In this document: positions 1-64,000 of the stretch, piece after piece
Layout of the letters: each line of letters begins with the position of its first letter
How positions within the stretch are numbered: position 1 is the stretch's first letter
DNA from: Chthonomonas sp.
Lineage (GTDB): Bacteria; Armatimonadota; Fimbriimonadia; Fimbriimonadales; Fimbriimonadaceae
Length of the DNA stretch: 64,000 nucleotides
Assembly: GCA_016788115.1 (NCBI GenBank)
Contig: JAEURR010000006.1
Coordinates: 372,001-436,000 of the forward strand
Direction: 5' to 3'
Notes under the pieces: generated by a model
What the model saw: the letters and a program-made list of their open reading frames with translations, nothing else
Told to the model about the DNA's origin: nothing
Databases searched by the model: none
Translations under genes and position numbers: made by a program

Positions 1-1306
1 ACAAGATCCGCTCGTGCGCGACGTGCTGGTCGATCACCAGCAACCCTTCGCAGTTCTCCGCGATGATGAACGTGTTCATCGACTGACCGATGACGCGCAG
101 GTCTTCAAGGAGCGAGCAATACGCGTTCGGCGGGACCGGGGTCGTCAGCAACTGGGGACCCTCGCCAGGCGCAAACAGGGGCTGCTGTGCGTCGATTGAA
201 GCCTGAGCCTGGCTTAGCGTTGCGTGCCAAGGCGGAGCCGAAAGCTCATCGAGCGCTTGGTTGACGCGCATGAGACCAGCGGCATCCGGGATCATTCCGT
301 GGTGAAGCAGCGCTTGCTTGACTGCGTGCCGGACTGCGTCGTTCACCGAGACTTCGTGCTGGAATTTGACTTCAGACTTAGTGGGAGATACGTTCATATC
401 GACCCGAGCAGGATCGACATCGATGATCAACGCGGTCAGCGGGAACCGCTTTTCGGGGGTCAATACCCGATACGCCAGATCGACCGCTACCTGTAGCGCG
501 CGCGATCGGATCGGCCGCCCATTGACGAAGAGCCACTGGAACGCGCGAGTTCCCTTGGTAAAGTGCGGTGGGCTGATAAACCCCCGGACCCGGACACCTT
601 CCTCAAAGTGATCGAGTTCGGCCAACGCGCGCGCCGCATCACGACCCCAGACCTCTGCCAGCGCCCCGAGCAGGTCGTCGTCCCCCGCGCTCTGCAGCAC
701 GACGGTCTTGCCGCTTCGGATGGTGAACCGGACGTCCGGCCGGACCACCGCCAGCCTCTGCACGACGTCGACGCACGCATTCAGCTCAGTGGTGTCGCTC
801 TTCAAAAACTTGAGCCGCGCGGGGGTGTTGAAGAACAGATCCTCGACGACGACCTCTGTCCCCTGGGGGCCGCTCACCGTACGAATGGGCTCAATCACGC
901 CCCCATCCACGACAAGTTCGTACCGGATGCCATCGCCCGTTCCCGTGGTCACGCGCATGCGAGAGACCGAAGCGATGCTTGGGAGCGCCTCCCCGCGGAA
1001 TCCCAAGCTCGCCGTTCGGCTCAGGTCCTCGATCCGCTGTATCTTGGAAGTCGCGTGGCGTTGCAGGGCGGTCGTCAGGTCGTCCGCGTCCATACCGCAG
1101 CCATTGTCCCGCACAAGCAGACGTTCGATCCCACTGCGATCTAGCTCGACTTCGATCCGCGTTGCCCCGGCGTCCAGGGCGTTTTCGACGAGCTCCTTGA
1201 GCGCAGACGCCGGGCGATCCACAACCTCGCCCGCCGCGATCTGGTTGATCGTGTGGGCGTCCAGCAAACGGACGCGGGCGCGAGGAGTCTCAACAGGGGT
1301 GCTCAT
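1..1306 (-). CDS. mutL: DNA mismatch repair protein MutL (3' end outside window)
   Basis: MutL is the ATP-dependent mediator of mismatch repair that couples MutS recognition to strand removal. The N-terminal GHKL ATPase is clear: the E41/N42 segment in KELVENALDAGAT, DNGCGM at about 67-72 and GFRGEAL at about 102-108. About 435 residues are present and the frame leaves the window at base 1, just after a HVAHERIL motif that begins the C-terminal dimerisation domain. The ATG at 1304-1306 is preceded by a good AGGAG ribosome binding site. The endonuclease motif of the C-terminal domain is not visible here, so it cannot be said whether this MutL nicks DNA itself. Identification is secure. Confidence 0.95.
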   Translation of the reverse strand, partial: MSTPVETPRARVRLLDAHTINQIAAGEVVDRPASALKELVENALDAGATRIEVELDRSGIERLLVRDNGCGMDADDLTTALQRHATSKIQRIEDLSRTASLGFRGEALPSIASVSRMRVTTGTGDGIRYELVVDGGVIEPIRTVSGPQGTEVVVEDLFFNTPARLKFLKSDTTELNACVDVVQRLAVVRPDVRFTIRSGKTVVLQSAGDDDLLGALAEVWGRDAARALAELDHFEEGVRVRGFISPPHFTKGTRAFQWLFVNGRPIRSRALQVAVDLAYRVLTPEKRFPLTALIIDVDPARVDMNVSPTKSEVKFQHEVSVNDAVRHAVKQALLHHGMIPDAAGLMRVNQALDELSAPPWHATLSQAQASIDAQQPLFAPGEGPQLLTTPVPPNAYCSLLEDLRVIGQSMNTFIIAENCEGLLVIDQHVAHERIL

Positions 1307-1350
1307 GGAGTCGTCTCCTATTAAAGACGATTCCCCGCCGATTTTCTGCG

Positions 1351-2745
1351 CTACATCAGCTGGAATTCTGGTGTGCCAAAGATGAGCCCGAGTGCCGCAG
1401 CCGTGGGCTTGTCGACATTCAGCGCGGTAATGCGCGACGGCATGGCGGCTCGGACGGCATCCTCGACTCGGGCAAGTTTGTCCGCCGGGAGTTTCACATC
1501 CAGCAGTGCCGTCAGCCTTTGGGCATACTCGGTGGGCGTTCGGAGATCCAGCACAATCGACTGCAAGAGCCGTGATCGCTGGAGCCCCTGGACCAAGATC
1601 TTACCGAACTTGATGCGCTCTATCATGGTTGCCGAGCTGATCCATTCGGCTCCGACCTTCCACCCCGACACATCCGGCGGGTTCAGAACCTCCATCCCCA
1701 TCGCCTTGGTCGAGGTGAAAATGGGCGCGAGGGCAGCGGCTCGTGGAATCTTTGTCTCCGTGCCGCGAGCATCCTCGATGGACCTCTGAATGGACCCGCC
1801 GATCCCAAACTGCCGGTACGTCGCGACGCATAGATCGAGCGGGTTCTTGATCAGGCGTCCCACGCATCGCTCGCTATAGAACTCTGGAGCCTCCATGATC
1901 GCCCTGAGGGTGGACCGAATCGAATAGTGGCTGTTCGTGAAGGCCGCAGCGATCAGTTCGACCACCGCGGGTTCGGGGTTGTCGTAGGCGAACCATGTCC
2001 ACAGCTTCTTCGCGAGAAAGATCGCCGTACTGGGGTGTGCGGCGAGAATACCGCAGACGTCCTCCCCGTCGAAGGGACCCTTGTTCCCCAGAAAGGACTT
2101 CATTCCGGGATCGTGCACGTCCTCTAGGAACTGGAATGATGAGCCAAATCGGGGTTTGTCTACGCTGCGTCCACGCCGACCGTAGGTCCATCCAGTGAAC
2201 GCACGCGCAGCTTCCTGGACGTCTTTCTCCGAGTAGTGCCCGACACCGAGAGTGAACAGCTCCATAATCTCCCTGGCAAAGTTCTCGTTAGGCTTCTCTT
2301 TGGTATTGAACTGGTTGTCCAGCCAGTAGAGCATCGCCGGGTCCTTGGCGACGTCGACCAGCATGTGGTGGAAGTTCCCCACCGCGTGCTTGCGCAAGAG
2401 GAGATTCTGCGCGTACATCGCGGGGGCCACGTCAACCTTTGAAGACGCCGTCGCAAAGTGGTTGTGCCAGAAGAGGGTCATCTTCTCTTCGAGGGGTCGG
2501 CGCGTCACCACCATTTTCAAGAGCCACCACGCTTGGATGTCGCGCATGCGTGGGGCGCCCTTGCCGATGCCCATGTCGTTCGGCGTGAGGTCAAATTGCG
2601 GATCGACTTTCTCGTAGTTGAGCAGGGTGTCGATCGTACCAGCGAGCCCAAGCTTGCCGTAGTACTCCAGTTCGGCTTCGCTCACTCCCCACCCAAATCG
2701 GCGCAGGACGTGGGCAATCTTCTCTCGTTCGGTCAGAGCGGCCAT
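1351..2745 (-). CDS. DUF1800 domain protein
   Basis: This 464-aa protein matches the DUF1800 family, which is common in Planctomycetes, Armatimonadota and some Proteobacteria and has no established biochemical role. Family features include the N-terminal HVLRRFGWG segment, FWHNHFAT near residue 95, ENFAREIMELFTLGVG and ARAFTGWTYG in the middle, and LNPPDVSGWKVG towards the C-terminus. DUF1800 genes are usually paired with a DUF1501 gene, but none is adjacent here. There is no obvious signal peptide. It ends 45 nt before the mutL start on the same strand and could be co-transcribed with it. The family is well supported; the function is unknown. Confidence 0.85.
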   Translation of the reverse strand: MAALTEREKIAHVLRRFGWGVSEAELEYYGKLGLAGTIDTLLNYEKVDPQFDLTPNDMGIGKGAPRMRDIQAWWLLKMVVTRRPLEEKMTLFWHNHFATASSKVDVAPAMYAQNLLLRKHAVGNFHHMLVDVAKDPAMLYWLDNQFNTKEKPNENFAREIMELFTLGVGHYSEKDVQEAARAFTGWTYGRRGRSVDKPRFGSSFQFLEDVHDPGMKSFLGNKGPFDGEDVCGILAAHPSTAIFLAKKLWTWFAYDNPEPAVVELIAAAFTNSHYSIRSTLRAIMEAPEFYSERCVGRLIKNPLDLCVATYRQFGIGGSIQRSIEDARGTETKIPRAAALAPIFTSTKAMGMEVLNPPDVSGWKVGAEWISSATMIERIKFGKILVQGLQRSRLLQSIVLDLRTPTEYAQRLTALLDVKLPADKLARVEDAVRAAMPSRITALNVDKPTAAALGLIFGTPEFQLM

Positions 2746-2800
2746 GTGAGTGAGGACGATAGGATGCGGCTTCTGTTCACCACGAGGGTATCAAGAACGA

Positions 2801-2830
2801 GGGCTGCCCCTCCCAAAGGAGGCGCAGCCC
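2801..2830 (-). other. Hairpin downstream of the 64-aa gene
   Basis: The arms GGGCTGC/GCAGCCC and CCTCC/GGAGG, separated by a C-C mismatch, enclose a CAAA loop. It lies 22 nt beyond the stop of the 64-aa gene. There is no U-tract after it on the minus strand, so it may be only a weak terminator or an RNA-stabilising stem. Confidence 0.4.
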
Positions 2831-2851
2831 AAAAATCAACTTAGCAGCAAT

Positions 2852-3046
2852 TCAGACTTCTTTCACGTTCGCCGCGTTGAAATCCTTCTCGCTAACGAAC
2901 TTGTACAGCTTGCGGCCCTGGTAGTTGGCCATGAGCGCGTGGCGCGTCTGCTGACCAGTCTTGGTCTTGCGCACCATCTTGGTCTTGGTGACATCACTGT
3001 CACCTACTTGAACCTTCGCTCGCGATTTCAGATCATAGAACTCCAT
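2852..3046 (-). CDS. Small basic protein, possibly a cysteine-less DUF5679-like zinc ribbon
   Basis: A 64-aa lysine-rich protein with a strong ribosome binding site (GGAGGG) before its ATG and an extended -10 promoter upstream, so it is very likely expressed. The pattern YDLKSRAKVQV, followed by a central KMVRKTKTG and a C-terminal RKLYKFV, resembles the layout of DUF5679 zinc ribbons (Y-C-x-K-C-x-A-K, then K-N-G-R, then a CxxC and F/Y-R). Every cysteine position is replaced. The resemblance is from memory and is weak over so short a length. The protein could bind nucleic acid because of its charge, but no function is assigned. Confidence 0.6.
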   Translation of the reverse strand: MEFYDLKSRAKVQVGDSDVTKTKMVRKTKTGQQTRHALMANYQGRKLYKFVSEKDFNAANVKEV

Positions 3047-3090
3047 TTATCCCTCCAAAGACACCTAAGTGCCTGCATAGATTCGAGAAA

Positions 3091-3099
3091 ACTATATCA
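3091..3099 (-). promoter_or_regulatory. Extended -10 promoter for the 64-aa gene
   Basis: On the minus strand this reads TGA-TATAGT, an extended -10 element. A weak -35 match (TTCATT, 3114-3119) lies 17 nt upstream and sits inside the inverted repeat at 3109-3120. The start codon is about 45 nt downstream behind a clear Shine-Dalgarno. Confidence 0.5.
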
Positions 3100-3108
3100 C
3101 ATCCTTGA

Positions 3109-3120
3109 GTTCAAATGAAC
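3109..3120. promoter_or_regulatory. Inverted repeat GTTCA-AA-TGAAC, candidate operator
   Basis: A perfect 5-bp inverted repeat overlaps the presumed -35 region of the 64-aa gene. It shares the half-site GTTCAA with the longer repeat at 3169-3188 in the same divergent intergenic region. Binding by the adjacent Fur-family protein is conjecture. Confidence 0.3.
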
Positions 3121-3168
3121 CCACTGTGCAAAAGTTTCTCCTGCCTAACACATCAGTAGTCTAACCGG

Positions 3169-3188
3169 GTTGAACCTGTAGGTTCAAC
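3169..3188. promoter_or_regulatory. Inverted repeat GTTGAACC-TGTA-GGTTCAAC upstream of the Fur-family gene
   Basis: Perfect 8-bp arms flank a 4-nt spacer, about 77 nt before the Fur-family start codon. It could be an operator for autoregulation or simply an RNA stem. It does not match the classical AT-rich Fur, Zur or PerR boxes. Confidence 0.35.
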
Positions 3189-3264
3189 GGGGCGCGGAAA
3201 TTTTGCGCTCTTCCTGGTCAATTTCCGCACCTGGAGTAAACTTTCACCGAGTGAGACAGCCTGC

Positions 3265-3726
3265 GTGAACTTGCCCAAGCCACCATCCGAATACGAAACA
3301 AGAGCCTTGCAGCGATTCCGCGACGAGGGTTTTCGCATCACGATGCCTCGGTTGCAAGTGATCCGTACCCTGGCGGATACCAGAAGGGCACTCACCGCGC
3401 ACGACATTCACCGCGCCATCACGAGCTCGGGCGATCGGATCGACGTGGTGAGCGTGTACCGAATCCTGGCGACTCTGTCGGAATTGGGCCTGGTCCACCA
3501 CATTGGGATCGTGGACGGCTACCGCGCCTGCTCCATGAGCGACGATCATTCGCACGAAGAAGAGCACTTCGTGTGTGCCAGCTGCGGCGAGGTGACCGAG
3601 TTACCCGTCTCCGCCACCGAGCTCAGCAGCACGCGTGATCGACTCAAGGCGATCGGTCACGAAGCCGACTCCATCAAGATCGAAGTTCAGGGCACGTGCA
3701 GCAACTGTATCGCGCGCCGCGCCTGA
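3265..3726 (+). CDS. Fur-family metalloregulator
   Basis: A 153-aa Fur-superfamily repressor (Fur, Zur and PerR type), which senses metal or peroxide and binds DNA as a dimer. The N-terminal winged helix is recognisable (FRITMPRLQVIRTL, then AHDIHRAI and VSVYRILATLSELGLV). The C-terminal half has the metal-site histidines (DDHSHEEEH) followed by the two structural zinc pairs CxxC (CASC and CSNC). It starts with GTG; a TAAACT -10-like element lies at 3237-3242. The signal it senses cannot be told from the sequence, though the HSHEEEH stretch would also suit a zinc-type sensor. A divergent 64-aa gene and two inverted repeats lie upstream. Confidence 0.88.
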   Translation: MNLPKPPSEYETRALQRFRDEGFRITMPRLQVIRTLADTRRALTAHDIHRAITSSGDRIDVVSVYRILATLSELGLVHHIGIVDGYRACSMSDDHSHEEEHFVCASCGEVTELPVSATELSSTRDRLKAIGHEADSIKIEVQGTCSNCIARRA

Positions 3727-3741
3727 TTCCACCCACAAAAC

Positions 3742-3775
3742 AAAGTGGCCGAGTCCCTTAGGGCTCGCCCACTTT
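3742..3775 (-). terminator. Intrinsic terminator after rpsR, possibly bidirectional
   Basis: An imperfect stem (AAAGTGG/CCACTTT outer arms, CGAG and CCC inner arms, TTA loop) lies between the convergent Fur-family and rpsR genes. On the minus strand it is followed by TTTGTTTTG, which is a good U-rich tail. Confidence 0.7.
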
Positions 3776-3794
3776 ACTTACTGCTGAAGAAGAC

Positions 3795-4274
3795 TTAGTC
3801 TTCGTTTCGCGGTTCTCGCGGCTCGCGATGCTCGCGGTTGTCGCGATCGTAGTTGCGCGGCGGGCGCGGTCGCATCGGTCGCTCAGCGCTGAACTCGGTC
3901 ACGACGAACGGCATGAGAGCCATCTCACGCGCACGGCGGATTGCCTGAGCAATCATGCGCTGCTGCTTGGCAGTGTTCCCCGTGAACTTTGCGGAGAGGA
4001 TCTTGCCGCGATCATTCGTGAACCGTCGGAGGATGGTGACCTCCTTATAGTCCACCGTCTGAATCTTGTTAATGGTGAGGTAACTGACCTTGCGTCGTCG
4101 TCGTCCGCGGAATCGGGGCTCGCCCGTCATCGCTGCGCCCATGTCGCCGCCACCGGCTGCGCCCTGGCTACCGTACGGCCGTGCACTTGGTCGTCGTGCT
4201 CCATTTTCACCCGCGGTGTTTGACGCGGCTTCCGAAGCTTGACTTGCCTGCGTCTGCGTGGTTTCTTCACTCAT
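3795..4274 (-). CDS. rpsR: 30S ribosomal protein S18
   Basis: S18 binds S6 and 16S rRNA in the platform of the small subunit. The conserved core is present: YLTINKIQTVDYKEVTILRRF and the G-x-I-x-x-x-x-x-TG stretch, then KQQRMIAQAIRRARE-MALMPF. The protein is about 159 aa, twice the usual size: an N-terminal Ala/Gly/Thr-rich extension of about 65 residues and an Arg/Asp/Glu-rich tail flank the core. I chose the ATG at 4274; a further ATG at 4310 would add 12 residues but has no ribosome binding site. It stands alone, whereas rpsR is usually beside rpsF, ssb or rplI. Confidence 0.93.
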   Translation of the reverse strand: MSEETTQTQASQASEAASNTAGENGARRPSARPYGSQGAAGGGDMGAAMTGEPRFRGRRRRKVSYLTINKIQTVDYKEVTILRRFTNDRGKILSAKFTGNTAKQQRMIAQAIRRAREMALMPFVVTEFSAERPMRPRPPRNYDRDNREHREPREPRNED

Positions 4275-4478
4275 GTTTTGTGTCCAACAGTTCCTTACGT
4301 GAGATTTCATGCCGAAGGCACGAACTACCAGTATGGCACATCTCTTGCTTTCTCTCCCTCAAACCCTTGCCTAGAGCGCTCCTTCAGCGAACAAAAACCG
4401 ATTCGATGAACAATCTGGAGCGTTCTTCGTTGTACAATTTAATGGCCTTTTCCTATTTTTGATTTCTGAGGAGATGAA

Positions 4479-5624
4479 ATGAAAAACAAACTCACACTGG
4501 CGGCGCTTGGCGTCGCATTCGCAAGCGTCGCTTTTGCGCAAACGACTGTGTACAGCACTGGCTTTGAGGCCCCGTTCACCCCCGGCGTGCTGGATAGCCA
4601 GCAATCCTGGCTCGTGGATGAAGACGTCAATAGTTTCTTCACCGTGGATGCGGGCAAGCGCACGGGTAGCCAGGGAGTCGTCTACGACACGGCTCCGGCG
4701 GCGGGCAACAACTGGGCATGGCTTGACATCACGCAAGCTGGTGCCGGCAACGCCTATGTCACGACCGCGTGGGTCAAGGTCGATGAGGACACCGTTAATA
4801 CTCTCCAGTCCGGTTTTGGCCTCGATGCCTACGGCGGCTCCGATGCTGGCGGATCGAACTTCGGCCGTATCGCCGTTATTCTGGTTCGCGGCGACAAGAA
4901 GGTCCGGTTCTATTCATCCACCATTGCGGATGTTCCCGGCTTTACTCCGGCGAACGGCGTCTGGCACCGCATCGACATGATCACCGACTACCCGAACAAT
5001 CGTACGGCGGGCGCGATGAATGGATCGGCGTTCCCGATCACTGTTCCGATGCCAACGTTGAAGAGCTTCATCTTCGACGTTGACCTCCTCGCGAGTGCAA
5101 GCGGTTTCAACGTTGGACACTTCGACGACTACAAGATCGTCCGATACTCGAACGCCAACAAAGCGGTCGCCGGTCAGATTACGTACGCGGGCTACATGAA
5201 GGGTGCCGACACAGCCCCCGTCACCGTCTCGCTTTACAGCGGGTCCACGCTGGTTGACACGAAGACTGCGACCCCAGATGGCGACGGCTACTTCACAGTG
5301 AACACAACAGCAGGTCCTGGCACCTACGATGTCTACTTCAAGGGCTCGAAGTGGCTGAGCAAGAAGGCTGGCAGCATCACGTTGACGGCGAACTCGCCGT
5401 ACACAGTCGCCGGTGTGGCCACGGTGCTCGCAGGCGATGCGAACAACGATGACTTCGTGGACTTCTTCGACTACTTGTTGCTCTCGGCTAGCTACGAACT
5501 CGCCCTCGGCGATGGTGGATACAACGCAGAGTGCGACTTCAACGGTGACGATGCGGCCGACTTCTTCGACTATCTCATCATGTCGGACAACTACGAAACC
5601 AACGGAGACATCGCCGGGCTCTAA
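4479..5624 (+). CDS. Secreted protein with C-terminal dockerin-like repeats (1 of 3)
   Basis: A 381-aa exported protein: signal peptide MKNKLTLAALGVAFASVAFA, then a region of about 200 residues that looks like a beta-rich jelly-roll (GFEAPFTPG, AWLDITQAG, GHFDDYKIVRY). Next is a carboxypeptidase-regulatory-like beta domain (VAGQITYAGY to DVYFKGSKWLSKK). The C-terminus holds two dockerin-type calcium repeats: GDANNDDFVDFFDYLLLS and CDFNGDDAADFFDYLIMS. Dockerins classically bind cohesins, but in this phylum such tails may serve as surface-attachment modules; no cohesin gene is in the window. ATG is preceded by GAGGAG. The next gene downstream is a paralogue of the same layout. The ligand is unknown. 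Confidence 0.85.
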   Translation: MKNKLTLAALGVAFASVAFAQTTVYSTGFEAPFTPGVLDSQQSWLVDEDVNSFFTVDAGKRTGSQGVVYDTAPAAGNNWAWLDITQAGAGNAYVTTAWVKVDEDTVNTLQSGFGLDAYGGSDAGGSNFGRIAVILVRGDKKVRFYSSTIADVPGFTPANGVWHRIDMITDYPNNRTAGAMNGSAFPITVPMPTLKSFIFDVDLLASASGFNVGHFDDYKIVRYSNANKAVAGQITYAGYMKGADTAPVTVSLYSGSTLVDTKTATPDGDGYFTVNTTAGPGTYDVYFKGSKWLSKKAGSITLTANSPYTVAGVATVLAGDANNDDFVDFFDYLLLSASYELALGDGGYNAECDFNGDDAADFFDYLIMSDNYETNGDIAGL

Positions 5625-5644
5625 GCCTCATCGACGACTCCGAG

Positions 5645-5679
5645 ATGCCCGTGAGCTTGATGCTCGCGGGCATTTTTTC
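5645..5679 (+). terminator. Intrinsic terminator after the first dockerin-like gene
   Basis: A 12-pair stem (ATGCCCG-t-GAGC with its complement, one G-T pair) with a TTGAT loop is followed by TTTTTTCTT. Confidence 0.88.
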
Positions 5680-5805
5680 TTGGTCCCCAGCAATTCTCCC
5701 AGAGCTGCTTGAAGAATCGTTGCAAATGAATATCGAACCAATTTCATGCGCATATCGTCAAGTACACTGTCGTTGGTTGCTCGACCACGAAGAGGAGATT
5801 TTTTC

Positions 5806-6993
5806 ATGCGATTCTTGACCACTACGTTTGCGTTAGCTTGCCTGGCATCTGTGTCCATGGCCCAAACCGTCCGGTATGCGACTGGTTTTGAGAGCCCCTT
5901 CTCGAACGGCTCGATCAAGAACCAACAAACCTGGGACCTGGACACCCAGATTTCGAACCCGTTTAAGATCGCCGCAGCCCAGGGCCGCAACGGCACCCAG
6001 GGCGTCATCTACGACCTGAAGCTGCAGACCGACGGCGTCGGCGCGCGCACTGCTTGGAAGCCGGACACCGACACCAACACCCAAGACACCTTCGTCAGTA
6101 CCGTCTGGGTCAAGATCGACACCGACACGCGAAGCGGCAACCTGAACCGCGGCCACTTCGGCCTGGAGACCTACGGCGACTATATTGAACTCTTCCCGGG
6201 CATCGGTTTCTATCAGATCGGCGCAGCAGTGAAGATCACCGGCGACGGGCGAGCCATCTTGGATCGACCGGACCAGCAGGTCAGCGCTGTCGTCACGAAC
6301 GTCCCACGCGACACCTGGCACCGACTGGAACTGATCCAGGGCGTCGGCAACCAGATTGGCAGGATTCGTGGCAGTGTCAACGGGATCGACCTGGGAATCC
6401 TTGGAACGACCACACGCAACAACTTCGCGTACACCGCGCTGTACGCGAGCAGCATCGGCACCAGCCCGAGCACGCCTTCCACCAACATCGGTCACTACGA
6501 CGACCTGTCGGTGAAGCGGTATGCAACCACTCAGCAGACTTACGCCGGTCGCATTGCGGTCGCAGGATACGCCGGTAACCTGGCGACCATGCCCGTCAGT
6601 GTGGTCTTTGACAATGGCGGCCCGGTCACCGTCAACACGACGATGGACAAAGACGGCTACTTCGAGGCGAAGGCCCCAGTTGCTGGCTTAAACCGGATCT
6701 TCGTCAAGACGAGGGCTGGCTTGCAAAGACTTGTGGGCGAGTACCAGAGCGGCGCATTCGTGCGCATCGCCCCGGTCACGCTCATCAATGGCGACATCAA
6801 CAACGACAACTTCGTCGACTTCTTCGACTACCTCATCCTTTCGGATGGGTACGAGTCCGAGGCAGGTCAGCCAGGTTACGATGCCAATCCGTACGCAGAC
6901 CTCAATGGCGATGGAGTCATCGACTTCTTCGACTACCTCATCCTTAACGCGAACTACGAGTTGCAAGGGGATGAGCCCGCACCGGGAGCATAA
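5806..6993 (+). CDS. Secreted protein with C-terminal dockerin-like repeats (2 of 3)
   Basis: About 395 aa with signal peptide MRFLTTTFALACLASVSMA. The body is clearly paralogous to the preceding gene: ATGFESPFSNG near the N-terminus, TFVSTVWVKIDTDT, DTWHRLELIQG and NIGHYDDLSVKRY in matching order. An AGRIAVAGYAG beta domain follows, and two repeats ending VDFFDYLILSDGYE and IDFFDYLILNANYE close the protein. The ATG at 5806 was preferred over an in-frame ATG at 5746 because AGGAG lies just before it and the signal peptide begins there. The carbohydrate or surface ligand is unknown. It is flanked by its own terminators, so it is probably an independent unit. Confidence 0.85.
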   Translation: MRFLTTTFALACLASVSMAQTVRYATGFESPFSNGSIKNQQTWDLDTQISNPFKIAAAQGRNGTQGVIYDLKLQTDGVGARTAWKPDTDTNTQDTFVSTVWVKIDTDTRSGNLNRGHFGLETYGDYIELFPGIGFYQIGAAVKITGDGRAILDRPDQQVSAVVTNVPRDTWHRLELIQGVGNQIGRIRGSVNGIDLGILGTTTRNNFAYTALYASSIGTSPSTPSTNIGHYDDLSVKRYATTQQTYAGRIAVAGYAGNLATMPVSVVFDNGGPVTVNTTMDKDGYFEAKAPVAGLNRIFVKTRAGLQRLVGEYQSGAFVRIAPVTLINGDINNDNFVDFFDYLILSDGYESEAGQPGYDANPYADLNGDGVIDFFDYLILNANYELQGDEPAPGA

Positions 6994-7021
6994 AGCTTAA
7001 TCGACACTCCTTTCAACAACG

Positions 7022-7066
7022 GGTGGGGCAAGTGACTTGATCATTTGCCCCACCTCGTTTTATTTT
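7022..7066 (+). terminator. Intrinsic terminator after the second dockerin-like gene
   Basis: A 14-pair stem with arms GGTGGGGCAAGTGA and its near-complement (one G-T pair) and a CTTGA loop is followed by TCGTTTTATTTTT. Confidence 0.9.
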
Positions 7067-7094
7067 TGACCGTATTCTCACTGATGTGTATTAA
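7066..7094 (+). promoter_or_regulatory. Promoter for the third dockerin-like gene
   Basis: TTGACC (7066-7071), a 17-nt spacer and TATTAA (7089-7094) make a good sigma-70-type promoter about 28 nt before the start codon. It begins right at the T-tract of the preceding terminator. Confidence 0.6.
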
Positions 7095-7121
7095 ACTAGG
7101 GGGTAGTGATTGGAGACCTCA

Positions 7122-8315
7122 ATGATTAAAGTCCGCTTTGCCCTGCTCTCGTCCCTGCTTGCCACCTCTTGCTTGGCCCCGGCAGCCGTGACCGGCTACT
7201 CGGTTTCGTACCTTCGGAATTCCGTCCAGAATTCTGACTTTGCTCCGGTGCTGGAAGACCTTTTCGCATTTCAAGCGATCATGTCTTCCGATGGAACAGG
7301 TGAGTTTGATGCCGGTGAGTTCAACGCGCCCAACGGGACCGTGACTCCGCTGATCTTCAGCCCGCCTGCGTACCTCATCTACGGCGAGTACCAACCGACG
7401 TTGGGCGCGCTGTTCACAAGCTATCCGACCGGAACGTACACTTTCAAGATCACCGGAGGGAGTTTTGCAGGTCAATCGGCGACAGTTGCCACGAGTGCCG
7501 CCGACTTCGCCAATTCAATTCCGTTCCTGACTTCGGGAAGCTATTCCAGTTTGCAGTTCTGCAACGCAGGGGATGATCGGACGGTCACCTGGCCCGCCTT
7601 CACCCACAGCGGGGTAATGCCCCTCACAACGAGTGCACTGAATGTGCTCGACATGACCTCGACAAACCTGGCGTGGCAAGACGGTGGCCCTGCGTCGGTT
7701 GCCGGTAGCACCACGATCCCGGGCGCAAAGCTGATCAGCGGTCACTACTACTATTACGGCCTGACTCACGACTGCTATCGAACTACCAGTAATGCCGGCT
7801 TTGGCACGGCCGCAGCCTCCGTCACTTACACCCGGCGATCTGAGGGATACTTCCAGGTCCAAGCGAATCCGGGTACTGTTGCCGGGCAATTCTATCATGG
7901 CCAAAGCAACCGAAGCATCGGGATCCCGGTCACCGTTGAAGTCGTGCAGGGCGGCGTGCTCGTAGACACGCAGACGTTTGCGGTGGGATACAACAACTGG
8001 TACGCCTTTGATACGACCGCAACCGGCACGGCAGATTTGTACTTCAAATCGAGCCACTGGCTAAAGAAGGCGGTGTACAACGTTGATCTCGACACCGGCC
8101 ACAATCAGCTCGACGTCACGCTGCAGAATGGCGATTGCAACGACGACAACCACGTCGACTTTTTTGATTATCTGCAGCTCTCGGACGCTTACGAATCGGT
8201 GGTGGGCGACCCCACTTTCTCGGCAGGTGCCGACCTCTCAGAGGACGGCGAAGTGAACTTCTTTGACTACCTGATCATGAGCGCCAACTACGAGACCGAC
8301 GGCGACGACTACTAA
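7122..8315 (+). CDS. Secreted protein with C-terminal dockerin-like repeats (3 of 3)
   Basis: About 397 aa. The signal peptide MIKVRFALLSSLLATSCLAPA is followed by a central region that differs from the two previous paralogues and that I do not recognise. The C-terminal part is shared: a VAGQFYHGQSNRSIGIP beta domain with DLYFKSSHWLKKA (compare DVYFKGSKWLSKK in the first gene), then two calcium-loop repeats containing VDFFDYLQLSDAYE and VNFFDYLIMSANYE. The ATG at 7122 was chosen over a TTG at 7110 because GGAGA lies 8 nt before it. Modular reuse of the same tail on a different body suggests the tail is the targeting or assembly part. Confidence 0.83.
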   Translation: MIKVRFALLSSLLATSCLAPAAVTGYSVSYLRNSVQNSDFAPVLEDLFAFQAIMSSDGTGEFDAGEFNAPNGTVTPLIFSPPAYLIYGEYQPTLGALFTSYPTGTYTFKITGGSFAGQSATVATSAADFANSIPFLTSGSYSSLQFCNAGDDRTVTWPAFTHSGVMPLTTSALNVLDMTSTNLAWQDGGPASVAGSTTIPGAKLISGHYYYYGLTHDCYRTTSNAGFGTAAASVTYTRRSEGYFQVQANPGTVAGQFYHGQSNRSIGIPVTVEVVQGGVLVDTQTFAVGYNNWYAFDTTATGTADLYFKSSHWLKKAVYNVDLDTGHNQLDVTLQNGDCNDDNHVDFFDYLQLSDAYESVVGDPTFSAGADLSEDGEVNFFDYLIMSANYETDGDDY

Positions 8316-8325
8316 GACCCGAACG

Positions 8326-8364
8326 AAGAGGGCAGGTCGCTCGAGGCAACCTGCCCTCTTTTTG
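8326..8364 (+). terminator. Intrinsic terminator after the third dockerin-like gene
   Basis: A perfect 12-bp stem (AAGAGGGCAGGT and complement) with an 11-nt loop is followed by TTTTTGTT. It lies just beyond the convergent atpC stop. Confidence 0.9.
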
Positions 8365-8380
8365 TTAACTCAGCCAGAGA

Positions 8381-8797
8381 TTACTGGTAGCCGCCGTTAC
8401 GGGCCGCTTGCAACCGCGCCGTCGCACGTTCGATTGCCGAAGTCGCTTCGTCGGTTGTCATGGTGCTCGGCTCGCCTCGGAGCGCCTTGCGCGCCTCATC
8501 GAGCTCGCGCTCGGTTTCGCGAACCTGGACTTCGCTAGCCAAACGGGCTTCGTCCGCCAGGACGATCACGCGGTCACCGCCGATCTCCATAAAGCCGCCA
8601 CCGATGGCCACGTATTGCTTCTGTTCCGTAGCATCGCGGTACTCGAAAACTCCCGCGCGCAGCGCGACGATCATCGGCTGGTGACCGTGCTGCACGCCCA
8701 TGTAACCATCGTACGCAGGCACGATCACCGACGTGACTTCTTCATCGACGACGGTCCGGTCCGGCGCAACAACTGATAGATTGAACTTAGTAGCCAT
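8381..8797 (-). CDS. atpC: ATP synthase F1 epsilon subunit
   Basis: A 138-aa epsilon subunit of F1Fo ATP synthase, part of the central stalk and an inhibitor of ATP hydrolysis. The N-terminal beta-sandwich is typical (FNLSVVAPDRTVVDEEV, VIVPAYDGYMGVQHGHQPM, YVAIGGGFMEIGGDRVIVLADEA) and the C-terminal part is the two-helix hairpin. It follows atpD with a 51-nt gap that contains a perfect 13-bp hairpin. No Shine-Dalgarno is visible between that hairpin and the ATG, so translation may depend on the structure or on coupling. The remaining atp genes are not in the window. Confidence 0.95.
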   Translation of the reverse strand: MATKFNLSVVAPDRTVVDEEVTSVIVPAYDGYMGVQHGHQPMIVALRAGVFEYRDATEQKQYVAIGGGFMEIGGDRVIVLADEARLASEVQVRETERELDEARKALRGEPSTMTTDEATSAIERATARLQAARNGGYQ

Positions 8798-8807
8798 GGA
8801 GTTGTTG

Positions 8808-8840
8808 GTGACTCCACGCCGCGCTGAGGCGTGGAGTCAC
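8808..8840 (-). other. Perfect 13-bp hairpin between atpD and atpC
   Basis: The arms GTGACTCCACGCC and GGCGTGGAGTCAC enclose a 7-nt loop. The stem ends only 10 nt before the atpC start codon and has no U-tract after it, so it is not a normal terminator. It could tune epsilon synthesis relative to beta, or be an RNA-processing stem. Confidence 0.75.
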
Positions 8841-8848
8841 GGTTTGCA

Positions 8849-10339
<1,491 letters not shown>

Positions 10340-10356
10340 TCAATCCTCCAAAAGAC

Positions 10357-10385
10357 ACCCCGCGACCGATCATCAGTCGTGGGGT
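10357..10385 (-). terminator. Hairpin between the MlaE-type gene and atpD
   Basis: A 10-pair stem (ACCCC-ACGAC with GTCGC-GGGGT, one G-T pair) is followed on the minus strand by GTCTTTT. It can terminate the upstream gene, but it also lies downstream of the -10 at 10398-10403, so it would be in the atpD leader and could act as an attenuator. Confidence 0.55.
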
Positions 10386-10397
10386 TTCTAGAGGCGA

Positions 10398-10403
10398 AGT
10401 ATA
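10398..10403 (-). promoter_or_regulatory. Candidate atpD -10 element
   Basis: TATACT on the minus strand, about 68 nt before the atpD start. No convincing -35 hexamer is seen. Confidence 0.4.
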
Positions 10404-10429
10404 CCCTCGCAAACCGACTAGAATCGCAG

Positions 10430-11188
10430 TCAGTACATCCAGTCGGCGAGGAAATAGTTCGCGATATAGATGAGCACCATCGAGAGGACGACCGTATTCG
10501 TCGTCGCGCGCCCTACGCCCACCGCACCGTCCTTCGTCCGCAGTCCTTGCTGGCACGCGACGACGCTCACGATGAAGCCAAAGACCAAAGTTTTGATCAT
10601 GCCCCCGATGAAGTCCCACGGCTCAACGAACTGTCGAATGGACATGACGAACGATTCGCCGGGGACCCCGCCCTGGAGCGACACCAAGTAACCGCCGAGC
10701 ATGCCCGAGTACACGCCAATCATGCACAAGACTGGCAACATGACGATGCATGCGATGATTCTGGGGATCACCAGGTAGTTGGTCGGATGCACCGACAGAG
10801 CGCGGAGCGCGTCAATCTGCTCGGTCACCGCCATCGTGCCAATCTGCGCGGCCATCGAGGAACCGCACCGAGCCGCGACCATGATCCCCGCTAGTACCGG
10901 GGCGATCTCGCGTGTGACCGCAAGGCCGATGGTGCCACCCGCGAGGCTGCTCGCACCATATTTGACAAGCAGCTCAGTGGAATACAGCGCCAAAACCGAG
11001 CCTGAGAAAAATGTGGTGAGCGCGACGATGGGGACCGAGGCCACTCCAATGAACGCCATCTGCTGGACGGTTTCGCCGACCTCGCGCGGGCGGCTCAGCA
11101 AGCGCGAGACAAAACTCGAAACGATGAGCGTGCACTCGCCGACAAAAGTTACCAGTGCCGAGATCGCTTGGAGGGCACCGCCAATCAT
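10430..11188 (-). CDS. MlaE/YrbE-family lipid ABC transporter permease
   Basis: A 252-aa integral membrane permease of the MlaE family, which with an ATPase (MlaF-like) and an MCE protein (MlaD-like) moves phospholipids between the inner and outer membranes of diderm bacteria. Family hallmarks are the FFSGSVLALYSTELLVKYG helix, the cytoplasmic coupling segment TREIAPVLAGIMVAARCGSSMAAQIGTMAVTEQIDAL and the closing GVGRATTNTVVLSMVLIYIANYFL. No ATPase or MCE gene is adjacent. It follows the flagellar-type operon by 20 nt, but a TAAGAT element 7 nt before the ATG suggests its own leaderless promoter. Confidence 0.9.
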   Translation of the reverse strand: MIGGALQAISALVTFVGECTLIVSSFVSRLLSRPREVGETVQQMAFIGVASVPIVALTTFFSGSVLALYSTELLVKYGASSLAGGTIGLAVTREIAPVLAGIMVAARCGSSMAAQIGTMAVTEQIDALRALSVHPTNYLVIPRIIACIVMLPVLCMIGVYSGMLGGYLVSLQGGVPGESFVMSIRQFVEPWDFIGGMIKTLVFGFIVSVVACQQGLRTKDGAVGVGRATTNTVVLSMVLIYIANYFLADWMY

Positions 11189-11195
11189 GCCCGCG

Positions 11196-11201
11196 ATCTT
11201 A
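11196..11201 (-). promoter_or_regulatory. Leaderless-type -10 (TAAGAT, 7 nt to ATG) for the MlaE-type gene
   Basis: On the minus strand TAAGAT lies 7 nt before the ATG and no Shine-Dalgarno is present. The same arrangement recurs before many genes in the window. Confidence 0.5.
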
Positions 11202-11208
11202 CCTGCGC

Positions 11209-11715
11209 CTAGCCCTCGGGGTCCGGAGTCCCTGCCTGTCTCTGGATCTCTTCGCTGATCCGGCTCGCTTCATCCGGCTTCATCATTGACAGAATCGCCG
11301 CCGTCTTTTCGGTCTCCATCAGACCGAAGACACGGGCGATATCCGGAATCTCCCAGTTCGCCGTGATAGCAAGCACCCTATCGTTGGGCAAGTTGTTCCA
11401 GATTTCGGCGACTGCTGCCGCGCCTTTCTCCAGGTCGACTGAGACCGGCTTGGGCTTGGGAGCCTCCGCCACTGGCTCGGGAGTCGACGCCTCCGGTTTT
11501 GCAGCATCGGCCGGCTTTTCTTCCGCCTTAGCCGCAGTTGCGGGAGCGGGAGCGGCTTGCTTGGCGAGCTTCGATTTCGGGGTGATCCCTTTGATCTTCA
11601 CCATGCCCGTGAACGCCGCGCCAAAGAACCCGCCCCCTAGGAGAACCAGGACGATCACGGCAACGATGATCAGCTTGCCCTTACCCTTCCCACTCGCGCC
11701 CTTCCCCTTGGCCAT
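11209..11715 (-). CDS. MotE-like flagellar membrane protein
   Basis: About 168 aa: a Lys/Gly-rich N-terminus, one transmembrane helix (LIIVAVIVLVLLGGGFFGAAF), an Ala/Pro/Glu-rich linker of about 55 residues and a C-terminal domain like the MgtE-N/MotE fold. The last part has AEIWNNLPNDRVLAITANWE, IARVFGLMETEKTAAILSMM and ASRISEEIQ. MotE proteins in other bacteria chaperone the stator MotB or link motor parts, and position at the end of a flagellar operon fits. The ATG at 11715 is 1 nt after the upstream stop; a GTG at 11727 overlapping that stop is an alternative start. Confidence 0.7.
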   Translation of the reverse strand: MAKGKGASGKGKGKLIIVAVIVLVLLGGGFFGAAFTGMVKIKGITPKSKLAKQAAPAPATAAKAEEKPADAAKPEASTPEPVAEAPKPKPVSVDLEKGAAAVAEIWNNLPNDRVLAITANWEIPDIARVFGLMETEKTAAILSMMKPDEASRISEEIQRQAGTPDPEG

Positions 11716-11716
11716 T

Positions 11717-12358
11717 TTAGAGAGCACCTGCCTTCAGCGCGTTGAACCGCGCCATCACCCGCCGTACATAGTCCTGAGTCTCACGAAATGGAGGCACCCC
11801 TCCGTGACGAGTGACCGCCCCGGGTCCCGCGTTGTAGGCGGCCAACGCCTTCTCCATATCTCCCGGGAACTGCTTCATCATCTGGCTGAGATAGCGTGCG
11901 CCTCCGCTCAAGTTCTGTTCGGGGTTAAAGGGGTCGGTCACTCCCAATGCGGCGGCGGTGCCCGGCATCAGCTGCGAGAGACCCTTGGCCCCTGCGCCTG
12001 AAACAGCGCGGGGGTTGTAACCGCTCTCCGTGCCAACGAGGGCCTCAAGCAACATCGGGTCGACGGAGGCCTTGGTCGCTGCGTCGCGGATGAGTCCCTT
12101 CAGTTCCTGTGGTGCGCCCTGCATCCCTTCGACCTTAGTGTCTTCGCCAAACGGGTTCATCGGGGCCATCGGCTTGGAGTCCGTGGGGCTCGGTGGCTTG
12201 CCAATCAACCCGCGCAAAGGCATGCCCTCGTTCTGATCGAGCTTGCCCGAAGTCGATTGCGCAAACGTCTCTTCGACGCCGAGCTTTGAATCGATCTTGG
12301 ACTGAAGTTCTTGGATGCGAGCCTGGATGCCCGCTTGACCTCGTGGTTGGATTCTCAT
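11717..12358 (-). CDS. Lytic transglycosylase (SLT domain) of the flagellar operon
   Basis: About 213 aa. The C-terminal 115 residues form a Slt-type lytic transglycosylase domain: catalytic Glu in [19 protein letters not shown], then [28 protein letters not shown] and [17 protein letters not shown]. The N-terminal half is a low-complexity linker with no signal peptide. The enzyme would open peptidoglycan locally so that the flagellar rod can pass, as FlgJ does in Proteobacteria; export through the flagellar secretion system is likely but inferred. The ATG at 12358 has an AAGGAAGG site and overlaps the fliJ stop by 4 nt. Confidence 0.88.
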
Positions 12359-12777
12359 GCTGCCTTCCTTCGCAAAACGGCCCATTCGTCCGCTTCCGCC
12401 TGTTCAAACCGGTTGACTTCCAGCGTGTATTCCGCGTGCGCCTCGTCCCGCATGTTCTGAAGAGTTTCAGCCTCGCGGCGTTTCTCCAGCCAGGTCAGGC
12501 GCGCCGACTCGACTCCGGAATCGAGGATCCCGATCAGCGATCGCTGCATGTCCATCTCGTCTTCGAGTCGCTGCAAGAACGCCTCATTCACCACGATCTC
12601 ATCGATGGTCGCGGGCTTCAGCACGAGTGCGGTTTGATGCCGATCACCCATTGTTTGCAGCGTCTTCTCGGCCTCAAGAAGCTTTTGCTGTGCCTCCAGG
12701 TACGCGTCCTTCGCCCATCCTTCGACCAGCAGCCGATACTCCAAAACCTTCTGCAATCGAAACTCAAACTTACGCAT
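12355..12777 (-). CDS. fliJ: Flagellar export chaperone FliJ
   Basis: A 140-aa almost entirely helical, coiled-coil protein. It begins with the FliJ signature [19 protein letters not shown] and continues with heptad-rich segments. FliJ is the central stalk of the flagellar export ATPase, analogous to the gamma subunit of F1, and escorts export chaperones. It overlaps fliI by 8 nt and the lytic transglycosylase gene by 4 nt, which indicates translational coupling. Sequence conservation in this family is low, but size, start motif and position leave little doubt. Confidence 0.88.
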
Positions 12778-14089
12778 TCGCTAACCTCTCTACTTCGGCT
12801 ATAGAAACCTCAAAATCGGACTCTTCCTGTTTGTCCTGTCGCAAAAACTTAGTGATCTCAGGCCACTTGCGCAGTGCCTCGTCGGCAATCGGCTTGGTGC
12901 CCTCTTTGTACGCACCGATCGAAACGAGATCTTCGACATCGCCATAGGCCGCGACCAACTCACGGAGGCGGTTCCCGCCCTGCACATGCTCGGGCGAAGT
13001 GACCATGGGCATCACGCGGCTCAGGCTGTTCTGCACATCGATGGGTGGGTAGTGTCCGCGGCTCGTCAGCTTGCGGCTGAGCACGATGTGACCATCAAGG
13101 ATCGAGCGCGCCGCATCGGCAATGGGTTCGTTGGTGTCGTCGCCATCCACCAGGACCGTATACAGCCCCGTAATCGCGCCGCGCGAACCGCAACCAGCCC
13201 GTTCCATCAGCCTGGGCAACATCGCAAAGACGCTGGGGGTGTAACCCTTGGTACTCGGCGGTTCGCCCACCGCCAGCCCAACTTCGCGCTGAGCCATGCA
13301 AAAGCGAGTCACGCTGTCCATCATCAGCATCACGTTCAGACCCTGATCGCGGAAGTACTCGCAGATCGCGGTGGCAGTCATGGCTGCTCGAATCCGAACC
13401 AAGGCGGGCTCGTCGCTCGTGGCGCAGACGATGACGCTCCGGGACAGACCTTCCGGTCCCAAATCGTTCTCCATGAACTCGCGCACTTCACGGCCTCGCT
13501 CACCGATGAGCGCGATCACATTGACGTCTGCGCTGCCATTCCGAGCGATCATCCCAAGGAGCGTCGATTTGCCCACGCCGGAGCCCGCGAAAATCCCCAT
13601 GCGCTGACCGACTCCGAGCGTCAGCATGCCGTCAATAGCCCGCACGCCGGAAGCGTAGGGCTGCTCGATCATGGTCCTTTCCAGTGCGTTCGGAGGCGAC
13701 GCGAGGACGGGGTACCGTCGCTCGCATGCGATCGGCCCCAGCCCGTCCATCGGTTCGGCAAGCCCATTCAGGGCGCGACCCAAAAGCTCTGGTCCGACCG
13801 GAACTTGGAGACAACCGCCTGAGCTGTGGACCAGGTCGCCCGCTCGCACGCCGCGCATCTCGCCCAAGGGCATGAGCAACGTGCGGTCCCCCCGGAATCC
13901 GACCACCTCGGCGTGCATGTGCTCGCCAAAACTGTTCTCGATAAAGCAAAGATCGCCAACCCGCGCGTTTGGGCCGAGGCTCTCGACAACGAGCCCAACG
14001 ACCTGGGTCACCCGACCGAAGACACGCAGCGTGCGCGCGTTCGGTAGTTTAGAGCGGAGTCCGTCGAATCGTGGAGCAACGACGTTCAT
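12770..14089 (-). CDS. fliI: Flagellum-specific export ATPase FliI
   Basis: A 439-aa member of the F1-like FliI/YscN family, which powers unfolding and delivery of flagellar substrates to the export gate. The Walker A is GIFAGSGVGKSTLLGMIAR, followed by VIALIGERGREVREFMEN, VMLMMDSVTRFCMAQREVGLAVGEPP and GYTPSVFAMLPRLMERAG, all diagnostic. The C-terminal domain is complete. It overlaps fliH by 4 nt (ATGA) and fliJ by 8 nt. Confidence 0.96.
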   Translation of the reverse strand: MNVVAPRFDGLRSKLPNARTLRVFGRVTQVVGLVVESLGPNARVGDLCFIENSFGEHMHAEVVGFRGDRTLLMPLGEMRGVRAGDLVHSSGGCLQVPVGPELLGRALNGLAEPMDGLGPIACERRYPVLASPPNALERTMIEQPYASGVRAIDGMLTLGVGQRMGIFAGSGVGKSTLLGMIARNGSADVNVIALIGERGREVREFMENDLGPEGLSRSVIVCATSDEPALVRIRAAMTATAICEYFRDQGLNVMLMMDSVTRFCMAQREVGLAVGEPPSTKGYTPSVFAMLPRLMERAGCGSRGAITGLYTVLVDGDDTNEPIADAARSILDGHIVLSRKLTSRGHYPPIDVQNSLSRVMPMVTSPEHVQGGNRLRELVAAYGDVEDLVSIGAYKEGTKPIADEALRKWPEITKFLRQDKQEESDFEVSIAEVERLANA

Positions 14090-14805
14090 CGGGCTCCTCC
14101 CAGGCTGTCGATGAGGGTGCGCAGACGCGTTTGAACAAGACCATCAATCCGCCCGCCGTCCGTATCGACGACGACGCCCGCGCTCAAGCTCGGGTCGCAA
14201 ACGATCTCCACGTGCCGAAGTGACGGTGCCATGGCGAGTAGCTCGGTCTCGCGCCCTTGCAGTGCGGCAAATGCATTGCCATTCACGAGGACGCGGGCCG
14301 TATCGGCGTGAGTGACTTCCTGAAGGCATTCGCGGGCAATCCCAAGGACATCCCCGGGAGCGAGCGAGACTTCGCGGGCGATCACCTTCTCGGCGATCTC
14401 GATGCTAAGCGCGGCAAGCTCCTGCTCGGCGAGGAGCATCCACTCGGCCATCGCCTGTTTCACGCTGACGCTGAGTTGATCCAGATCCTTAAGGAACAGG
14501 GCGAGCGAGGTTTCATGCTCCAGCTTCGACTCACCATGAGCCTCGGCGTGACCGGTTTTGCGTCCCATGCGCATTCCGTAGTTGAACCCTTCGCTATATC
14601 CCAACTCGCGGCCTTCGTTCGAGGCCTCCAGTTTTACTTGCTCGAGCTCAGTTTGGATCCGGGAGAGCGACAGCTTGCCGCCGCTCGACTTGTGCCGGTT
14701 CCCTGCGTTCTCGACCGCCATGGAGTCATCGAACGGCTTGAGGACGGCGAGCATCGGCACCACCGAATCCGCATCTTTTCGGATGGCCGCCTTAGACAAG
14801 GACAT
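14086..14805 (-). CDS. fliH: Flagellar assembly protein FliH
   Basis: A 239-aa protein with the usual FliH composition: a variable charged N-terminus, a long helical middle with ELGYSEGFNYGMRMGRKTG, and a C-terminal domain similar to the V/F-type ATPase peripheral stalk (EIAEKVIAREVSLAPGDVLGIARECLQEV, then VEIVCDPSLSAGVVVDTDGGRIDG). FliH regulates the FliI ATPase and docks it to the C-ring. It overlaps fliG by 14 nt and fliI by 4 nt. Confidence 0.9.
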   Translation of the reverse strand: MSLSKAAIRKDADSVVPMLAVLKPFDDSMAVENAGNRHKSSGGKLSLSRIQTELEQVKLEASNEGRELGYSEGFNYGMRMGRKTGHAEAHGESKLEHETSLALFLKDLDQLSVSVKQAMAEWMLLAEQELAALSIEIAEKVIAREVSLAPGDVLGIARECLQEVTHADTARVLVNGNAFAALQGRETELLAMAPSLRHVEIVCDPSLSAGVVVDTDGGRIDGLVQTRLRTLIDSLGGAR

Positions 14806-15799
14806 CGTCCTCGCCGCGGCCGATCATGATCTCGCCTGACTCTTCCAACCGTCGGATGACCGCAACAATTTTCTGCTGCGACTCCTCGACGACTTTCATC
14901 TTGACTGGGCCCATGAACTCCATGTCCTCCTTTAGCATGCGCATCGCACGTTCGGACATGTTTCCGTAGATCTTCTGTTGGACCTGCGGCGTCACACCCT
15001 TCAGCGCGGTTGCAAGGTCCTTCACGTCGACTTCCTTCATGATCTGCTGGATCGAGCGGTCGTCCAAGCTCACGATGTCTTCGAAGACGAACATCATGTT
15101 TTTGACCGTGTCGGCCAGTTCGGGGTTGTTCTCCGAAAGCGTGTCCATGATGAGCCGCTCCGTCGATCGGTCCACGCGGTTGAGGAGCTCCACCAACTGC
15201 TTCGGACCGCCCGCCTTGGTCATTTCCGTGCTGATCAGCGAAGACACCTTCTTCTCCAGCACCTGCTCGACGCGCCGAATGACTTCAGGAGGGGTCTGAT
15301 CCATGCACGCAATCCGCTCGGCGACGTCCGCTCGGAGTTCCGGTGCCAATTTACTTAGCACCAGGGCCGCCTGCGTCATTGGCATGTAGGCCAAGATCAA
15401 GGCGATCACCTGCGGGTGCTCGTCCTGAATGAAGCCTAACAACTGCTGCGGATCGGCCTTCCGCAAGAACTCGAACGGCACGACCTGCATGGCCGCGAGG
15501 ATTCGCTTGACCATCGCATCGGCCTTCTCGTCACCAAAGGCCGCCGAGAGCACCTTGCGCGCCTGCTCCAGACCGCCTTCGGCGATGTAGTCCTGCGCCA
15601 TGGCCATCTCGTGAAACTCGGTGATTACCTGCTCGCGCTGTTCGGTCGTAACCTTCTCCAACCGAGCAATCTCAACCGAAAGGGCCTCGACCTGCTCCTC
15701 ATCGAAGTGCTTGATCACGTCGGCCGCCGATTCACCCAAGAGTGTCAGCATCACTGCGGCCTTGCGCCGCGACGTCAGAGCCTCGCCTTGCTTTCTCAT
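14792..15799 (-). CDS. fliG: Flagellar motor switch protein FliG
   Basis: A 335-aa rotor protein that couples stator force to rotation and switching. The N-terminal domain binds FliF (KAAVMLTLLGESAADVIKHF), the middle domain carries the EHPQ motif (FIQDEHPQVIALILAYMP), and the C-terminal torque domain has LDDRSIQQIMKEVDVKDLATALK and MLKEDMEFMGPVKMKVVEESQ with the charged ridge. Length is standard. It overlaps fliF by 4 nt. Confidence 0.97.
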   Translation of the reverse strand: MRKQGEALTSRRKAAVMLTLLGESAADVIKHFDEEQVEALSVEIARLEKVTTEQREQVITEFHEMAMAQDYIAEGGLEQARKVLSAAFGDEKADAMVKRILAAMQVVPFEFLRKADPQQLLGFIQDEHPQVIALILAYMPMTQAALVLSKLAPELRADVAERIACMDQTPPEVIRRVEQVLEKKVSSLISTEMTKAGGPKQLVELLNRVDRSTERLIMDTLSENNPELADTVKNMMFVFEDIVSLDDRSIQQIMKEVDVKDLATALKGVTPQVQQKIYGNMSERAMRMLKEDMEFMGPVKMKVVEESQQKIVAVIRRLEESGEIMIGRGEDDVLV

Positions 15800-17544
15800 C
15801 GTCCCTCATTTAATAGCCACGTCTTGAGGAGCATGGCAACGGTCTCGGGCCGCTCGGTGGACAGTTGCTTGAGCTGTTCCAACGGCACGTTGATGTGGTC
15901 AGGAATCTTTGCGATTCGAATGGTTTCGTTCTGGTCCACGAACTCCTTGAGCGCCGCGTGCTTCTCGTCCATTTCTTCGCCGTGGACAAGCCCTTCAGCG
16001 CCACGGATATCCCGATCGATCTGGCCCAGCACCTGGCCCTTGCGGGCGGCTTCCAGCGCCATTGGGCTGTTCGCGGCAACGGCGACTTGGCGCCCGTCCT
16101 GCTCGATGTACACGTGCTGCGCACTCGTGCTCAGCGGGATCATTTGCCCGTCCGGAGAGACCGCGACGAGCACGTTCGAGGCTTTACTTGCCTTTGCGAT
16201 CGCCTTGACGACCATGAAGCCGACGAACAGCAATGCAGCGATCGGGAGGAAGCTCAGCAGTTGTTGACGCGTCGCCGCACCGGCTACCGCCGCTTCAGAC
16301 TTCTTCACCTCTTCGTTCGCCGCTTTGTCGAACTCCGTGCTCGTGACTTCGACCTTGAAATTCTCAGCGTCCAGGGCAAGAGGTCCCAGCTCGCCGTTCA
16401 GGAATTTACGGACGGTTGCTTCGTCTTTAACGACCGACTTGTTGACCAGCACGTTGATCGCTAAGCGCTTGAGGTTGCCGGGAGCGTAGACGGTGTTGGT
16501 CCGGGTCTCCGTGACCTCCATCTGCTTCGCCTCTTGGGTGCCGGTGTAGGACTTGTTGTCGGTCGTATTTCCGCCGCCAGCAGCTGACGTCGCACCGTCT
16601 CCCGGCGTGTTGCTCGGGGTACCCACCGGGCCGGAGGCCACTGTGTTCGCATTCGCGCCCATGGATTCTGTGTTCTTCTCGATGTAAATCGGTTTGGTCG
16701 GCATCCGCTCAGTGCTTGAAAGCTCCCTCTTATCGAAGTTCAGCTCCAGCAGCGGGACGCTTACCACGGTATTGCCCTTGCCGAAGACCGAGTCCATGCG
16801 CGCTTGGAGCATGGCCTCTCGGCGCTTGGCCTCTTGCGTCTCGGTGTGCATGCGCTCCGTCGCAACTCCGCCGCCCGAAGCCTCAGACTCGCCATCGATG
16901 AGGGTGCGACCGGCTGCGGTGATGACAGTGATGTTCTGCGCCGTCAGCGAAGGGACCGCGAACTGCACCAAGCGCTGGATTGCACGGGCATGCTCGCCGG
17001 TCAGAGCGCCGTCGGTGGTCTCCTTGATCACGACACTCGCCGAAGCGGTCTCGCCGTCGCGGACGAAGGCGGTTTGACGCGGATTCGTCAAGTGGATGCG
17101 GGCAGTCGCCACGCCATCCATCTGTTCAATCGATCGGCTGATTTCGCCCTCAAGGATGGCGCGAATCTTCTCTCGCTCGGCGGTAGGAGTGTTCATGATG
17201 CCGAGCTTCTCCAGATCCTGGTAGCCAGCTTGGCCGCTGCTTGGGAGCTTCTGTGCCACCGCGAGCTTGCCTTGAACTTCGGCGATGCGGCTGGCAGGCA
17301 CCATAATCGCACCCGATCGGTCCTGCTCGAACGGGATGCCCATCTTAGTGAGCTCATTTGCGACCGAGCCCTGATCCTGTGGCGAGAGATTGCGGAAGAG
17401 GACGTCCATCTTGGGTTTCCCCGCGAAGTACATCGTCCCAACGATCAAGCACACAAGAAATATGGAGCCAAAGATCGTGACGCTCTTCTGCGTCCGATCC
17501 GCCGTCTCCCACCAACTTCTAAGTTTTAGAATAATCGATTGCAT
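15796..17544 (-). CDS. fliF: Flagellar MS-ring protein FliF
   Basis: A 582-aa protein that forms the membrane MS ring, the first structure of the basal body. One transmembrane helix near residues 23-42 is followed by the periplasmic ring-building motifs (FRNLSPQDQGSVANELTKMGIPF, LEKLGIMNTPTAEREKIRAILEGEISRSIEQMDGV, TARIHLTNPRQTAFVRD in pieces). A second helix (LLSFLPIAALLFVGFMVV) precedes a cytoplasmic tail whose end binds FliG. A Gly/Thr/Asn-rich loop lies at about 300-335. It overlaps fliG by 4 nt and follows fliE by 23 nt. Confidence 0.96.
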   Translation of the reverse strand: MQSIILKLRSWWETADRTQKSVTIFGSIFLVCLIVGTMYFAGKPKMDVLFRNLSPQDQGSVANELTKMGIPFEQDRSGAIMVPASRIAEVQGKLAVAQKLPSSGQAGYQDLEKLGIMNTPTAEREKIRAILEGEISRSIEQMDGVATARIHLTNPRQTAFVRDGETASASVVIKETTDGALTGEHARAIQRLVQFAVPSLTAQNITVITAAGRTLIDGESEASGGGVATERMHTETQEAKRREAMLQARMDSVFGKGNTVVSVPLLELNFDKRELSSTERMPTKPIYIEKNTESMGANANTVASGPVGTPSNTPGDGATSAAGGGNTTDNKSYTGTQEAKQMEVTETRTNTVYAPGNLKRLAINVLVNKSVVKDEATVRKFLNGELGPLALDAENFKVEVTSTEFDKAANEEVKKSEAAVAGAATRQQLLSFLPIAALLFVGFMVVKAIAKASKASNVLVAVSPDGQMIPLSTSAQHVYIEQDGRQVAVAANSPMALEAARKGQVLGQIDRDIRGAEGLVHGEEMDEKHAALKEFVDQNETIRIAKIPDHINVPLEQLKQLSTERPETVAMLLKTWLLNEGR

Positions 17545-17567
17545 AACCGCGCTCTAGGGCGCGGGGG

Positions 17568-17864
17568 CTAAACCTGCATTCGGCTCAACTCTTGGTACGC
17601 TTCGAGCACCTTGTTCCGAACCTGCATCGTGAGTTGCATCGCGATGCTGGCCCGTTCCATGGAGATCATCACGTCATGAGCTTCAACCCCCGACTGACCC
17701 GCCATGAAAGCGCTTTGCATCCCGCGAGCATCTTGCTGCGCGGAATTCACTTCCTTCACGGCGTCCATCAGCATCTGCCCAAAGTCCTCTCCGCCCATCG
17801 GCGATGACTTTGCTTGGGTGCCCTGTGCAAGGGCGCGGCTGAGAGTCTCATTGACAATTCGCAT
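17568..17864 (-). CDS. fliE: Flagellar hook-basal body protein FliE
   Basis: A 98-aa adaptor that joins the MS ring to the rod. The C-terminal two thirds match the family (FGQMLMDAVKEVNSAQQDARGMQ, then AHDVMISMERASIAMQLTMQVRNKVLEAYQELSRMQV, read in segments). It lies 8 nt after flgC and before fliF, the standard order flgB-flgC-fliE-fliF. Confidence 0.95.
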   Translation of the reverse strand: MRIVNETLSRALAQGTQAKSSPMGGEDFGQMLMDAVKEVNSAQQDARGMQSAFMAGQSGVEAHDVMISMERASIAMQLTMQVRNKVLEAYQELSRMQV

Positions 17865-17872
17865 GACTTTTC

Positions 17873-18262
17873 TTAGATCTTTCCGATCGTCAGCGCGGCG
17901 CGAATCATGCCGCGTGCAGAGTTAAATGCAGCCACGTTCGCCTCGTAGGCTCGACTGGCGCTCATCATGTCCACCATCTCTTGGAGCGGCTTCACGTTAC
18001 TGTAGTAAACAAATCCATTCTCGTCGGCAGCGGGGTTCCCCGGTTCATAAACCGGTCGCAGCGGCGACTGATCGCGGTCGATGCGCGTCACCTTGACGCC
18101 GTCGCCCGATGCCGTGAGCACCACATCCTGTCTGCGGTAGGCATCCTTGTCGGGCGTCTTGACAGTGTTTGCGCCCGCGATGTTCATGGAGATCACGTCC
18201 ATGCGGAATCGTTCGGCGGTCATGCCCGAGCTACTGGCGCGCATCGCGCCGAACAGACCCAT
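17873..18262 (-). CDS. flgC: Flagellar proximal rod protein FlgC
   Basis: A 129-aa rod protein. It has the N-terminal segment with RFRMDVISMNIAGANTVKT, the middle VKPLQEMVDMMSASRAYEANVAAFNSARGMIRAALTIGKI (in segments) and the PVYEPGNPAADENGFVYYSNV stretch that is highly conserved in FlgC. It overlaps the flgB stop by 1 nt (TAATG). Confidence 0.95.
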   Translation of the reverse strand: MGLFGAMRASSSGMTAERFRMDVISMNIAGANTVKTPDKDAYRRQDVVLTASGDGVKVTRIDRDQSPLRPVYEPGNPAADENGFVYYSNVKPLQEMVDMMSASRAYEANVAAFNSARGMIRAALTIGKI

Positions 18263-18639
18263 TATCGACCCTCCCGAATGACATTCTTCATACCGCCGAA
18301 GTAGCGGCTAGTGAACTCGGTGAGCATCTGGTAGCGCAGTTCGGTCTCGGCGATGGTGGAGACTTCTTTTTCCATGTCCACGCTGTTGCCGTCCACACGG
18401 ACGTTCGTTTCCGAGCGCGTCTCGCGGTTGTCAAATCGTGCGAGGTGGCGAATGCGACCAAACTCTCGGTCTTCACCCGTCGCTTCATCGAGCGCAAGCG
18501 TGAAGTCACAGTCCTGACGCTTGTAACCCGGCGTGTTCACGTTCGCCAAGTTTTGCGTCAGAAGCCCGTGGCGCTTCGACGTACGGTCCAGAGCGATCTG
18601 GAACCGATCCGCTGTACTTCCAAAAATTGCGTTCAGCAT
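18262..18639 (-). CDS. flgB: Flagellar proximal rod protein FlgB
   Basis: About 125 aa. FlgB is a proximal rod component exported through the flagellar apparatus. The family motif RHGLLTQNLANVNTPGYKRQD is clear (just over the core of the flagellar rod signature), and TIAETELRYQMLTEFTSRYFGGMKNVI closes the protein. The ATG at 18639 was chosen over an upstream in-frame start because GGGAGAAG precedes it. It is the first gene of the flagellar operon; the promoter must lie in the 281-nt divergent gap shared with the helicase gene. Confidence 0.93.
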   Translation of the reverse strand: MLNAIFGSTADRFQIALDRTSKRHGLLTQNLANVNTPGYKRQDCDFTLALDEATGEDREFGRIRHLARFDNRETRSETNVRVDGNSVDMEKEVSTIAETELRYQMLTEFTSRYFGGMKNVIREGR

Positions 18640-18806
18640 GGGTCTTCTCCCATGCGAATCCGTTCGCGGCACGCTCCCATCCTGGTCGCGGCGCCCCACT
18701 TACAAGGGGACACAATCGTATCTTCGGGGATCGGTGGAGGGATCTGCAGGCTAATTTGCGGGGGTGCGAATCGTGCGCCACCTATGAGCCGAAATCGCGT
18801 CAAAAA

Positions 18807-18833
18807 TTGAACAATTCCGAAATCGGGTATAGT
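18807..18833 (+). promoter_or_regulatory. Promoter for the DEAD-box helicase
   Basis: TTGAAC (18807-18812), a 15-nt spacer and TATAGT (18828-18833) face the helicase gene, leaving a leader of about 80 nt. The same TTGAAC -35 is used by the ribosomal-operon promoter at 26027-26056. The remaining part of the 18640-18920 gap shows no gene. Confidence 0.5.
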
Positions 18834-18920
18834 CGAACCTGCCACGAAAGCGAACTAGGTTCGCCATGGTGCTTTGCGAGCCGATCCCTCTGCCTGCCTT
18901 GCTCCCGTCGGCTCTCAATC

Positions 18921-20561
18921 ATGAAAAATCAATCGAACGGCTTTGCGGGCCTTGGCCTGCCCGCAGCTACCCTTAATTCATTGCGCCACCTTGGGTTTCA
19001 CACCCCCACCCCCATTCAGCAGCTCGCCATTCCCGTTGCACTCGAGGGCAAAGACGTCCTCGGCATCGCGCAGACCGGAACGGGTAAGACCCTGGCCTTC
19101 GGCTTGCCACTGGTCTCCAGAATCCGACCAGGCAAGTGCGGCCTCGTCATTGCGCCGACTCGTGAGTTGGCTCAGCAGATTCAGGACAGCCTCCGAAGGC
19201 TCGGCCTCAGCTCAGCGTTACTCATAGGTGGGGCAGGCATGGTCCCTCAGGTGCGCCAACTGCGCTCCCGACCCCAAGTGATCATCGCCACCCCAGGTCG
19301 GCTGCTCGACCATATGAACCAGCGCACCGTCGATCTCCGCAACGTGGACATCGTCGTGCTGGACGAAGCCGACCGGATGCTGGATATGGGCTTCCTGCCC
19401 TCCATCACTAAGATCCTGGAGGCGCTACCGCACGGCCGACAGACCATGCTGTTCACCGCCACCATGCCGAACTCAATCGTCGAGCTCGCACGCAGCACGC
19501 AGCGAGATCCGGTGCGGTTGGAAGTCGAGAGCCAGACGGTCACCGCGGACAACATCACCCAAGAGCTCCTCGTCGTCGCGAAAGACGACAAGCAAGAAGT
19601 TCTCGGCGATCTGCTCGGCCACCACTCCGGATCGGTCCTCGTGTTTGCGCGCACCCGACACAGCGCGCGCAAGCTCACCGCCGTCGTCCGGCGCATGGGC
19701 CACTCCGCTGCCGAGATCCACTCAGACCGCACGCTTTTCCAGCGCCGCCAGGCACTCGATGGGTTCAAGTCTGGCGACTACCGCATCCTCATCGCGACGG
19801 ACATCGCCGCGCGAGGCATTGATGTCCAGGAGATCTCGGTGGTCATCAACTACGACCTTCCGACCGTGCCTGAGGACTACGTCCACCGCATCGGTCGCAC
19901 CGGTCGAGCAGGCGCAAGCGGCCTCGCCATCACCATGGCCAGCCCTGAAGAGCGGCGCGCTGTCGAAGCCATTGAGGAAGTCATTCAGCAAGAACTAGCT
20001 GCATCGACCCACTCGCGTGGGACGATCAATCGCCGTGTGCTGCGACCCCGCGTTCGATACGAGCACTACGAGCCGAAACACCACCACGGCAACTCGCACG
20101 ATTCGCGTCCAAACCAGGACCGCAAGCCACACAGCGCACATCGACCCGAGCGTAAGCCGTTTGGCGAGAATCGACCGGATCGCCCAGCGTTCGGTGACAA
20201 CCGAAACGACCGCAAGCCGTATGGCCCTAAGCCAAATGGTGACAATCGACCGGATCGCCCGTCGTTCGGTGACAACCGAAACGACCGCAAGCCTTACGGA
20301 GACAACCGACCGGAGCGCAAGCCGTATGGCCCTAAGCCGGAGGGTCAGTCGCGACCTGCGTACTCGCCCAAGCCGAAGCCCCAGGGCAGCAAGGATTACG
20401 GCCCCAAGCCGTTTGGCAAGCCTGCCCAGCCGAAGCCAGCCTGGAAAAAGGACAGCCGGCCCGCCGGTAACCGCCCGCATGGTCCTAAGCCGCAAGGCGC
20501 ACCGGTCAGCCCGACAGGCACTCCTCGCCGACCGCGTCGTCCGCTCCGGACTCGACGCTAA
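18921..20561 (+). CDS. DEAD-box ATP-dependent RNA helicase, RhlE-like
   Basis: About 546 aa. All helicase motifs are present: Q motif region (GFHTPTPIQQ), AQTGTGKT, PTRELAQQI, TPGRLLDHM, VLDEADRMLDMGF, FTATMP, ATDIAARGIDVQ and HRIGRTGRAG. It would unwind short RNA duplexes in ribosome assembly or mRNA decay. After about residue 375 the protein changes into a basic tail of about 170 residues rich in Arg, Pro, Lys, Asn and Gly, with repeats of the type RPDRPxFGDNRNDRKPYG, typical of RNA-binding and phase-separating tails. The frame is open back to 18627, but the ATG at 18921 begins the conserved part. It has no clear Shine-Dalgarno. Confidence 0.92.
   Translation: MKNQSNGFAGLGLPAATLNSLRHLGFHTPTPIQQLAIPVALEGKDVLGIAQTGTGKTLAFGLPLVSRIRPGKCGLVIAPTRELAQQIQDSLRRLGLSSALLIGGAGMVPQVRQLRSRPQVIIATPGRLLDHMNQRTVDLRNVDIVVLDEADRMLDMGFLPSITKILEALPHGRQTMLFTATMPNSIVELARSTQRDPVRLEVESQTVTADNITQELLVVAKDDKQEVLGDLLGHHSGSVLVFARTRHSARKLTAVVRRMGHSAAEIHSDRTLFQRRQALDGFKSGDYRILIATDIAARGIDVQEISVVINYDLPTVPEDYVHRIGRTGRAGASGLAITMASPEERRAVEAIEEVIQQELAASTHSRGTINRRVLRPRVRYEHYEPKHHHGNSHDSRPNQDRKPHSAHRPERKPFGENRPDRPAFGDNRNDRKPYGPKPNGDNRPDRPSFGDNRNDRKPYGDNRPERKPYGPKPEGQSRPAYSPKPKPQGSKDYGPKPFGKPAQPKPAWKKDSRPAGNRPHGPKPQGAPVSPTGTPRRPRRPLRTRR
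20169..20299 (+). repeat. 75-nt tandem repeat in the helicase tail
   Basis: Two nearly identical 56-nt segments (20169-20224 and 20244-20299) are spaced exactly 75 nt apart, encoding two copies of a 25-residue unit built on NRPDRP(A/S)FGDNRNDRKPYG. A partial third unit (NRPERKPYGPKP) follows. Recent duplication in frame is the likely origin. Confidence 0.85.
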
Positions 20562-20564
20562 GAA

Positions 20565-21689
20565 CTAGTGGCCAAGCTGGTCGGGGTTCAACCCGGCCAG
20601 CTCTGGCAGCACGAAGATCCCATCCTTTCGGATGAGGACGTCGTCGAAGTAAATGTCGCCGCCGCCGTACTCGGCGCGCTGGATACACACGATGTCCCAG
20701 TGGATGTTCGACTCGTTCCCGTTCCCGCCAGTCCCCTCGTAGGCATTGCCCGGGGTCAGGTGGAAGCTCCCGCCGATCTTCTCATCAAAGAGCGTGTCCT
20801 TCATCGGGTGCAAGACGTGCGGGTTGTAGCCCAGCGACCATTCGCCGAAGTACCGCGCGCCGGGATCGGTGTCCAAGATTTTGTTCAGCGCTTCGGTGTT
20901 TGCGCCCGCCGTCGCCTCGACGATCTGCCCGTCCTTGACCCGGAAGAAGATGTTCGTGAACTCGGTGCCCTCGTACAGCGAGACGGTGTTGTACTGCACC
21001 GTGCCGTTCATCGATTCGCGCAGGGGTGAGCTGAAGCACTCGCCATCGGGGACATTGGCTTCGCCGCTGCACGGAACCGAGCCGACGCCCTTAATACTGA
21101 ACGACAGGTCCGTCCCCGGCCCGGTGATGCGCACCCGATCGGTCCGGTCCATGAGCTCGCGCAAGGGTTCGGCGGCAGCGGCCATCTTGGCGTAGTCCAC
21201 CAGGCACACCCGAAAGTAGAAATCCTCGAACGCTTCGGTGCTCATGGATGCCATCTGCGCAAAGCTCGGGTTTGGCCAGCGCAGTGCGACCCACTTGGTA
21301 TTGGGCACGCGGGTCTCGAACACGACGGGCTTCACGTAGGTCTTGGCCCACATGCGGTTGACGTCGCCGGGCACGTCGCTCAATTCGAGGTTGTTGTGCG
21401 AACCTCGGAGGGCAATGTAGGCCGTCGATTGCTGCATCTCGTATAGCTCGACCGCGGTGTTGACCTGGGCGTTAGCTTCGGTCATGCCCATCATGCGCGC
21501 GCGGCGCACGGGAGACTGCTCGATCCGAGTGAGCACCTTGGCACCAAACGTGTAGGCCACGCGCACGAACTCGGCGGTTACCTCTTCGGGGATGTCAAAC
21601 ATGTGGAGAAGGACCGTGTCGCTCTCATTGAGCTTGCACGAATAGGAGCATAGTTGCTGGGCGAGAGCTGTGACGCGTGGGTCGATCAT
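20565..21689 (-). CDS. M29-family metallo-aminopeptidase
   Basis: About 374 aa, of the AmpS/AmpT (thermophilic aminopeptidase) family, which removes N-terminal residues using two metal ions in the cytoplasm. The expected ligands are in place: E217 (PDGECFSSP), E283 (YFGEWSLGYNP), H310 (GGSFHLTPGNAY), H330 and D332 (NIHWDIV). The ATG at 21689 was preferred over a TTG at 21731: it is preceded 7 nt upstream by TAAACT, a leaderless-type -10, and by no Shine-Dalgarno. It converges with the helicase gene with only 3 nt between the stops and no visible terminator. Confidence 0.92.
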   Translation of the reverse strand: MIDPRVTALAQQLCSYSCKLNESDTVLLHMFDIPEEVTAEFVRVAYTFGAKVLTRIEQSPVRRARMMGMTEANAQVNTAVELYEMQQSTAYIALRGSHNNLELSDVPGDVNRMWAKTYVKPVVFETRVPNTKWVALRWPNPSFAQMASMSTEAFEDFYFRVCLVDYAKMAAAAEPLRELMDRTDRVRITGPGTDLSFSIKGVGSVPCSGEANVPDGECFSSPLRESMNGTVQYNTVSLYEGTEFTNIFFRVKDGQIVEATAGANTEALNKILDTDPGARYFGEWSLGYNPHVLHPMKDTLFDEKIGGSFHLTPGNAYEGTGGNGNESNIHWDIVCIQRAEYGGGDIYFDDVLIRKDGIFVLPELAGLNPDQLGH

Positions 21690-21696
21690 GCTGCGC

Positions 21697-21702
21697 AGTT
21701 TA
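21697..21702 (-). promoter_or_regulatory. Leaderless-type -10 (TAAACT, 7 nt to ATG) for the M29 aminopeptidase
   Basis: On the minus strand TAAACT is 7 nt before the ATG at 21689, with no Shine-Dalgarno between them. Confidence 0.55.
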
Positions 21703-21729
21703 CTTGCCCCAGCTTCCTTCGCAAACAAC

Positions 21730-21762
21730 AAGAGCCTCGCTTGCGGGGCAAGCGAGGCTCTT
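21730..21762 (-). terminator. Intrinsic terminator of the ribosomal operon, after rpsI
   Basis: A perfect 14-bp stem (AAGAGCCTCGCTTG and complement) with a 5-nt loop is followed on the minus strand by TGTTGTTTG after the last stem T residues. It lies 25 nt beyond the rpsI stop. Confidence 0.9.
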
Positions 21763-21786
21763 TGAAGACAACGGGTATGGGTGCGC

Positions 21787-22179
21787 TTAGCGCTTAACGA
21801 ACTGGAAGCCGCGTCGCGCCTTCTTGCGTCCGTACTTCTTACGTTCCTTGATACGCGGGTCGCGCGTCAAGAATCCGCCTGCGCGGAGGGGCTTGCGCAG
21901 ATTCTCGTCCATCTCGACGAGTGCGCGGGCGATTCCGAGTCGGACGGCGCCTGCCTGACCGGTGATGCCACCGCCCTTGGCCGTCGCCATCACGTCAAAC
22001 TTGCCTTCGTAACCCAAGTGGGCAAACGGGCTGTTCACGAGAATCTCGAGAACTGGTCGGCCGAGGTATTCCGCATGCTCGCGACCGTTGATGTTGATTT
22101 TGCCTTCGCCTGGCTTGAGCCACACGCGTGCGATCGCGCTCTTGCGTCGGCCTGTTCCGTAGTTTCGATCCTTTGCCAT
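21787..22179 (-). CDS. rpsI: 30S ribosomal protein S9
   Basis: A 130-aa small-subunit protein whose C-terminal tail reaches the P-site tRNA. Diagnostic: [39 protein letters not shown] and the terminal basic RGFQFVKR. It follows rplM by 14 nt, the universal L13-S9 pair, and is the last gene of the operon. Confidence 0.98.
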
Positions 22180-22193
22180 CTAATTCTTTGCCT

Positions 22194-22631
22194 TTAGTCC
22201 TTCGTGATCTTCAGTTCGATTGGCTGCTGCGCTCCGTGCGGGTGCTCGGAACCGGCATAAACCTTCAACTTGCTAAACGTGGCGCGACCGAGCTTGGTCT
22301 TCGGGGTCATGCCCCAAATAACCTTCTCAACCAGCTTGGTCGGGGTGGTCTCGAGCATGCGTCCGCGGCTGATATTGCGTAGACCGCCCGGCCATCCGGT
22401 GTGCCAGTGGATGAGTTCGTCTTGCTTGCGGCCCGTCAGGACCACACGATCGGCGTTAATCACGACGACGAAATCGCCTACGTCCTGGTTGTACGTAAAC
22501 GTTGGCTTGTGTTTGCCACGAAGGATCTTTGCGACTTGGGCGGCGAGCCGACCCACCGGCACGCCGGTCGCATCGACCACGTACCACTTGCGCTCTATAT
22601 CCTGCGGCTTTGCGCTATAGGTTCTATTCAT
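22194..22631 (-). CDS. rplM: 50S ribosomal protein L13
   Basis: A 145-aa early-assembly large-subunit protein. Conserved segments include WYVVDATGVPVGRLAAQVA, YNQDVGDFVVVINADRVVLTG and PHGAQQPIEL. It overlaps truA by 8 nt (ATGAATAG), so translation is probably coupled. Confidence 0.98.
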   Translation of the reverse strand: MNRTYSAKPQDIERKWYVVDATGVPVGRLAAQVAKILRGKHKPTFTYNQDVGDFVVVINADRVVLTGRKQDELIHWHTGWPGGLRNISRGRMLETTPTKLVEKVIWGMTPKTKLGRATFSKLKVYAGSEHPHGAQQPIELKITKD

Positions 22632-23436
22632 TATCTTTTCCCGTATTGTCTTCTTCGATAAATTGTGACTGACCGTAGTAGGATCTCCCGTATCGTATCC
22701 GCATTAGGCAAAGTCCTTGCGCGGGTAGAACGCGGGGCCATTGGAGCGAATCGCGGATACGCGGGTCCAGGAGGTTCGATACCTGCTCCTCGGGTCTGAG
22801 TCCCCTTCCGACTTCCACAAGCCCACCGCTGATCCTCCGCATCATTCCGCGGATGAACGCAGTTCCGATCACATCGATGTGGACCTCGTCCTGTCGCGCA
22901 CGAACGGCGATCTTCAGGATCGTCCGCCTCGCGCTCTTGTCGAGTGCCATCTCTTCGCTGAATCCGCGAAAATCGTGCGTGCCGACTAGCTTCTGCGCGA
23001 CTCGGTGCATGCGGTCGACATCCAATCGGTGCCAACACGGGGCCACAAATCGACTCCGCAGCGGGTCTCGCCTTTGCGGAAGTATTCGATACCGATACCA
23101 GCGATCCAGTGGACTGAACCGGCTGTGGAAGGTCTGCGCCACAGCGCTCGACCTCAGGACTGCCAGGTCCACGGGAAGCAATCGGCTGATCGTGTCCGCC
23201 CATCGTTGCGGGGGGATCGTGCACGCGGTGTCAAAGTGGCAGACTTGTCCTCGTGCATGCGCCCCGCTATCGGTACGGCTTGCTCCAACGATCTCGTTTT
23301 CCTCGCCCGAGATCCGGCGAACGGCTTCTGTCAATGTACTGCGGACAGATCTCTGTCCTTGTTGCGCGGCCCAGCCGCAAAAGTCGGTGCCGTCGTACGA
23401 GACGACGAGCTTGATTCTCTGAACTTTAGTCGACAA
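22624..23436 (-). CDS. truA: tRNA pseudouridine(38-40) synthase TruA
   Basis: A 270-aa enzyme that converts uridines 38-40 of the tRNA anticodon arm to pseudouridine. The catalytic aspartate is D56 in GASRTDSGAHA; YDGTDFCGWAAQ and FIRGMMRRISGGLVEVGRG are further family motifs. It overlaps rplQ by 11 nt and rplM by 8 nt within the ribosomal operon, a placement also seen in Firmicutes, but without the ECF transporter genes that usually intervene there. Confidence 0.97.
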   Translation of the reverse strand: MSTKVQRIKLVVSYDGTDFCGWAAQQGQRSVRSTLTEAVRRISGEENEIVGASRTDSGAHARGQVCHFDTACTIPPQRWADTISRLLPVDLAVLRSSAVAQTFHSRFSPLDRWYRYRILPQRRDPLRSRFVAPCWHRLDVDRMHRVAQKLVGTHDFRGFSEEMALDKSARRTILKIAVRARQDEVHIDVIGTAFIRGMMRRISGGLVEVGRGLRPEEQVSNLLDPRIRDSLQWPRVLPAQGLCLMRIRYGRSYYGQSQFIEEDNTGKDNE

Positions 23437-23875
23437 ACTCCAACACTGCGGTCACCGCGGCGTCGCCCCGGCGCTGGCCGGTCTTCGTCAGTCGGGTGTA
23501 GCCGCCCTGTCGATCCTTGAATCGGGGAGCAACGTGGTCGAAGAGGTACTTGACGAGGTCTTCGCCGTTGATCAGGCTCTTCGCCTTGAGGATCTCCAGC
23601 TTCTCGATGTCGCTCTTGCCGGCGAGCAGTCGCATCGGCTTCGGCGAGCTGCTGCTATGACCGACGAGGACCTTGCGAGCTTCGCGTCGCGCGGCAAGCG
23701 TATCGCTCTTCGCGGTCGTCACGAGCTTCTCGACGAGGCGCTGCAGTTCCTTTGCGCGGCCCAGGGTGGTGTGGACGTATCCGTGCCGCACCATCTGGCG
23801 CGTCAGGTTCGTCAAGAGTGCCCGGCGCTGATCGCTTGGCAGTCCAAGTTTTCTACGATCGACTTTGTGTCTCAT
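23426..23875 (-). CDS. rplQ: 50S ribosomal protein L17
   Basis: A 149-aa large-subunit protein at the exit-tunnel side. The N-terminus MRHKVDRRKLGLPSDQRRALL and the segment RYFDHVAPRFKDRQGGYTRL-like (here YLFDHVAPRFKDRQGGYTR) are diagnostic, followed by RRGDAAVTAVLEFVD. It follows rpoA by 16 nt. Confidence 0.98.
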   Translation of the reverse strand: MRHKVDRRKLGLPSDQRRALLTNLTRQMVRHGYVHTTLGRAKELQRLVEKLVTTAKSDTLAARREARKVLVGHSSSSPKPMRLLAGKSDIEKLEILKAKSLINGEDLVKYLFDHVAPRFKDRQGGYTRLTKTGQRRGDAAVTAVLEFVD

Positions 23876-23891
23876 GGGTTACGTCCTTAGT

Positions 23892-24884
23892 TCAGTCAAA
23901 ATCCTCTTCGTCATCGTCCAAGAGGTCGATAGCTCGGTAGCCGCCCTTCGGTGGCTTGAGGGCGAGTCCGTGCTCTTCGAGCTTCTCGCGCACTTCAGTC
24001 AGAGACTTCTTACCGAAGCCTCGGATACCTGTCAAGTCGCTCTCCGTGACCGTCGCCAGATGCTTGAGCGTCAGTAGGCTCGCGCGGCGAAGGCAGTTGA
24101 ACGTGCGCTGCGAGAAGTCGAGCTCCTCGATCTTGATGTCGGGCACGTTTGAGAGATCGTCCTGCTCCTCACCCTCTTCTTCCAGCGAGAAGTCCGCGGT
24201 GGACTTGCCTAGGTCGAAGAACATGCGGAAGTACTTGTCGAGAATTTGTGCGGCCTGGGTAACGGCGTCGTTGGGCGGGACCGCTCCGTTCGTCGTCACG
24301 TCCAGCACCAGTCGCTCATAGTCGGTTCGCATGCCGACGCGGGTCGCTTCGACGGTGCAGTTGACCTTTCGGACCGGAGTGAACTGGGACCCGGTGGTGA
24401 TGATACCGATGGTGCCCTTGTATCGCTCCTGCTTCTCGGGGAGCACGTAGCCCGTGCCGTATCCGACGTACAGGTCAGCGGTCAGGTTCGCGCCCTTGTC
24501 GCTGATGCTCGCGATGTAGACCTCAGGGTTCACGATCGAAACGCCTTCGGGGCAGACGATATCTGCACCGGTCACGCGTCCCGGACCCTTCACGTCGATC
24601 TTCAGCACGATCTCCTCGGGAGGCACGCCTTCGAATTCGACTTTGATGGCCACGTAGCGCAGGTTGAGCAAAAGCTCGGTCGCATCTTCCTTCACGCCAG
24701 GGATCGGGGCGAACTCGTGGAAGACCTTGTCGATCTTCACGGCGGTGATCGCAGCACCCTGGATCGAGCTAAGCAGCACGCGCCGGAGTGCGTTGCCGAT
24801 CGTCTGGCCGTATCCGCGCTCCAGCGGCTCCAGCACAAACTTTCCGTATTCTGTATTCAGGTCCAGTGTTTGAATATGAGGCAT
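23892..24884 (-). CDS. rpoA: RNA polymerase alpha subunit
   Basis: A 330-aa alpha subunit. The N-terminal domain directs assembly (EPLERGYGQTIGNALRRVLL and PFHEFAPIPGVKEDATEL-like text) and the C-terminal domain, which binds UP elements and activators, has FNCLRRASLLTLKHLATVTESDL and GFGKKSLTEVREKLEEHGL. An acidic end (DDDEEDFD) is slightly unusual. It is separated from rpsK by 115 nt where many bacteria have rpsD; that gap contains hairpins. The start ATG has only a weak ribosome binding site. Confidence 0.98.
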   Translation of the reverse strand: MPHIQTLDLNTEYGKFVLEPLERGYGQTIGNALRRVLLSSIQGAAITAVKIDKVFHEFAPIPGVKEDATELLLNLRYVAIKVEFEGVPPEEIVLKIDVKGPGRVTGADIVCPEGVSIVNPEVYIASISDKGANLTADLYVGYGTGYVLPEKQERYKGTIGIITTGSQFTPVRKVNCTVEATRVGMRTDYERLVLDVTTNGAVPPNDAVTQAAQILDKYFRMFFDLGKSTADFSLEEEGEEQDDLSNVPDIKIEELDFSQRTFNCLRRASLLTLKHLATVTESDLTGIRGFGKKSLTEVREKLEEHGLALKPPKGGYRAIDLLDDDEEDFD

Positions 24885-24893
24885 AGTGGCTCT

Positions 24894-24981
24894 CGCCCGA
24901 ACTCGGGCTTGAATCTCTCTAGAGTTTTGAGTCCATTCCCGTGGGATGGACAGAGGGACTCGGGCCGCGAGGGCCCGAGTC
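24894..24981 (-). promoter_or_regulatory. Structured rpsK-rpoA intercistronic region
   Basis: Three stems are seen in 88 nt: a perfect 10-bp stem at 24957-24981 (GACTCGGGCC and complement, 5-nt loop), a GTCCAT/ATGGAC stem at about 24931-24951, and a short GCCCG/CGGGC stem with a 4-nt loop at about 24894-24908. No U-tract follows, so this is a candidate control or processing element rather than a terminator. Confidence 0.5.
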
Positions 24982-24999
24982 AGTAGTGACGAATTAGAT

Positions 25000-25392
25000 T
25001 TAGACTCGGCGCTTCTTCGGCGGGCGACATCCGTTGTGCGGGATCGGAGTTACGTCGCGGATCGATCCCACATCCATGCCTGCAGCCTGCAGGGCTCGGA
25101 TCGCGGTTTCGCGTCCACTGCCGGGACCGCTAACGAAGACATCGACTCGGCGCATGCCGTGCTCGGCAGCCTTTCGGGCTGCACTTTCACTGGCGAGCTG
25201 CGCGGCGAACGGGGTGCCCTTGCGGCTACCCTTGAAGTTCACGTTGCCTGCGCTCGACCAGCACAACGCGTTGCCTTGCGGATCGGTGATCGTGACGATC
25301 GTATTGTTAAACGTGCTGTGGATGTAGGCATGACCCGTCGCCACTTGCCGCTTCTCTTTCTGCTTACCTCGAGGTGCTTGCTTGCGTGCCAT
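25000..25392 (-). CDS. rpsK: 30S ribosomal protein S11
   Basis: A 130-aa platform protein. Conserved text includes [58 protein letters not shown] and the C-terminal [19 protein letters not shown] strong AAGGAGGA site precedes the ATG. It follows rpsM by 9 nt. Confidence 0.98.
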
Positions 25393-25401
25393 GGGTCCTC
25401 C

Positions 25402-25779
25402 TTACTTCTTCGCCTTCTTCTTGCCAGCGACAGTCTTGGCCTTGCCCTTGCGGGTTCGTGCGTTCGAACGAGTGTTCTGTCCGCGAGTGGGCAGACCGCG
25501 TCGATGGCGCAGGCCACGATAGCAGCCGATCTCCATCAGGCGTCGAATATTGCCGTAAACATCACGGCGGAGGTCGCCTTCGACCTGATACTCCGCGTCG
25601 ATAATCTCGCGGAGCTTTCCGATTTCTCCCTCGGACAGGTCCTTCACTCGAGTGCGCGGGTCAATCCCGGCCTTCTCGATGATGGCTCGACCATTCACCC
25701 GACCGATCCCGTAAACGAGCGGAAGGGCGTACAAAATCGCTTTTTCGCGTGGTAAATCTACACCGGCAATACGTGCCAC
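25402..25779 (-). CDS. rpsM: 30S ribosomal protein S13
   Basis: A 125-aa head protein that contacts P-site tRNA. Recognised by [61 protein letters not shown] and the lysine-rich tail. The start is GTG with a GGAGG about 14 nt upstream. It follows rpmJ by 20 nt. Confidence 0.98.
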
Positions 25780-25799
25780 TTGTTATTAATTCCTCCAGA

Positions 25800-25913
25800 T
25801 CACCCTTGGCGTTGCTTATGCTTAGGGTTCACGCAGATCACCCGCACGACACCTTCGCGCTTGATGATCTTGCACTTGTCACAAATTTTCTTTACACTGG
25901 CCCTGACTTTCAT
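25800..25913 (-). CDS. rpmJ: 50S ribosomal protein L36
   Basis: A 37-aa zinc-ribbon protein of the large subunit, reading [20 protein letters not shown] and ending [13 protein letters not shown]. The zinc ligands C11, C14, C27 and H32 are all present, so this is the zinc-binding (C+) form. It is the first gene of the operon; infA, which often precedes it, is absent. The start ATG is at 25913. Confidence 0.97.
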
Positions 25914-26026
25914 AGCGTGTCCTGCGTCATAGAAGCTAAAGCTTCGTTCGAGACGCCTTCGACGCAAACTAAAGCAGAACTCCTCGCGGTGACAAGGAAG
26001 GAGCTCACTTTCGTGCGCGATCTCAA
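25914..26026 (-). promoter_or_regulatory. Leader of the rpmJ operon
   Basis: About 107 nt of untranslated leader lie between the promoter and rpmJ. It has a small GAAGC-TAAA-GCTTC stem (25932-25945) and GCGTC/GACGC complementary segments around it. No known ribosomal-protein leader motif is recognised. Confidence 0.4.
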
Positions 26027-26056
26027 ATTATACCAACGGCAACCTCCGGAGTTCAA
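26027..26056 (-). promoter_or_regulatory. Strong promoter of the ribosomal operon
   Basis: TTGAAC (26051-26056), an 18-nt spacer and a perfect TATAAT (26027-26032) on the minus strand. This is the best sigma-70-type promoter in the window and drives rpmJ to rpsI. Confidence 0.8.
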
Positions 26057-26074
26057 GGGGGCGCAGTCAGATTC

Positions 26075-26746
26075 TCAAGGGGCGACTTCTTCGGCCATCT
26101 CGCGCAAAGTCTGAACGCGCATCCCCACCGCCCGGGTGAAGGAGACCAGTTCCTTGATCTGCGCCAACTTGACATCCACTTTGGCCAGCACTTGCGGCCG
26201 GACGACCACCGTCGCACTTTGGCCGTGCGAAGCGAACGCCCGCAGCTGGGTCTTGACCGATTCCATCCAAGCCCTCGCCGTTTGACCGGATCGCAGCGCA
26301 TCTCTTTCCGGGCGGGTCTCGACCTTAAAGATTCTCAGATCGGTGCGCTCTACCGTTTCGCCAGGAGTCGCCATCGCGCTTACGAACCGGATCTGTTCCG
26401 GCAGCTCAAGCCCGATGGGCAACTCGCCCCGGAGACCGCAACCTTGGATCGCGTGTCCGTGCATTGCGAACAACTCCTTCGCCTGGGCCCACCGAACTGC
26501 CAACTGGTCGGGCTGCTTGCAGAGCCAATCCAGGTGGTGACCATCGTTGAGAACCGCGTCGGCGATGGTCGGAAAGGCCCGCAGAGAGCGGTTCGACGTA
26601 AAGAAATGGTACTTAGCCCCCGTGTGCCGCGCCTGCTCAAGGAGCTTGAGCACCATCGCTGGCTCACCATGACCAAACTCTTCGCCGTCTGGACTGTCCC
26701 AGGGGACATAGTCCAGATCCACGCGCAGGCACAGCGAACCCGTCAT
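26075..26746 (-). CDS. Polysaccharide-deacetylase-like (NodB fold) protein, probably divergent
   Basis: A 223-aa protein that follows pgk by 6 nt. Its layout recalls NodB-type deacetylases: LCLRVDLDYVPW near the N-terminus (place of the catalytic Asp-Asp), AKYHFFTSNRSL, VLNDGHHLDWLCKQP (place of the metal-binding HxxxH motif) and a C-terminal TLREMAEEV. The Asp-Asp is DLD and the second histidine of the metal motif is not clearly placed, so activity is doubtful. It has no signal peptide, so it would act in the cytoplasm, which is unusual for the family. The assignment is a fold-level guess. Confidence 0.5.
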   Translation of the reverse strand: MTGSLCLRVDLDYVPWDSPDGEEFGHGEPAMVLKLLEQARHTGAKYHFFTSNRSLRAFPTIADAVLNDGHHLDWLCKQPDQLAVRWAQAKELFAMHGHAIQGCGLRGELPIGLELPEQIRFVSAMATPGETVERTDLRIFKVETRPERDALRSGQTARAWMESVKTQLRAFASHGQSATVVVRPQVLAKVDVKLAQIKELVSFTRAVGMRVQTLREMAEEVAP

Positions 26747-26752
26747 GCTCTG

Positions 26753-27928
26753 TTAGGCGTCCTGGAGGACGACAATTCCGGGCAGGACCTTGCCTTCCAG
26801 AAACTCAAGGCTCGCCCCTCCGCCCGTGCTCACGTGGGACACCTGATCGGCGAACCCAAACTCTTCGATCGCCGCTGCGCTATCGCCGCCTCCTACGATC
26901 GTCACGCCTTCGGACTCCGCCATTGCTGCGGCGACGGCTCGCGTCCCTTCCGCAAAAGGTGCCATCTCGAAGACGCCCATAGGGCCATTCCAGATTGCGG
27001 TCCCAGCTTCGGCGATCTTTTGGCGGAACGCGGCAATCGTTGCGGGTCCGATGTCCGCACCGAGCTGATCCGCGGGGATCTCGTCGACGCTCACCGTTGC
27101 GGTGGCCGCAGCGGGACTCAGTTCTGATGCCACGACCACATCGGTGGGGATGAAAATTTTGTCGGAGTGCTCGTTCAGCAGGTCCGCCGCGTAGCCCAAG
27201 TTCGACTCATCCAAGAGCGACTTGCCGATCTCCTTGCCCTGAGCCTTGAGAAACGTGAAGGCCATGCCGCCGCCGATCAATAGTGCGTCAACCTTTGGCA
27301 GAAGCTGGTCGATCACTGTTATCTTATCCTTGACTTTGGCCCCGCCGAGGATGGCGACGAATGGTCGCTTCGGGTCTTCCAGCGCGCCGCCCAGGTACGC
27401 CAATTCCTTCTCGATCAAGAACCCGGCGTAGGCTGGCAACAGGTGCGCGACCCCCTCGGTGCTCGCGTGGGCGCGATGCGCCGTCCCAAAGGCATCGTTC
27501 ACGTAGAGTTCGGCCAGATCCGCCAGTTGCTTCGCAAAGGCGGGGTCGTTCGCCTCCTCTTCGGGGTGGAACCGGACGTTCTCGAGTAGCACCACGTCGC
27601 CGTCCTCAAGCTTGTTCACACCGCCCGCTACTTCGGGTCCGATGCAGTCTGGCAAGAGCTCGACGTGCTGGCCAAGCATCACCGTCAACCGTTTGGCGAC
27701 CGGATCCAGTGTGAACTCGGGCGTGACCCCCTTCGGGCGACCGAGGTGGGAGCAGAGCACCACCCGCGCCCCGTGGCTGATCAGAAATTTGATGGTGGGA
27801 AGCGCCGCTTCGATCCGGGTGTCATCTGTGATCCGCGTGCCTTCCATTGGCACGTTGAAGTCACATCGAACAAGAACACGCTTGCCCGCGACTGGGGCGT
27901 TCCGGACGGTCGCTTTACCAAAGGCCAT
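26753..27928 (-). CDS. pgk: Phosphoglycerate kinase
   Basis: A 391-aa glycolytic enzyme that transfers phosphate between 1,3-bisphosphoglycerate and ADP. Diagnostic are [90 protein letters not shown] and the ATP-binding [13 protein letters not shown]. Length is standard. The ATG is preceded by TAAACT at 6 nt, a leaderless-type promoter, and no Shine-Dalgarno is present. gap is not adjacent. Confidence 0.98.
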
Positions 27929-27934
27929 ACCTGG

Positions 27935-27940
27935 AGTTTA
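27935..27940 (-). promoter_or_regulatory. Leaderless-type -10 (TAAACT, 6 nt to ATG) for pgk
   Basis: On the minus strand TAAACT is 6 nt before the pgk ATG. No -35 hexamer is obvious. Confidence 0.55.
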
Positions 27941-27953
27941 CCGTCTGGCATAA

Positions 27954-27983
27954 GAATGCCCCCGTATCACTACGGAGGCATTC
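27954..27983 (-). terminator. Hairpin terminator after the first pilin operon
   Basis: A 13-pair stem (GAATGCCTCCGTA with its complement, one G-T pair) and a 4-nt loop lie 22 nt beyond the stop of the 78-aa gene. The U-rich tail is poor (TTATG). Confidence 0.55.
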
Positions 27984-28004
27984 CGAACACGATCTCGAGC
28001 TCGC

Positions 28005-28241
28005 TTACTTGGGCATGCTCGGGTCGTTGGGAGCCGCCCCTGCCGGGTTCGCGCTGGCGGCACCAGTCGGGTTCGGCGGAGGGTTCAATGGCAAGCCATT
28101 CTCCTTGTTGATCCCTTCTTCGAGGGAACCGACCGCCTTGCCCTGTTCACTACTCGTCGACTTGGTGATAGAAACACCCGCCGCGATCAACGCGAGCACT
28201 ACGATGGCAATGAGAGCGAGTTTCTTTTTCTGATCATCCAT
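28005..28241 (-). CDS. Small membrane-anchored companion of the pilin-like protein
   Basis: A 78-aa protein: short charged N-terminus (MDDQKKK), one hydrophobic helix (LALIAIVVLALIAAGVSI) and a Pro/Ala/Asn-rich outer tail of about 45 residues. No cysteine and no lipobox. It begins 3 nt after the stop of a DUF1559 gene on the same strand, so the two are surely co-transcribed. A similar pair (DUF1559 gene plus small lipoprotein) occurs at 43173-44350. The function is unknown; a membrane partner for the pilin-like protein is a guess from context. Confidence 0.75.
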   Translation of the reverse strand: MDDQKKKLALIAIVVLALIAAGVSITKSTSSEQGKAVGSLEEGINKENGLPLNPPPNPTGAASANPAGAAPNDPSMPK

Positions 28242-28244
28242 GGG

Positions 28245-29075
28245 TTATTTGTAATCCTCGCTCCAGTGAACCATGTTCTTCGCCTTGTTGGTTACTGCAA
28301 GCGTCGGGTTCGTTACCCACAGATTGTCCATGACGGCAGCCTGCTTCATCGAAGCGACGTGCCCGTCAGTGAACCCCCAGTTGGTGGTGCCGTTGTAGGC
28401 GCCGATGCTACCAACGCCAGTCGCGTAACCGGTGCAGGTGTAGGTCAAGAAGTTCGGGTAGAGCGGCCAGCTGCGAATGTTTGCGCTGTAGTATCGCCAC
28501 CAGCTTCGAAGGTTCGAAGTCGAGCTCGTCATCCACAGCGGATACATGTTAATCGTGGATGCGGTCTGACCAATCGCACTCTGCGTAAGCGAGTCCGAAA
28601 TGAACACGTTCGAGTCATTCGAGGTTCCGTGAACGCCGAAAGTATGGGTGACGCTCGTCTCCGCCGCGTTGTTGTCGTTCCCCCGGAAGGTGAACGCGTA
28701 GCTGATCGCGTAACCTGGCTGCTTGCCAGCCTGGCCGCAGGTGTTTCGCGTGATCGAGTCGATGGGTGCCTTCCAGATCTGCTCGTTCTTCATGTAAGGC
28801 TGAAGCATGTCTTCCGGCCCGATGAGCATGTTGGTATTGGCCGGGGTAATTCCGCCCGACTGCAACCGGTGGAACATATCGTCCGTGTCGTTGAGATACA
28901 AGATCGACGCGATTGCTGTCTGCTTGATGTTGTTGATGTCCTGCGTCTTCTTGGCGGCAAGTTTCGCCTGGGCAAAGACGGGGAACAAAATTGCGGCAAG
29001 GATCGCAATGATGGCGATCACGACCAAGAGTTCGATAAGAGTGAAAGCGCGTCTTCGCGCATATGAGGACTTCAT
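28245..29075 (-). CDS. DUF1559 prepilin-like protein (1 of 3)
   Basis: About 276 aa with a type IV pilin/pseudopilin N-terminus: [20 protein letters not shown], with the expected prepilin peptidase site before the phenylalanine and the Glu at +5. This is followed by [22 protein letters not shown], which is typical of the DUF1559 (SBP_bac_10) family so abundant in Planctomycetes and Armatimonadota, and by a C-terminal G[15 protein letters not shown] segment. The ATG at 29075 was chosen for its GGAG site and because the signal begins there. Surface role is unknown. No prepilin peptidase gene lies in the window. Confidence 0.9.
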
Positions 29076-29200
29076 GGTTGACTCCAGAATATAAGGACAT
29101 GGCGGCTGAGCCGCCCAATTCATTCTAACCCAGATTCCCCGCGGATGTGGTCGTTCTCGGAATATTCGCCCTCAATCCTTGAGGTATCCTGACGCTCCAC

Positions 29201-29276
29201 CCGGACGTAGCTCAATGGATAGAGCATCAGTCTTCGGAACTGAGGGTTGGGGGTTCGAGTCCCTTCGTCCGGGCCA
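29201..29276 (+). tRNA. tRNA-Arg (anticodon UCG)
   Basis: A full cloverleaf is seen: acceptor CCGGACG with CGTCCGG, D-arm GCTC/GAGC, anticodon stem TCAGT/ACTGA with loop CTTCGGA (anticodon TCG), T-loop TTCGAGT and an encoded CCA at 29274-29276. It reads CGA codons and, through wobble, CGG. Confidence 0.95.
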
Positions 29277-29285
29277 CTGCCCGTC

Positions 29286-30353
29286 TTATGCGCTCACTTT
29301 GATGACGCTAGGCTCGCCTTCGCGCCCCGATAGCGTGATGTGCACGGGCATGAACTGTTTGATCACCCAAGCCATCGTGATCAGCCGTTGGGTCAGTCGC
29401 GAGGTTGAATACTCGCACGGCTCTCCAGAGAGGACACACCCGATCAGCAGCTGATCCGCAAGATAAGGGTCGGTTGTGGCCCCGTTCTTCAGCCACTGCT
29501 CGAACTCGTCGAACGCCTGAGTCACAACGTGCTCGATGCGCACCCCGCGAGCACCCATGGCCCCCGCTGAGCCGAATCCCTTCTGGAACTCGGCACCCAC
29601 CGACACGTACGCGCCGGGGCTGCGGGCTTCCACGGCCAGGTGTTCCACCTCGAGTTGGAGCCCGCGCTCGCGGGCCAGCTTCAGCGCGAACTCAGCTCCG
29701 CGCTCGCCGATCCCCTCTTGGAGACCACCGGTCGTGACCACGCAGTAACCTCGAAGCCACTCGCCGCGACGATCCCAGTGGATCGGCAGGAACGCACTCG
29801 GCTCGACCTCCACCACCATCTCGCCCGCAGACGCGTAGCCAAACCCCGCAAGTTGCAGCCGTGGAAAGGCGCACAGCCCCTGGCGTCGGTGCGCGGCGAG
29901 GGTCGTCCTCTCGAAACTGTCAAAGGTGAGCGTGTTGGCGTTGTAAGTCTCCCCGTGGATGAGCAATTTCGAATAGCTACCCGCTCGGGCGAGCACCGGT
30001 AAGACAGACTCCGCGATGATCAGGGCGTTGCCGGGCTGGCTTCCCTTCTCGTGTTCTTGAACATCCAATCGCGTGGTGAGCGGCCGCACGGAGTTCTTGG
30101 GCTCGAACTTTAGGTCACTCGATCGCAACTCGTCGCCCTCGAGCGCGGCGTGGGTGGCCGCCTCCAGGGCGCGTACGAAAGTAAGATCTTCGGAGCTTAA
30201 ACCCGGTTTCCTGGTCGCCCCACGGATGTTATGGACCCGCACCGGAATGGACGTCAACGCAGAGAGCGCGAGCGCAGTGCGAAAGAGGGCCGCCCCTCCT
30301 TCACCGTAGGATCCGTTGAGGACAATTGGTTGCGGCGCGGTCGAACTCTTCAT
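29286..30353 (-). CDS. RtcA-like RNA 3'-phosphate cyclase homologue with altered active site
   Basis: A 355-aa RtcA/Rcl1-superfamily protein. RtcA converts RNA 3'-phosphate to a 2',3'-cyclic phosphate through an adenylylated histidine. Family landmarks: GSYGEGGAALFRTALALSAL, TRKPGLSSEDLTFVRA, YLADQLLIGCVLSG and IKQFMPVHITL. The segment holding the nucleophile (E. coli His309 in SCHLLTN) reads TQRLITM here, placing Arg323 at the histidine and Met at the conserved Asn; the canonical GEGGGQILRTA is GEGGAALFRTA. It therefore looks catalytically altered, like eukaryotic Rcl1. Its ATG directly follows the stop of the cysteine-rich membrane protein gene, and tRNA-Arg lies 10 nt beyond its own stop. 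The alignment is by eye. Confidence 0.85.
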   Translation of the reverse strand: MKSSTAPQPIVLNGSYGEGGAALFRTALALSALTSIPVRVHNIRGATRKPGLSSEDLTFVRALEAATHAALEGDELRSSDLKFEPKNSVRPLTTRLDVQEHEKGSQPGNALIIAESVLPVLARAGSYSKLLIHGETYNANTLTFDSFERTTLAAHRRQGLCAFPRLQLAGFGYASAGEMVVEVEPSAFLPIHWDRRGEWLRGYCVVTTGGLQEGIGERGAEFALKLARERGLQLEVEHLAVEARSPGAYVSVGAEFQKGFGSAGAMGARGVRIEHVVTQAFDEFEQWLKNGATTDPYLADQLLIGCVLSGEPCEYSTSRLTQRLITMAWVIKQFMPVHITLSGREGEPSVIKVSA

Positions 30354-31445
30354 CTACAGTTTCAGGTTGAAGAACACGTACTCTAGGATCTTCAAGATGT
30401 AGGCCATTACGACGAGCATGAGACACACAAGCAAGACTTCGCGGAGCATCACGAGCCCGCCAGGATCGGTACCGAGCGTCCCGGTCGCTTCCCGAAGAGT
30501 CGCCGAGCTAATCACCTTATCGGCCTGAGCCATCGATCGCTCCAGTACCGCCAACAATGCGGGCCGGAGCAGTGCATACAAACCGATCACTGTCGCGAGG
30601 GCGATGGGCAGCGACAGTTTGTACTTGTGCCTCTGGTGCTCGTTGTAAATGACGCACTGGCGGCACCGCTCCATCTTCTGCTCTTTCGAGATCGTGTGAC
30701 TGTAGGGGATGTACTTGGCGGCAAGAAGTGCGTCCCGCGGGATCTGAATACCCTCCATGGCCCCTTTGATCACCTTCTCTTCGCACATGCAGCCGACCCG
30801 CTCCTTCCAGCACGTGCGGCGGCTATGGTAAATGGGGCACTGCTCGCGGACGAACTTGCGACAAAAAGGGAGTTGCCAGCACTTGCCCATGAATACGTTC
30901 TGGATCGATTCACTCTTGATCCCCTTCCCGTACTTCATCAGGTCGGACCTCGTCCCGTGCTTAATGCGATCCTTGACGCGACCAGCGACATACGCAAGCT
31001 CCACGATGACGCCGATGACCAGGAGGATCAGCCCCCCGGACTGCAGGTCGCTCATCGCCTGCACGACCACGGTGTGGCTTGAGTTCGCCCCCGCCATCAC
31101 GATCGGCAGCCACAGCGGGATGAATTGGAGAAGCGCACCGAACAGGGCCTGGATGATGCCGGTCACTTCGTCGCCCCAGAACAGATAGGTCGTGCTGACC
31201 CCAAGAGCGAAACAACTGGCCAGCAACGCCTTCCTGGCCATGACCAAGTTGTTCATTGCCGCGGCGATCGGCGCGCTGCTGCCCCCGTCACCGCCGAATA
31301 AGCCGATGTAATAGAACATCAACCCTGCAGATGCGATGAGCCCAAGGAATGCAAGCGCCGCCGTGGCCTTTGCGAACCCATCCAGCAAACCAGAAAGGAT
31401 CTCCTCGGCGTGGCGAGAGGGACCTAGACCTTTGTTCTGCGCCAT
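30354..31445 (-). CDS. Six-helix membrane protein with an eight-cysteine cytoplasmic segment
   Basis: A 363-aa protein that I do not recognise. Hydrophobic helices are at about residues 29-50, 73-90, 97-119, 137-155, 279-301 and 336-358. Between helices 4 and 5 lies a charged segment of about 120 residues with eight cysteines (C189, C195, C203, C212, C219, C221, C261, C264) within 76 residues, suited to zinc or iron-sulfur sites. Lys/Arg richness suggests this segment is cytoplasmic. The start ATG has GATACT 6 nt upstream and no Shine-Dalgarno. The RtcA-like gene starts at the base after its stop, so both are co-transcribed. A redox, metal-sensing or scaffold role would be speculation. Confidence 0.8.
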   Translation of the reverse strand: MAQNKGLGPSRHAEEILSGLLDGFAKATAALAFLGLIASAGLMFYYIGLFGGDGGSSAPIAAAMNNLVMARKALLASCFALGVSTTYLFWGDEVTGIIQALFGALLQFIPLWLPIVMAGANSSHTVVVQAMSDLQSGGLILLVIGVIVELAYVAGRVKDRIKHGTRSDLMKYGKGIKSESIQNVFMGKCWQLPFCRKFVREQCPIYHSRRTCWKERVGCMCEEKVIKGAMEGIQIPRDALLAAKYIPYSHTISKEQKMERCRQCVIYNEHQRHKYKLSLPIALATVIGLYALLRPALLAVLERSMAQADKVISSATLREATGTLGTDPGGLVMLREVLLVCLMLVVMAYILKILEYVFFNLKL

Positions 31446-31451
31446 TGTTTC

Positions 31452-31457
31452 AGTATC
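31452..31457 (-). promoter_or_regulatory. Leaderless-type -10 (GATACT, 6 nt to ATG)
   Basis: GATACT on the minus strand ends 6 nt before the ATG of the cysteine-rich membrane protein gene. It matches TATACT in five of six positions. Confidence 0.45.
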
Positions 31458-31477
31458 CCCGACTGGGGCCCACGAAC

Positions 31478-32050
31478 TTACTTCTTACTGACGCGTTCGA
31501 TGTACGAATCGGACCGGGTATCGACCTTGATGAGGTCACCTTCATTGATGTGGAACGGAACTTGGACCACCGCGCCCGTTTCCAGAGTCGCTGGCTTGGT
31601 CGCCCCGCCGCTCACCGTGTCGCCCTTGACACCAGGTTCGGTCTCCGAGATCACGAGTTCCACTGTGTTCGGCAGTTCATAGCCCATGACCTTATCGTCC
31701 ACGGTCAGAGCTTGCACTTCCATCTCTTCCTTCAAGTACTTGCACCCTTCCCCGAACTGCTCTTCGGTGGTGTGCACCTGATCGTAGGAATCCAAATCCA
31801 TCAGCACGATCTCGTCGCCCTGGCGGTACAGGTACTGGAGCTTCTTCTTCTCCATGTAGGCAGACTCGAACTTCTCACCCGATCGAAAGGTGCGCTCAAA
31901 ATTGTTGCCCGTGCGCAGCCGTCGCAGTCGAGTGCGCACGAAGGCACCGCCCTTGCCTGGCTTTACATGCTGGAATTCCAGAATCTGATAGACCTCGCCA
32001 TCGATGTAGATGGCCATACCGTTCTTAAAATCGCTGGTGTCAATTGCCAA
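31478..32050 (-). CDS. efp: Elongation factor P
   Basis: A 190-aa factor that relieves ribosome stalling at polyproline. Three beta-barrel domains of standard length. The functional tip loop is HVKPGKGGAF with Lys33 as the residue that is modified in other bacteria; the modification enzyme is not in the window. The signature for domain III (GDTVSGGATKPATLETGAVVQVPFHINEGD in pieces) is intact. The start codon is TTG, with a GGGGG tract about 10 nt upstream. Confidence 0.97.
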   Translation of the reverse strand: MAIDTSDFKNGMAIYIDGEVYQILEFQHVKPGKGGAFVRTRLRRLRTGNNFERTFRSGEKFESAYMEKKKLQYLYRQGDEIVLMDLDSYDQVHTTEEQFGEGCKYLKEEMEVQALTVDDKVMGYELPNTVELVISETEPGVKGDTVSGGATKPATLETGAVVQVPFHINEGDLIKVDTRSDSYIERVSKK

Positions 32051-32120
32051 AGTCGTTTTCCCCCGCAGTCGCGTTGTGGGTTATTTTGGCATCTTCGGGA
32101 GATTCCCGACCTCCATGCAT

Positions 32121-32146
32121 AAAAAGGCCCCGACTGGTGCCGGGGC
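32121..32146 (-). terminator. Intrinsic terminator after the second pilin-like gene
   Basis: A 6-bp GC-only stem (GCCCCG/CGGGGC) with an 8-nt loop is followed on the minus strand by CTTTTTAT. It lies 130 nt beyond the DUF1559 stop. The rest of the 32051-32275 gap shows nothing else. Confidence 0.75.
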
Positions 32147-32275
32147 AAGTAGCTTCTTGTCGTTACAGCATGGGTATCCATGACTACCGAACCCCGTTCC
32201 CCCCACGTTCCAGATTCGATTGTCTATTCGTAGCGAACCCCAGATGCAACAATTCGACTAGGACCATCGGTCCGA

Positions 32276-33034
<759 letters not shown>

Positions 33035-33113
33035 ACATACATTTTGTCTCTCTTGCAAGAAAAATGCAATTAGATTTTGAGGAAACGCTCGGCAGGCATA
33101 ATGGAAGGATCCA

Positions 33114-33923
33114 ATGATCCCCGTTTTCTTCAAGATCGGCAGCTTCGAGGTGCGCAGTTATGGAGTGATGCTGATCCTCGCGGTCGCTGCTGGCGTCTGG
33201 TGGGGATCGAAGCGGTTGACCGCTGCGGGGTTTCCGGGCCAGAAGCTGCTGGATGGCACGCCGTGGCTGCTGATCCCCGGTGCGCTCGGGGCCCGGATCA
33301 TGTTCATTGCCCAGGAGTGGGGCTACTACCGCGAGCACCCGCATGAACTATGGTCCCTGAAATTCGATGGCCTCACCAGCTTCGGGGGGTTCCTCTTTGG
33401 CGCGCTTGGACTCATCTACTACTGCCGACGGATCAAGCTGCCGGTCATGCGCGCCCTCGACGCTCTGGCTGCCCCCTTGCTCATGGCGAACGCCGTGGGG
33501 CGCGTCGGGTGCCTGCTCAACGGGTGCTGCTTCGGCGTGGCGACTCAGAGTTGGATCGGAATTCGCTTTGCTACGGAGCCGCGCTACCACCACCACCCCG
33601 CGCAAAGCTACGAATCTGCGATCAACCTTGGGCTCATGGCGCTGTTGCTGCTATGGGAGCGCCGCGGAACACTGCGCCCCGGACAGGCCAGCGGCATCTC
33701 TCTCGTCCTGCTGGGGCTGGGACGATTCATCTACGAGTTTTGGCGCGCGGGCACGCGTGAAGAGGTCGCCCAGGGGATCGCGAGTTCGACAAAGATTCCA
33801 GGCTGGCCCATCACCGAGGCGCACCTTGCCGCGGTGATGATCATGTTCATTGGCTGCACGCTGGCGATAGTCTGCGGGCGGGCGAGAACAACTGAAAATT
33901 CCGTCAAAAACTCGCCCAAGTAG
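33114..33923 (+). CDS. lgt: Prolipoprotein diacylglyceryl transferase
   Basis: A 269-aa membrane enzyme that adds diacylglycerol to the lipobox cysteine of prolipoproteins. Seven hydrophobic segments are evident. Key motif GRVGCLLNGCCFGV (the essential arginine region) and FIYEFWRAG are present. The conserved His in the S-F-H-G-G motif of E. coli is not seen: the equivalent reads TSFGGFLFG, a variation also expected in other phyla. Several lipoproteins in this window would be its substrates. ATG has AAGGA before it. Confidence 0.95.
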   Translation: MIPVFFKIGSFEVRSYGVMLILAVAAGVWWGSKRLTAAGFPGQKLLDGTPWLLIPGALGARIMFIAQEWGYYREHPHELWSLKFDGLTSFGGFLFGALGLIYYCRRIKLPVMRALDALAAPLLMANAVGRVGCLLNGCCFGVATQSWIGIRFATEPRYHHHPAQSYESAINLGLMALLLLWERRGTLRPGQASGISLVLLGLGRFIYEFWRAGTREEVAQGIASSTKIPGWPITEAHLAAVMIMFIGCTLAIVCGRARTTENSVKNSPK

Positions 33924-34001
33924 CGAACATTTGAACCCGAGAAACGTAGAAAGCCAGTGGGAACAAGGCCCTAGCTACGGTCGTGCGGGGTTCCTGGTTG
34001 G

Positions 34002-34007
34002 TAATCT
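34002..34007 (+). promoter_or_regulatory. Leaderless-type -10 (TAATCT, 6 nt to ATG) for the TolC-like gene
   Basis: TAATCT is followed by GAAACC and then the ATG at 34014; there is no Shine-Dalgarno. Confidence 0.5.
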
Positions 34008-34013
34008 GAAACC

Positions 34014-35330
34014 ATGCTTGCTCGCCCTCGACTAGCCCGACACCTTCTTGCGCTGACCTTGGTGGTCAGCGGTGCCCACGCGGCGTTCGCGTTCGCGGAT
34101 GTTCCGGTTGGGACGCTCACGCTATCGGATGCGCTCAAGCTCGCCAAGGAGCGTAACGGCCGGCTCGGAGCGGCGATTGCCGATCTCGACGGCGCACGGG
34201 CCCAAAAGGCAATTGCCCAAGGGGCATTCTTGCCAACCTTGACTCCCAACTACGACTACTCAACCGGTCGCCGGAACACGTACACCGGCTCGCCGCGCAT
34301 CTCGGCGAATGAGCAGATCTCCACAACGAGTCTTGTAGCAAGTTGGCAACTGCTGGATTCCGGCGCTCGCCAAGCACGCCTCCGCGGCAGTCGCAATTCC
34401 CTGCTCGCCCAAGAGCTGACGGCGACGGATACCCTCCGCCAAGTCCTGTTCTCAGTCCACCAGTCGTTTTTCGATGCACTCCGGGCCCAGGAATTGTTGC
34501 GGGTTCAAGAGGCGCAACGGACGCGCGCGACCGCCATCCTCGAACAGACCAAGCTTCGAGTCGAAGTCGGTGACGCTCCGCGCAAGGACATCTTGCAGGC
34601 GACGGCCGATCAGCTCAACTCCGAAGTCTCGGTCCTCCAAGCCGACAACCAAGTGACCGACTCGCTCGCAACCTTGCGCGCCGTTGTAGGGCTCGGCGAG
34701 CAGAAGGAGCCGATGAGCCTAGAGCGTGTGGTCGAGCCGAAGCTTGCGCGTTTGACGGAGCCGCTGACCGACGTGACCCAGCGGGGTATGAGCCGCCGGG
34801 CCGACATTGCTGCCCAGCGCAAGCAAGTCGAAGCCACACGGTTCGATGTCAAGCTGGCCGAGATCGACGGCGGCATCCAGTACTCGCTCGACACCACGGC
34901 GACGCGGATCTTCGGCAAAGATGTAAGCGATCGCAAGCTCATCAGCTTCACCGCGACCGTGCCGCTCTTCGATGGCGCGCGCTCCAAAGAGACTGTCCGC
35001 AGTCGCCGAGCCTCGCTGAGATCTCAGGAACTCCGGCTGCTCCAGTCCGAGCGAGAGGCGGCCGCCGAGATTGAGAGCGCATACAAGGCGTACAACCAGA
35101 ACGCTGCCCGGCTGGAGGCAGCCAACGCCGCCCTCGCTGCGGCCCAAGAAAACTTTGATGCCGCCAACGAAGCAATGCGGCTGGGTGCAGGTTCGCTGAT
35201 CGACATCTTGACGGCCCAGGTGAGTCTGGTGACAGCGGAATCGAACCGAGTGCAAGCGCTGTACGACGCGCTCATCTCGGACGTTCGCTACCGGTTGGCC
35301 GTCGGAGAACCGCTCCCCGGAGAAGAATGA
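34014..35330 (+). CDS. TolC-family outer-membrane efflux protein
   Basis: A 438-aa protein with a signal peptide (LLALTLVVSGAHAAFA) and two OEP repeats rich in long helices, the architecture of TolC/OprM channels: LTLSDALKLAKERNGRL at the start, ILEQTKLRVEVGDAPRKDILQA, and FDAANEAMRLGAGSLIDILTAQ near the end. It forms a trimeric barrel and tunnel through the outer membrane, which is evidence of a diderm envelope. It is the first gene of a four-gene export operon and overlaps the fusion-protein gene by 4 nt (ATGA). Confidence 0.93.
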   Translation: MLARPRLARHLLALTLVVSGAHAAFAFADVPVGTLTLSDALKLAKERNGRLGAAIADLDGARAQKAIAQGAFLPTLTPNYDYSTGRRNTYTGSPRISANEQISTTSLVASWQLLDSGARQARLRGSRNSLLAQELTATDTLRQVLFSVHQSFFDALRAQELLRVQEAQRTRATAILEQTKLRVEVGDAPRKDILQATADQLNSEVSVLQADNQVTDSLATLRAVVGLGEQKEPMSLERVVEPKLARLTEPLTDVTQRGMSRRADIAAQRKQVEATRFDVKLAEIDGGIQYSLDTTATRIFGKDVSDRKLISFTATVPLFDGARSKETVRSRRASLRSQELRLLQSEREAAAEIESAYKAYNQNAARLEAANAALAAAQENFDAANEAMRLGAGSLIDILTAQVSLVTAESNRVQALYDALISDVRYRLAVGEPLPGEE

Positions 35331-37093
35331 CAAAGAAGACAATCCTGATCGGCGTAGGCGTCATCGCCTTGGCGGTGACTGGCACCCTGTTGCTGCGGGG
35401 CGGAACGGCCGCCCCGGAAATCGACTACAAGTACGCGAAGGTCACCAAAGGCGAGATCGTCAGCAGCATCAGTGCGACTGGCCAACTGGTCGCCTTCACC
35501 TCGGTGGATGTTAAGTCGAAGGCCGGAGGCGAAGTCACCAAGCTGCTGGTGCAAGAGGGTCAGCGCGTCAAGAAGGGCGACGTGATTGCCCTGATCGACC
35601 CGCGCGACACACGGGCCAGCTTTGAGCAGGCACAAGCCGACGTCGTCAGCGCCGAAGCCCGCGTGAACTCGGCCACGACCAACGCCAGTCTCGAGCGCGA
35701 GAACAGCATCACCAGTGTTCGGGACGCCGAGATCGCCGTTGCAACGGCCAAGATCCGCCTCCAGCGGGCTGAAGAAAACGCGAAGGCCCAGCCGGGTCTG
35801 AGCGGCGCAGAGCTCAACAGCGCTCGCGCGGCTCTCGCAACCCAACAAGCCGCGATGCGCGAGCTGGAGTTGGTGACCATTCCCCAAACTCGCAAGGACG
35901 CCGAAGTCGCCCTCGAACGCACGAGAGTGGACTTCGAAACCGCAGACGCGGATTTTAGCCGCCAACGCGACCTCCTGGCGAAGGGATTCGTCAGCCAAAG
36001 CGTCGTGGACCGAGCCTCGGCCGCCCTCGAATCGGCGAAAGCCGCTTATCAATCCGCGCAGGTCCGCTCTCGGAACCTGGACGCTCAGCTCGGCGCACAG
36101 CTCGATACCCAGCGGCAGCGGTTGAAGGACGCGGAAGCTGGCTTGCAGCGAGCACAGGCCAATCAGGGCCAAGTTCCGATTTCGCAACGGAATCTGGATG
36201 AAGCGCGCCAGGCGGTCGAGCAGGCGAAGGTCGCTCTCGAGCGTGCGCGCGACGCCAAGAGCCAGGTCAAGGTGCGCGAGGCCGACGTCGCCGCCGCTCG
36301 TGCGAGCACCGTACGGAGCAAAGTGGCGATGTCCAACGCCAAGGTGCAGTTGGAGAGCACGGAAGTCGTAGCCCCCCGCGATGGGGTCGTGACCACGAAG
36401 TACCTCGAAGAGGGCACAATCATCCCGCCCGGCACGAGCACGTTCTCTCAAGGCACTAGCCTGGTTCAAATAAGCGACATCACCCGCATGTTCGTGGAGT
36501 GCCAGGTGGACGAGGCCGACATCGCCCAGGTCCGTGTTGGGCAGAATGCGCGCGTCATCCTCGAGGCGTATCCTGGGCGGACATTGGTTGGAAAGGTGGA
36601 TCGCGTCAATCCCGCTGCGGTCACTGCAAACAACATCACCGCCATCAAGGTTCGCGTCGAAGTGATCTCTCAGAAAGGCGTGGAGCTGATGCCGGGCATG
36701 ACGGCGACGTGCGAGTTCCTCACACTACAGATCCCCGACGCCATGCAAGTCCCAAGTCAGGCGATCAAGGACGAAGGCGGCAAATCGTACGTCTTGGTGA
36801 AGGGCAAGGACCCTAAGAAGCCCGACAAGCGCGACGTGGAAGTGGGGGAGACCGGCAATGACGGAACTCAGATCCTTTCGGGATTGAAAGTCGGGGACGA
36901 AGTCGTCATCGCTGAAATCGACCTCGCTCAGCTCCGCGAGGTGCAGAAGAAGATGCTTGAGGCCCAGCAGGGCGGTGGACTCGCAGGCGGAGCACAGGGC
37001 CCCGGCGGTCGTGGTGGCAGTCGACCTTCGACGGGCGGCGGCATGGGTTCGGGCGGTGGGCGCCCCAGCGGTGGCGGGGGTGGAAGCCGCTGA
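35327..37093 (+). CDS. MacA/HlyD-type periplasmic membrane fusion protein
   Basis: A 588-aa fusion protein that bridges the inner-membrane transporter and TolC. One N-terminal helix (ILIGVGVIALAVTGTLLL), a split lipoyl domain (VKSKAGGEVTKLLVQEGQRVKKGD and APRDGVVTTKYLEEGTII), a long coiled-coil hairpin of about 270 residues and a beta-barrel domain (VECQVDEADIAQVRVGQNARVIL) are present in order. The hairpin is much longer than in MacA. The last 50 residues are almost only Gly, Ser, Arg and Pro, an unusual tail. It overlaps the TolC-like gene by 4 nt and ends where the permease gene begins (TGATG). Confidence 0.93.
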   Translation: MTKKTILIGVGVIALAVTGTLLLRGGTAAPEIDYKYAKVTKGEIVSSISATGQLVAFTSVDVKSKAGGEVTKLLVQEGQRVKKGDVIALIDPRDTRASFEQAQADVVSAEARVNSATTNASLERENSITSVRDAEIAVATAKIRLQRAEENAKAQPGLSGAELNSARAALATQQAAMRELELVTIPQTRKDAEVALERTRVDFETADADFSRQRDLLAKGFVSQSVVDRASAALESAKAAYQSAQVRSRNLDAQLGAQLDTQRQRLKDAEAGLQRAQANQGQVPISQRNLDEARQAVEQAKVALERARDAKSQVKVREADVAAARASTVRSKVAMSNAKVQLESTEVVAPRDGVVTTKYLEEGTIIPPGTSTFSQGTSLVQISDITRMFVECQVDEADIAQVRVGQNARVILEAYPGRTLVGKVDRVNPAAVTANNITAIKVRVEVISQKGVELMPGMTATCEFLTLQIPDAMQVPSQAIKDEGGKSYVLVKGKDPKKPDKRDVEVGETGNDGTQILSGLKVGDEVVIAEIDLAQLREVQKKMLEAQQGGGLAGGAQGPGGRGGSRPSTGGGMGSGGGRPSGGGGGSR

Positions 37094-38301
37094 TGCGATT
37101 CGGCGATAGCTTCGAGAGTGCGCTGAGCGCCATCGTTGCGAACAAGCTTCGGTCGATCTTGACCATGCTTGGCGTCGTTATCGGCGTCGGTTCGGTCATC
37201 GCGATGATCGGCATCGGCGAGGGAACCAAGCAGAAGTCACTCGAAAACATCGCCGTCATGGGTTCCAACATGATCACCGTAATGCCGGACTGGCGTCGGG
37301 GCGGCATGAGTGGTGGCAGCGCCGCGTCCGCGCTCAAGGACGAGGACGTCAAGCGAATCAAGGATCGAGTCCCGCTCGTCGAGCTGATCACCGGCGCGGT
37401 CCGCAGCGGCTCAACCGCAAAGGTTGGGAATCGCAGCGCGCAGACAACCGTCATGGGCGCAGAACCACAAATCGCGATCATCCGCAATGCCACCAAAATG
37501 CTCCAGGGCCAGTGGTACACCGAAGAAGATGACGTACTCACCAAGCAAGTCTGCGTCTTGGGGTACCAGGTCTATGACCAACTTTTCGCAGGCGAGAACG
37601 CCGTGGGGAGCACGATCAAGATCAAGGGACAGAACTACGAAGTCCTGGGAGTCGTGAGCTACAAGGGCGGCTCGGGCTTCATGAACCCTGATGACCAGAT
37701 CTACATCCCGCTCCGCACCGCACAGAAGCGGCTTATGGGCAAGACCACACTCGACATGATCACCATCCAAGCCCGGCAGACGGACCTGATGCCCAGCACT
37801 CAGATGGACATCGAGAACGTACTGGGCGAGAAGCGCCGCAGCGCGACCGGCGAGGCGCAATTCCGAGTCTTCAATCAGGGAGAGATGATTGAGCAGATCG
37901 AAACACAATCGCGCTTATTGAGCCTGCTGCTAGCTGGCATCGCGAGCGTCTCGCTCCTCGTAGGCGGCATCGGGATCATGAACATCATGCTCGTTTCGGT
38001 CACCGAGCGGACGCGTGAGATCGGCCTGCGCAAGGCGATTGGCGCAAAGCGGGAGGGCATTTTGACCCAATTCTTGCTGGAAAGCGTGGTCATGTGTGTT
38101 TTCGGCGGGGTCATCGGCATTATGCTGGGATCAGTCGCGGTGAAGTACGTCTCCGGTGCGCTGCAAGTGCCACCAATCGTGAATCCCGCCGCGATTGGGG
38201 TGGCCTTTTTGTTCAGCGTCTTTGTCGGCCTGTTCTTCGGTCTGTACCCGGCGATCCGGGCCAGCAGCCTGCAGCCCATCGAGGCGCTTCGACACGAGTA
38301 A
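37093..38301 (+). CDS. MacB-like ABC transporter permease
   Basis: A 402-aa FtsX/MacB-type permease: N-terminal helix in [28 protein letters not shown], a periplasmic MacB_PCD domain of about 220 residues ([16 protein letters not shown], then [16 protein letters not shown]), and three C-terminal helices ([33 protein letters not shown] is diagnostic). In E. coli MacB the ATPase is fused to the permease; here it is a separate downstream gene. It starts within the stop of the fusion-protein gene. The complex would export a peptide, lipid or antibiotic from the periplasm. Confidence 0.95.
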
Positions 38302-38309
38302 TCACCATC

Positions 38310-39074
38310 ATGGACAATGTCATCGAAACAAACGGATTGAAGAAAGACTACGTGATGGGCGACAATGTGGTCCATGCGCTACGGGACGTGTCACTGAACA
38401 TCGCCAAAGGCGAATTTGTCGCGATCATGGGCCCCTCGGGCTCCGGCAAATCGACCTTCATGAACTTGATCGGCTGCCTGGACCGCCCGACCAGTGGCGG
38501 CTACACGCTGAACGGTCAGAACGTCGCCACGATGTCCGATAACGAGTTGGCCGAAGTCCGTAACCGGCTCATCGGATTTGTCTTCCAAAGCTTCAACCTA
38601 CTCCCCCGCACCTCCGCGCTGAAGAACGTTGAATTGCCGCTCATGTATGCGGGCGCACGCGACCGTGTCGCACGGGCCATGGCTGCCCTGGAGCGAGTTG
38701 GGCTGGGTCAACGCACCCACCACAAGCCCAATGAACTCTCGGGCGGTCAACAGCAGCGCGTGGCGATCGCACGCGCCATCGTCAATGACCCGGTGCTGAT
38801 CCTCGCTGACGAGCCCACGGGCGCGCTGGATTCGCGCACGTCCGAGGAGATCATGGCGCTCTTCCAAGACCTGAACCGGCACGGAAGCACCGTCATCATC
38901 GTCACCCACGAAGAGGAGGTAGCGCGTCACTGTAAGAGGATCATCCGATTCAAGGACGGTCGCGTCCTGACCGACTCGCTCGTCGAGAACCCGATCGATG
39001 CCGCGGAAGCCCTGAAGAAACTCCCTGATCCGGACGCACTCTATGCCTCGGCCGCCCCCGTCTTCGAAGCATAG
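38310..39074 (+). CDS. MacB/LolD-type ABC transporter ATPase
   Basis: About 254 aa. Walker [11 protein letters not shown]-loop [21 protein letters not shown], signature [15 protein letters not shown], Walker [13 protein letters not shown] and the H-loop IVTHE are all present. It energises the permease encoded just upstream, with 8 nt between them. The ATG at 38310 begins the conserved part; the frame runs further upstream inside the permease gene. Confidence 0.96.
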
Positions 39075-39130
39075 TCGGGCCAGTCACGCTTTCGATATTC
39101 CCGCGCCTGTTGTGGCCGCCGTGGTGACTC

Positions 39131-39136
39131 TATAAT
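39131..39136 (+). promoter_or_regulatory. Leaderless-type -10 (TATAAT, 6 nt to ATG) for the DUF454 gene
   Basis: A perfect TATAAT is followed by CAAGGT and then the ATG at 39143. Although CAAGGT contains AAGG, the -10 is so close that the transcript would begin at or beside the start codon. Confidence 0.65.
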
Positions 39137-39142
39137 CAAGGT

Positions 39143-39607
39143 ATGGCTTCCGCCCAACTTGCCAAGCCTATTCGCTGGTTGTATCTGATCGGAGGCTTCT
39201 CGTGCGTCGCGCTGGGTTACATCGGACTCCTGGTCCCCGGCATGCCAACCACCGTCTTCCTCATACTGGCGCTCTTTGCGTTCAAGCGCAGCAGTCCGCG
39301 CCTGGAGTCGTGGCTCCTCAACAACCGTCTCTTCGGCGAGGCGCTCCGTGACTGGGACGCGCACCGTTGGATGTCCCGAAAATCAAAGATCATTGCGATC
39401 ACGATGGTTTGGGTCGGCATCGGCTCCTCAATGCTGCTCGTGCATAAACCCACAACCAAGGGGATCCTGTTTGCAGTCGCCGCGATCTTGACGATTTACC
39501 TGCTCCGCATCCGACTCAAGCCTAAGGTAGCGGAGCTAAACCTCGCAAAAAAGCGGGTACTGGATTCCGCCACAAACGCATCAAATTCTGAGCAAGTGCC
39601 GTTATAA
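39143..39607 (+). CDS. DUF454 (YbaN-like) inner-membrane protein
   Basis: A 154-aa small membrane protein of the DUF454/YbaN family, whose function is not known. Hallmarks: WLYLIGGFSCVALGYIGLLVPGMPTTVFLILALFAFKRSSPRLESWLLNN, read in segments, and a second hydrophobic pair near residues 85-120. A charged cytoplasmic tail follows. It is probably monocistronic, with its own TATAAT element, and lies between the export operon and the amylase gene. Confidence 0.88.
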   Translation: MASAQLAKPIRWLYLIGGFSCVALGYIGLLVPGMPTTVFLILALFAFKRSSPRLESWLLNNRLFGEALRDWDAHRWMSRKSKIIAITMVWVGIGSSMLLVHKPTTKGILFAVAAILTIYLLRIRLKPKVAELNLAKKRVLDSATNASNSEQVPL

Positions 39608-39608
39608 T
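39603..39608 (+). promoter_or_regulatory. Leaderless-type -10 (TATAAT, 6 nt to ATG) for the amylase gene
   Basis: A perfect TATAAT is followed by CCAGCT and then the ATG at 39615, so the transcript should begin at the start codon. No Shine-Dalgarno is present. Confidence 0.65.
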
Positions 39609-39614
39609 CCAGCT

Positions 39615-42600
39615 ATGAACCGCAAAGTTGCGTTGTTCGGACTGGTCTCATTGGCGATGACCTTCCCCGCCGCTACGTTTGCCATCGGATGGATGGGCAA
39701 TACGAAGGTGTACGAGGGCTCCAACCTTTACCCAAATCGCGGCGCCTACATCGAGAGCAGTCAGTCGATGACCATCACGACTGAGACATGGCCGATCGCG
39801 GCGAACCAGCAGGTGGTCGCAGTCGTGACCACGAACAATTGGCAATCGACCCAGGAATACGTATTCTCCTGGGACGGCAATATCGGCAATAACAGTAAGT
39901 GGTACTGCGTTCTGCCCCACTTCAACAAGAACACTTCGGTGCAGTTCTATCTGCGGGCGCAGGAGTATCAGAACGGGACCGTTTATGATAACAACGGCAG
40001 CGCAAACTTCGGCTTCTTTGTTCGGCCCAGCCCGAACTACCGGGACACTCCGATCCTCCAGTGGTTCCAGACCGACTACAAGACGATCATGGCTCGGCTC
40101 CCCGAAGTGGTCGCCGCCGGTTACGGAGCGATCTATCTCCCGCCGCCCAGCAAGGCGGGTGGGGGCGGCTTCAGCACGGGATACAACCCGTTCGACTTGT
40201 TTGACTTGGGCGACCGGATGCAAAGCGGGACGCTCCGGACCGCCTACGGCACGGCACAGGAATTCCAGGAGCTGCTTCGGCTGAGCAAGCGACTCGGTAT
40301 CGAGGTCTATGTGGACATGGTGCTGAACCATTCGGACAACCGCGCTTCGACCAGCATCAACCGGTACCCAAGCCTCATCCCCGAGGACTTCCACATCAAG
40401 AGCAGCGCCAACACTTCGAACACCGAGATTGATTTCAACACGGCCAGCGACTTTGGCTTCTCGATGCTCAATTACGACCTCGTGGGCCTCGCAGACTTTG
40501 CCCATGAAGACGGGAACAACACTCGTACCGGCACGTTTACCCTTCCCTCCTACGCCACCAACAATGCGTGGGGCAAACCGTCATTCATCCGCAATAAGCC
40601 CGCTCGGAACCTGTACCCGGGCACGTTTACTCCCGTCGCCGAAGACGTGCGCGAATACCTGCGCCGCTGGGGCCGCTGGATGACCGAGACCATCGGCGTG
40701 GACGGCTACCGGCTGGATGCGGTCAAGCATATTCCGCCTCCGTTCCTCGGCTACGCACCGGATCAGCCCACTGCGGGCAACAGCTTCAGTCGCGGCGACA
40801 TGCTCAACTACATGGTCTCGTTCAACCCGAACCTGTACATCTTCGGCGAGAATTTCACCACGAACGCGTACGCCCACCGCGAGTTTGCAAAAACGGGCAT
40901 GAACCTGCTCGACTTCAACCTCTTCTACAACATGAAGAGTCTGTTTGGCGCGGGCGGCTTCGGCGACATCGGGGCCTCGCTGAGCAATGCATACGGAGTC
41001 GACGGCAATGGCGTGCCGTTTGAGAGGGGCGGGCTGGCCCCGAGCGTCGGAGTCAGCTTTGTGCAGAGCCACGATGATGGCCCACCAACCTCAAACAATC
41101 TGGCCTACGCCTTCCTGCTCACCCGCACCGGACGCCCCAAGGTCTACTACGACGGCAACAATATTCTGCCTGGCAACTGGTCGAACTTCCCGCGGCCCGG
41201 CCGAGCGGACTCGCTCGGGCTGTCGTCGGACGTCGTGCCTCAGTTGCTCGACGCCCGGGCGCGCTTCGGGCGCGGCACGATGGTCAATCGCTTCGTGGGC
41301 GCCGACCTGTACGTCTACGAGCGGCAGGAAGCTGGCAAGGGCACGATGCTCGTCGGGCTGAACGACCGCGGCGACACTTCGATCACGCAGCAAGTGCAGA
41401 CGGCCTTTCCAAACGGCACAGTTCTCGTGGATCTGAGCGGCCAGCGGTCAAACGTCACGGTCGATAGTACGGGCAAGGTGACCATCACCGTGCCGTCGAA
41501 CTCGACCGCAGGCAATACCAACAACGCCAAGGGTTACGTGATCTACGTGCCAGACTTCCCGCGCGCCCTGCCGAGCGTGGATCCGGTCACCGTCAACGAG
41601 ACCTTCGACACGCGCTCGAAGCCTCTGGACCCTACGATCGAAGACACGTACGACCTTCCGTTCGGTACTTACGGTTCGGCCAAACAATACTCCGCGGCGA
41701 CGATCCGTCGCAGCTACTTGGACATCAACGTCACCACTGATACAACAGGCGCAGACGCCTACGTCAAGGTGGACAACGGCGTGGCGCTCCCTGGCATGAG
41801 CGCGGAGACCGGTGGCCCCTACAGCGGATTAGTGAACGGATTCACGCGCATGACCTCGCTTGGCCAAGGTCAATTCCGACTGGGAGCCGTCGATCTGATC
41901 AACATGCCCGATGGACTCCATGTGATCCGTGTTCGAGTTTTCAAGAACGTCGGTACGGCGGCGCCGGTCTTCAACGACTTCCTGCAGTTCGTGTATCTGG
42001 CCCGTGGCTATCAGGGAACGCCCGTCGACGGCGTCATCACAGGCAGTTTGCTCACTGGCCAAACCAAGAACGCCACTTCGAACTCGAATCGGGCGGATGG
42101 TTTGTATCTGAACAACGATGGGCAGTACTTATACGTCGCGATTTCGGGTCGCGTCGATACGAACGCCGGATTCACGAACGGGTTCATGGCGTTCCTGGAT
42201 ACCGACCCGGGATCGGGAACAGGCGTCACCGATCTCACGACGCTTAAGGACGACAGTGGCCCCGCCACCCGTCTTTTGTCAAACCGCAAGGTCATTGCCC
42301 CGTCCGGCTTCGGCGCCGAGATGGGCATCGCCTCGCTGTGGGGCCGCGGGCTCAATTCCGCGCCTGAATCGACGGCGGGTAGCACGCTCGTCAATCCGTT
42401 CACCATCGGTTCTATGGCGGGCGCATACCGTTTCACGCAGGTGGACCGCTTTACCGGGGTGCCCGCGCTCGTGGCGTACCAAGAACGAACGAACAAGGGC
42501 GATGCAGCCAAGGGTCTTGAGTGCGCGGTGCGGCTTTCGGACCTGTTCCCGAGCGGTCTCCCGGCCACGCCTCGAGTAGGAATCGTGGCAGGCCTAGGTA

Positions 42601-43115
42601 CCACGGGTGAATCGGGGAGCACTTTACTCTCCACCGACCCGACCTTTGAGGCAAATGGTGGCCGAACCCCCTATGCCCCGTGGATGACAAATCAGTATCT
42701 CCCGTCCTCGACAGCGATCTCGGGCGACCCCGGGACCTCGACAGCCACGCTGTCCGCTTACTCGACATACAACCTCAAGATGAGCGTCGAGGCACCCAGC
42801 AATGCGTACTCTTGTTCCGTAGTGGATATGGGTAAGCCGGGCGCGGGGGGTCGGATGACCGTCGTCGTCGAGGTGCGCGCTCTGACCGCCCTTAGCGGCC
42901 CACTCGTACTGCTCTACGACCCGAACAACGCGAACGCAGTCGTTCGCAACAGCCTCGGCAAGAGCTTGCTCACGCCGACCGCCTTCGCGTTCTCGGTGAG
43001 TTCGGGTTCGCTCTCCGCGGGCAGTGTCCGGTACATTGAAGTCGAAGTTTCCGGCCCGGCGACGCGCACCGCGCGACCGACGCTGAAGCTCCGCATCGGC
43101 TCGGGGATCTACTAA
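39615..43115 (+). CDS. Secreted GH13 alpha-amylase-family protein (1166 aa)
   Basis: A large exported glycoside hydrolase of family 13. A signal peptide (MNRKVALFGLVSLAMTFPAATFA) is followed by a beta-rich module and then the catalytic barrel. The four conserved regions are visible: DMVLNH with D234, GYRLDAVKH with nucleophile D368, FGEN with acid/base E412, and SHDD with H486/D487 (QSHD rather than the usual NHD). It would cleave alpha-1,4-glucan outside the cytoplasm. The last 500 or so residues after the barrel are beta-rich and not recognised; they contain DGLYLNNDGQYLYVAISG and may bind carbohydrate or the cell surface. There is no dockerin-like tail, unlike the proteins at 4.5-8.3 kb. 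Confidence 0.93.
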   Translation: MNRKVALFGLVSLAMTFPAATFAIGWMGNTKVYEGSNLYPNRGAYIESSQSMTITTETWPIAANQQVVAVVTTNNWQSTQEYVFSWDGNIGNNSKWYCVLPHFNKNTSVQFYLRAQEYQNGTVYDNNGSANFGFFVRPSPNYRDTPILQWFQTDYKTIMARLPEVVAAGYGAIYLPPPSKAGGGGFSTGYNPFDLFDLGDRMQSGTLRTAYGTAQEFQELLRLSKRLGIEVYVDMVLNHSDNRASTSINRYPSLIPEDFHIKSSANTSNTEIDFNTASDFGFSMLNYDLVGLADFAHEDGNNTRTGTFTLPSYATNNAWGKPSFIRNKPARNLYPGTFTPVAEDVREYLRRWGRWMTETIGVDGYRLDAVKHIPPPFLGYAPDQPTAGNSFSRGDMLNYMVSFNPNLYIFGENFTTNAYAHREFAKTGMNLLDFNLFYNMKSLFGAGGFGDIGASLSNAYGVDGNGVPFERGGLAPSVGVSFVQSHDDGPPTSNNLAYAFLLTRTGRPKVYYDGNNILPGNWSNFPRPGRADSLGLSSDVVPQLLDARARFGRGTMVNRFVGADLYVYERQEAGKGTMLVGLNDRGDTSITQQVQTAFPNGTVLVDLSGQRSNVTVDSTGKVTITVPSNSTAGNTNNAKGYVIYVPDFPRALPSVDPVTVNETFDTRSKPLDPTIEDTYDLPFGTYGSAKQYSAATIRRSYLDINVTTDTTGADAYVKVDNGVALPGMSAETGGPYSGLVNGFTRMTSLGQGQFRLGAVDLINMPDGLHVIRVRVFKNVGTAAPVFNDFLQFVYLARGYQGTPVDGVITGSLLTGQTKNATSNSNRADGLYLNNDGQYLYVAISGRVDTNAGFTNGFMAFLDTDPGSGTGVTDLTTLKDDSGPATRLLSNRKVIAPSGFGAEMGIASLWGRGLNSAPESTAGSTLVNPFTIGSMAGAYRFTQVDRFTGVPALVAYQERTNKGDAAKGLECAVRLSDLFPSGLPATPRVGIVAGLGTTGESGSTLLSTDPTFEANGGRTPYAPWMTNQYLPSSTAISGDPGTSTATLSAYSTYNLKMSVEAPSNAYSCSVVDMGKPGAGGRMTVVVEVRALTALSGPLVLLYDPNNANAVVRNSLGKSLLTPTAFAFSVSSGSLSAGSVRYIEVEVSGPATRTARPTLKLRIGSGIY

Positions 43116-43121
43116 GACAAA

Positions 43122-43154
43122 GGCGGGTGCGTGGGACCCTCCCACGCACCCGCC
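43122..43154 (-). terminator. Shared hairpin terminator between the amylase and lipoprotein genes
   Basis: A perfect 14-bp GC-rich stem (GGCGGGTGCGTGGG and complement) with a 5-nt loop lies between two convergent genes. On the minus strand it is followed by TTTGTCTT; on the plus strand the tail is not U-rich. Confidence 0.8.
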
Positions 43155-43172
43155 GATATTGCTTATCGAAAG

Positions 43173-43376
43173 CTAGCGCGTGACCGCATCGGGCTTGGCC
43201 TGCATTCGGCCCTGGCGCGGCATGTCTTCCTTATCGTCCGCAGGCTGCTGAGCCTGTGCTTCCTTCAGGGTCGACTCCATCGAGCCGCCGCCCTCAGCGC
43301 TTTCATCCGGCGACCCTTTGCAGCCAGCCAGCATCACTCCGGCCACGATAAACAACACCATCCATCGTGTGTACAC
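43173..43376 (-). CDS. Small lipoprotein, companion of the third pilin-like gene
   Basis: About 67 aa: signal with basic n-region and lipobox (WMVLFIVAGVMLAGC), then a Ser/Glu/Gln-rich polar tail with charged residues. Lipidation by Lgt is expected. A GTG start at 43376, two bases after the stop of the DUF1559 gene, gives the best signal peptide; an ATG at 43361 is the alternative. This mirrors the DUF1559-plus-small-anchored-protein pair at 28005-29075. Function is unknown. Confidence 0.65.
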   Translation of the reverse strand: MYTRWMVLFIVAGVMLAGCKGSPDESAEGGGSMESTLKEAQAQQPADDKEDMPRQGRMQAKPDAVTR

Positions 43377-43378
43377 GA

Positions 43379-44350
43379 TCAGTCCAGATCCCAAATGAAC
43401 TTGTCAAAGTCCGTGACCTTGCCCTTGCGTTGAGAGGTGCCGTACGCGGTGCACCCTTCGGTCACCGACTTCAGTTGCTTTGCTCGCGTGCTGGTGTCGG
43501 CGAAGCTAATGATCACCTGACCATCCTTGAGGCCGCGCTGCACGTTCTGCAGGCTCACCTGATTGTGGAACGGCCACAACCCACCGTACACTAGCCACGA
43601 ATTGCGGTTGAGGGCCGCGGTCGGGGTCGCCCAACCGATCGGATAGCTGCTCAGCGTGCCGTCCTGCTGGTACTGCAGCATCGGGCGCAGGGTCATGTCG
43701 CCTTGCGTCTCCCAGCACGGAGTCTCGATGACCCAGTTGCCGCCGCCAATGGGAGCACCGGTGGTCAAGCTGCGATCCCAGATACTCGATCCAAAGAGCA
43801 GCGTGTTTGAAGGGTTCGTAACTTCTGACTCATTGACGCTCGCCGATGAAACGGTGCCCGTCCTCATGAAGTAGCGCCACGGGCTGAAGAACGCATAGTT
43901 GTAGCCGACATTGCTCCGAACCATCAGCGCGTACATTCGTTGAGCTGGAGTCAGGTTGTTCATGTTCCAGCCGATGCTCGGGTCCGTCGCATGATCTCGA
44001 ATGCGATACTCTTCGCTCTTGTTCGGATCTACCGCGCCGACGTGAATCAACGTGTTCTTCACATACGGCATCATCTGCTGGCCCGGCACGGTGTCGGGCG
44101 GACCAAAGCCCCAGCCCGGCAGCCCGACTCCACCTGAATTTGACAGGAAGTAGCCGCCATCGTAGTCAGCGGTGTACATGGCCGTTGCGGTGCCGATCTG
44201 CTTGAAGCTCGCGATGTCCTGCGTTTTGTATGCCGCCGCCTTCGCCTGGGCGAAAACCGGGAACAAGATTGCAGCCAAGATCGCGATGATCGCGATTACA
44301 ACAAGAAGCTCGATGAGCGTGAAGCCACGGGATAAGTTCTTCATAGGCAT
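43379..44350 (-). CDS. DUF1559 prepilin-like protein (3 of 3)
   Basis: A 323-aa protein with signal [20 protein letters not shown] and the same [19 protein letters not shown] continuation as the other two. The C-terminal half is longer than in its paralogues and contains four cysteines or fewer (PCWETQ, EGCTAYG). The start may be at the second Met (44344). A TATACT element lies about 40 nt upstream on the minus strand. The small lipoprotein gene follows at once. Assembly into a pilus or a secretion pseudopilus is possible but not shown. Confidence 0.9.
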   Translation of the reverse strand: MPMKNLSRGFTLIELLVVIAIIAILAAILFPVFAQAKAAAYKTQDIASFKQIGTATAMYTADYDGGYFLSNSGGVGLPGWGFGPPDTVPGQQMMPYVKNTLIHVGAVDPNKSEEYRIRDHATDPSIGWNMNNLTPAQRMYALMVRSNVGYNYAFFSPWRYFMRTGTVSSASVNESEVTNPSNTLLFGSSIWDRSLTTGAPIGGGNWVIETPCWETQGDMTLRPMLQYQQDGTLSSYPIGWATPTAALNRNSWLVYGGLWPFHNQVSLQNVQRGLKDGQVIISFADTSTRAKQLKSVTEGCTAYGTSQRKGKVTDFDKFIWDLD

Positions 44351-44374
44351 ATGCGTCGCTTGAATAGGAATAGG

Positions 44375-44944
44375 TTAAGTTAGTATAGGTCGTGTACCAG
44401 GCTTTTGAGGTGGTGTTTTCGCAAGCCATGCGGGAATGTTGTCCGGAGCGAACGTCTGAGCCTCCACTCGGTAGGAGGCAAACAACGGCGCGCCGAAGTC
44501 GAGCGGTTCGGCTGAACGATCGATGAGCACCCCGACACCCGCAATCTGAGCCGAGTGCTCGCGGCCCAAACTGGTCACTTCGCGGACGGAAGTCCCAGTG
44601 GTTAGAACGTCATCCACGACCAAAACGCGCGCATCCCGCGGAATGCTTGCGCCGCGACGCAGTGTCTTCTTTCCGCCTTCGCTCTCGACGTACAGTGCTG
44701 GTAGTCCCATCTGGCGGGCGACTTCAAACGCGATGATAATGCCGCCCGTCGTGGGACCGGCCACGAGGTCAATCTTGGAGTGTTGGAAATGCTGGGCAAT
44801 CTCGGCGCAAAGGGTGCTCAAGACTTTCGGTTGCTCAAGCACACGAAATTTCTCGAAGTAGACGTCGCTGTGCCGCCCACTCGTGAGGATGAAGTGCCCC
44901 CGGAGAATCGCTCCACTGGCTTCGAGCAGCTCGCCCAGATCCAT
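44375..44944 (-). CDS. pyrE: Orotate phosphoribosyltransferase
   Basis: A 189-aa enzyme of pyrimidine synthesis that joins orotate and PRPP to give OMP. The PRPP-binding motif RVLVVDDVLTTGTSVREV is exact, and HFILTSGRHSDVYFEKF and LVAGPTTGGIIIAFEVARQMG are typical. Alone here; pyrF is not adjacent. TAAACC lies 6 nt before the ATG, fitting the leaderless pattern with a C at the last position. Confidence 0.96.
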   Translation of the reverse strand: MDLGELLEASGAILRGHFILTSGRHSDVYFEKFRVLEQPKVLSTLCAEIAQHFQHSKIDLVAGPTTGGIIIAFEVARQMGLPALYVESEGGKKTLRRGASIPRDARVLVVDDVLTTGTSVREVTSLGREHSAQIAGVGVLIDRSAEPLDFGAPLFASYRVEAQTFAPDNIPAWLAKTPPQKPGTRPILT

Positions 44945-44950
44945 GGCGAC

Positions 44951-44956
44951 GGTTTA
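44951..44956 (-). promoter_or_regulatory. Possible leaderless-type -10 (TAAACC, 6 nt to ATG) for pyrE
   Basis: TAAACC on the minus strand lies 6 nt before the ATG. It departs from the TANNNT pattern at the last base, so support is weaker. Confidence 0.35.
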
Positions 44957-44970
44957 CCCGATGCCGCGCG

Positions 44971-45525
44971 TTACTTCTTCACGTAGGTGACTTTGGTCAC
45001 GACATCGCCGGGCTCAAGCGAGTCCAGCAAATCCAGCCCCTCGACCACTTGGCCGAAGACGGTGTAGTTGTCATCCAGGAACGAGTACGCCCCGAGCATG
45101 ATGTAGAACTGGCAATCGCCGGAATCTTTGTCTTCGGGCAACCGCGAGAGTCCTACCGCGCCGCGCACATGGCGCAGGCCGCTCGCCTCGTAAGGGATCT
45201 TGGTACCCGTGCCACCGGTGCCCATCGCCGGGTCGTCGATCGGCCGAGTCTTCGTTTGCGGATCGCCGAACTGGACGAGGAATGGCCTCGGCTTCTTGAC
45301 CGCTTTGAAAATCTTCTGCCCGTCGTAGAAGCCGTCGCGCACGAGCTTGGAGATGTGGGCTGTGGTTTTCGGCGCTTCGTCCGTGTATAGGCGGATGACG
45401 ACGTTACCGCGCCCCGCGATCTGCATGGTGATCCGGGTTTCTGGTGGGGCATCTTGCGTCCGTTGGGCAGATAACCCAGCGGCGAGTGCCGTGACCAATA
45501 TCAAAACGGGGAGTCGTCGAACCAT
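44971..45525 (-). CDS. Exported cyclophilin-type peptidyl-prolyl isomerase
   Basis: A 184-aa protein with a signal peptide (RLPVLILVTALAAGLSA) and a cyclophilin domain: VVIRLYTDEAPKTTAHISKLV, FLVQFGDPQTK, DCQFYIMLGAYSFLDDNYTVFGQVVEGLDLLDSL (in pieces). It would speed proline isomerisation in folding of exported proteins. The usual QGGDP reads QFGDP, a mild change. The gene ends 26 nt before pyrE on the same strand. AGAGAG lies just before the ATG. Confidence 0.92.
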   Translation of the reverse strand: MVRRLPVLILVTALAAGLSAQRTQDAPPETRITMQIAGRGNVVIRLYTDEAPKTTAHISKLVRDGFYDGQKIFKAVKKPRPFLVQFGDPQTKTRPIDDPAMGTGGTGTKIPYEASGLRHVRGAVGLSRLPEDKDSGDCQFYIMLGAYSFLDDNYTVFGQVVEGLDLLDSLEPGDVVTKVTYVKK

Positions 45526-45575
45526 TTCTCTCTGTTCTAACGCACGAGAGCGCGAGGGGTGACGGAAATATTAGG

Positions 45576-46145
45576 CTAATCGTTCAACGCCCGGCCGTAG
45601 CCGTCAACCTTCGTACTGCCGCAAAGCATCGCGATGCCATCGACGACCGACCAGATGAACCCAACGCCGCAGATCGGAGCCGTGAGCAGCTGCACAAACC
45701 CTTGGGCCCAGTAGCCCAAATACATTCGCCCGCTTCCAGGGATGATAAGTTGAACAATCCCAGCGATCAGGCGATTCTTGTCGCTTCGAGGTAGCGAGGC
45801 GAAATTGATCGGCCCATGGGCGTAGGTCTGCAGCGGTGCGTACGCCATCGGTTGCTGGTAAGAGCCATACGGGGAAATGGGTGGAGACGAATACCCGCCG
45901 AACGAAGGGCTGGGGGTCGCAACGGGCTCAGGCGGCGGCGTGAGCGAGTGAATCTCACGGAACGTGGGGATCAGTTCAAGCACCGTGTCCGCGTGAGACC
46001 AGTCCGGCATGCCCGCTCGCCAAACGTAAGTCTTCTTCTCGATGACACCGTCACGCACCAGTTCGACTACTTGGTCCTCGGTTAGAGGTCCCAAGCGTCC
46101 AAAGTGACCGATATAGAACCACTCAACGGAACTCACGGAGGCCAT
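45576..46145 (-). CDS. GYF_2 and TM2 domain membrane protein
   Basis: About 189 aa. The N-terminal domain is of the GYF_2 (DUF4339) type (WFYIGHFGRLGPLTEDQVVELVRDG, then TYVWRAGMPDWSHA), then a Pro/Ser/Tyr-rich linker, and a C-terminal TM2 domain with two helices (IAGIVQLIIPGSGRMYLGYWAQGFVQLL and a G-x-x-W-x-x-x-D-G end). Such proteins are widespread and their role is unknown. Start at ATG 46145; a GTG nine bases upstream is an alternative. A TACAAT -10 lies about 45 nt upstream. It is divergent from gltX. Confidence 0.85.
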   Translation of the reverse strand: MASVSSVEWFYIGHFGRLGPLTEDQVVELVRDGVIEKKTYVWRAGMPDWSHADTVLELIPTFREIHSLTPPPEPVATPSPSFGGYSSPPISPYGSYQQPMAYAPLQTYAHGPINFASLPRSDKNRLIAGIVQLIIPGSGRMYLGYWAQGFVQLLTAPICGVGFIWSVVDGIAMLCGSTKVDGYGRALND

Positions 46146-46269
46146 AGTTTTCACTCACGGGGTGTCGGGCTAGCTTACGTTGTCACTATTGTATCGGAAG
46201 AGACGAGGCAATGCTCACCGATAGGGCAATTGGTCCCGATCCCAGCGTCCGGTATCCTTGCAACTATCC

Positions 46270-47796
46270 ATGTCCGTTCGAGTTCGCTACGCCCCTTCCC
46301 CAACTGGCAGCCCCCACGTTGGCAACATCCGCGACGCGCTGTTCAAACACTTGTTTGCGCGCCACCACGGCGGGGTGAACATCCTGCGTATCGAGGACAC
46401 CGACCGAACCCGATTTGTACCCGGTTGCGAAGACGAGATCGTGGAGAGTCTCAACTGGCTTGGCATTCAGTTTCAAGAGGGGATCACTGCGGGCGGCGAT
46501 TGCGGGCCGTACCGCCAGAGCGAACGCAAGGAGTTGGGCATCTACGAGAAGTGGGTGCAGGTGCTGCTTGAGCGTGGCCATGCTTACAAGGCGTTCGATA
46601 CCCCCGAAGAGTTGACCGAGATGCGCGAGTTCCAGCAGGTGAACAAGCAGCCCATCGGCTACTTTGGAGGAACCTGGAGGGACGCATCTGCGGCCCAGGT
46701 CGAAGCTGCCGAAGCGGCGGGCCGACCGTTCGTGATCCGACAGCGCATCCCACGCAGTCAGACCATCGTCATCCAGGATTTCATCCGCGGTCGGGTTGAG
46801 TGGGACAGCGATACGGTCGATGATCCCGTCTTGATCAAGGCCGACGGCATGCCAACGTATCACTTTGCAGCGATGGTGGATGACCACCTCATGAGCATCA
46901 CCCACATCATGCGCGGCGAGGAATGGATCTCCAGCGCGCCCAAGCATGCGATGCTGTTTGATCAGTTCGAGTGGGAGCGCCCGGTATTCGTCCACTGCCC
47001 GGTGATCAAGGGGAAGGACGGCTCGAAGCTGAGCAAGCGCCATGGCGATACTCGCGTCCTCGACTACCGGTCTGCCGGTTACATGCCCGCCGCGCTGGCA
47101 AACTTCGTCGCACTGATCGGGTGGTCGCCCAAGGGTGATCGCGAAATCCTGACGATGGACGAACTGATCGAGGCTTTCGATCTGGACGGATTGCAGCCGT
47201 CGCCGGGCGTCTTTGATCTGGACAAGCTGCGATGGATGAACGGAAACGCCATCCGGTCGGCAGACACGGGAGCACTCGTAAGCCAAACTGTCGGGTTTGC
47301 CCAGGCCCCGGACACCGCGGAGTACTGGTCCCGCGAGGCGCATGCGGACGGGACGCTGGCCGCGCTTGAGTTGCTCACCGAAACCGCCAGTCGCGATCCG
47401 GGTCTGGTGCGCGAGGCGATCCGGTTGGAGCAGGAGCGGGTTGTGACGCTCGCCGACTTTGGGCCTGCTTGCGCCTTCTTCTTCCAAGACGAACCACCCA
47501 TGGACGATAAGGCCGTTGAGAAGTGGTTTGGCGAGGCGCACGTGCCAGTGCTGATCGACTTCTTGATTGCCCGCTTCGAAGGCAAATCCAGCGTGACGAC
47601 CGAAGAGTGCGAAGTCGCCATCCGAGAGTTCTGTACGGCGCACGGGTTTGAGAAGATCGGCCCGGCGGTACACCCGACGCGGGTCGCGCTGACGGGCAAG
47701 ACCGCAGGCCCCGGTCTGTGGGACCTGATGGCGACGCTCGGCCCAGACCGAATGGTACAGCGATTGCGTCGCGCTAAGGGCCTCGTTCGCGCATGA
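46270..47796 (+). CDS. gltX: Glutamyl-tRNA synthetase
   Basis: About 508 aa, class I synthetase that charges tRNA-Glu. The HIGH-type motif is in APSPTGSPHVGN (HVGN) and the KMSKS-type motif is KLSKR at residues 253-257. RIEDTDRTRFVPG and the C-terminal anticodon-binding part (about residues 340-508) are complete. Whether it is discriminating, or also charges tRNA-Gln, cannot be told. ATG at 46270, with TATCCT 11 nt upstream. It overlaps hisD by 4 nt, an unusual partner. Confidence 0.97.
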   Translation: MSVRVRYAPSPTGSPHVGNIRDALFKHLFARHHGGVNILRIEDTDRTRFVPGCEDEIVESLNWLGIQFQEGITAGGDCGPYRQSERKELGIYEKWVQVLLERGHAYKAFDTPEELTEMREFQQVNKQPIGYFGGTWRDASAAQVEAAEAAGRPFVIRQRIPRSQTIVIQDFIRGRVEWDSDTVDDPVLIKADGMPTYHFAAMVDDHLMSITHIMRGEEWISSAPKHAMLFDQFEWERPVFVHCPVIKGKDGSKLSKRHGDTRVLDYRSAGYMPAALANFVALIGWSPKGDREILTMDELIEAFDLDGLQPSPGVFDLDKLRWMNGNAIRSADTGALVSQTVGFAQAPDTAEYWSREAHADGTLAALELLTETASRDPGLVREAIRLEQERVVTLADFGPACAFFFQDEPPMDDKAVEKWFGEAHVPVLIDFLIARFEGKSSVTTEECEVAIREFCTAHGFEKIGPAVHPTRVALTGKTAGPGLWDLMATLGPDRMVQRLRRAKGLVRA

Positions 47797-49106
47797 CCGT
47801 TCGGGTGCTGCAGAGCGGTGATCCCGAAATCGACCGGCTTCTTTCCGCTCGCGGTGTCACACGGGATTCCGCCCTGCGCGACGCGGTGGCTAGGATCATT
47901 GACGATGTAGCAGCGCGCGGCGACCAAGCCGTTCTGGAGTCGGGACAGCGATTCGACTCACCGGATCTCAAGAGTTTATGGGTTCCGGCGGAGGAAGTCT
48001 CCGCCGCGCGGATCGAGCCAGACGCCGAGTCCGCGCTCAGCCTGGCCGCGGACCGGATTCGCGACTACCACCGAGCGCAGTTGCATGCGATCCAGTCCGG
48101 TTGGGAGGTGACCCCCCACGGAGCCGCCGAATGGCGTACCCAGCAGCTTCATGGCGGAACGATTGGCCAGCGGATGCGCCCGTTACAATCGGTCGGAATC
48201 TACGTCCCCGGCGGGCTCGCCCAGTACCCCAGCAGCGTGCTCATGAACGCCATTCCTGCCGATGTCGCCGGGGTGGAACGGATTGTCCTCGTCAGCCCGG
48301 CTCGATCAAGAGGCGACACCGGCACAGCCTTGCTTGTGGCCGGCCGCCTCGCAGGCGGATTTCCGTTTTATCGCGCGGGCGGGGCGGCGGCCGTGGCTGC
48401 GCTGGCGCTCGGCACCGAGATTCTGCCGCGCGTGGACAAGGTCGTCGGCCCGGGCAACAAATGGGTCAACGAAGCCAAGCGCCAGCTTTGGGGTCAGGTC
48501 GGGTTAGACGGTTACGCGGGTCCGAGTGAAGTGTGCGTCGTCGTCGATTCCGGTGCCAATCTACGCTTCGCGGTGGCGGATCTTCTCACTCAAATCGAAC
48601 ACGCCGAAGACAACCAGGGATTTGCCGTGCTTATCGGCAGCGATCTCGAACGCCCGTTCCTGTCAGAGCTTGACCGTCAGCTTGGGGACGCCCCGCGCGC
48701 TGAGGTCATGCGAAGCGCGCTCCTGGCAGGAGGCGCGATCCTGGTGACCGATTCCGTGGGGGAAGCCCAGAGGTGGGTAAACCAAATCGCCCCGGAACAC
48801 CTAACGCTTGCCGTTGCCGATCCAGAGCGATTCGCTCACGAAATCTACAACGCGGGTTGCATCATGATGGGTGAGTGGACTCCGGAGTCCGGGGGCGACT
48901 ACGTGGTCGGGCCGTCGCATACGCTGCCAACCGCCACTGCGGCCAGGTTTGGCAGTCCGCTGAGCGTCGCCGACTTCCTGAAGGTGCAATCGCTCTCCCA
49001 CTTGACCGCGGACGATCTGCGCCCGCTCATTCCGGCGATCGAAACCATTAGCGAGCTTGAGGGGCTCCCCGGGCACGGAAGGGGCGCGACGATCCGTCGG
49101 TCTTAG
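47793..49106 (+). CDS. hisD: Histidinol dehydrogenase
   Basis: A 437-aa zinc enzyme that catalyses the last two oxidations of histidine synthesis. The general base pair E335-H336 is in IAPEHLTL; the zinc-site region is LLTQIEHAED (Gln and His conserved), and PGGLAQYPSSVLMNAIPA, VVGPGNKWVNEAKRQLWG, LDGYAGPSEV and GDYVVGPSHTLPTATAARF are family motifs. The other his genes are not in the window. It is translationally coupled to gltX. Its stop overlaps the convergent nitrilase stop by 4 nt. Confidence 0.97.
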   Translation: MTVRVLQSGDPEIDRLLSARGVTRDSALRDAVARIIDDVAARGDQAVLESGQRFDSPDLKSLWVPAEEVSAARIEPDAESALSLAADRIRDYHRAQLHAIQSGWEVTPHGAAEWRTQQLHGGTIGQRMRPLQSVGIYVPGGLAQYPSSVLMNAIPADVAGVERIVLVSPARSRGDTGTALLVAGRLAGGFPFYRAGGAAAVAALALGTEILPRVDKVVGPGNKWVNEAKRQLWGQVGLDGYAGPSEVCVVVDSGANLRFAVADLLTQIEHAEDNQGFAVLIGSDLERPFLSELDRQLGDAPRAEVMRSALLAGGAILVTDSVGEAQRWVNQIAPEHLTLAVADPERFAHEIYNAGCIMMGEWTPESGGDYVVGPSHTLPTATAARFGSPLSVADFLKVQSLSHLTADDLRPLIPAIETISELEGLPGHGRGATIRRS

Positions 49107-49960
49107 CGCAGATCAGAGGCAAGGCGTACAACATCGGACCACGCTGAGCGAAGGTCACTGAGCAACGGCGATCCCGCACGAGAGACGGAAACGTCGTCAA
49201 AGTGGATCTCGGTCAGAAGCACGTGTTCTTCCCCAATCGGCGATTGTCCGAGGACGTCGCCGTTCGGACCGACGACCATGCCACCCCCAACAAACCCCTT
49301 GCCGCCCTCAAAGCCGCACAACATCGAGTTCACGCAGAAAACACTGTGCTCTTCAGCCGTCGCGATCAGCAGCCGGCGATAACGCTCCCAATTGCCCGGG
49401 TTCGGGCCTGAGAATCCTCGGGCGGGAGAGGCGCTCGGAACGAGCAAGATCGTCGCACCCGCCATCGCCGCCAGAGTCGGCAAGATCGAGTGCCAAATGT
49501 CCTCGCAAATCAAAACTCCGACTCGGCCAAACCGCGTCTCGAAGACACCGAGTTCGTGACCTCGGGCAATGAATCGCTCCTCATCGAAGACTCCGTACGT
49601 CGGCAGGAAGAACTTGCGGTAGGTGTGGATGCAACGGAGCTCTGTTCCTGACCACTCGAAGTAGCTCGCAGAATTGAAAACGTCCTCGCGGTGCGATTCG
49701 TAGTAGCCCACCAGCACGTCGAACGGCCGGGCGTGCCCCGCGAACCGTTTGCCCAACTCCTGAGTAAGCGCTTCGGCGGTGAGCGCGCTTTCAAGTACCC
49801 CGCCCTCCAGGTAGTAGCCGGTGACGCTCGTCTCGGGGGTCACGATCAGTTCGGCCCCCGCCTCGCTTGCGTCGCGGACGATCTTGGCCAGCCGATCCAG
49901 GTTTTTCGCGACCTCCGCCTTGTCCGGCGCAAACTGAACGCTGGCGATGAGGTTCGACAT
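49103..49960 (-). CDS. Carbon-nitrogen hydrolase (nitrilase superfamily)
   Basis: About 285 aa. The Glu-Lys-Cys triad is in place: E43 (VTPETSVTGYY), K116 (HTYRKFFLPTYGVFDE) and C152 (GVLICEDIWH). The FFLPTYGVFDE and CEDIWHS text resembles the glutaminase domain of glutamine-dependent NAD synthetase and related amidases more than aliphatic nitrilases. The substrate is not known. The ATG at 49960 was chosen because the conserved part begins there; TAAACT lies 7 nt upstream (leaderless type). Confidence 0.88.
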   Translation of the reverse strand: MSNLIASVQFAPDKAEVAKNLDRLAKIVRDASEAGAELIVTPETSVTGYYLEGGVLESALTAEALTQELGKRFAGHARPFDVLVGYYESHREDVFNSASYFEWSGTELRCIHTYRKFFLPTYGVFDEERFIARGHELGVFETRFGRVGVLICEDIWHSILPTLAAMAGATILLVPSASPARGFSGPNPGNWERYRRLLIATAEEHSVFCVNSMLCGFEGGKGFVGGGMVVGPNGDVLGQSPIGEEHVLLTEIHFDDVSVSRAGSPLLSDLRSAWSDVVRLASDLR

Positions 49961-49967
49961 GCTGGCC

Positions 49968-49973
49968 AGTTTA
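49968..49973 (-). promoter_or_regulatory. Leaderless-type -10 (TAAACT, 7 nt to ATG) for the nitrilase
   Basis: TAAACT on the minus strand lies 7 nt before the ATG at 49960. It sits just before the end of the AddA-like gene (stop at 49998). Confidence 0.5.
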
Positions 49974-49997
49974 CCAGCGCTGTTTGAACCTGGTGAA

Positions 49998-52301
49998 TCA
50001 GCGGTCGTCGGGGTTGTCACCGCCAAACTCCACGATCCCTGGGGCACGACCACCCGCGAGTCGCGTCGCTTGGTACAGGTGCCTCGATGCGGTCGAGGCC
50101 TCCGAAGTGGACGACGCGACGAGGATGAGCCGTTCCACCGCCCGGGTCATCGCGACGTAGTACAGACGGTCACGCTCCGCCAACTCCGCACTCATCGACA
50201 AGTGATCCAGCCACTGCTTGGCGAACGGCCTCGCTCCAGGTTCCAGCGGCACATAGGCTAGCCCGGTTCTGCTGTCAAACCTGGACTTGTCGGCCTTGTT
50301 CCGACCCATTGTATCGGCCACCACCACCACCACCGGAAACTCGAGCCCTTTGGCAGCGTGCATTGTCATCAGCGTCACTTCATCCTCGGCCGGATCGATC
50401 CAAGTTGGCTCGCCCGCTCGGTGGCCAATGAGCTGGACCGCTCGGATATGTTCCCCGAACTCCCGCGGACCCCAATGCGGCGACGCGGCAGCAAGCGCTA
50501 ACACCCGGCGCGCGTTGGCGACGTCTTGCCGCGCACGCACCCCCCGCGCCAGCCGTTGCAAGTACTCCGTCTCGGCGAACAGCAGGCTCAGCACTTCCCA
50601 GGCAGGAAGACGGTCGGCGTACCCGGACAGCGGCTCCAGCCACCTGCGGAAACTCTGCAACTTGGCTGCGTCGTCGGCATCTTCCAAATCCAATGTCAGC
50701 ATGGCCTCGCGCGTATTCTCGTGGCTCGCGATCTGGACCACCGAATCAAGGGAAAGATCCACGAATGGACTGTGGAGCATGGAGAGCAACGCCAGGCCGT
50801 CGTTCGGGTCGCTTAAGGCGGCAAGACCATTCGCGATGTCTCGCACCACCATCCGGGTGTAGAACTTCTCGGTTTCGGTCAGTACCCGGCTGGCGATGCC
50901 GACGCGCTCGAGCGCACCCTGGATGCTTGAGCATTCCTTGGCGGTTCGGCACAGCACTGCGATTGCGTTACCCGGTATCCCGTCCCCGAGCGTCCGCTGG
51001 ATGCCACTGACGATAGCTTCATCGCGGCCAAGGTCGGCTTTCCAAAGTTCGACGCCCGTGAACTCCTGCGCGACCGGCGCGCCAAACGGGTCCTCGAGAT
51101 CTTCGGTAGGAGACATCGGCACGTAATGCGACTTCCAACGCTTGCCAAAGTAGTCGTCGATAAACCGCAAGATCCCCGGCTCCTTCGTGCGATGATTCCT
51201 TGCAAGCCTTACGCTGGGTAGCGACTCGACGCGATCCAAGAACAGTTGCGGGTCGGCGTAACGAAACCCATAGATCGACTGCTGCGCATCCCCGACAAGC
51301 ATCTCGTCTTCGATCTGAAGCGCTTGAATCAGGGACATCTGTATCGGGTTGAGGTCCTGCGCCTCGTCCACTAGCAGCAGCTTGTACCGGTCCCGTAGAC
51401 GCTGACGCACACGCGGGACGTCCGTAATAAGCCGCACCCCGCGCCACTCCAGTTCGGTTTGGTCGAATCTCTGGGCGCGTTCCATCTCCGCGCCGTACTG
51501 CCGCCACGTCTCGATGGCGATCTCCATGAACGCGCACAGAGTCGTGTAGAAGCGCTCCTCAGTCTCGATGGTCGTCGATTTCATCCACGCGACGTTTTTA
51601 CTGCTGGCTTTGACCGCCAGCAAGCGCTCGCTCACCGATCCTGTCGTCTCCTCGAAAATCGCTCGGGCGGGGGGCTCGAAGCTCGCCAGGAATACATCTG
51701 TCCAGGCTTCTTGCAGGCTCAAGGCGTCCGCATAGATCCGCTCAAACTCCCGGAGAGGCCGACCGCTGATACGCAGTGCATCCACCGCCTCATGGACCAA
51801 CGCGCCAAGCTTGCCGTGGGGATCCGTCGAGTTGTAGACCCGCTCACCTGCGAGCTCCGAGATGAGCGCGTTCGCTGCGGGGCTCAGGAGTTCCGGCGCA
51901 GTCAAGACACGAGCGAGCGCGAGTTCCCGCATGGTCCGCGATTCCGCGCCGCTGGCGATCTCGACCTCCGGGTCCATCCGAGCATCGAGCGCGTTTTCGC
52001 GGAGGACTCGGTGTAAGAAGCCGTGAACGGTCTGGATCGGCCCCGTCTCCGCAAGCTGGGCATCTTCAAACCGGCCCGCGCTACGGAGCTGCTCCACGAT
52101 GCGTGCCCGCATCTCCCGTGCGGCCTTACGCGTGAAGGTGATCGTGAGAATCTCGTCGGCTCGGGCTCGCCCAAGCAGGACCGCATTGACGAACCGTGCC
52201 ACCAGCACCCGAGTCTTTCCTGCTCCGGCTGCCGCAATCACCGAAAACCGGGCCGGCGCGTGATTGACCGCCGCCGACTGCTCTTCAGACAGCTCGATCA
52301 T
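49998..52301 (-). CDS. AddA-like UvrD/REP-family DNA helicase without nuclease domain
   Basis: About 767 aa. SF1A helicase motifs are complete: Walker A in VIAAAGAGKTRVL (residues 21-33), LTITFTRKAAREMRARI, LLLVDEAQDLNPIQM, and VTLMTMHAAKGLEFPVVVV. It lies downstream of, and overlaps by 17 nt, an AddB-like gene, which points to an AddAB-type recombination helicase. AddA of Bacillus is about 1230 aa with a C-terminal nuclease; this protein stops shortly after the helicase core and has no nuclease domain. The ATG at 52301 begins the conserved MIELSEEQSAAVNHAPARF. Strand preference and partner are inferred. Confidence 0.9.
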   Translation of the reverse strand: MIELSEEQSAAVNHAPARFSVIAAAGAGKTRVLVARFVNAVLLGRARADEILTITFTRKAAREMRARIVEQLRSAGRFEDAQLAETGPIQTVHGFLHRVLRENALDARMDPEVEIASGAESRTMRELALARVLTAPELLSPAANALISELAGERVYNSTDPHGKLGALVHEAVDALRISGRPLREFERIYADALSLQEAWTDVFLASFEPPARAIFEETTGSVSERLLAVKASSKNVAWMKSTTIETEERFYTTLCAFMEIAIETWRQYGAEMERAQRFDQTELEWRGVRLITDVPRVRQRLRDRYKLLLVDEAQDLNPIQMSLIQALQIEDEMLVGDAQQSIYGFRYADPQLFLDRVESLPSVRLARNHRTKEPGILRFIDDYFGKRWKSHYVPMSPTEDLEDPFGAPVAQEFTGVELWKADLGRDEAIVSGIQRTLGDGIPGNAIAVLCRTAKECSSIQGALERVGIASRVLTETEKFYTRMVVRDIANGLAALSDPNDGLALLSMLHSPFVDLSLDSVVQIASHENTREAMLTLDLEDADDAAKLQSFRRWLEPLSGYADRLPAWEVLSLLFAETEYLQRLARGVRARQDVANARRVLALAAASPHWGPREFGEHIRAVQLIGHRAGEPTWIDPAEDEVTLMTMHAAKGLEFPVVVVVADTMGRNKADKSRFDSRTGLAYVPLEPGARPFAKQWLDHLSMSAELAERDRLYYVAMTRAVERLILVASSTSEASTASRHLYQATRLAGGRAPGIVEFGGDNPDDR

Positions 52302-55185
52302 CGGTCGAGCCCTCCTCGGGAAGAAGTGCTTCACCAAACTGCGACGACACACGACACAGTTCTCCGTAAAGGCAGCGCTCGCACGCTTGTCCCGGCGTTG
52401 GAGCCATTTCTCCCGCGTCAAGGGATTCGAACGAGCGCTGCACCAAGTCCATGACGTGCCGCGCGAACGGACCTCGCTCTGCGGGTAGCCGCTTCCATCG
52501 GACGTTGTTTTTGAGCGCTCGCCACTCTTCGGCGTTCCAAATGACGATGATTTGACGCTCGCCACTCATAGAATCGACCGACGCTCCAAACGTCGGCGCG
52601 ACTCTGAACAGCGAAAGCATCCACAGGTAAGTCTCGAACCACCTGTGCTCATCCAGGTGGGGTCCGGTGTCGTGATTCGGGAGCCTGCTGGACGGCGCGG
52701 AGGCATGGAACAGATGGACGAACGCGATGCCGTCTTGTTGGGTGATTGCCGGAGCCGTGCCTTTGAGCTTCAGAGTTCTCCCCGGGAGCTTCAGTTCGGC
52801 TCCAGTTCCGTGCTCGCCAAGACGAACTTGGGCGGTCGAGGACGTCGCGCCCGTGCCCAGTTGCTCACGCATGGAGAACTCACGCTGAAGCCAACCAGCG
52901 ATGGCCCTCCTCCCGTGCGCTTCAAGAAGGTTGAGCTCGGCACGGTCCGCATGCGGAAAGACTTCATCCAGTGTCTCGTCGAGCGCGGATTCGAGCGCTG
53001 CCTTTGCCGCATTCGCATCGGGTTGAGTCGCCAGATTCGCTCGGACCGGTATCTTCGGCAATCGCCAGTGGAATTGGCTCGCCCCCTTGGCCCGCAGATT
53101 CAACCGGTGTCGGCATGCCGATTGGAATGCACAGTTCAGGCCTGACGCCAGCTCGGCGATCTCGACTCCCTCAACCCAATGAGGACGCACCACCCCTTTA
53201 GCAGCATCCGTCTGGAGTCGTCGCAGTGGTGGGGCGTCCCGCGGCCCATCAAGTGCCAAGCGCAGGTTCAAATCGAACGGGAGCGTGCACTCTGCCGCCG
53301 TGGGCACTACGTTTTCACGCCCGTGGAGCACTCGCTTGAACCCTGCGCCGAGGTTTTGCTCCAGCCGCTCGACGTAGTAACTTGGCGTCGCCTCGCGCTC
53401 CTCCTGCGATTCCGGCATCAGAAAGACGAGCCGCCGCGATGCGGCCCCACAGAGCCGGACAAACGCATCCCGCTCGTCGTCAGTGTGTGACGGTGATCGC
53501 GGGAGGGCAGGTCGGGTGGGAAGTTCTCTCTCCAGTAGCGCACGATCCGCGTCGCTCAGTAAAGCGTTCTCGGTCCTCGGCGTTGGGTACGCGCTCTCGA
53601 CCACCCCCAGTGCGAGAACGACCTGGCTGCGGGCCGCTTGCCCAGGGTCAGAGACCAGCCGTACGCCGCCGTCTCTGCGTCGCGCGGACCAAACCTCCCC
53701 CTCGTCCACTCGCTGTTTCAGGAACCGGACCCAAGCCTGAAAACTGAGCGCGCCACTTCCCTGCACTTCGGTCACCGAGGCGAACTGACTCAAGATGATC
53801 TCTAACCGATTTTTCGCTTGCAGGTCGCGATCTCGCGTGGGGTTCAGTTCACCCGCCACCCGCTCGGGAAATGGGTCGATGACAAACAGGGCCTGGAGAT
53901 GCTCTAGCCACCCGACATAGGAACGATCCTCCTGCAATGCGATCCGGTACCAACTTAAGATGTTGGTCAGGGCGTGAGTGACTTCGCCTTGCGCCTCGGA
54001 CCACTGCTCCAGCGCGTCCCACTCCTTTCCTCGCGACCTTCGTGCTTCGAACACGGCTTCTCCGATGTTCCGCTGAACCTCGGAGTCGAAGTTCAAGTAC
54101 GAGCTCTTTGCCAGTACCGCCCACTCACGGACGTCTCCATCCGACCGCGAGGTCAGGATGCGCATCAAAAACTGGATGAGGGAGTTTGCTCCCAGTTCGA
54201 TCTTGTAGCTGGCCATGACTGGCAACTGGAGTTGTCGAGCAGCGGCCAGCAGTAGCGGCGCATAGACACTCGTGTCTCGCGCCACAAACGCGATCTGGTC
54301 CATCGGCACGCCCGCTTCGATCGACCGGAACGCCTCTCGGACCGCCCATTCCGCCTCGCTCATCGGATCGTGCGCGACGAGCATCGACACCTCCGGGGCT
54401 TCGGTTGCTTTGCGCTCAGAAAAGACTGTCTCGAGCCAACCGGCGGCTTGGGGAGTTGTGACAGGTTGGTCCACCCCCAAGTCTTGAGCGATGAGCGCGG
54501 CCTGGGAAAATGTGGGCGACTCGGGGCCGAGCGACTCAATCAGCGCAACGATCGGAAGTCCGAGATCTGCAAGCCACCGAAGCCATGCGCAAGCGACCGG
54601 CAAGCGGCGGCTCCCTGTGAGAACCACGAGCTGGCCGATGCCCGCGAAGGTGGCTCGCTCCGGTAGCTCCCGTCCGATCTGGCCGAGCAGCACTTCGGTG
54701 AGATGCGTTCTCCCCACACTCGCCATGCCCTCGGACTCGGCCACCATCAAATGTGTGAGTTCGGCGAGTCGGTCTCCTTCGGTGCCCTGCTCCGTAGCGA
54801 CTTGGGACAGCTCGTCCGCCGTAATACCGTAGTGCCGCAACTCGGTCAGGACATCAGCGACCTCTTTGCGCAAGCCTGCATACAACTGGCACGCCGAGAG
54901 GGGAGATTCGGGCGATAGCTTGGTGAGGACTGAAGCTAAAACTGCATCCCGTTCGTACTCTCTTGCGATGGGCCGGGTCGGTTCGCGCAGAATAACGGTG
55001 ACTCGGCGAACAAGCTCGCTGAGTCCCAGGACTTCTCGGTCGTCGTCTTCGTCATGAAGATCGGCGAGGATGGGAACTTGACGGTCGTCCAAAGCCGTCA
55101 GTACCGATGGTCCTTTGCATGCCTTCGCGAGCGCTCTAGAAATTCCAAGAGCGGTTGGGGCGACCCATTGAATCGTGAGCGGCAT
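52285..55185 (-). CDS. AddB-like protein with degenerate nuclease and iron-staple cysteines
   Basis: A 966-aa protein with the general layout of AddB: an inactivated helicase-like N-terminal two thirds (VALGVVESAYPTPRTENALLSD recalls motif V/VI text) and a RecB-type C-terminal domain. Four cysteines suited to the AddB iron-sulfur staple are C685 (LNCAFQSAC) and C935, C938, C944 (CERCLYGELC). The nuclease motifs between them should read G-x-I-D-R and D/E-Y-K; here residues 805-830 read LKLKGTAPAI then FVHLFHAS, without the acidic and lysine residues. The protein would thus hold DNA but not cut it. It overlaps the AddA-like gene by 17 nt. Alignment is by eye. Confidence 0.82.
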   Translation of the reverse strand: MPLTIQWVAPTALGISRALAKACKGPSVLTALDDRQVPILADLHDEDDDREVLGLSELVRRVTVILREPTRPIAREYERDAVLASVLTKLSPESPLSACQLYAGLRKEVADVLTELRHYGITADELSQVATEQGTEGDRLAELTHLMVAESEGMASVGRTHLTEVLLGQIGRELPERATFAGIGQLVVLTGSRRLPVACAWLRWLADLGLPIVALIESLGPESPTFSQAALIAQDLGVDQPVTTPQAAGWLETVFSERKATEAPEVSMLVAHDPMSEAEWAVREAFRSIEAGVPMDQIAFVARDTSVYAPLLLAAARQLQLPVMASYKIELGANSLIQFLMRILTSRSDGDVREWAVLAKSSYLNFDSEVQRNIGEAVFEARRSRGKEWDALEQWSEAQGEVTHALTNILSWYRIALQEDRSYVGWLEHLQALFVIDPFPERVAGELNPTRDRDLQAKNRLEIILSQFASVTEVQGSGALSFQAWVRFLKQRVDEGEVWSARRRDGGVRLVSDPGQAARSQVVLALGVVESAYPTPRTENALLSDADRALLERELPTRPALPRSPSHTDDERDAFVRLCGAASRRLVFLMPESQEEREATPSYYVERLEQNLGAGFKRVLHGRENVVPTAAECTLPFDLNLRLALDGPRDAPPLRRLQTDAAKGVVRPHWVEGVEIAELASGLNCAFQSACRHRLNLRAKGASQFHWRLPKIPVRANLATQPDANAAKAALESALDETLDEVFPHADRAELNLLEAHGRRAIAGWLQREFSMREQLGTGATSSTAQVRLGEHGTGAELKLPGRTLKLKGTAPAITQQDGIAFVHLFHASAPSSRLPNHDTGPHLDEHRWFETYLWMLSLFRVAPTFGASVDSMSGERQIIVIWNAEEWRALKNNVRWKRLPAERGPFARHVMDLVQRSFESLDAGEMAPTPGQACERCLYGELCRVSSQFGEALLPEEGSTDDRAV

Positions 55186-55281
55186 AAGAATGAACTGAGT
55201 TGAGCCTACATCCGTCTACATTTCTTAACGGAGTACGGCTTCATTTTGGCCGATGTATCGTATTGTGGAGGAATCATATTG

Positions 55282-56316
55282 ATGGTTAGTAACAAGAGTT
55301 GGGTTGGTGTGGCAGCGTTCTGTGTAGCGGCAGCGCTCATCGTGGGTTGTGGCGGCGGTGGCGGAGTCGCCGCGACAAGTGGCGGTGGCGCAACCGCAGG
55401 GAGCACTGCGGGCAGCACTGCGGGCAGCACCGCCGGCTCAACCTCGGGCAGCACTTCTGGCGCGCCCGCATTCCAGATTGTGGTCGCCGACCAAGGTAAC
55501 GACCGCCTCGCCAGCATGACCGACATGGGCGGCTCGAATTGGGCCACCCACGCGACGGGCATCAGCGGCGGAGTTTCGCCCGTTGCAATCGCCCGTGACA
55601 GCAGCAAGCGTCTGTATTACGTGAACCCGTCTGGCAACGCCGTCGTCCGCATGGACACGATTGCAGCTGCTAATCGTGTGAATTTCGGTTCTTTTGGCGC
55701 AGGCGTCTTTGCTGAGTTCACCACTCCCGCCGCCATCAGCGTCGCTCCTAACGGAACGATCTTCATTTGCGATACCGGCAAGCGTCGCATCACGGGCATG
55801 TCGGACATGACCGGTGCGTCGTGGTCCGTGCTCGACCTGGTCGGATACTCCTTCGAGGGCGGTGCCATCGCAACGGACTCGTCCAACCGAATTTACAGCC
55901 TCAATCCGACCAGCGGCTGGCTCATGCGCTGGGATGATCTAAGCGGCGCTGGGATCGCTGGCTTTGCTTGGAGTCCGACGTCGTTGACGTTCTTCACCCT
56001 CCCGCAAGGAGTCAAGGTGGGGCCTGATGGCAAGATCTACGTCGTGGACACTGGTGGCGATCGCATCGTCCGCATGGACAACTTGAGCGGTGTTGGAACC
56101 CGGGCTCTGGGCACCACGGGCGCAGGCAATGGCCAGTTCAATGGCCCTCAAGGCCTTGACATTGATGCCGCGGGACGCATCTACGTTGCCGACACCGGCA
56201 ACAATCGGATCGTCCGCATCGACAACATGAACGGAGATAACTGGGTTGCCATTGGAGCGACCGGCTCCGGCAATGGGCAGTTCAATCGACCCACAAGCGT
56301 GATCGTGGTGGAGTAA
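55282..56316 (+). CDS. NHL-repeat lipoprotein
   Basis: About 344 aa. Signal with lipobox (VAAALIVGC) followed by a Gly/Ala/Ser/Thr-rich tether made of AGST repeats, and then a beta-propeller of NHL type: DTGGDRIVRMDNLSG, FNGPQGLDIDAAGRIYVADTGNNRIVRIDNMNG (in pieces). Propellers of this kind bind proteins or glycans, and in Armatimonadota similar lipoproteins are common; the ligand here is unknown. GGAGG precedes the ATG at 55282; an in-frame ATG at 55246 lies upstream of it. It is divergent from the AddB-like gene and is followed by ribF after 12 nt. Confidence 0.85.
   Translation: MVSNKSWVGVAAFCVAAALIVGCGGGGGVAATSGGGATAGSTAGSTAGSTAGSTSGSTSGAPAFQIVVADQGNDRLASMTDMGGSNWATHATGISGGVSPVAIARDSSKRLYYVNPSGNAVVRMDTIAAANRVNFGSFGAGVFAEFTTPAAISVAPNGTIFICDTGKRRITGMSDMTGASWSVLDLVGYSFEGGAIATDSSNRIYSLNPTSGWLMRWDDLSGAGIAGFAWSPTSLTFFTLPQGVKVGPDGKIYVVDTGGDRIVRMDNLSGVGTRALGTTGAGNGQFNGPQGLDIDAAGRIYVADTGNNRIVRIDNMNGDNWVAIGATGSGNGQFNRPTSVIVVE
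55396..55461 (+). repeat. 12-nt tandem repeat encoding the AGST tether
   Basis: About five imperfect copies of a 12-nt unit (GCGGGCAGCACT and variants) encode AGSTAGSTAGSTAGST-type sequence just after the lipobox. Such in-frame repeats can change in number and so alter tether length. Confidence 0.75.
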
Positions 56317-56328
56317 TCTCCCCACCGA

Positions 56329-57243
56329 ATGCTGACAATCTTCGGCGCGCAGAATCAGGACATCGCGTGGTCGAACGCAGTGGTGTGCATTGGCACCTTC
56401 GACGGCGTTCACCTCGGCCACCAAGCCCTGATTCGGCGCGCCGTTCAACGTGCGGCGGAACTTGAATTCCCCGCCGTCGTCGTGACCTTCGATCACCATC
56501 CGGCAAGAGTCCTTGCGCCGGACCGCTGCCCTCCCGCACTCGGCTCTTTGGCGCAGAACCTTGCGCATATCGCTGAGCTTGGGGTTGCGGCGACGGTCGT
56601 ACTCCACTTCGATGCCGCGTTGGCCACGACCCGTGCCTCGACGTTCCTGGACGAGATCCTTGTACAGACTCTGCACGCCCGCGAGCTTGTGATCGGCCAC
56701 GATTTCGCATTCGGAAAGGACCGCGAGGGGACCGGCGAATGGGTCGCCGAGCGGATCTCGGCCGAGACTTTCCCGCCCTTTAGCGTCGACGGTCATCGAG
56801 TCAGCAGTTCCGAGATTCGGGGTGCAGTCCAGTCCGGAGATGTTGAACATGCCGCTCGGCTGCTCGGTAGACGCTTCTCGCTCACCGGAGTCGTCGGGCA
56901 TGGCGAGAAGCTCGGTCGCACGCTCGGGTACCCGACCGCGAATCTAGAGTTGCCTGCGACGCTGGCGATACCAGGTGACGGCGTCTACTCATCAATGGCC
57001 CGGACGCGCTTCGGTGTCTTCCCTGCCGCCGTGAGCATCGGGTCCCGCCCCACGGTTGGCGATCGGCCACGAGTGGTGGAGGCGTACCTGCTGGAATATC
57101 CTGGCGATTCGCTGTACGGCACTGCTCTGAGCCTGGAGTTTTTGGCGCGTGTGCGTGGCCAAGAGCGATTCAACGACCTCGAACAGTTGAAGAGTCAGAT
57201 GGCGTCGGACATACAACAAGTCGCACTGGATGCGCGACGATGA
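56329..57243 (+). CDS. ribF: Bifunctional riboflavin kinase / FAD synthetase
   Basis: A 304-aa enzyme that makes FMN and then FAD. The N-terminal nucleotidyltransferase half has VCIGTFDGVHLGHQALI and the RVSSSEIRGAVQSGDVEHAARLLGR junction; the C-terminal kinase half has GHGEKLGRTLGYPTANLEL, GVYSSMAR and FPAAVSIGSRPTVGDRP. Usual N-P-T is R-P-T here. TAATCT 10 nt upstream overlaps the end of the NHL gene. The gene is followed by a small membrane protein after 8 nt. Confidence 0.97.
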   Translation: MLTIFGAQNQDIAWSNAVVCIGTFDGVHLGHQALIRRAVQRAAELEFPAVVVTFDHHPARVLAPDRCPPALGSLAQNLAHIAELGVAATVVLHFDAALATTRASTFLDEILVQTLHARELVIGHDFAFGKDREGTGEWVAERISAETFPPFSVDGHRVSSSEIRGAVQSGDVEHAARLLGRRFSLTGVVGHGEKLGRTLGYPTANLELPATLAIPGDGVYSSMARTRFGVFPAAVSIGSRPTVGDRPRVVEAYLLEYPGDSLYGTALSLEFLARVRGQERFNDLEQLKSQMASDIQQVALDARR

Positions 57244-57251
57244 GGTGAACC

Positions 57252-57734
57252 ATGCGTAAGAATCGCGGACTCATATTTGGTATTTTGCTCATCGGCCTCG
57301 CGGCGGTTGGGTTCATCCTCATGTGCTCAGGTCCTAGCGATGAGGAGCTCATCCGTACTGCGCTCAAGGACGCATTGACCGCCAGCCGTGAAGGAAGATC
57401 GGGCCCGGTCACAGATTTTGTGAGTACGAGAGCAACTCTGGATGGCGAACCTGCCCCGGGGATGGGATCGGTCGCGGACTTCGTCCGCAAGTCGAAACCC
57501 GACATCGCGCTCACCGACGAACACCTCAGCATTACAGGCGATAAGGCGGCCATTCAAGCGAACGCGAAAGTCAAAATGCAGATCCTGCTCTTCAATCAGA
57601 CACTTGAATTGAAGGACGTGCGCATCGAGTTTGAGCGCGAGTCCGTCTTGAAGTGGGGACTGCTCCCGAGTTCGAAATGGAAAATAACAAAAATTTCGAC
57701 AAATGAGCAGGTCCCGCGGGAACTCATGCAATAA
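57252..57734 (+). CDS. Membrane-anchored protein, NTF2-like C-terminal domain possible
   Basis: A 160-aa protein with one N-terminal helix (GLIFGILLIGLAAVGFILM) and an outer domain of about 130 residues with LIRTALKDALTASREG and FERESVLKWGLLPSSKWKITKIS. Length and pattern recall NTF2-like or DUF4440-type domains that often act as extracytoplasmic helpers, but no catalytic residue is evident and the assignment is weak. GAGGTG precedes the ATG. It lies 8 nt after ribF and is likely co-transcribed with it. Confidence 0.65.
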   Translation: MRKNRGLIFGILLIGLAAVGFILMCSGPSDEELIRTALKDALTASREGRSGPVTDFVSTRATLDGEPAPGMGSVADFVRKSKPDIALTDEHLSITGDKAAIQANAKVKMQILLFNQTLELKDVRIEFERESVLKWGLLPSSKWKITKISTNEQVPRELMQ

Positions 57735-57814
57735 GACCGGGTTTGGTATTATTGTGTGAACTTCGCACAAGAGGCGAAGTGCGGTTGCGTGACCGCAAAC
57801 ACTGGAGGTTGCCT

Positions 57815-58201
57815 ATGAAAAAAATCATTGCACTGTTCATCACTGGCGTTTTCGCCGCTGCCCTCATGACTGGTTGTTCGCCAGCCGCTGAGGAGAAGCC
57901 GGCCGACGGCGCAACATCCTCGACCGAAGCCAAGCCGGAAGGCGACAAGGCTGCGACGGACACCACTACCACCGCTGCTCCTGAGACTGGCACCACTGCC
58001 ACCGATGCCGCTGGCGGAGTCGCTGACGCTGCCAAGGACGCTGCCCACTCGGCAGGCGAAGCTGCTGGCGACGCCGCTAAGAAGGCAGGCGAAGCTGCTG
58101 GCGAAGCCGCTACCAAGGCTGGCGATGCTGCTGCAGGCGCTGCGACCGATGCAGGTAAGGCTGCTGGCGAAGCTGCTGAGAAGGCCGCTGGCGGTCACTA
58201 A
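57815..58201 (+). CDS. Alanine-rich lipoprotein with LEA-like helical repeats
   Basis: About 128 aa. A strong lipobox signal (FAAALMTGC) leads to a low-complexity part rich in Ala, Thr, Glu, Lys and Asp. The second half repeats an 11-residue-like unit (KAGEAAGEAATKAGDAAAG and variants), which predicts an amphipathic helix similar to late-embryogenesis-abundant or apolipoprotein-type proteins. Such proteins may protect envelope against desiccation; that is an inference. GGAGG precedes the ATG. A strong terminator follows. Confidence 0.8.
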   Translation: MKKIIALFITGVFAAALMTGCSPAAEEKPADGATSSTEAKPEGDKAATDTTTTAAPETGTTATDAAGGVADAAKDAAHSAGEAAGDAAKKAGEAAGEAATKAGDAAAGAATDAGKAAGEAAEKAAGGH

Positions 58202-58211
58202 GCACTCAATC

Positions 58212-58231
58212 GGTGATCCGAAAGGATCACC
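58212..58231 (+). other. Hairpin with GAAA tetraloop before the terminator
   Basis: A perfect 8-bp stem (GGTGATCC/GGATCACC) closed by a GAAA tetraloop lies directly before the terminator stem. It may stabilise the lipoprotein mRNA 3' end. Confidence 0.6.
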
Positions 58232-58233
58232 CC

Positions 58234-58265
58234 AAGCCGTCCCACTCCGGTGGGGCGGCTTTTTT
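58234..58265 (+). terminator. Intrinsic terminator of the lipoprotein gene
   Basis: A 12-pair stem (AAGCCG-TCCCAC with its complement, one G-T pair), a TCCG loop and a T-tract of six. Confidence 0.92.
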
Positions 58266-58270
58266 GTGCC

Positions 58271-58942
58271 CTAGCCGGTGAACTTGTAGCCCACACCTCG
58301 GACCGTGAGGATACGGCTCGGCGAGCTCGGGTCTGTTTCCACTCGCTCGCGCAGCCACCGGACGTGGACATCGACCGTGCGTGCAGAGACGAACGAGTCG
58401 GGTCCCCAAACCCGATCAAGGAGCGTGTCGCGCGAGAACACCTGACCCGGGTTTCGGGCAAGGAAGTACAGCAGGGCGAACTCCTTGGGGGAGAGCGACA
58501 GCGTCTGGCCATCCAATTCCGCTTCGTGCGTTTTGGGGTTGATCATTAGCCCGCCCGCGTCGATGATCTCCAGGGGCTCGTTGCCCACCGACCGCCGCAG
58601 CACCGCCTTGACCCGAGCCGCAAGTTCGGACAAGTTGAATGGCTTCACCACGTAGTCATCAGCCCCAATGTCCAGCCCGGCCACGCGGTCCTGCTCCGAA
58701 GCCCGCGCGGTGAGAAAGATGATCGGGACCTTGCTCTCGCGGCGGATCGCCTTGCACAGGTCGAAGCCCGACCGGTTCGGGAGCATGACGTCAAGAACGA
58801 GCAGGTCGGGCTTCATTTGACGATAGATGCGCATGCCTTCTTCGGCGGTCTCCGCGGTGAACACGGTGAACCCTTCCTTGCGCAGTTTGGCCTCTATCGT
58901 TTCGAGGATGGTTTGTTCGTCGTCAACTACTAGGATCTTCAT
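58271..58942 (-). CDS. OmpR/PhoB-family response regulator
   Basis: A 223-aa two-component response regulator. The receiver domain has the acidic pocket (VVDDE), phosphoacceptor D51 in LLVLDVMLPNRSG, the Thr in IIFLTARASEQDR and the Lys in DDYVVKPF. The C-terminal winged helix (SLSPKEFALLYFLARNPGQVFSRDTLLDRVWG, SARTVDVHVRWLRERVE and RGVGYKF) is OmpR-type. No histidine kinase is adjacent, so the input is unknown. It overlaps the preceding 373-aa gene by 4 nt, which links the two. Confidence 0.95.
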   Translation of the reverse strand: MKILVVDDEQTILETIEAKLRKEGFTVFTAETAEEGMRIYRQMKPDLLVLDVMLPNRSGFDLCKAIRRESKVPIIFLTARASEQDRVAGLDIGADDYVVKPFNLSELAARVKAVLRRSVGNEPLEIIDAGGLMINPKTHEAELDGQTLSLSPKEFALLYFLARNPGQVFSRDTLLDRVWGPDSFVSARTVDVHVRWLRERVETDPSSPSRILTVRGVGYKFTG

Positions 58943-60060
58943 GTGGCGATAATCTCTACGTTCGCGCGTGGAACGCAGACAATATCGCCATTCTCCAGCT
59001 TGGCCATCAAAACGCGGACTTCAGTGCCGGACTCCACCACCTGCAGTTGCGCAGGAAGCTCGGTCACCGTACCCAGTTGGCCGAAGTAGGGCTCTCGGAT
59101 CACGCGGATCGGCGTGCCCGGACCCAACTCACCACCACTGGCTGCCACATGAGCGGTACCACCTTCGATTTCAAGCGGAACAATGATCTCGGGCCGGATA
59201 ACACCAGCTCGAATCTGCGTTGCTCCATTCATGCTTGCCATCTTGCCTTCAAGCGACTTCAGCAACTTGAATGTCCGGTCCGCCATAGCGAGAGAACCAA
59301 AGCCTTCGGTGATCATCATCGTGAGCGGTATGGGCTCTTGGCCAGTGATCGCCACACCGATGTCATATCCCAGGTAGCTCACGAGGTCGGCATCGCGGAT
59401 GCCGCCTGCGATCAATCCCGCTGCGCCCACTTGTTCGGCACGACGGATGGCGTCGGCAGTGATCATGCTGCCCCCCACCAGAATCGCGCCTTGATCGGAA
59501 TCGAGGACGTGGCGCGAATCAAGCGGGTCGTGCGCGCCATCAACGGCGACGCGGATGCGTCCCACGCGCTCGCCGCCCACGCCAAAGATCCCCTGGATCA
59601 TCGCGCCTCGGGTTTCGATAATCGCGCCCTCATCCGGCATCACGTCGGCGACCTTGCCTTTCATGTACGCCGTGATATCGACGGGGATGGGTGGTTGGCG
59701 CACGAGCACATTGCCCGTGATCTCGCTGATCGATTCGATCGTGCCCCCAAACTCGGACACCACGCGACTCTTACCGATCCCGAAGAAGCCCTTCGTCTCG
59801 GCGACTAGCTGGTCAACCTCAATAGAATCGCCTTCATTCAGGGTGAAGAACGTGCGGATCTCCTTGGCTTCGACACCGAGCTTCTCGGCGAGCTTCAGAG
59901 TCTGCAGCACGCCAGGCAGTAGCGCACGGGCGACAACCGCCTCGGGCTCTACGGCAGCCCCAGTTTGTACGAGCACTTCGCCCTTGATGGGCAAGCGTCG
60001 GACGCGACGGACAACGATGTCTCCACTTACGGTGAGCCCAGGTGTGTATGCACTACCCAA
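58939..60060 (-). CDS. Conserved uncharacterised protein with barrel-sandwich and KOW-like segments
   Basis: A 373-aa protein of a family that I recall from Chloroflexi and other phyla without an assigned function. The N-terminal part (KGEVLVQTGAAVEPEAVVARA, EGDSIEVDQLVAETKGFFG, KSRVVSEFGGTIESISEITGNVLVRQPP) looks like tandem barrel-sandwich hybrid (lipoyl-like) motifs without a lipoyl lysine. The middle has GGSMITADAIRRAEQVGAAGLIAGGI. The end (GQLGTVTELP, NGDIVCVPRANVEII) is KOW-like. It starts with TTG at 60060 behind a strong AGGAGGA site. The overlapping response regulator suggests a shared regulatory role. Confidence 0.7.
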   Translation of the reverse strand: MGSAYTPGLTVSGDIVVRRVRRLPIKGEVLVQTGAAVEPEAVVARALLPGVLQTLKLAEKLGVEAKEIRTFFTLNEGDSIEVDQLVAETKGFFGIGKSRVVSEFGGTIESISEITGNVLVRQPPIPVDITAYMKGKVADVMPDEGAIIETRGAMIQGIFGVGGERVGRIRVAVDGAHDPLDSRHVLDSDQGAILVGGSMITADAIRRAEQVGAAGLIAGGIRDADLVSYLGYDIGVAITGQEPIPLTMMITEGFGSLAMADRTFKLLKSLEGKMASMNGATQIRAGVIRPEIIVPLEIEGGTAHVAASGGELGPGTPIRVIREPYFGQLGTVTELPAQLQVVESGTEVRVLMAKLENGDIVCVPRANVEIIAT

Positions 60061-60236
60061 ATGAATCCTCCTGCTGGCCCGCTCGGATCGAGTGAGCTGC
60101 TCGCTAGTTTAGCATTTTGGACCGGTTTTCAAGGTGCTGAGGCCGCCCAAGGCAGACACTCACACGCTACCGTGCCCGAGTTAACATCCAGTTAAGCCGG
60201 GCCCCGAATAAGAAACGGGAAGAGCGGGCCTCGGTA

Positions 60237-60614
60237 TCACCGACGGGTGCGCTCGACGTGGAACAGCGCATGCTGCGACCGCGTGAAGAGATCGGCGATG
60301 TACAGTCCCGTCGCATCGACGCGGTAGCTGAACCGTATCCCCTCGGGCACATCCTCGCCCGGCATCAGATCCGCCACATGAATCTTGCGGGACGCGAATT
60401 CGGCGGGATTGCGCCGGTAGGTCTCTTGGATATTCAGGAGGGCACGCTCGAACGTACCGCGAAACGAAGCGTGGAGCACATCCAGCGCGCTGAGCTTGGG
60501 CTGGGCCAAGTGGCTCACAAAGACTGGCAGCCAGTAGGCGTCGTACGCCATCGCCACCGCTTCGGGCTTGGGAGTCGGGTCAGACTCAAACATGCTGTCC
60601 ATCGAAAATCTCAT
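60237..60614 (-). CDS. Conserved-looking small hypothetical protein
   Basis: A 125-aa protein without membrane segments or a signal peptide; I do not recognise it. Text such as AYDAYWLPVFVSHLAQPKLS and GIRFSYRVDATGLYIADLF has the look of a folded domain, and no motif is evident. A textbook AGGAGG site 8 nt before the ATG at 60614 supports expression. It ends about 175 nt after the start region of the 373-aa gene on the same strand, in which nothing else is seen. Confidence 0.7.
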   Translation of the reverse strand: MRFSMDSMFESDPTPKPEAVAMAYDAYWLPVFVSHLAQPKLSALDVLHASFRGTFERALLNIQETYRRNPAEFASRKIHVADLMPGEDVPEGIRFSYRVDATGLYIADLFTRSQHALFHVERTRR

Positions 60615-60728
60615 GGTTCCTCCTGGAAACTATTGGCGGCTCAATCCCTGAACCTCAACTTCATGATACTCCACCCCGCTCCCCTCCTTGACTTCCAATT
60701 CACGTCGGTTCATAATAGAAGTCCCTTC

Positions 60729-60803
60729 GGGCGGTTAGCTCAGTGGTAGAGCACTACAATGACACTGTAGGGGTCACAGGTTCAAGTCCTGTACCGCCCA
60801 CCA
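60729..60803 (+). tRNA. tRNA-Val (anticodon GAC)
   Basis: Acceptor GGGCGGT with ACCGCCC, D-arm AGCTC/GAGC, anticodon stem CTACA/TGTAG with loop ATGACAC (anticodon GAC), T-arm ACAGG-TTCAAGT-CCTGT and an encoded CCA at 60801-60803. Confidence 0.95.
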
Positions 60804-60871
60804 TCTTCAAAGTACTCGGCCCTCCACGTCTCTTCGTGCCTACGACGGACGCTCCATCCCGTAGAACACGA

Positions 60872-61336
60872 GTGCGTACCTACACACTCAACCGCGAAGT
60901 TGTTGTCCCCGCGCCCCTCGATGAAGTGTTTGAGTTCTTCTCGAACGCCGACAACCTAGAGAAGCTCACCCCCGCCTCTCTCCGGTTCAAGATTCTGACC
61001 AACCGGCCGATCGAAATGAAGCCGGGCGCACTGATCGAGTACCAGTTGCGGCTATTGGGCGTCCCGTTCCGCTGGTTGACCGAGATCACCGTGTGGGAGC
61101 CCGGAATTCGGTTCATCGACGTGCAAAGGAAGGGGCCCTACCTGCTCTGGGAGCATGAGCATGGCTTTCGGGCAAAGGGTTCGTCCACAGTGGTCACCGA
61201 TTCGCTACGCTACGCCGTGCCGGGTGGACCGCTCGCGCCCATGTTCACTCGGCTATTTGTCCGCGGACAAGTAGAACGGATTTTCGAGTATCGATCGCGG
61301 GCGATCGCCCAGTTGTTCGGGAGTGAAAATCCCTGA
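60872..61336 (+). CDS. SRPBCC-fold (START-like) protein
   Basis: About 154 aa. The pattern NREVVVPAPLDEVFEFFSNADNLEKLTP, LRFKILTNRPIEMKPGALIEYQLRLLGVPFRWLTEI, FIDVQRKGPYLLWEHEHGF (in pieces) is the cyclase/dehydrase branch of the SRPBCC fold, which binds hydrophobic ligands. The frame is open back into tRNA-Val, so the start is uncertain: GTG at 60872 gives the best-looking N-terminus (MRTYTLNREV); GTG at 60836 is an alternative. Neither has a good Shine-Dalgarno. Ligand unknown. The gap 61337-61514 shows no gene. Confidence 0.82.
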   Translation: MRTYTLNREVVVPAPLDEVFEFFSNADNLEKLTPASLRFKILTNRPIEMKPGALIEYQLRLLGVPFRWLTEITVWEPGIRFIDVQRKGPYLLWEHEHGFRAKGSSTVVTDSLRYAVPGGPLAPMFTRLFVRGQVERIFEYRSRAIAQLFGSENP

Positions 61337-61500
61337 ACTCCGGGCACTCTCGCACAATCGACGAGCCAGGATCATCGTATCGCTATCGTGCCGCGTTCAC
61401 GCTCGGAGGCTGCACGAAGCGAAGTGAATTGTCGCTTCCTGGCACGCGCTTTCCATCGGCATCGAGCTAGGTAGCGGTTCGGACATCAAGTTCGTGGGCG

Positions 61501-61506
61501 TACACT
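61501..61506 (+). promoter_or_regulatory. Leaderless-type -10 (TACACT, 8 nt to ATG) for dus
   Basis: TACACT lies 8 nt before the ATG at 61515, with no Shine-Dalgarno. The spacing is at the long end of the pattern. Confidence 0.4.
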
Positions 61507-61514
61507 AGCCTTGC

Positions 61515-62516
61515 ATGCTCGACGCCAATCGGCCCGCATTGATCCTCGCACCCATGGAGGGCGTCACCGACGCTCCCATGCGCGAGTTCATGGGCGAGCT
61601 CGGCGCGTTCAGCTACTGTGTCTCCGAGTTCATCCGCGTGAGTGGCACGGCCCTCGATGCCAAGGCGTTCCTACGCCACGTCCCCGAACTCAGCACAGGC
61701 GCACGAACCGGTTCGGGGCTGCCTGTCCAAGTCCAGATTCTGGGCGGTGATCCCGATCGGATGGCTCGGTCGGCCATGGCTGCCGTGGAAGCCGGTGCGA
61801 CCGCCATCGATGTCAACTTCGGATGCCCCGCCAAAACCGTGAACCGCAACGACGGCGGCGCGAGCCTCCTGCGCCACCCCGAGCGCATTCAGGAGATCGT
61901 CGCCCGCATCCGCGCTGCAGTCCCCAAGGCCATCCCCGTCTCGGCCAAACTCCGGCTCGGCTGGAAGTCCATTGACGACGTCCACGAGAATGCGCGGCGT
62001 GCGGTCTTGGGCGGGGCAAGCTGGATCACCCTGCACGCGCGGACGCGCATGCAGGGTTACACGCCGCCGGTCTTTTGGCCGCACGTCGGCGAAGTCCGTT
62101 GCGCCGTGCCCGTCCCCGTGGTCGCCAATGGCGACATCTGGAGCCCCGACGATTTCCGTCGTTGCCAAGCAGAGACTGGGTGCATCCACTTCATGATCGG
62201 CCGCGGAGCACTCGCCAACCCTGCTCTACCCGGCCAAATTGCGGCGGAACTTGGGCTCGCACTCAAGCCCTCTGCCCCCGATTGGCTCGGTTGCTTCGAG
62301 CGCTTCGTCACGATCTCGCGCGCTCAAGGGCTCGAGCATGAGAAGCACCTCGTGATGCGGCTCAAGCAATGGATGAAGCTCGCCCACCATCACGGCGACT
62401 TCCCCGCTTTCGACCGGCTGAAGCTCGCGGCCACCGTCGAAGAGATCCTCGACCGCCTCGACCGCGGAACTAGCGATTGCCGACCCGATCCACAAACTCG
62501 AGTAGCGGCCCCGTGA
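61515..62516 (+). CDS. tRNA-dihydrouridine synthase (DusC-like)
   Basis: A 333-aa FMN enzyme that reduces uridine in the tRNA D-loop. Catalytic C104 is in DVNFGCPAKTVNRNDGGASLL, which resembles DusC-type proteins; APMEGVTDAPMREF, VSAKLRLGW and MIGRGALANPALPGQI are further family text. Length is a little above DusC because of a C-terminal extension (DRGTSDCRPDPQTRVAAP). The stop lies inside the 3' end of the convergent hydrolase gene: they overlap by 47 nt. Confidence 0.93.
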   Translation: MLDANRPALILAPMEGVTDAPMREFMGELGAFSYCVSEFIRVSGTALDAKAFLRHVPELSTGARTGSGLPVQVQILGGDPDRMARSAMAAVEAGATAIDVNFGCPAKTVNRNDGGASLLRHPERIQEIVARIRAAVPKAIPVSAKLRLGWKSIDDVHENARRAVLGGASWITLHARTRMQGYTPPVFWPHVGEVRCAVPVPVVANGDIWSPDDFRRCQAETGCIHFMIGRGALANPALPGQIAAELGLALKPSAPDWLGCFERFVTISRAQGLEHEKHLVMRLKQWMKLAHHHGDFPAFDRLKLAATVEEILDRLDRGTSDCRPDPQTRVAAP

Positions 62517-63366
62517 ACGCCTTGGGCTGCTCCAACCATGGGAAATGGCCCGCCTTGTGGATCAACACGACTTTGGCCTGGGGCAGCATCTCCTTGATCT
62601 GGAACGGTGCGCTCGCGCCGCACGGATCCTGACGACCCTGCAGCAATAGGGTCGGCCCGCGATACCGCTTCATCGCCCGCGGGAGATCCTGCATGAACCC
62701 CGAGCCAGGCAAGATGTCCGCGAATAAGCTGAACATCACCTCGGGCTTGAACTCGTTCGAGTCCCACTTGTCGCGCAGCTTGCGGCCAAGCTCAAGGTCG
62801 TAAAAGTAGTAAGGAATGTAGACCCACAGCAGCTTGCGCGTCGACTCGATCGGAGTCGAATCCGCTTCTTGTTCTAGCTCGGCGATCTTCGCTGCGTCTT
62901 CGGTCGTCAGGCGCATGCGGAGGTGGGTGTCTAGCGTCGGACCAAACTCGTCGTTCGGCTCAGGATTGCTTGCCAGCACCAGTCCGCTGACTCGTTCCGG
63001 ATGTTGAGAAGCGTAGGTCATCCCCACAAAGGTGCCCCAACTTTGACCAAAGACGATCCACTTCTTGAGGCCGAGGTGCTCGCGGAGCGCCTCCAGGTCC
63101 TCGATCGTGGCTTTCAGACTGAGACTGAGCTGCTTGCCACTTTTGGATCGGCTGCCGCCGGTACCGAGTTGGTCGAAGAGTATGGTCGTTGTTTTGTGCC
63201 GGATCTGCGCTGCGAGCGGCTCAAGCGTCGACCCCGGAAAGCCCGGACCGCCCACGATCATGACCATCGCGGGCCCCTTCCCGTCCATCGCGTAGTGGAT
63301 CGTGTAGATCCCTCGGTCGACGTCGCCCGGTGCGACCAATGCCAAAGCCAACATTGCAGCAAGCAT
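62470..63366 (-). CDS. Exported alpha/beta hydrolase, proline-iminopeptidase-like
   Basis: A 298-aa serine hydrolase with a short signal-like N-terminus (MLAAMLALALVAPGD). The nucleophile elbow is GQSWGT with S109; the acid is in LLQGRQDPCGA and the His in IHKAGHFPWLEQP. HHGGPG of iminopeptidases reads VGGPGFPGS, and FDQLGTGGS recalls the family's DQRGxGxS. Substrate unknown; a peptidase or lactonase is possible. TATCCT lies 6 nt before the ATG, a leaderless-type start. It overlaps dus by 47 nt tail to tail. Confidence 0.9.
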   Translation of the reverse strand: MLAAMLALALVAPGDVDRGIYTIHYAMDGKGPAMVMIVGGPGFPGSTLEPLAAQIRHKTTTILFDQLGTGGSRSKSGKQLSLSLKATIEDLEALREHLGLKKWIVFGQSWGTFVGMTYASQHPERVSGLVLASNPEPNDEFGPTLDTHLRMRLTTEDAAKIAELEQEADSTPIESTRKLLWVYIPYYFYDLELGRKLRDKWDSNEFKPEVMFSLFADILPGSGFMQDLPRAMKRYRGPTLLLQGRQDPCGASAPFQIKEMLPQAKVVLIHKAGHFPWLEQPKAFTGPLLEFVDRVGNR

Positions 63367-63372
63367 GGTCGG

Positions 63373-63378
63373 AGGATA
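63373..63378 (-). promoter_or_regulatory. Leaderless-type -10 (TATCCT, 6 nt to ATG) for the hydrolase
   Basis: TATCCT on the minus strand is followed by CCGACC and then the ATG at 63366. No Shine-Dalgarno. Confidence 0.55.
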
Positions 63379-63412
63379 CGCGAAACGGGAGCGAACTCGT
63401 TCCCGAGTGATC

Positions 63413-63486
<74 letters not shown>

Positions 63487-63533
63487 TTGGGGAAAGTAGA
63501 TTTTACCTCAGCCCCCACAGGACCCGTTCAAGG

Positions 63534-63539
63534 TACCCT
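63534..63539 (+). promoter_or_regulatory. Leaderless-type -10 (TACCCT, 7 nt to ATG)
   Basis: TACCCT lies 7 nt before the ATG at 63547 of the polysaccharide-export gene. No Shine-Dalgarno is seen. Confidence 0.45.
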
Positions 63540-63546
63540 CGCGATT

Positions 63547-64000
63547 ATGCGGTGGCTCGTCCTCTGTCTCGCTCTCATGGTTTCTGCGATCGGATTGGCT
63601 GCGCCCAATGCGCCCGTTCTGCCCGAAGCACGGGCCAAAATTGGGGATGTCCTAGCGGTCAAGGTGATCGGCCATCCAGAGTTTTCGGGCCAGTTTCCAG
63701 TGCTCAGCGATGGCAGCATCTCGGGGACAGGTTTTGGCCGGGTGCTCGCGCACCGCAAGACGCTCAAGGAGATCCAACAGTCAGTCAAGTCCGGGCTCCA
63801 GGGCCGTCTGAAGACCCCCTACGTCGATGTCGCTTTCTTCACCCAGCGCCCCGATGTCGTCTACATCCTGAGCATCGGCGGAAACCTCCCAGGCACCACC
63901 ACCGCGATTCCGGCGGGAATGGGCAGCAACCAGACCGTGGGCGGCGTCGTCCCGCTCATGCCGTTCGCCACTCTGCGCATGGTGCTGGCAGGCATCCCGC
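63547..64000 (+). CDS. Polysaccharide export protein, Wza/GumB-like (5' part only)
   Basis: The first 151 residues of an exported protein: a signal peptide (WLVLCLALMVSAIGLAA) and a poly-export domain with ARAKIGDVLAVKVIGHPEFS, FPVLSDGSISGTGFGRV, KTLKEIQQSVKSGLQ and TPYVDVAFFTQRPDVVYILS. This family forms the outer-membrane channel or its periplasmic ring for capsule or exopolysaccharide. The frame is open at the right edge of the window, so total length and SLBB domains are not seen. A proline/glycine-rich stretch (NLPGTTTAIPAGMG) follows at about residue 118. Confidence 0.85.
   Translation, partial: MRWLVLCLALMVSAIGLAAPNAPVLPEARAKIGDVLAVKVIGHPEFSGQFPVLSDGSISGTGFGRVLAHRKTLKEIQQSVKSGLQGRLKTPYVDVAFFTQRPDVVYILSIGGNLPGTTTAIPAGMGSNQTVGGVVPLMPFATLRMVLAGIP

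Follow-up and report, generated by a model that had tools for sequence, protein, structure and literature searches.

A start-proximal -10 element suggests leaderless or nearly leaderless transcription of a class of genes in Fimbriimonadaceae

The window analysed here is a 64-kb stretch of DNA from a member of the Fimbriimonadaceae with a genome of 2.40 Mb in 9 contigs. The relatives of its RpoA belong to Armatimonadota, with Fimbriimonadia among the classes named. It carries a DUF454 gene followed by a gene of the alpha-amylase family, and both are preceded by the arrangement TATAAT-N6-ATG which the original prediction had reported at these positions and which a direct reading of the DNA finds to be exact in both cases. 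Further genes, including pgk, dus and a nitrilase-family gene, are preceded by related hexamers of the form TANNNT (Table 1). All of the sites listed in the prediction are present at their positions, with two of them (GATACT and TAAACC) not fitting TANNNT. Gene identities in the window are taken from Pfam, except for the gene starting at 63547 which is cut by the window end. The starts given for the TolC-like gene and the hydrolase gene are longer alternatives, the gene caller having picked later starts for both. The TATAAT upstream of the alpha-amylase-family gene includes the TAA stop codon (39605-39607) of the preceding DUF454 gene; promoter and stop codon may share bases here, unless part of the match is due to chance.

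Table 1. Hexamers, genes and tRNA promoter elements in the 64-kb window. Spacers are counted from the end of the hexamer to the start codon, or to the tRNA gene.
Feature	Position	Strand	Spacer and downstream gene	Basis or remark
-10 element TATAAT	39131..39136	+	6 nt to ATG 39143 of DUF454 gene	read directly
DUF454 gene, probably leaderless	39143..39607	+		Pfam DUF454
-10-like TATAAT	39603..39608	+	6 nt to ATG 39615	read directly; weaker case
alpha-amylase-family gene, 1166 aa	39615..43115	+		Pfam
TAAACT, preceded by GG	27935..27940	-	6 nt to pgk ATG (27928)	
TAAACT, preceded by GG	49968..49973	-	7 nt to nitrilase-family ATG (49960)	
-10 element TAAACT	21697..21702	-	7 nt to M29 peptidase ATG (21689)	Pfam
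TAAGAT	11196..11201	-	7 nt to MlaE ATG (11188)	Pfam
TAATCT	34002..34007	+	6 nt to ATG 34014, TolC-like outer membrane efflux protein	Pfam
TACACT	61501..61506	+	8 nt to dus ATG (61515)	Pfam
TATCCT	63373..63378	-	6 nt to ATG 63366, alpha/beta hydrolase	Pfam
TACCCT	63534..63539	+	7 nt to ATG 63547	gene extends beyond window end
tRNA-Arg promoter -10 (GG-TATCCT)	29185..29190	+	10 nt 5' of tRNA	
tRNA-Val promoter -10 (CATAAT)	60711..60716	+	12 nt 5' of tRNA	
tRNA-Gly promoter -10 (GG-TAAAAT)	63500..63505	-	13 nt 5' of tRNA	

The window alone proves little, since TANNNT at a spacer of 6-8 nucleotides precedes 7 of its 63 called starts compared to 1-5 at four control offsets, which is a marginal excess, and TANNNT-N6-VTG taken as a plain pattern shows no enrichment across the whole window (16 observed, 23 expected). 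The perfect TATAAT-N6-ATG occurs four times in the whole genome, and its reversed control does not occur at all. The genome test covered 1.23 Mb (51% of the genome), taken as stretches, in which a simple gene caller of our own with a codon model blind to upstream motifs called 1046 genes, 640 of them classed as first in their transcription unit. A genome-wide position peak of TANNNT, which had been named beforehand as the test of the prediction, is present in this half of the genome at spacers of 6-7 nucleotides, where the motif is found at 57 of the 640 first-in-unit starts as compared to a mean of 11.6 and a maximum of 19 in 200 shuffles. A closer description of the motif is [T/C]ANA[A/C]T, in many cases directly after G or GG, and as [T/C]ANA[A/C]T it precedes 48 of the same 640 starts at the same spacers (shuffle mean 3.5, maximum 9). 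It is commonest before divergent genes, which are the most likely to have a promoter of their own (34/350 at spacer 6-7 and 55/350 at spacer 5-9) and stands before a single one of 155 overlapping operon genes. Class fractions obtained by EM were discarded, as shuffled sequences yielded classes of much the same size although they have no position peak.

The same element lies upstream of tRNA genes. The 1.23-Mb sample holds 24 tRNA genes of which 23 have enough upstream sequence to be scored, and all 23 are preceded by the element, which ends 9-18 (mostly 10-14) nucleotides before the mature 5' end and typically reads GG-TATCAT, GG-TAAAAT or CATAAT. Its presence before every scorable tRNA gene marks it as a promoter element and not as a translation signal. 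A matrix trained solely on the tRNA promoters, which avoids circularity as no protein gene contributes to it, was then scored on protein genes; at the same threshold it recovers 22 of the 23 tRNA promoters that form its own training set. At spacers of 5-8 nucleotides 60 of 350 divergent genes pass (shuffles 9.0, maximum 18), as do 25 of 290 same-strand genes with a gap of at least 50 nucleotides (shuffles 6.0, maximum 13), while the 3 passes among 210 tightly coupled operon genes are at shuffle level (2.7). The -10-like signal is thus confined to the first genes of transcription units. From these counts the detectably leaderless share of divergent genes comes to about 14-17% (roughly 1 in 7), an estimate that depends on the start calls and that replaces the predicted one third of transcription-unit starts. 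The share would rise to about 18-22% of divergent genes if spacers up to 12, and hence leaders of up to approximately 6 nucleotides, are counted.

The -10 sequences themselves fall into two subclasses, TANNNT which often directly follows G or GG, and CA(T/A/C)A(A/C)T which usually has a G at position -2 and not at -1. These are possibly two promoter types. Each of the three CATAAT tRNA promoters has TTGA or TTGC at a -35-like spacing; among the motif-bearing protein genes no canonical -35 element was found upstream of the leaderless -10.

Shine-Dalgarno (SD) sites are distributed differently. Only 3 of 48 motif genes have an SD, as opposed to 160 of 553 genes without the motif (Fisher p = 3e-4), and the two sets are largely separate classes. 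In the 1.23-Mb sample an SD-like site precedes only 16% of the divergent genes, and among tightly coupled genes the figure is 42%. The genome retains the usual 16S tail GGATCACCTCCTTT with CACCTCC and therefore a normal anti-SD, so that leaderless and SD-dependent systems can coexist. The majority of divergent genes have neither an SD nor a start-proximal -10 element, and they represent either an unexplained third class or errors in start calling.

Conservation of the element was followed in a set of 30 family genomes, the family (f1, 61 genomes sampled) being one which we infer to be the Fimbriimonadaceae. For the nitrilase (the query and 29 others, with 52-61% protein identity) the sole conserved block upstream of the gene is GGTA.A.T, which keeps a fixed distance to the start codon and is accompanied by a C at -1, in a region where the remaining columns show roughly 25% identity. 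TANNNT at a spacer of 5-7 is found in 28 of the 30 genomes, none of the 30 orthologues has an SD by the test used, and neither a -35 block nor anything else is conserved within 60 nucleotides upstream. The pgk gene has TANNNT, again after GG, in 26 of 30 genomes and at spacers of 6-12, implying that the element is kept while the predicted leaders range from 0 to approximately 6 nucleotides and some of the mRNAs would not be strictly leaderless. The starts of the DUF454 orthologues vary and give no clean alignment, which makes this a weaker case as the start is not clearly conserved.

Beyond the family, TANAMT-N6-ATG was counted against a frame-matched N12 control in 201 genomes of the phylum Armatimonadota (the N6 and N12 counts for 16 families were copied by hand). 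The genome that contains the window has 59 N6 against 20 N12 occurrences (p = 6e-6). The median N6/N12 ratio in Fimbriimonadaceae is 2.6, with 29 of 34 genomes individually significant, and significance is also reached in 12 of 12 genomes of family f17, in 6 of 7 of f26 and, with small counts, in 3 of 4 of f19. The strongest signal in the phylum sample is that of f17, with 436 versus 65 occurrences in G052 (6.3 Mb) and 376 versus 81 in G116 (4.8 Mb). In families f8, f10, f12, f21, f23, f24 and f33 the ratio is 0.9-1.1, which amounts to no signal. A gene-level check finds the peak in G001 and G052 and no peak in G061, a member of f12 in which an SD precedes 50-71% of genes depending on their class. 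Family f12 probably contains Chthonomonas, and G061 is perhaps Chthonomonas calidirosea. The trait is patchy in Armatimonadota: it is seen in Fimbriimonadaceae and in no fewer than two further families, and at least seven of the sampled families give no signal. The presence of bS21 was rejected as a discriminator between families, for it is found in signal families and also in many without signal. Among the genomes for which no bS21 turned up are members of f9, f24, f25 and f33.

By the usual geometry of bacterial promoters, transcription from a -10 element that ends 6-7 nucleotides before an ATG starts on the A of this codon or right next to it. With a probability of roughly 90%, the hexamers described here are ordinary -10 elements positioned so that transcription begins on the start codon or a few nucleotides from it. 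The element is [T/C]ANA[A/C]T, commonly after G or GG and without a recognisable -35, and the 5' end of the mRNA is predicted to lie at or beside the A of the ATG, or of a GTG in a minority of genes. Such an mRNA would have no room for an SD site, and leaderless or near-leaderless translation is to be expected from it; it would presumably proceed by recognition of the 5'-terminal AUG, as is known from elsewhere. The same genome retains its anti-SD and makes more use of SD sites in tightly coupled operon genes. The leaderless reading put forward in the original prediction is supported by the position peak, its concentration in genes likely to have promoters of their own, the absence of SD sites, the identity with tRNA promoters, the conservation upstream of the nitrilase and the negative genome G061.

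It is conceivable that the -10 element is real but minor, and that most transcription comes from promoters farther upstream which would give rise to mRNAs with leaders. Some motif genes do have a same-strand neighbour a few nucleotides upstream (7 nucleotides for the gene at 39615 and 20 for that at 11188). However, enrichment is greatest in divergent genes, the motif genes lack an SD, and the nitrilase upstream regions hold no second conserved block within 60 nucleotides, which makes this explanation unlikely. A very low probability attaches to the idea that start codons are mis-assigned, in which case the true starts would be located downstream and the -10 element would serve an ordinary leadered mRNA. 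Start calling is imperfect and two of the window sites hinge on the choice of start, yet SD sites are no more frequent at the in-frame starts farther downstream in motif genes than at those in other genes (5.6% versus 7.6-8.0%), and the aligned start position of the nitrilase is ATG or GTG in 30 of 30 orthologues with a near-constant distance to the motif.

The location of the motif close to the start codons of genes without an SD could also be accounted for by an AT-rich translational element situated inside a leader and unconnected to any promoter, and AT-rich upstream biases have been reported for several phyla (PMC5397173). This is hardly credible in view of the identical element at all scorable tRNA genes, which are untranslated, and of its distribution among protein genes, where it is commonest before divergent genes and almost missing before overlapping operon genes. 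Chance coincidence from reading one window would fit the marginal excess and the unenriched raw pattern within that window, but it is refuted for the genome by the genome- and family-wide counts with their shuffles, offset controls and negative genome, although individual sites may be due to chance.

Gene finders that rely on SD sites will probably place starts wrongly in genomes of the Fimbriimonadia group. First genes that have neither an SD nor a nearby -10 element may hide further mRNAs with short leaders. A more tentative proposal, which is somewhat less likely to be right than wrong, is that leaderless initiation is a principal mode of Fimbriimonadales first genes and that several gains or losses of it have taken place within Armatimonadota. 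Should this be true, the phylum would lend itself naturally to comparisons of what permits leaderless translation and what abolishes it. The patchy distribution across families permits correlates of the gain or loss of leaderless initiation to be tested, and the comparison with tRNA genes yields a -10 model that can be used for organisms lacking a transcriptome.

Leaderless genes led by TAnnnT are known in Actinobacteria, where they make up about 20% of genes, and in Deinococcus-Thermus (Zheng et al. 2011, PMC3160421); the text of that study makes no mention of Armatimonadetes. Among the papers searched, none describes leaderless transcription for Armatimonadota or Fimbriimonas. According to the part of PMC10783764 that deals with SD usage, an SD is used by 25% of genes in Fimbriimonadia and 70% in Chthonomonadetes, in agreement with the low SD counts in the genome studied here and the high counts in G061; no promoter or leaderless assignment for either class appears in that part. 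What appears to be new is the lineage, the leaderless phenomenon itself being already known. GeneMarkS-2 predicts leaderless transcription for 21.6% of bacterial species, as cited in PMC9581028, and the present genome resembles the leaderless class described there in that leaderless and SD genes are mixed in one genome. Unlike the systems described by Zheng et al. (2011), the element belongs to a different phylum, has an informative fourth position (A) and often carries G or GG before the hexamer.
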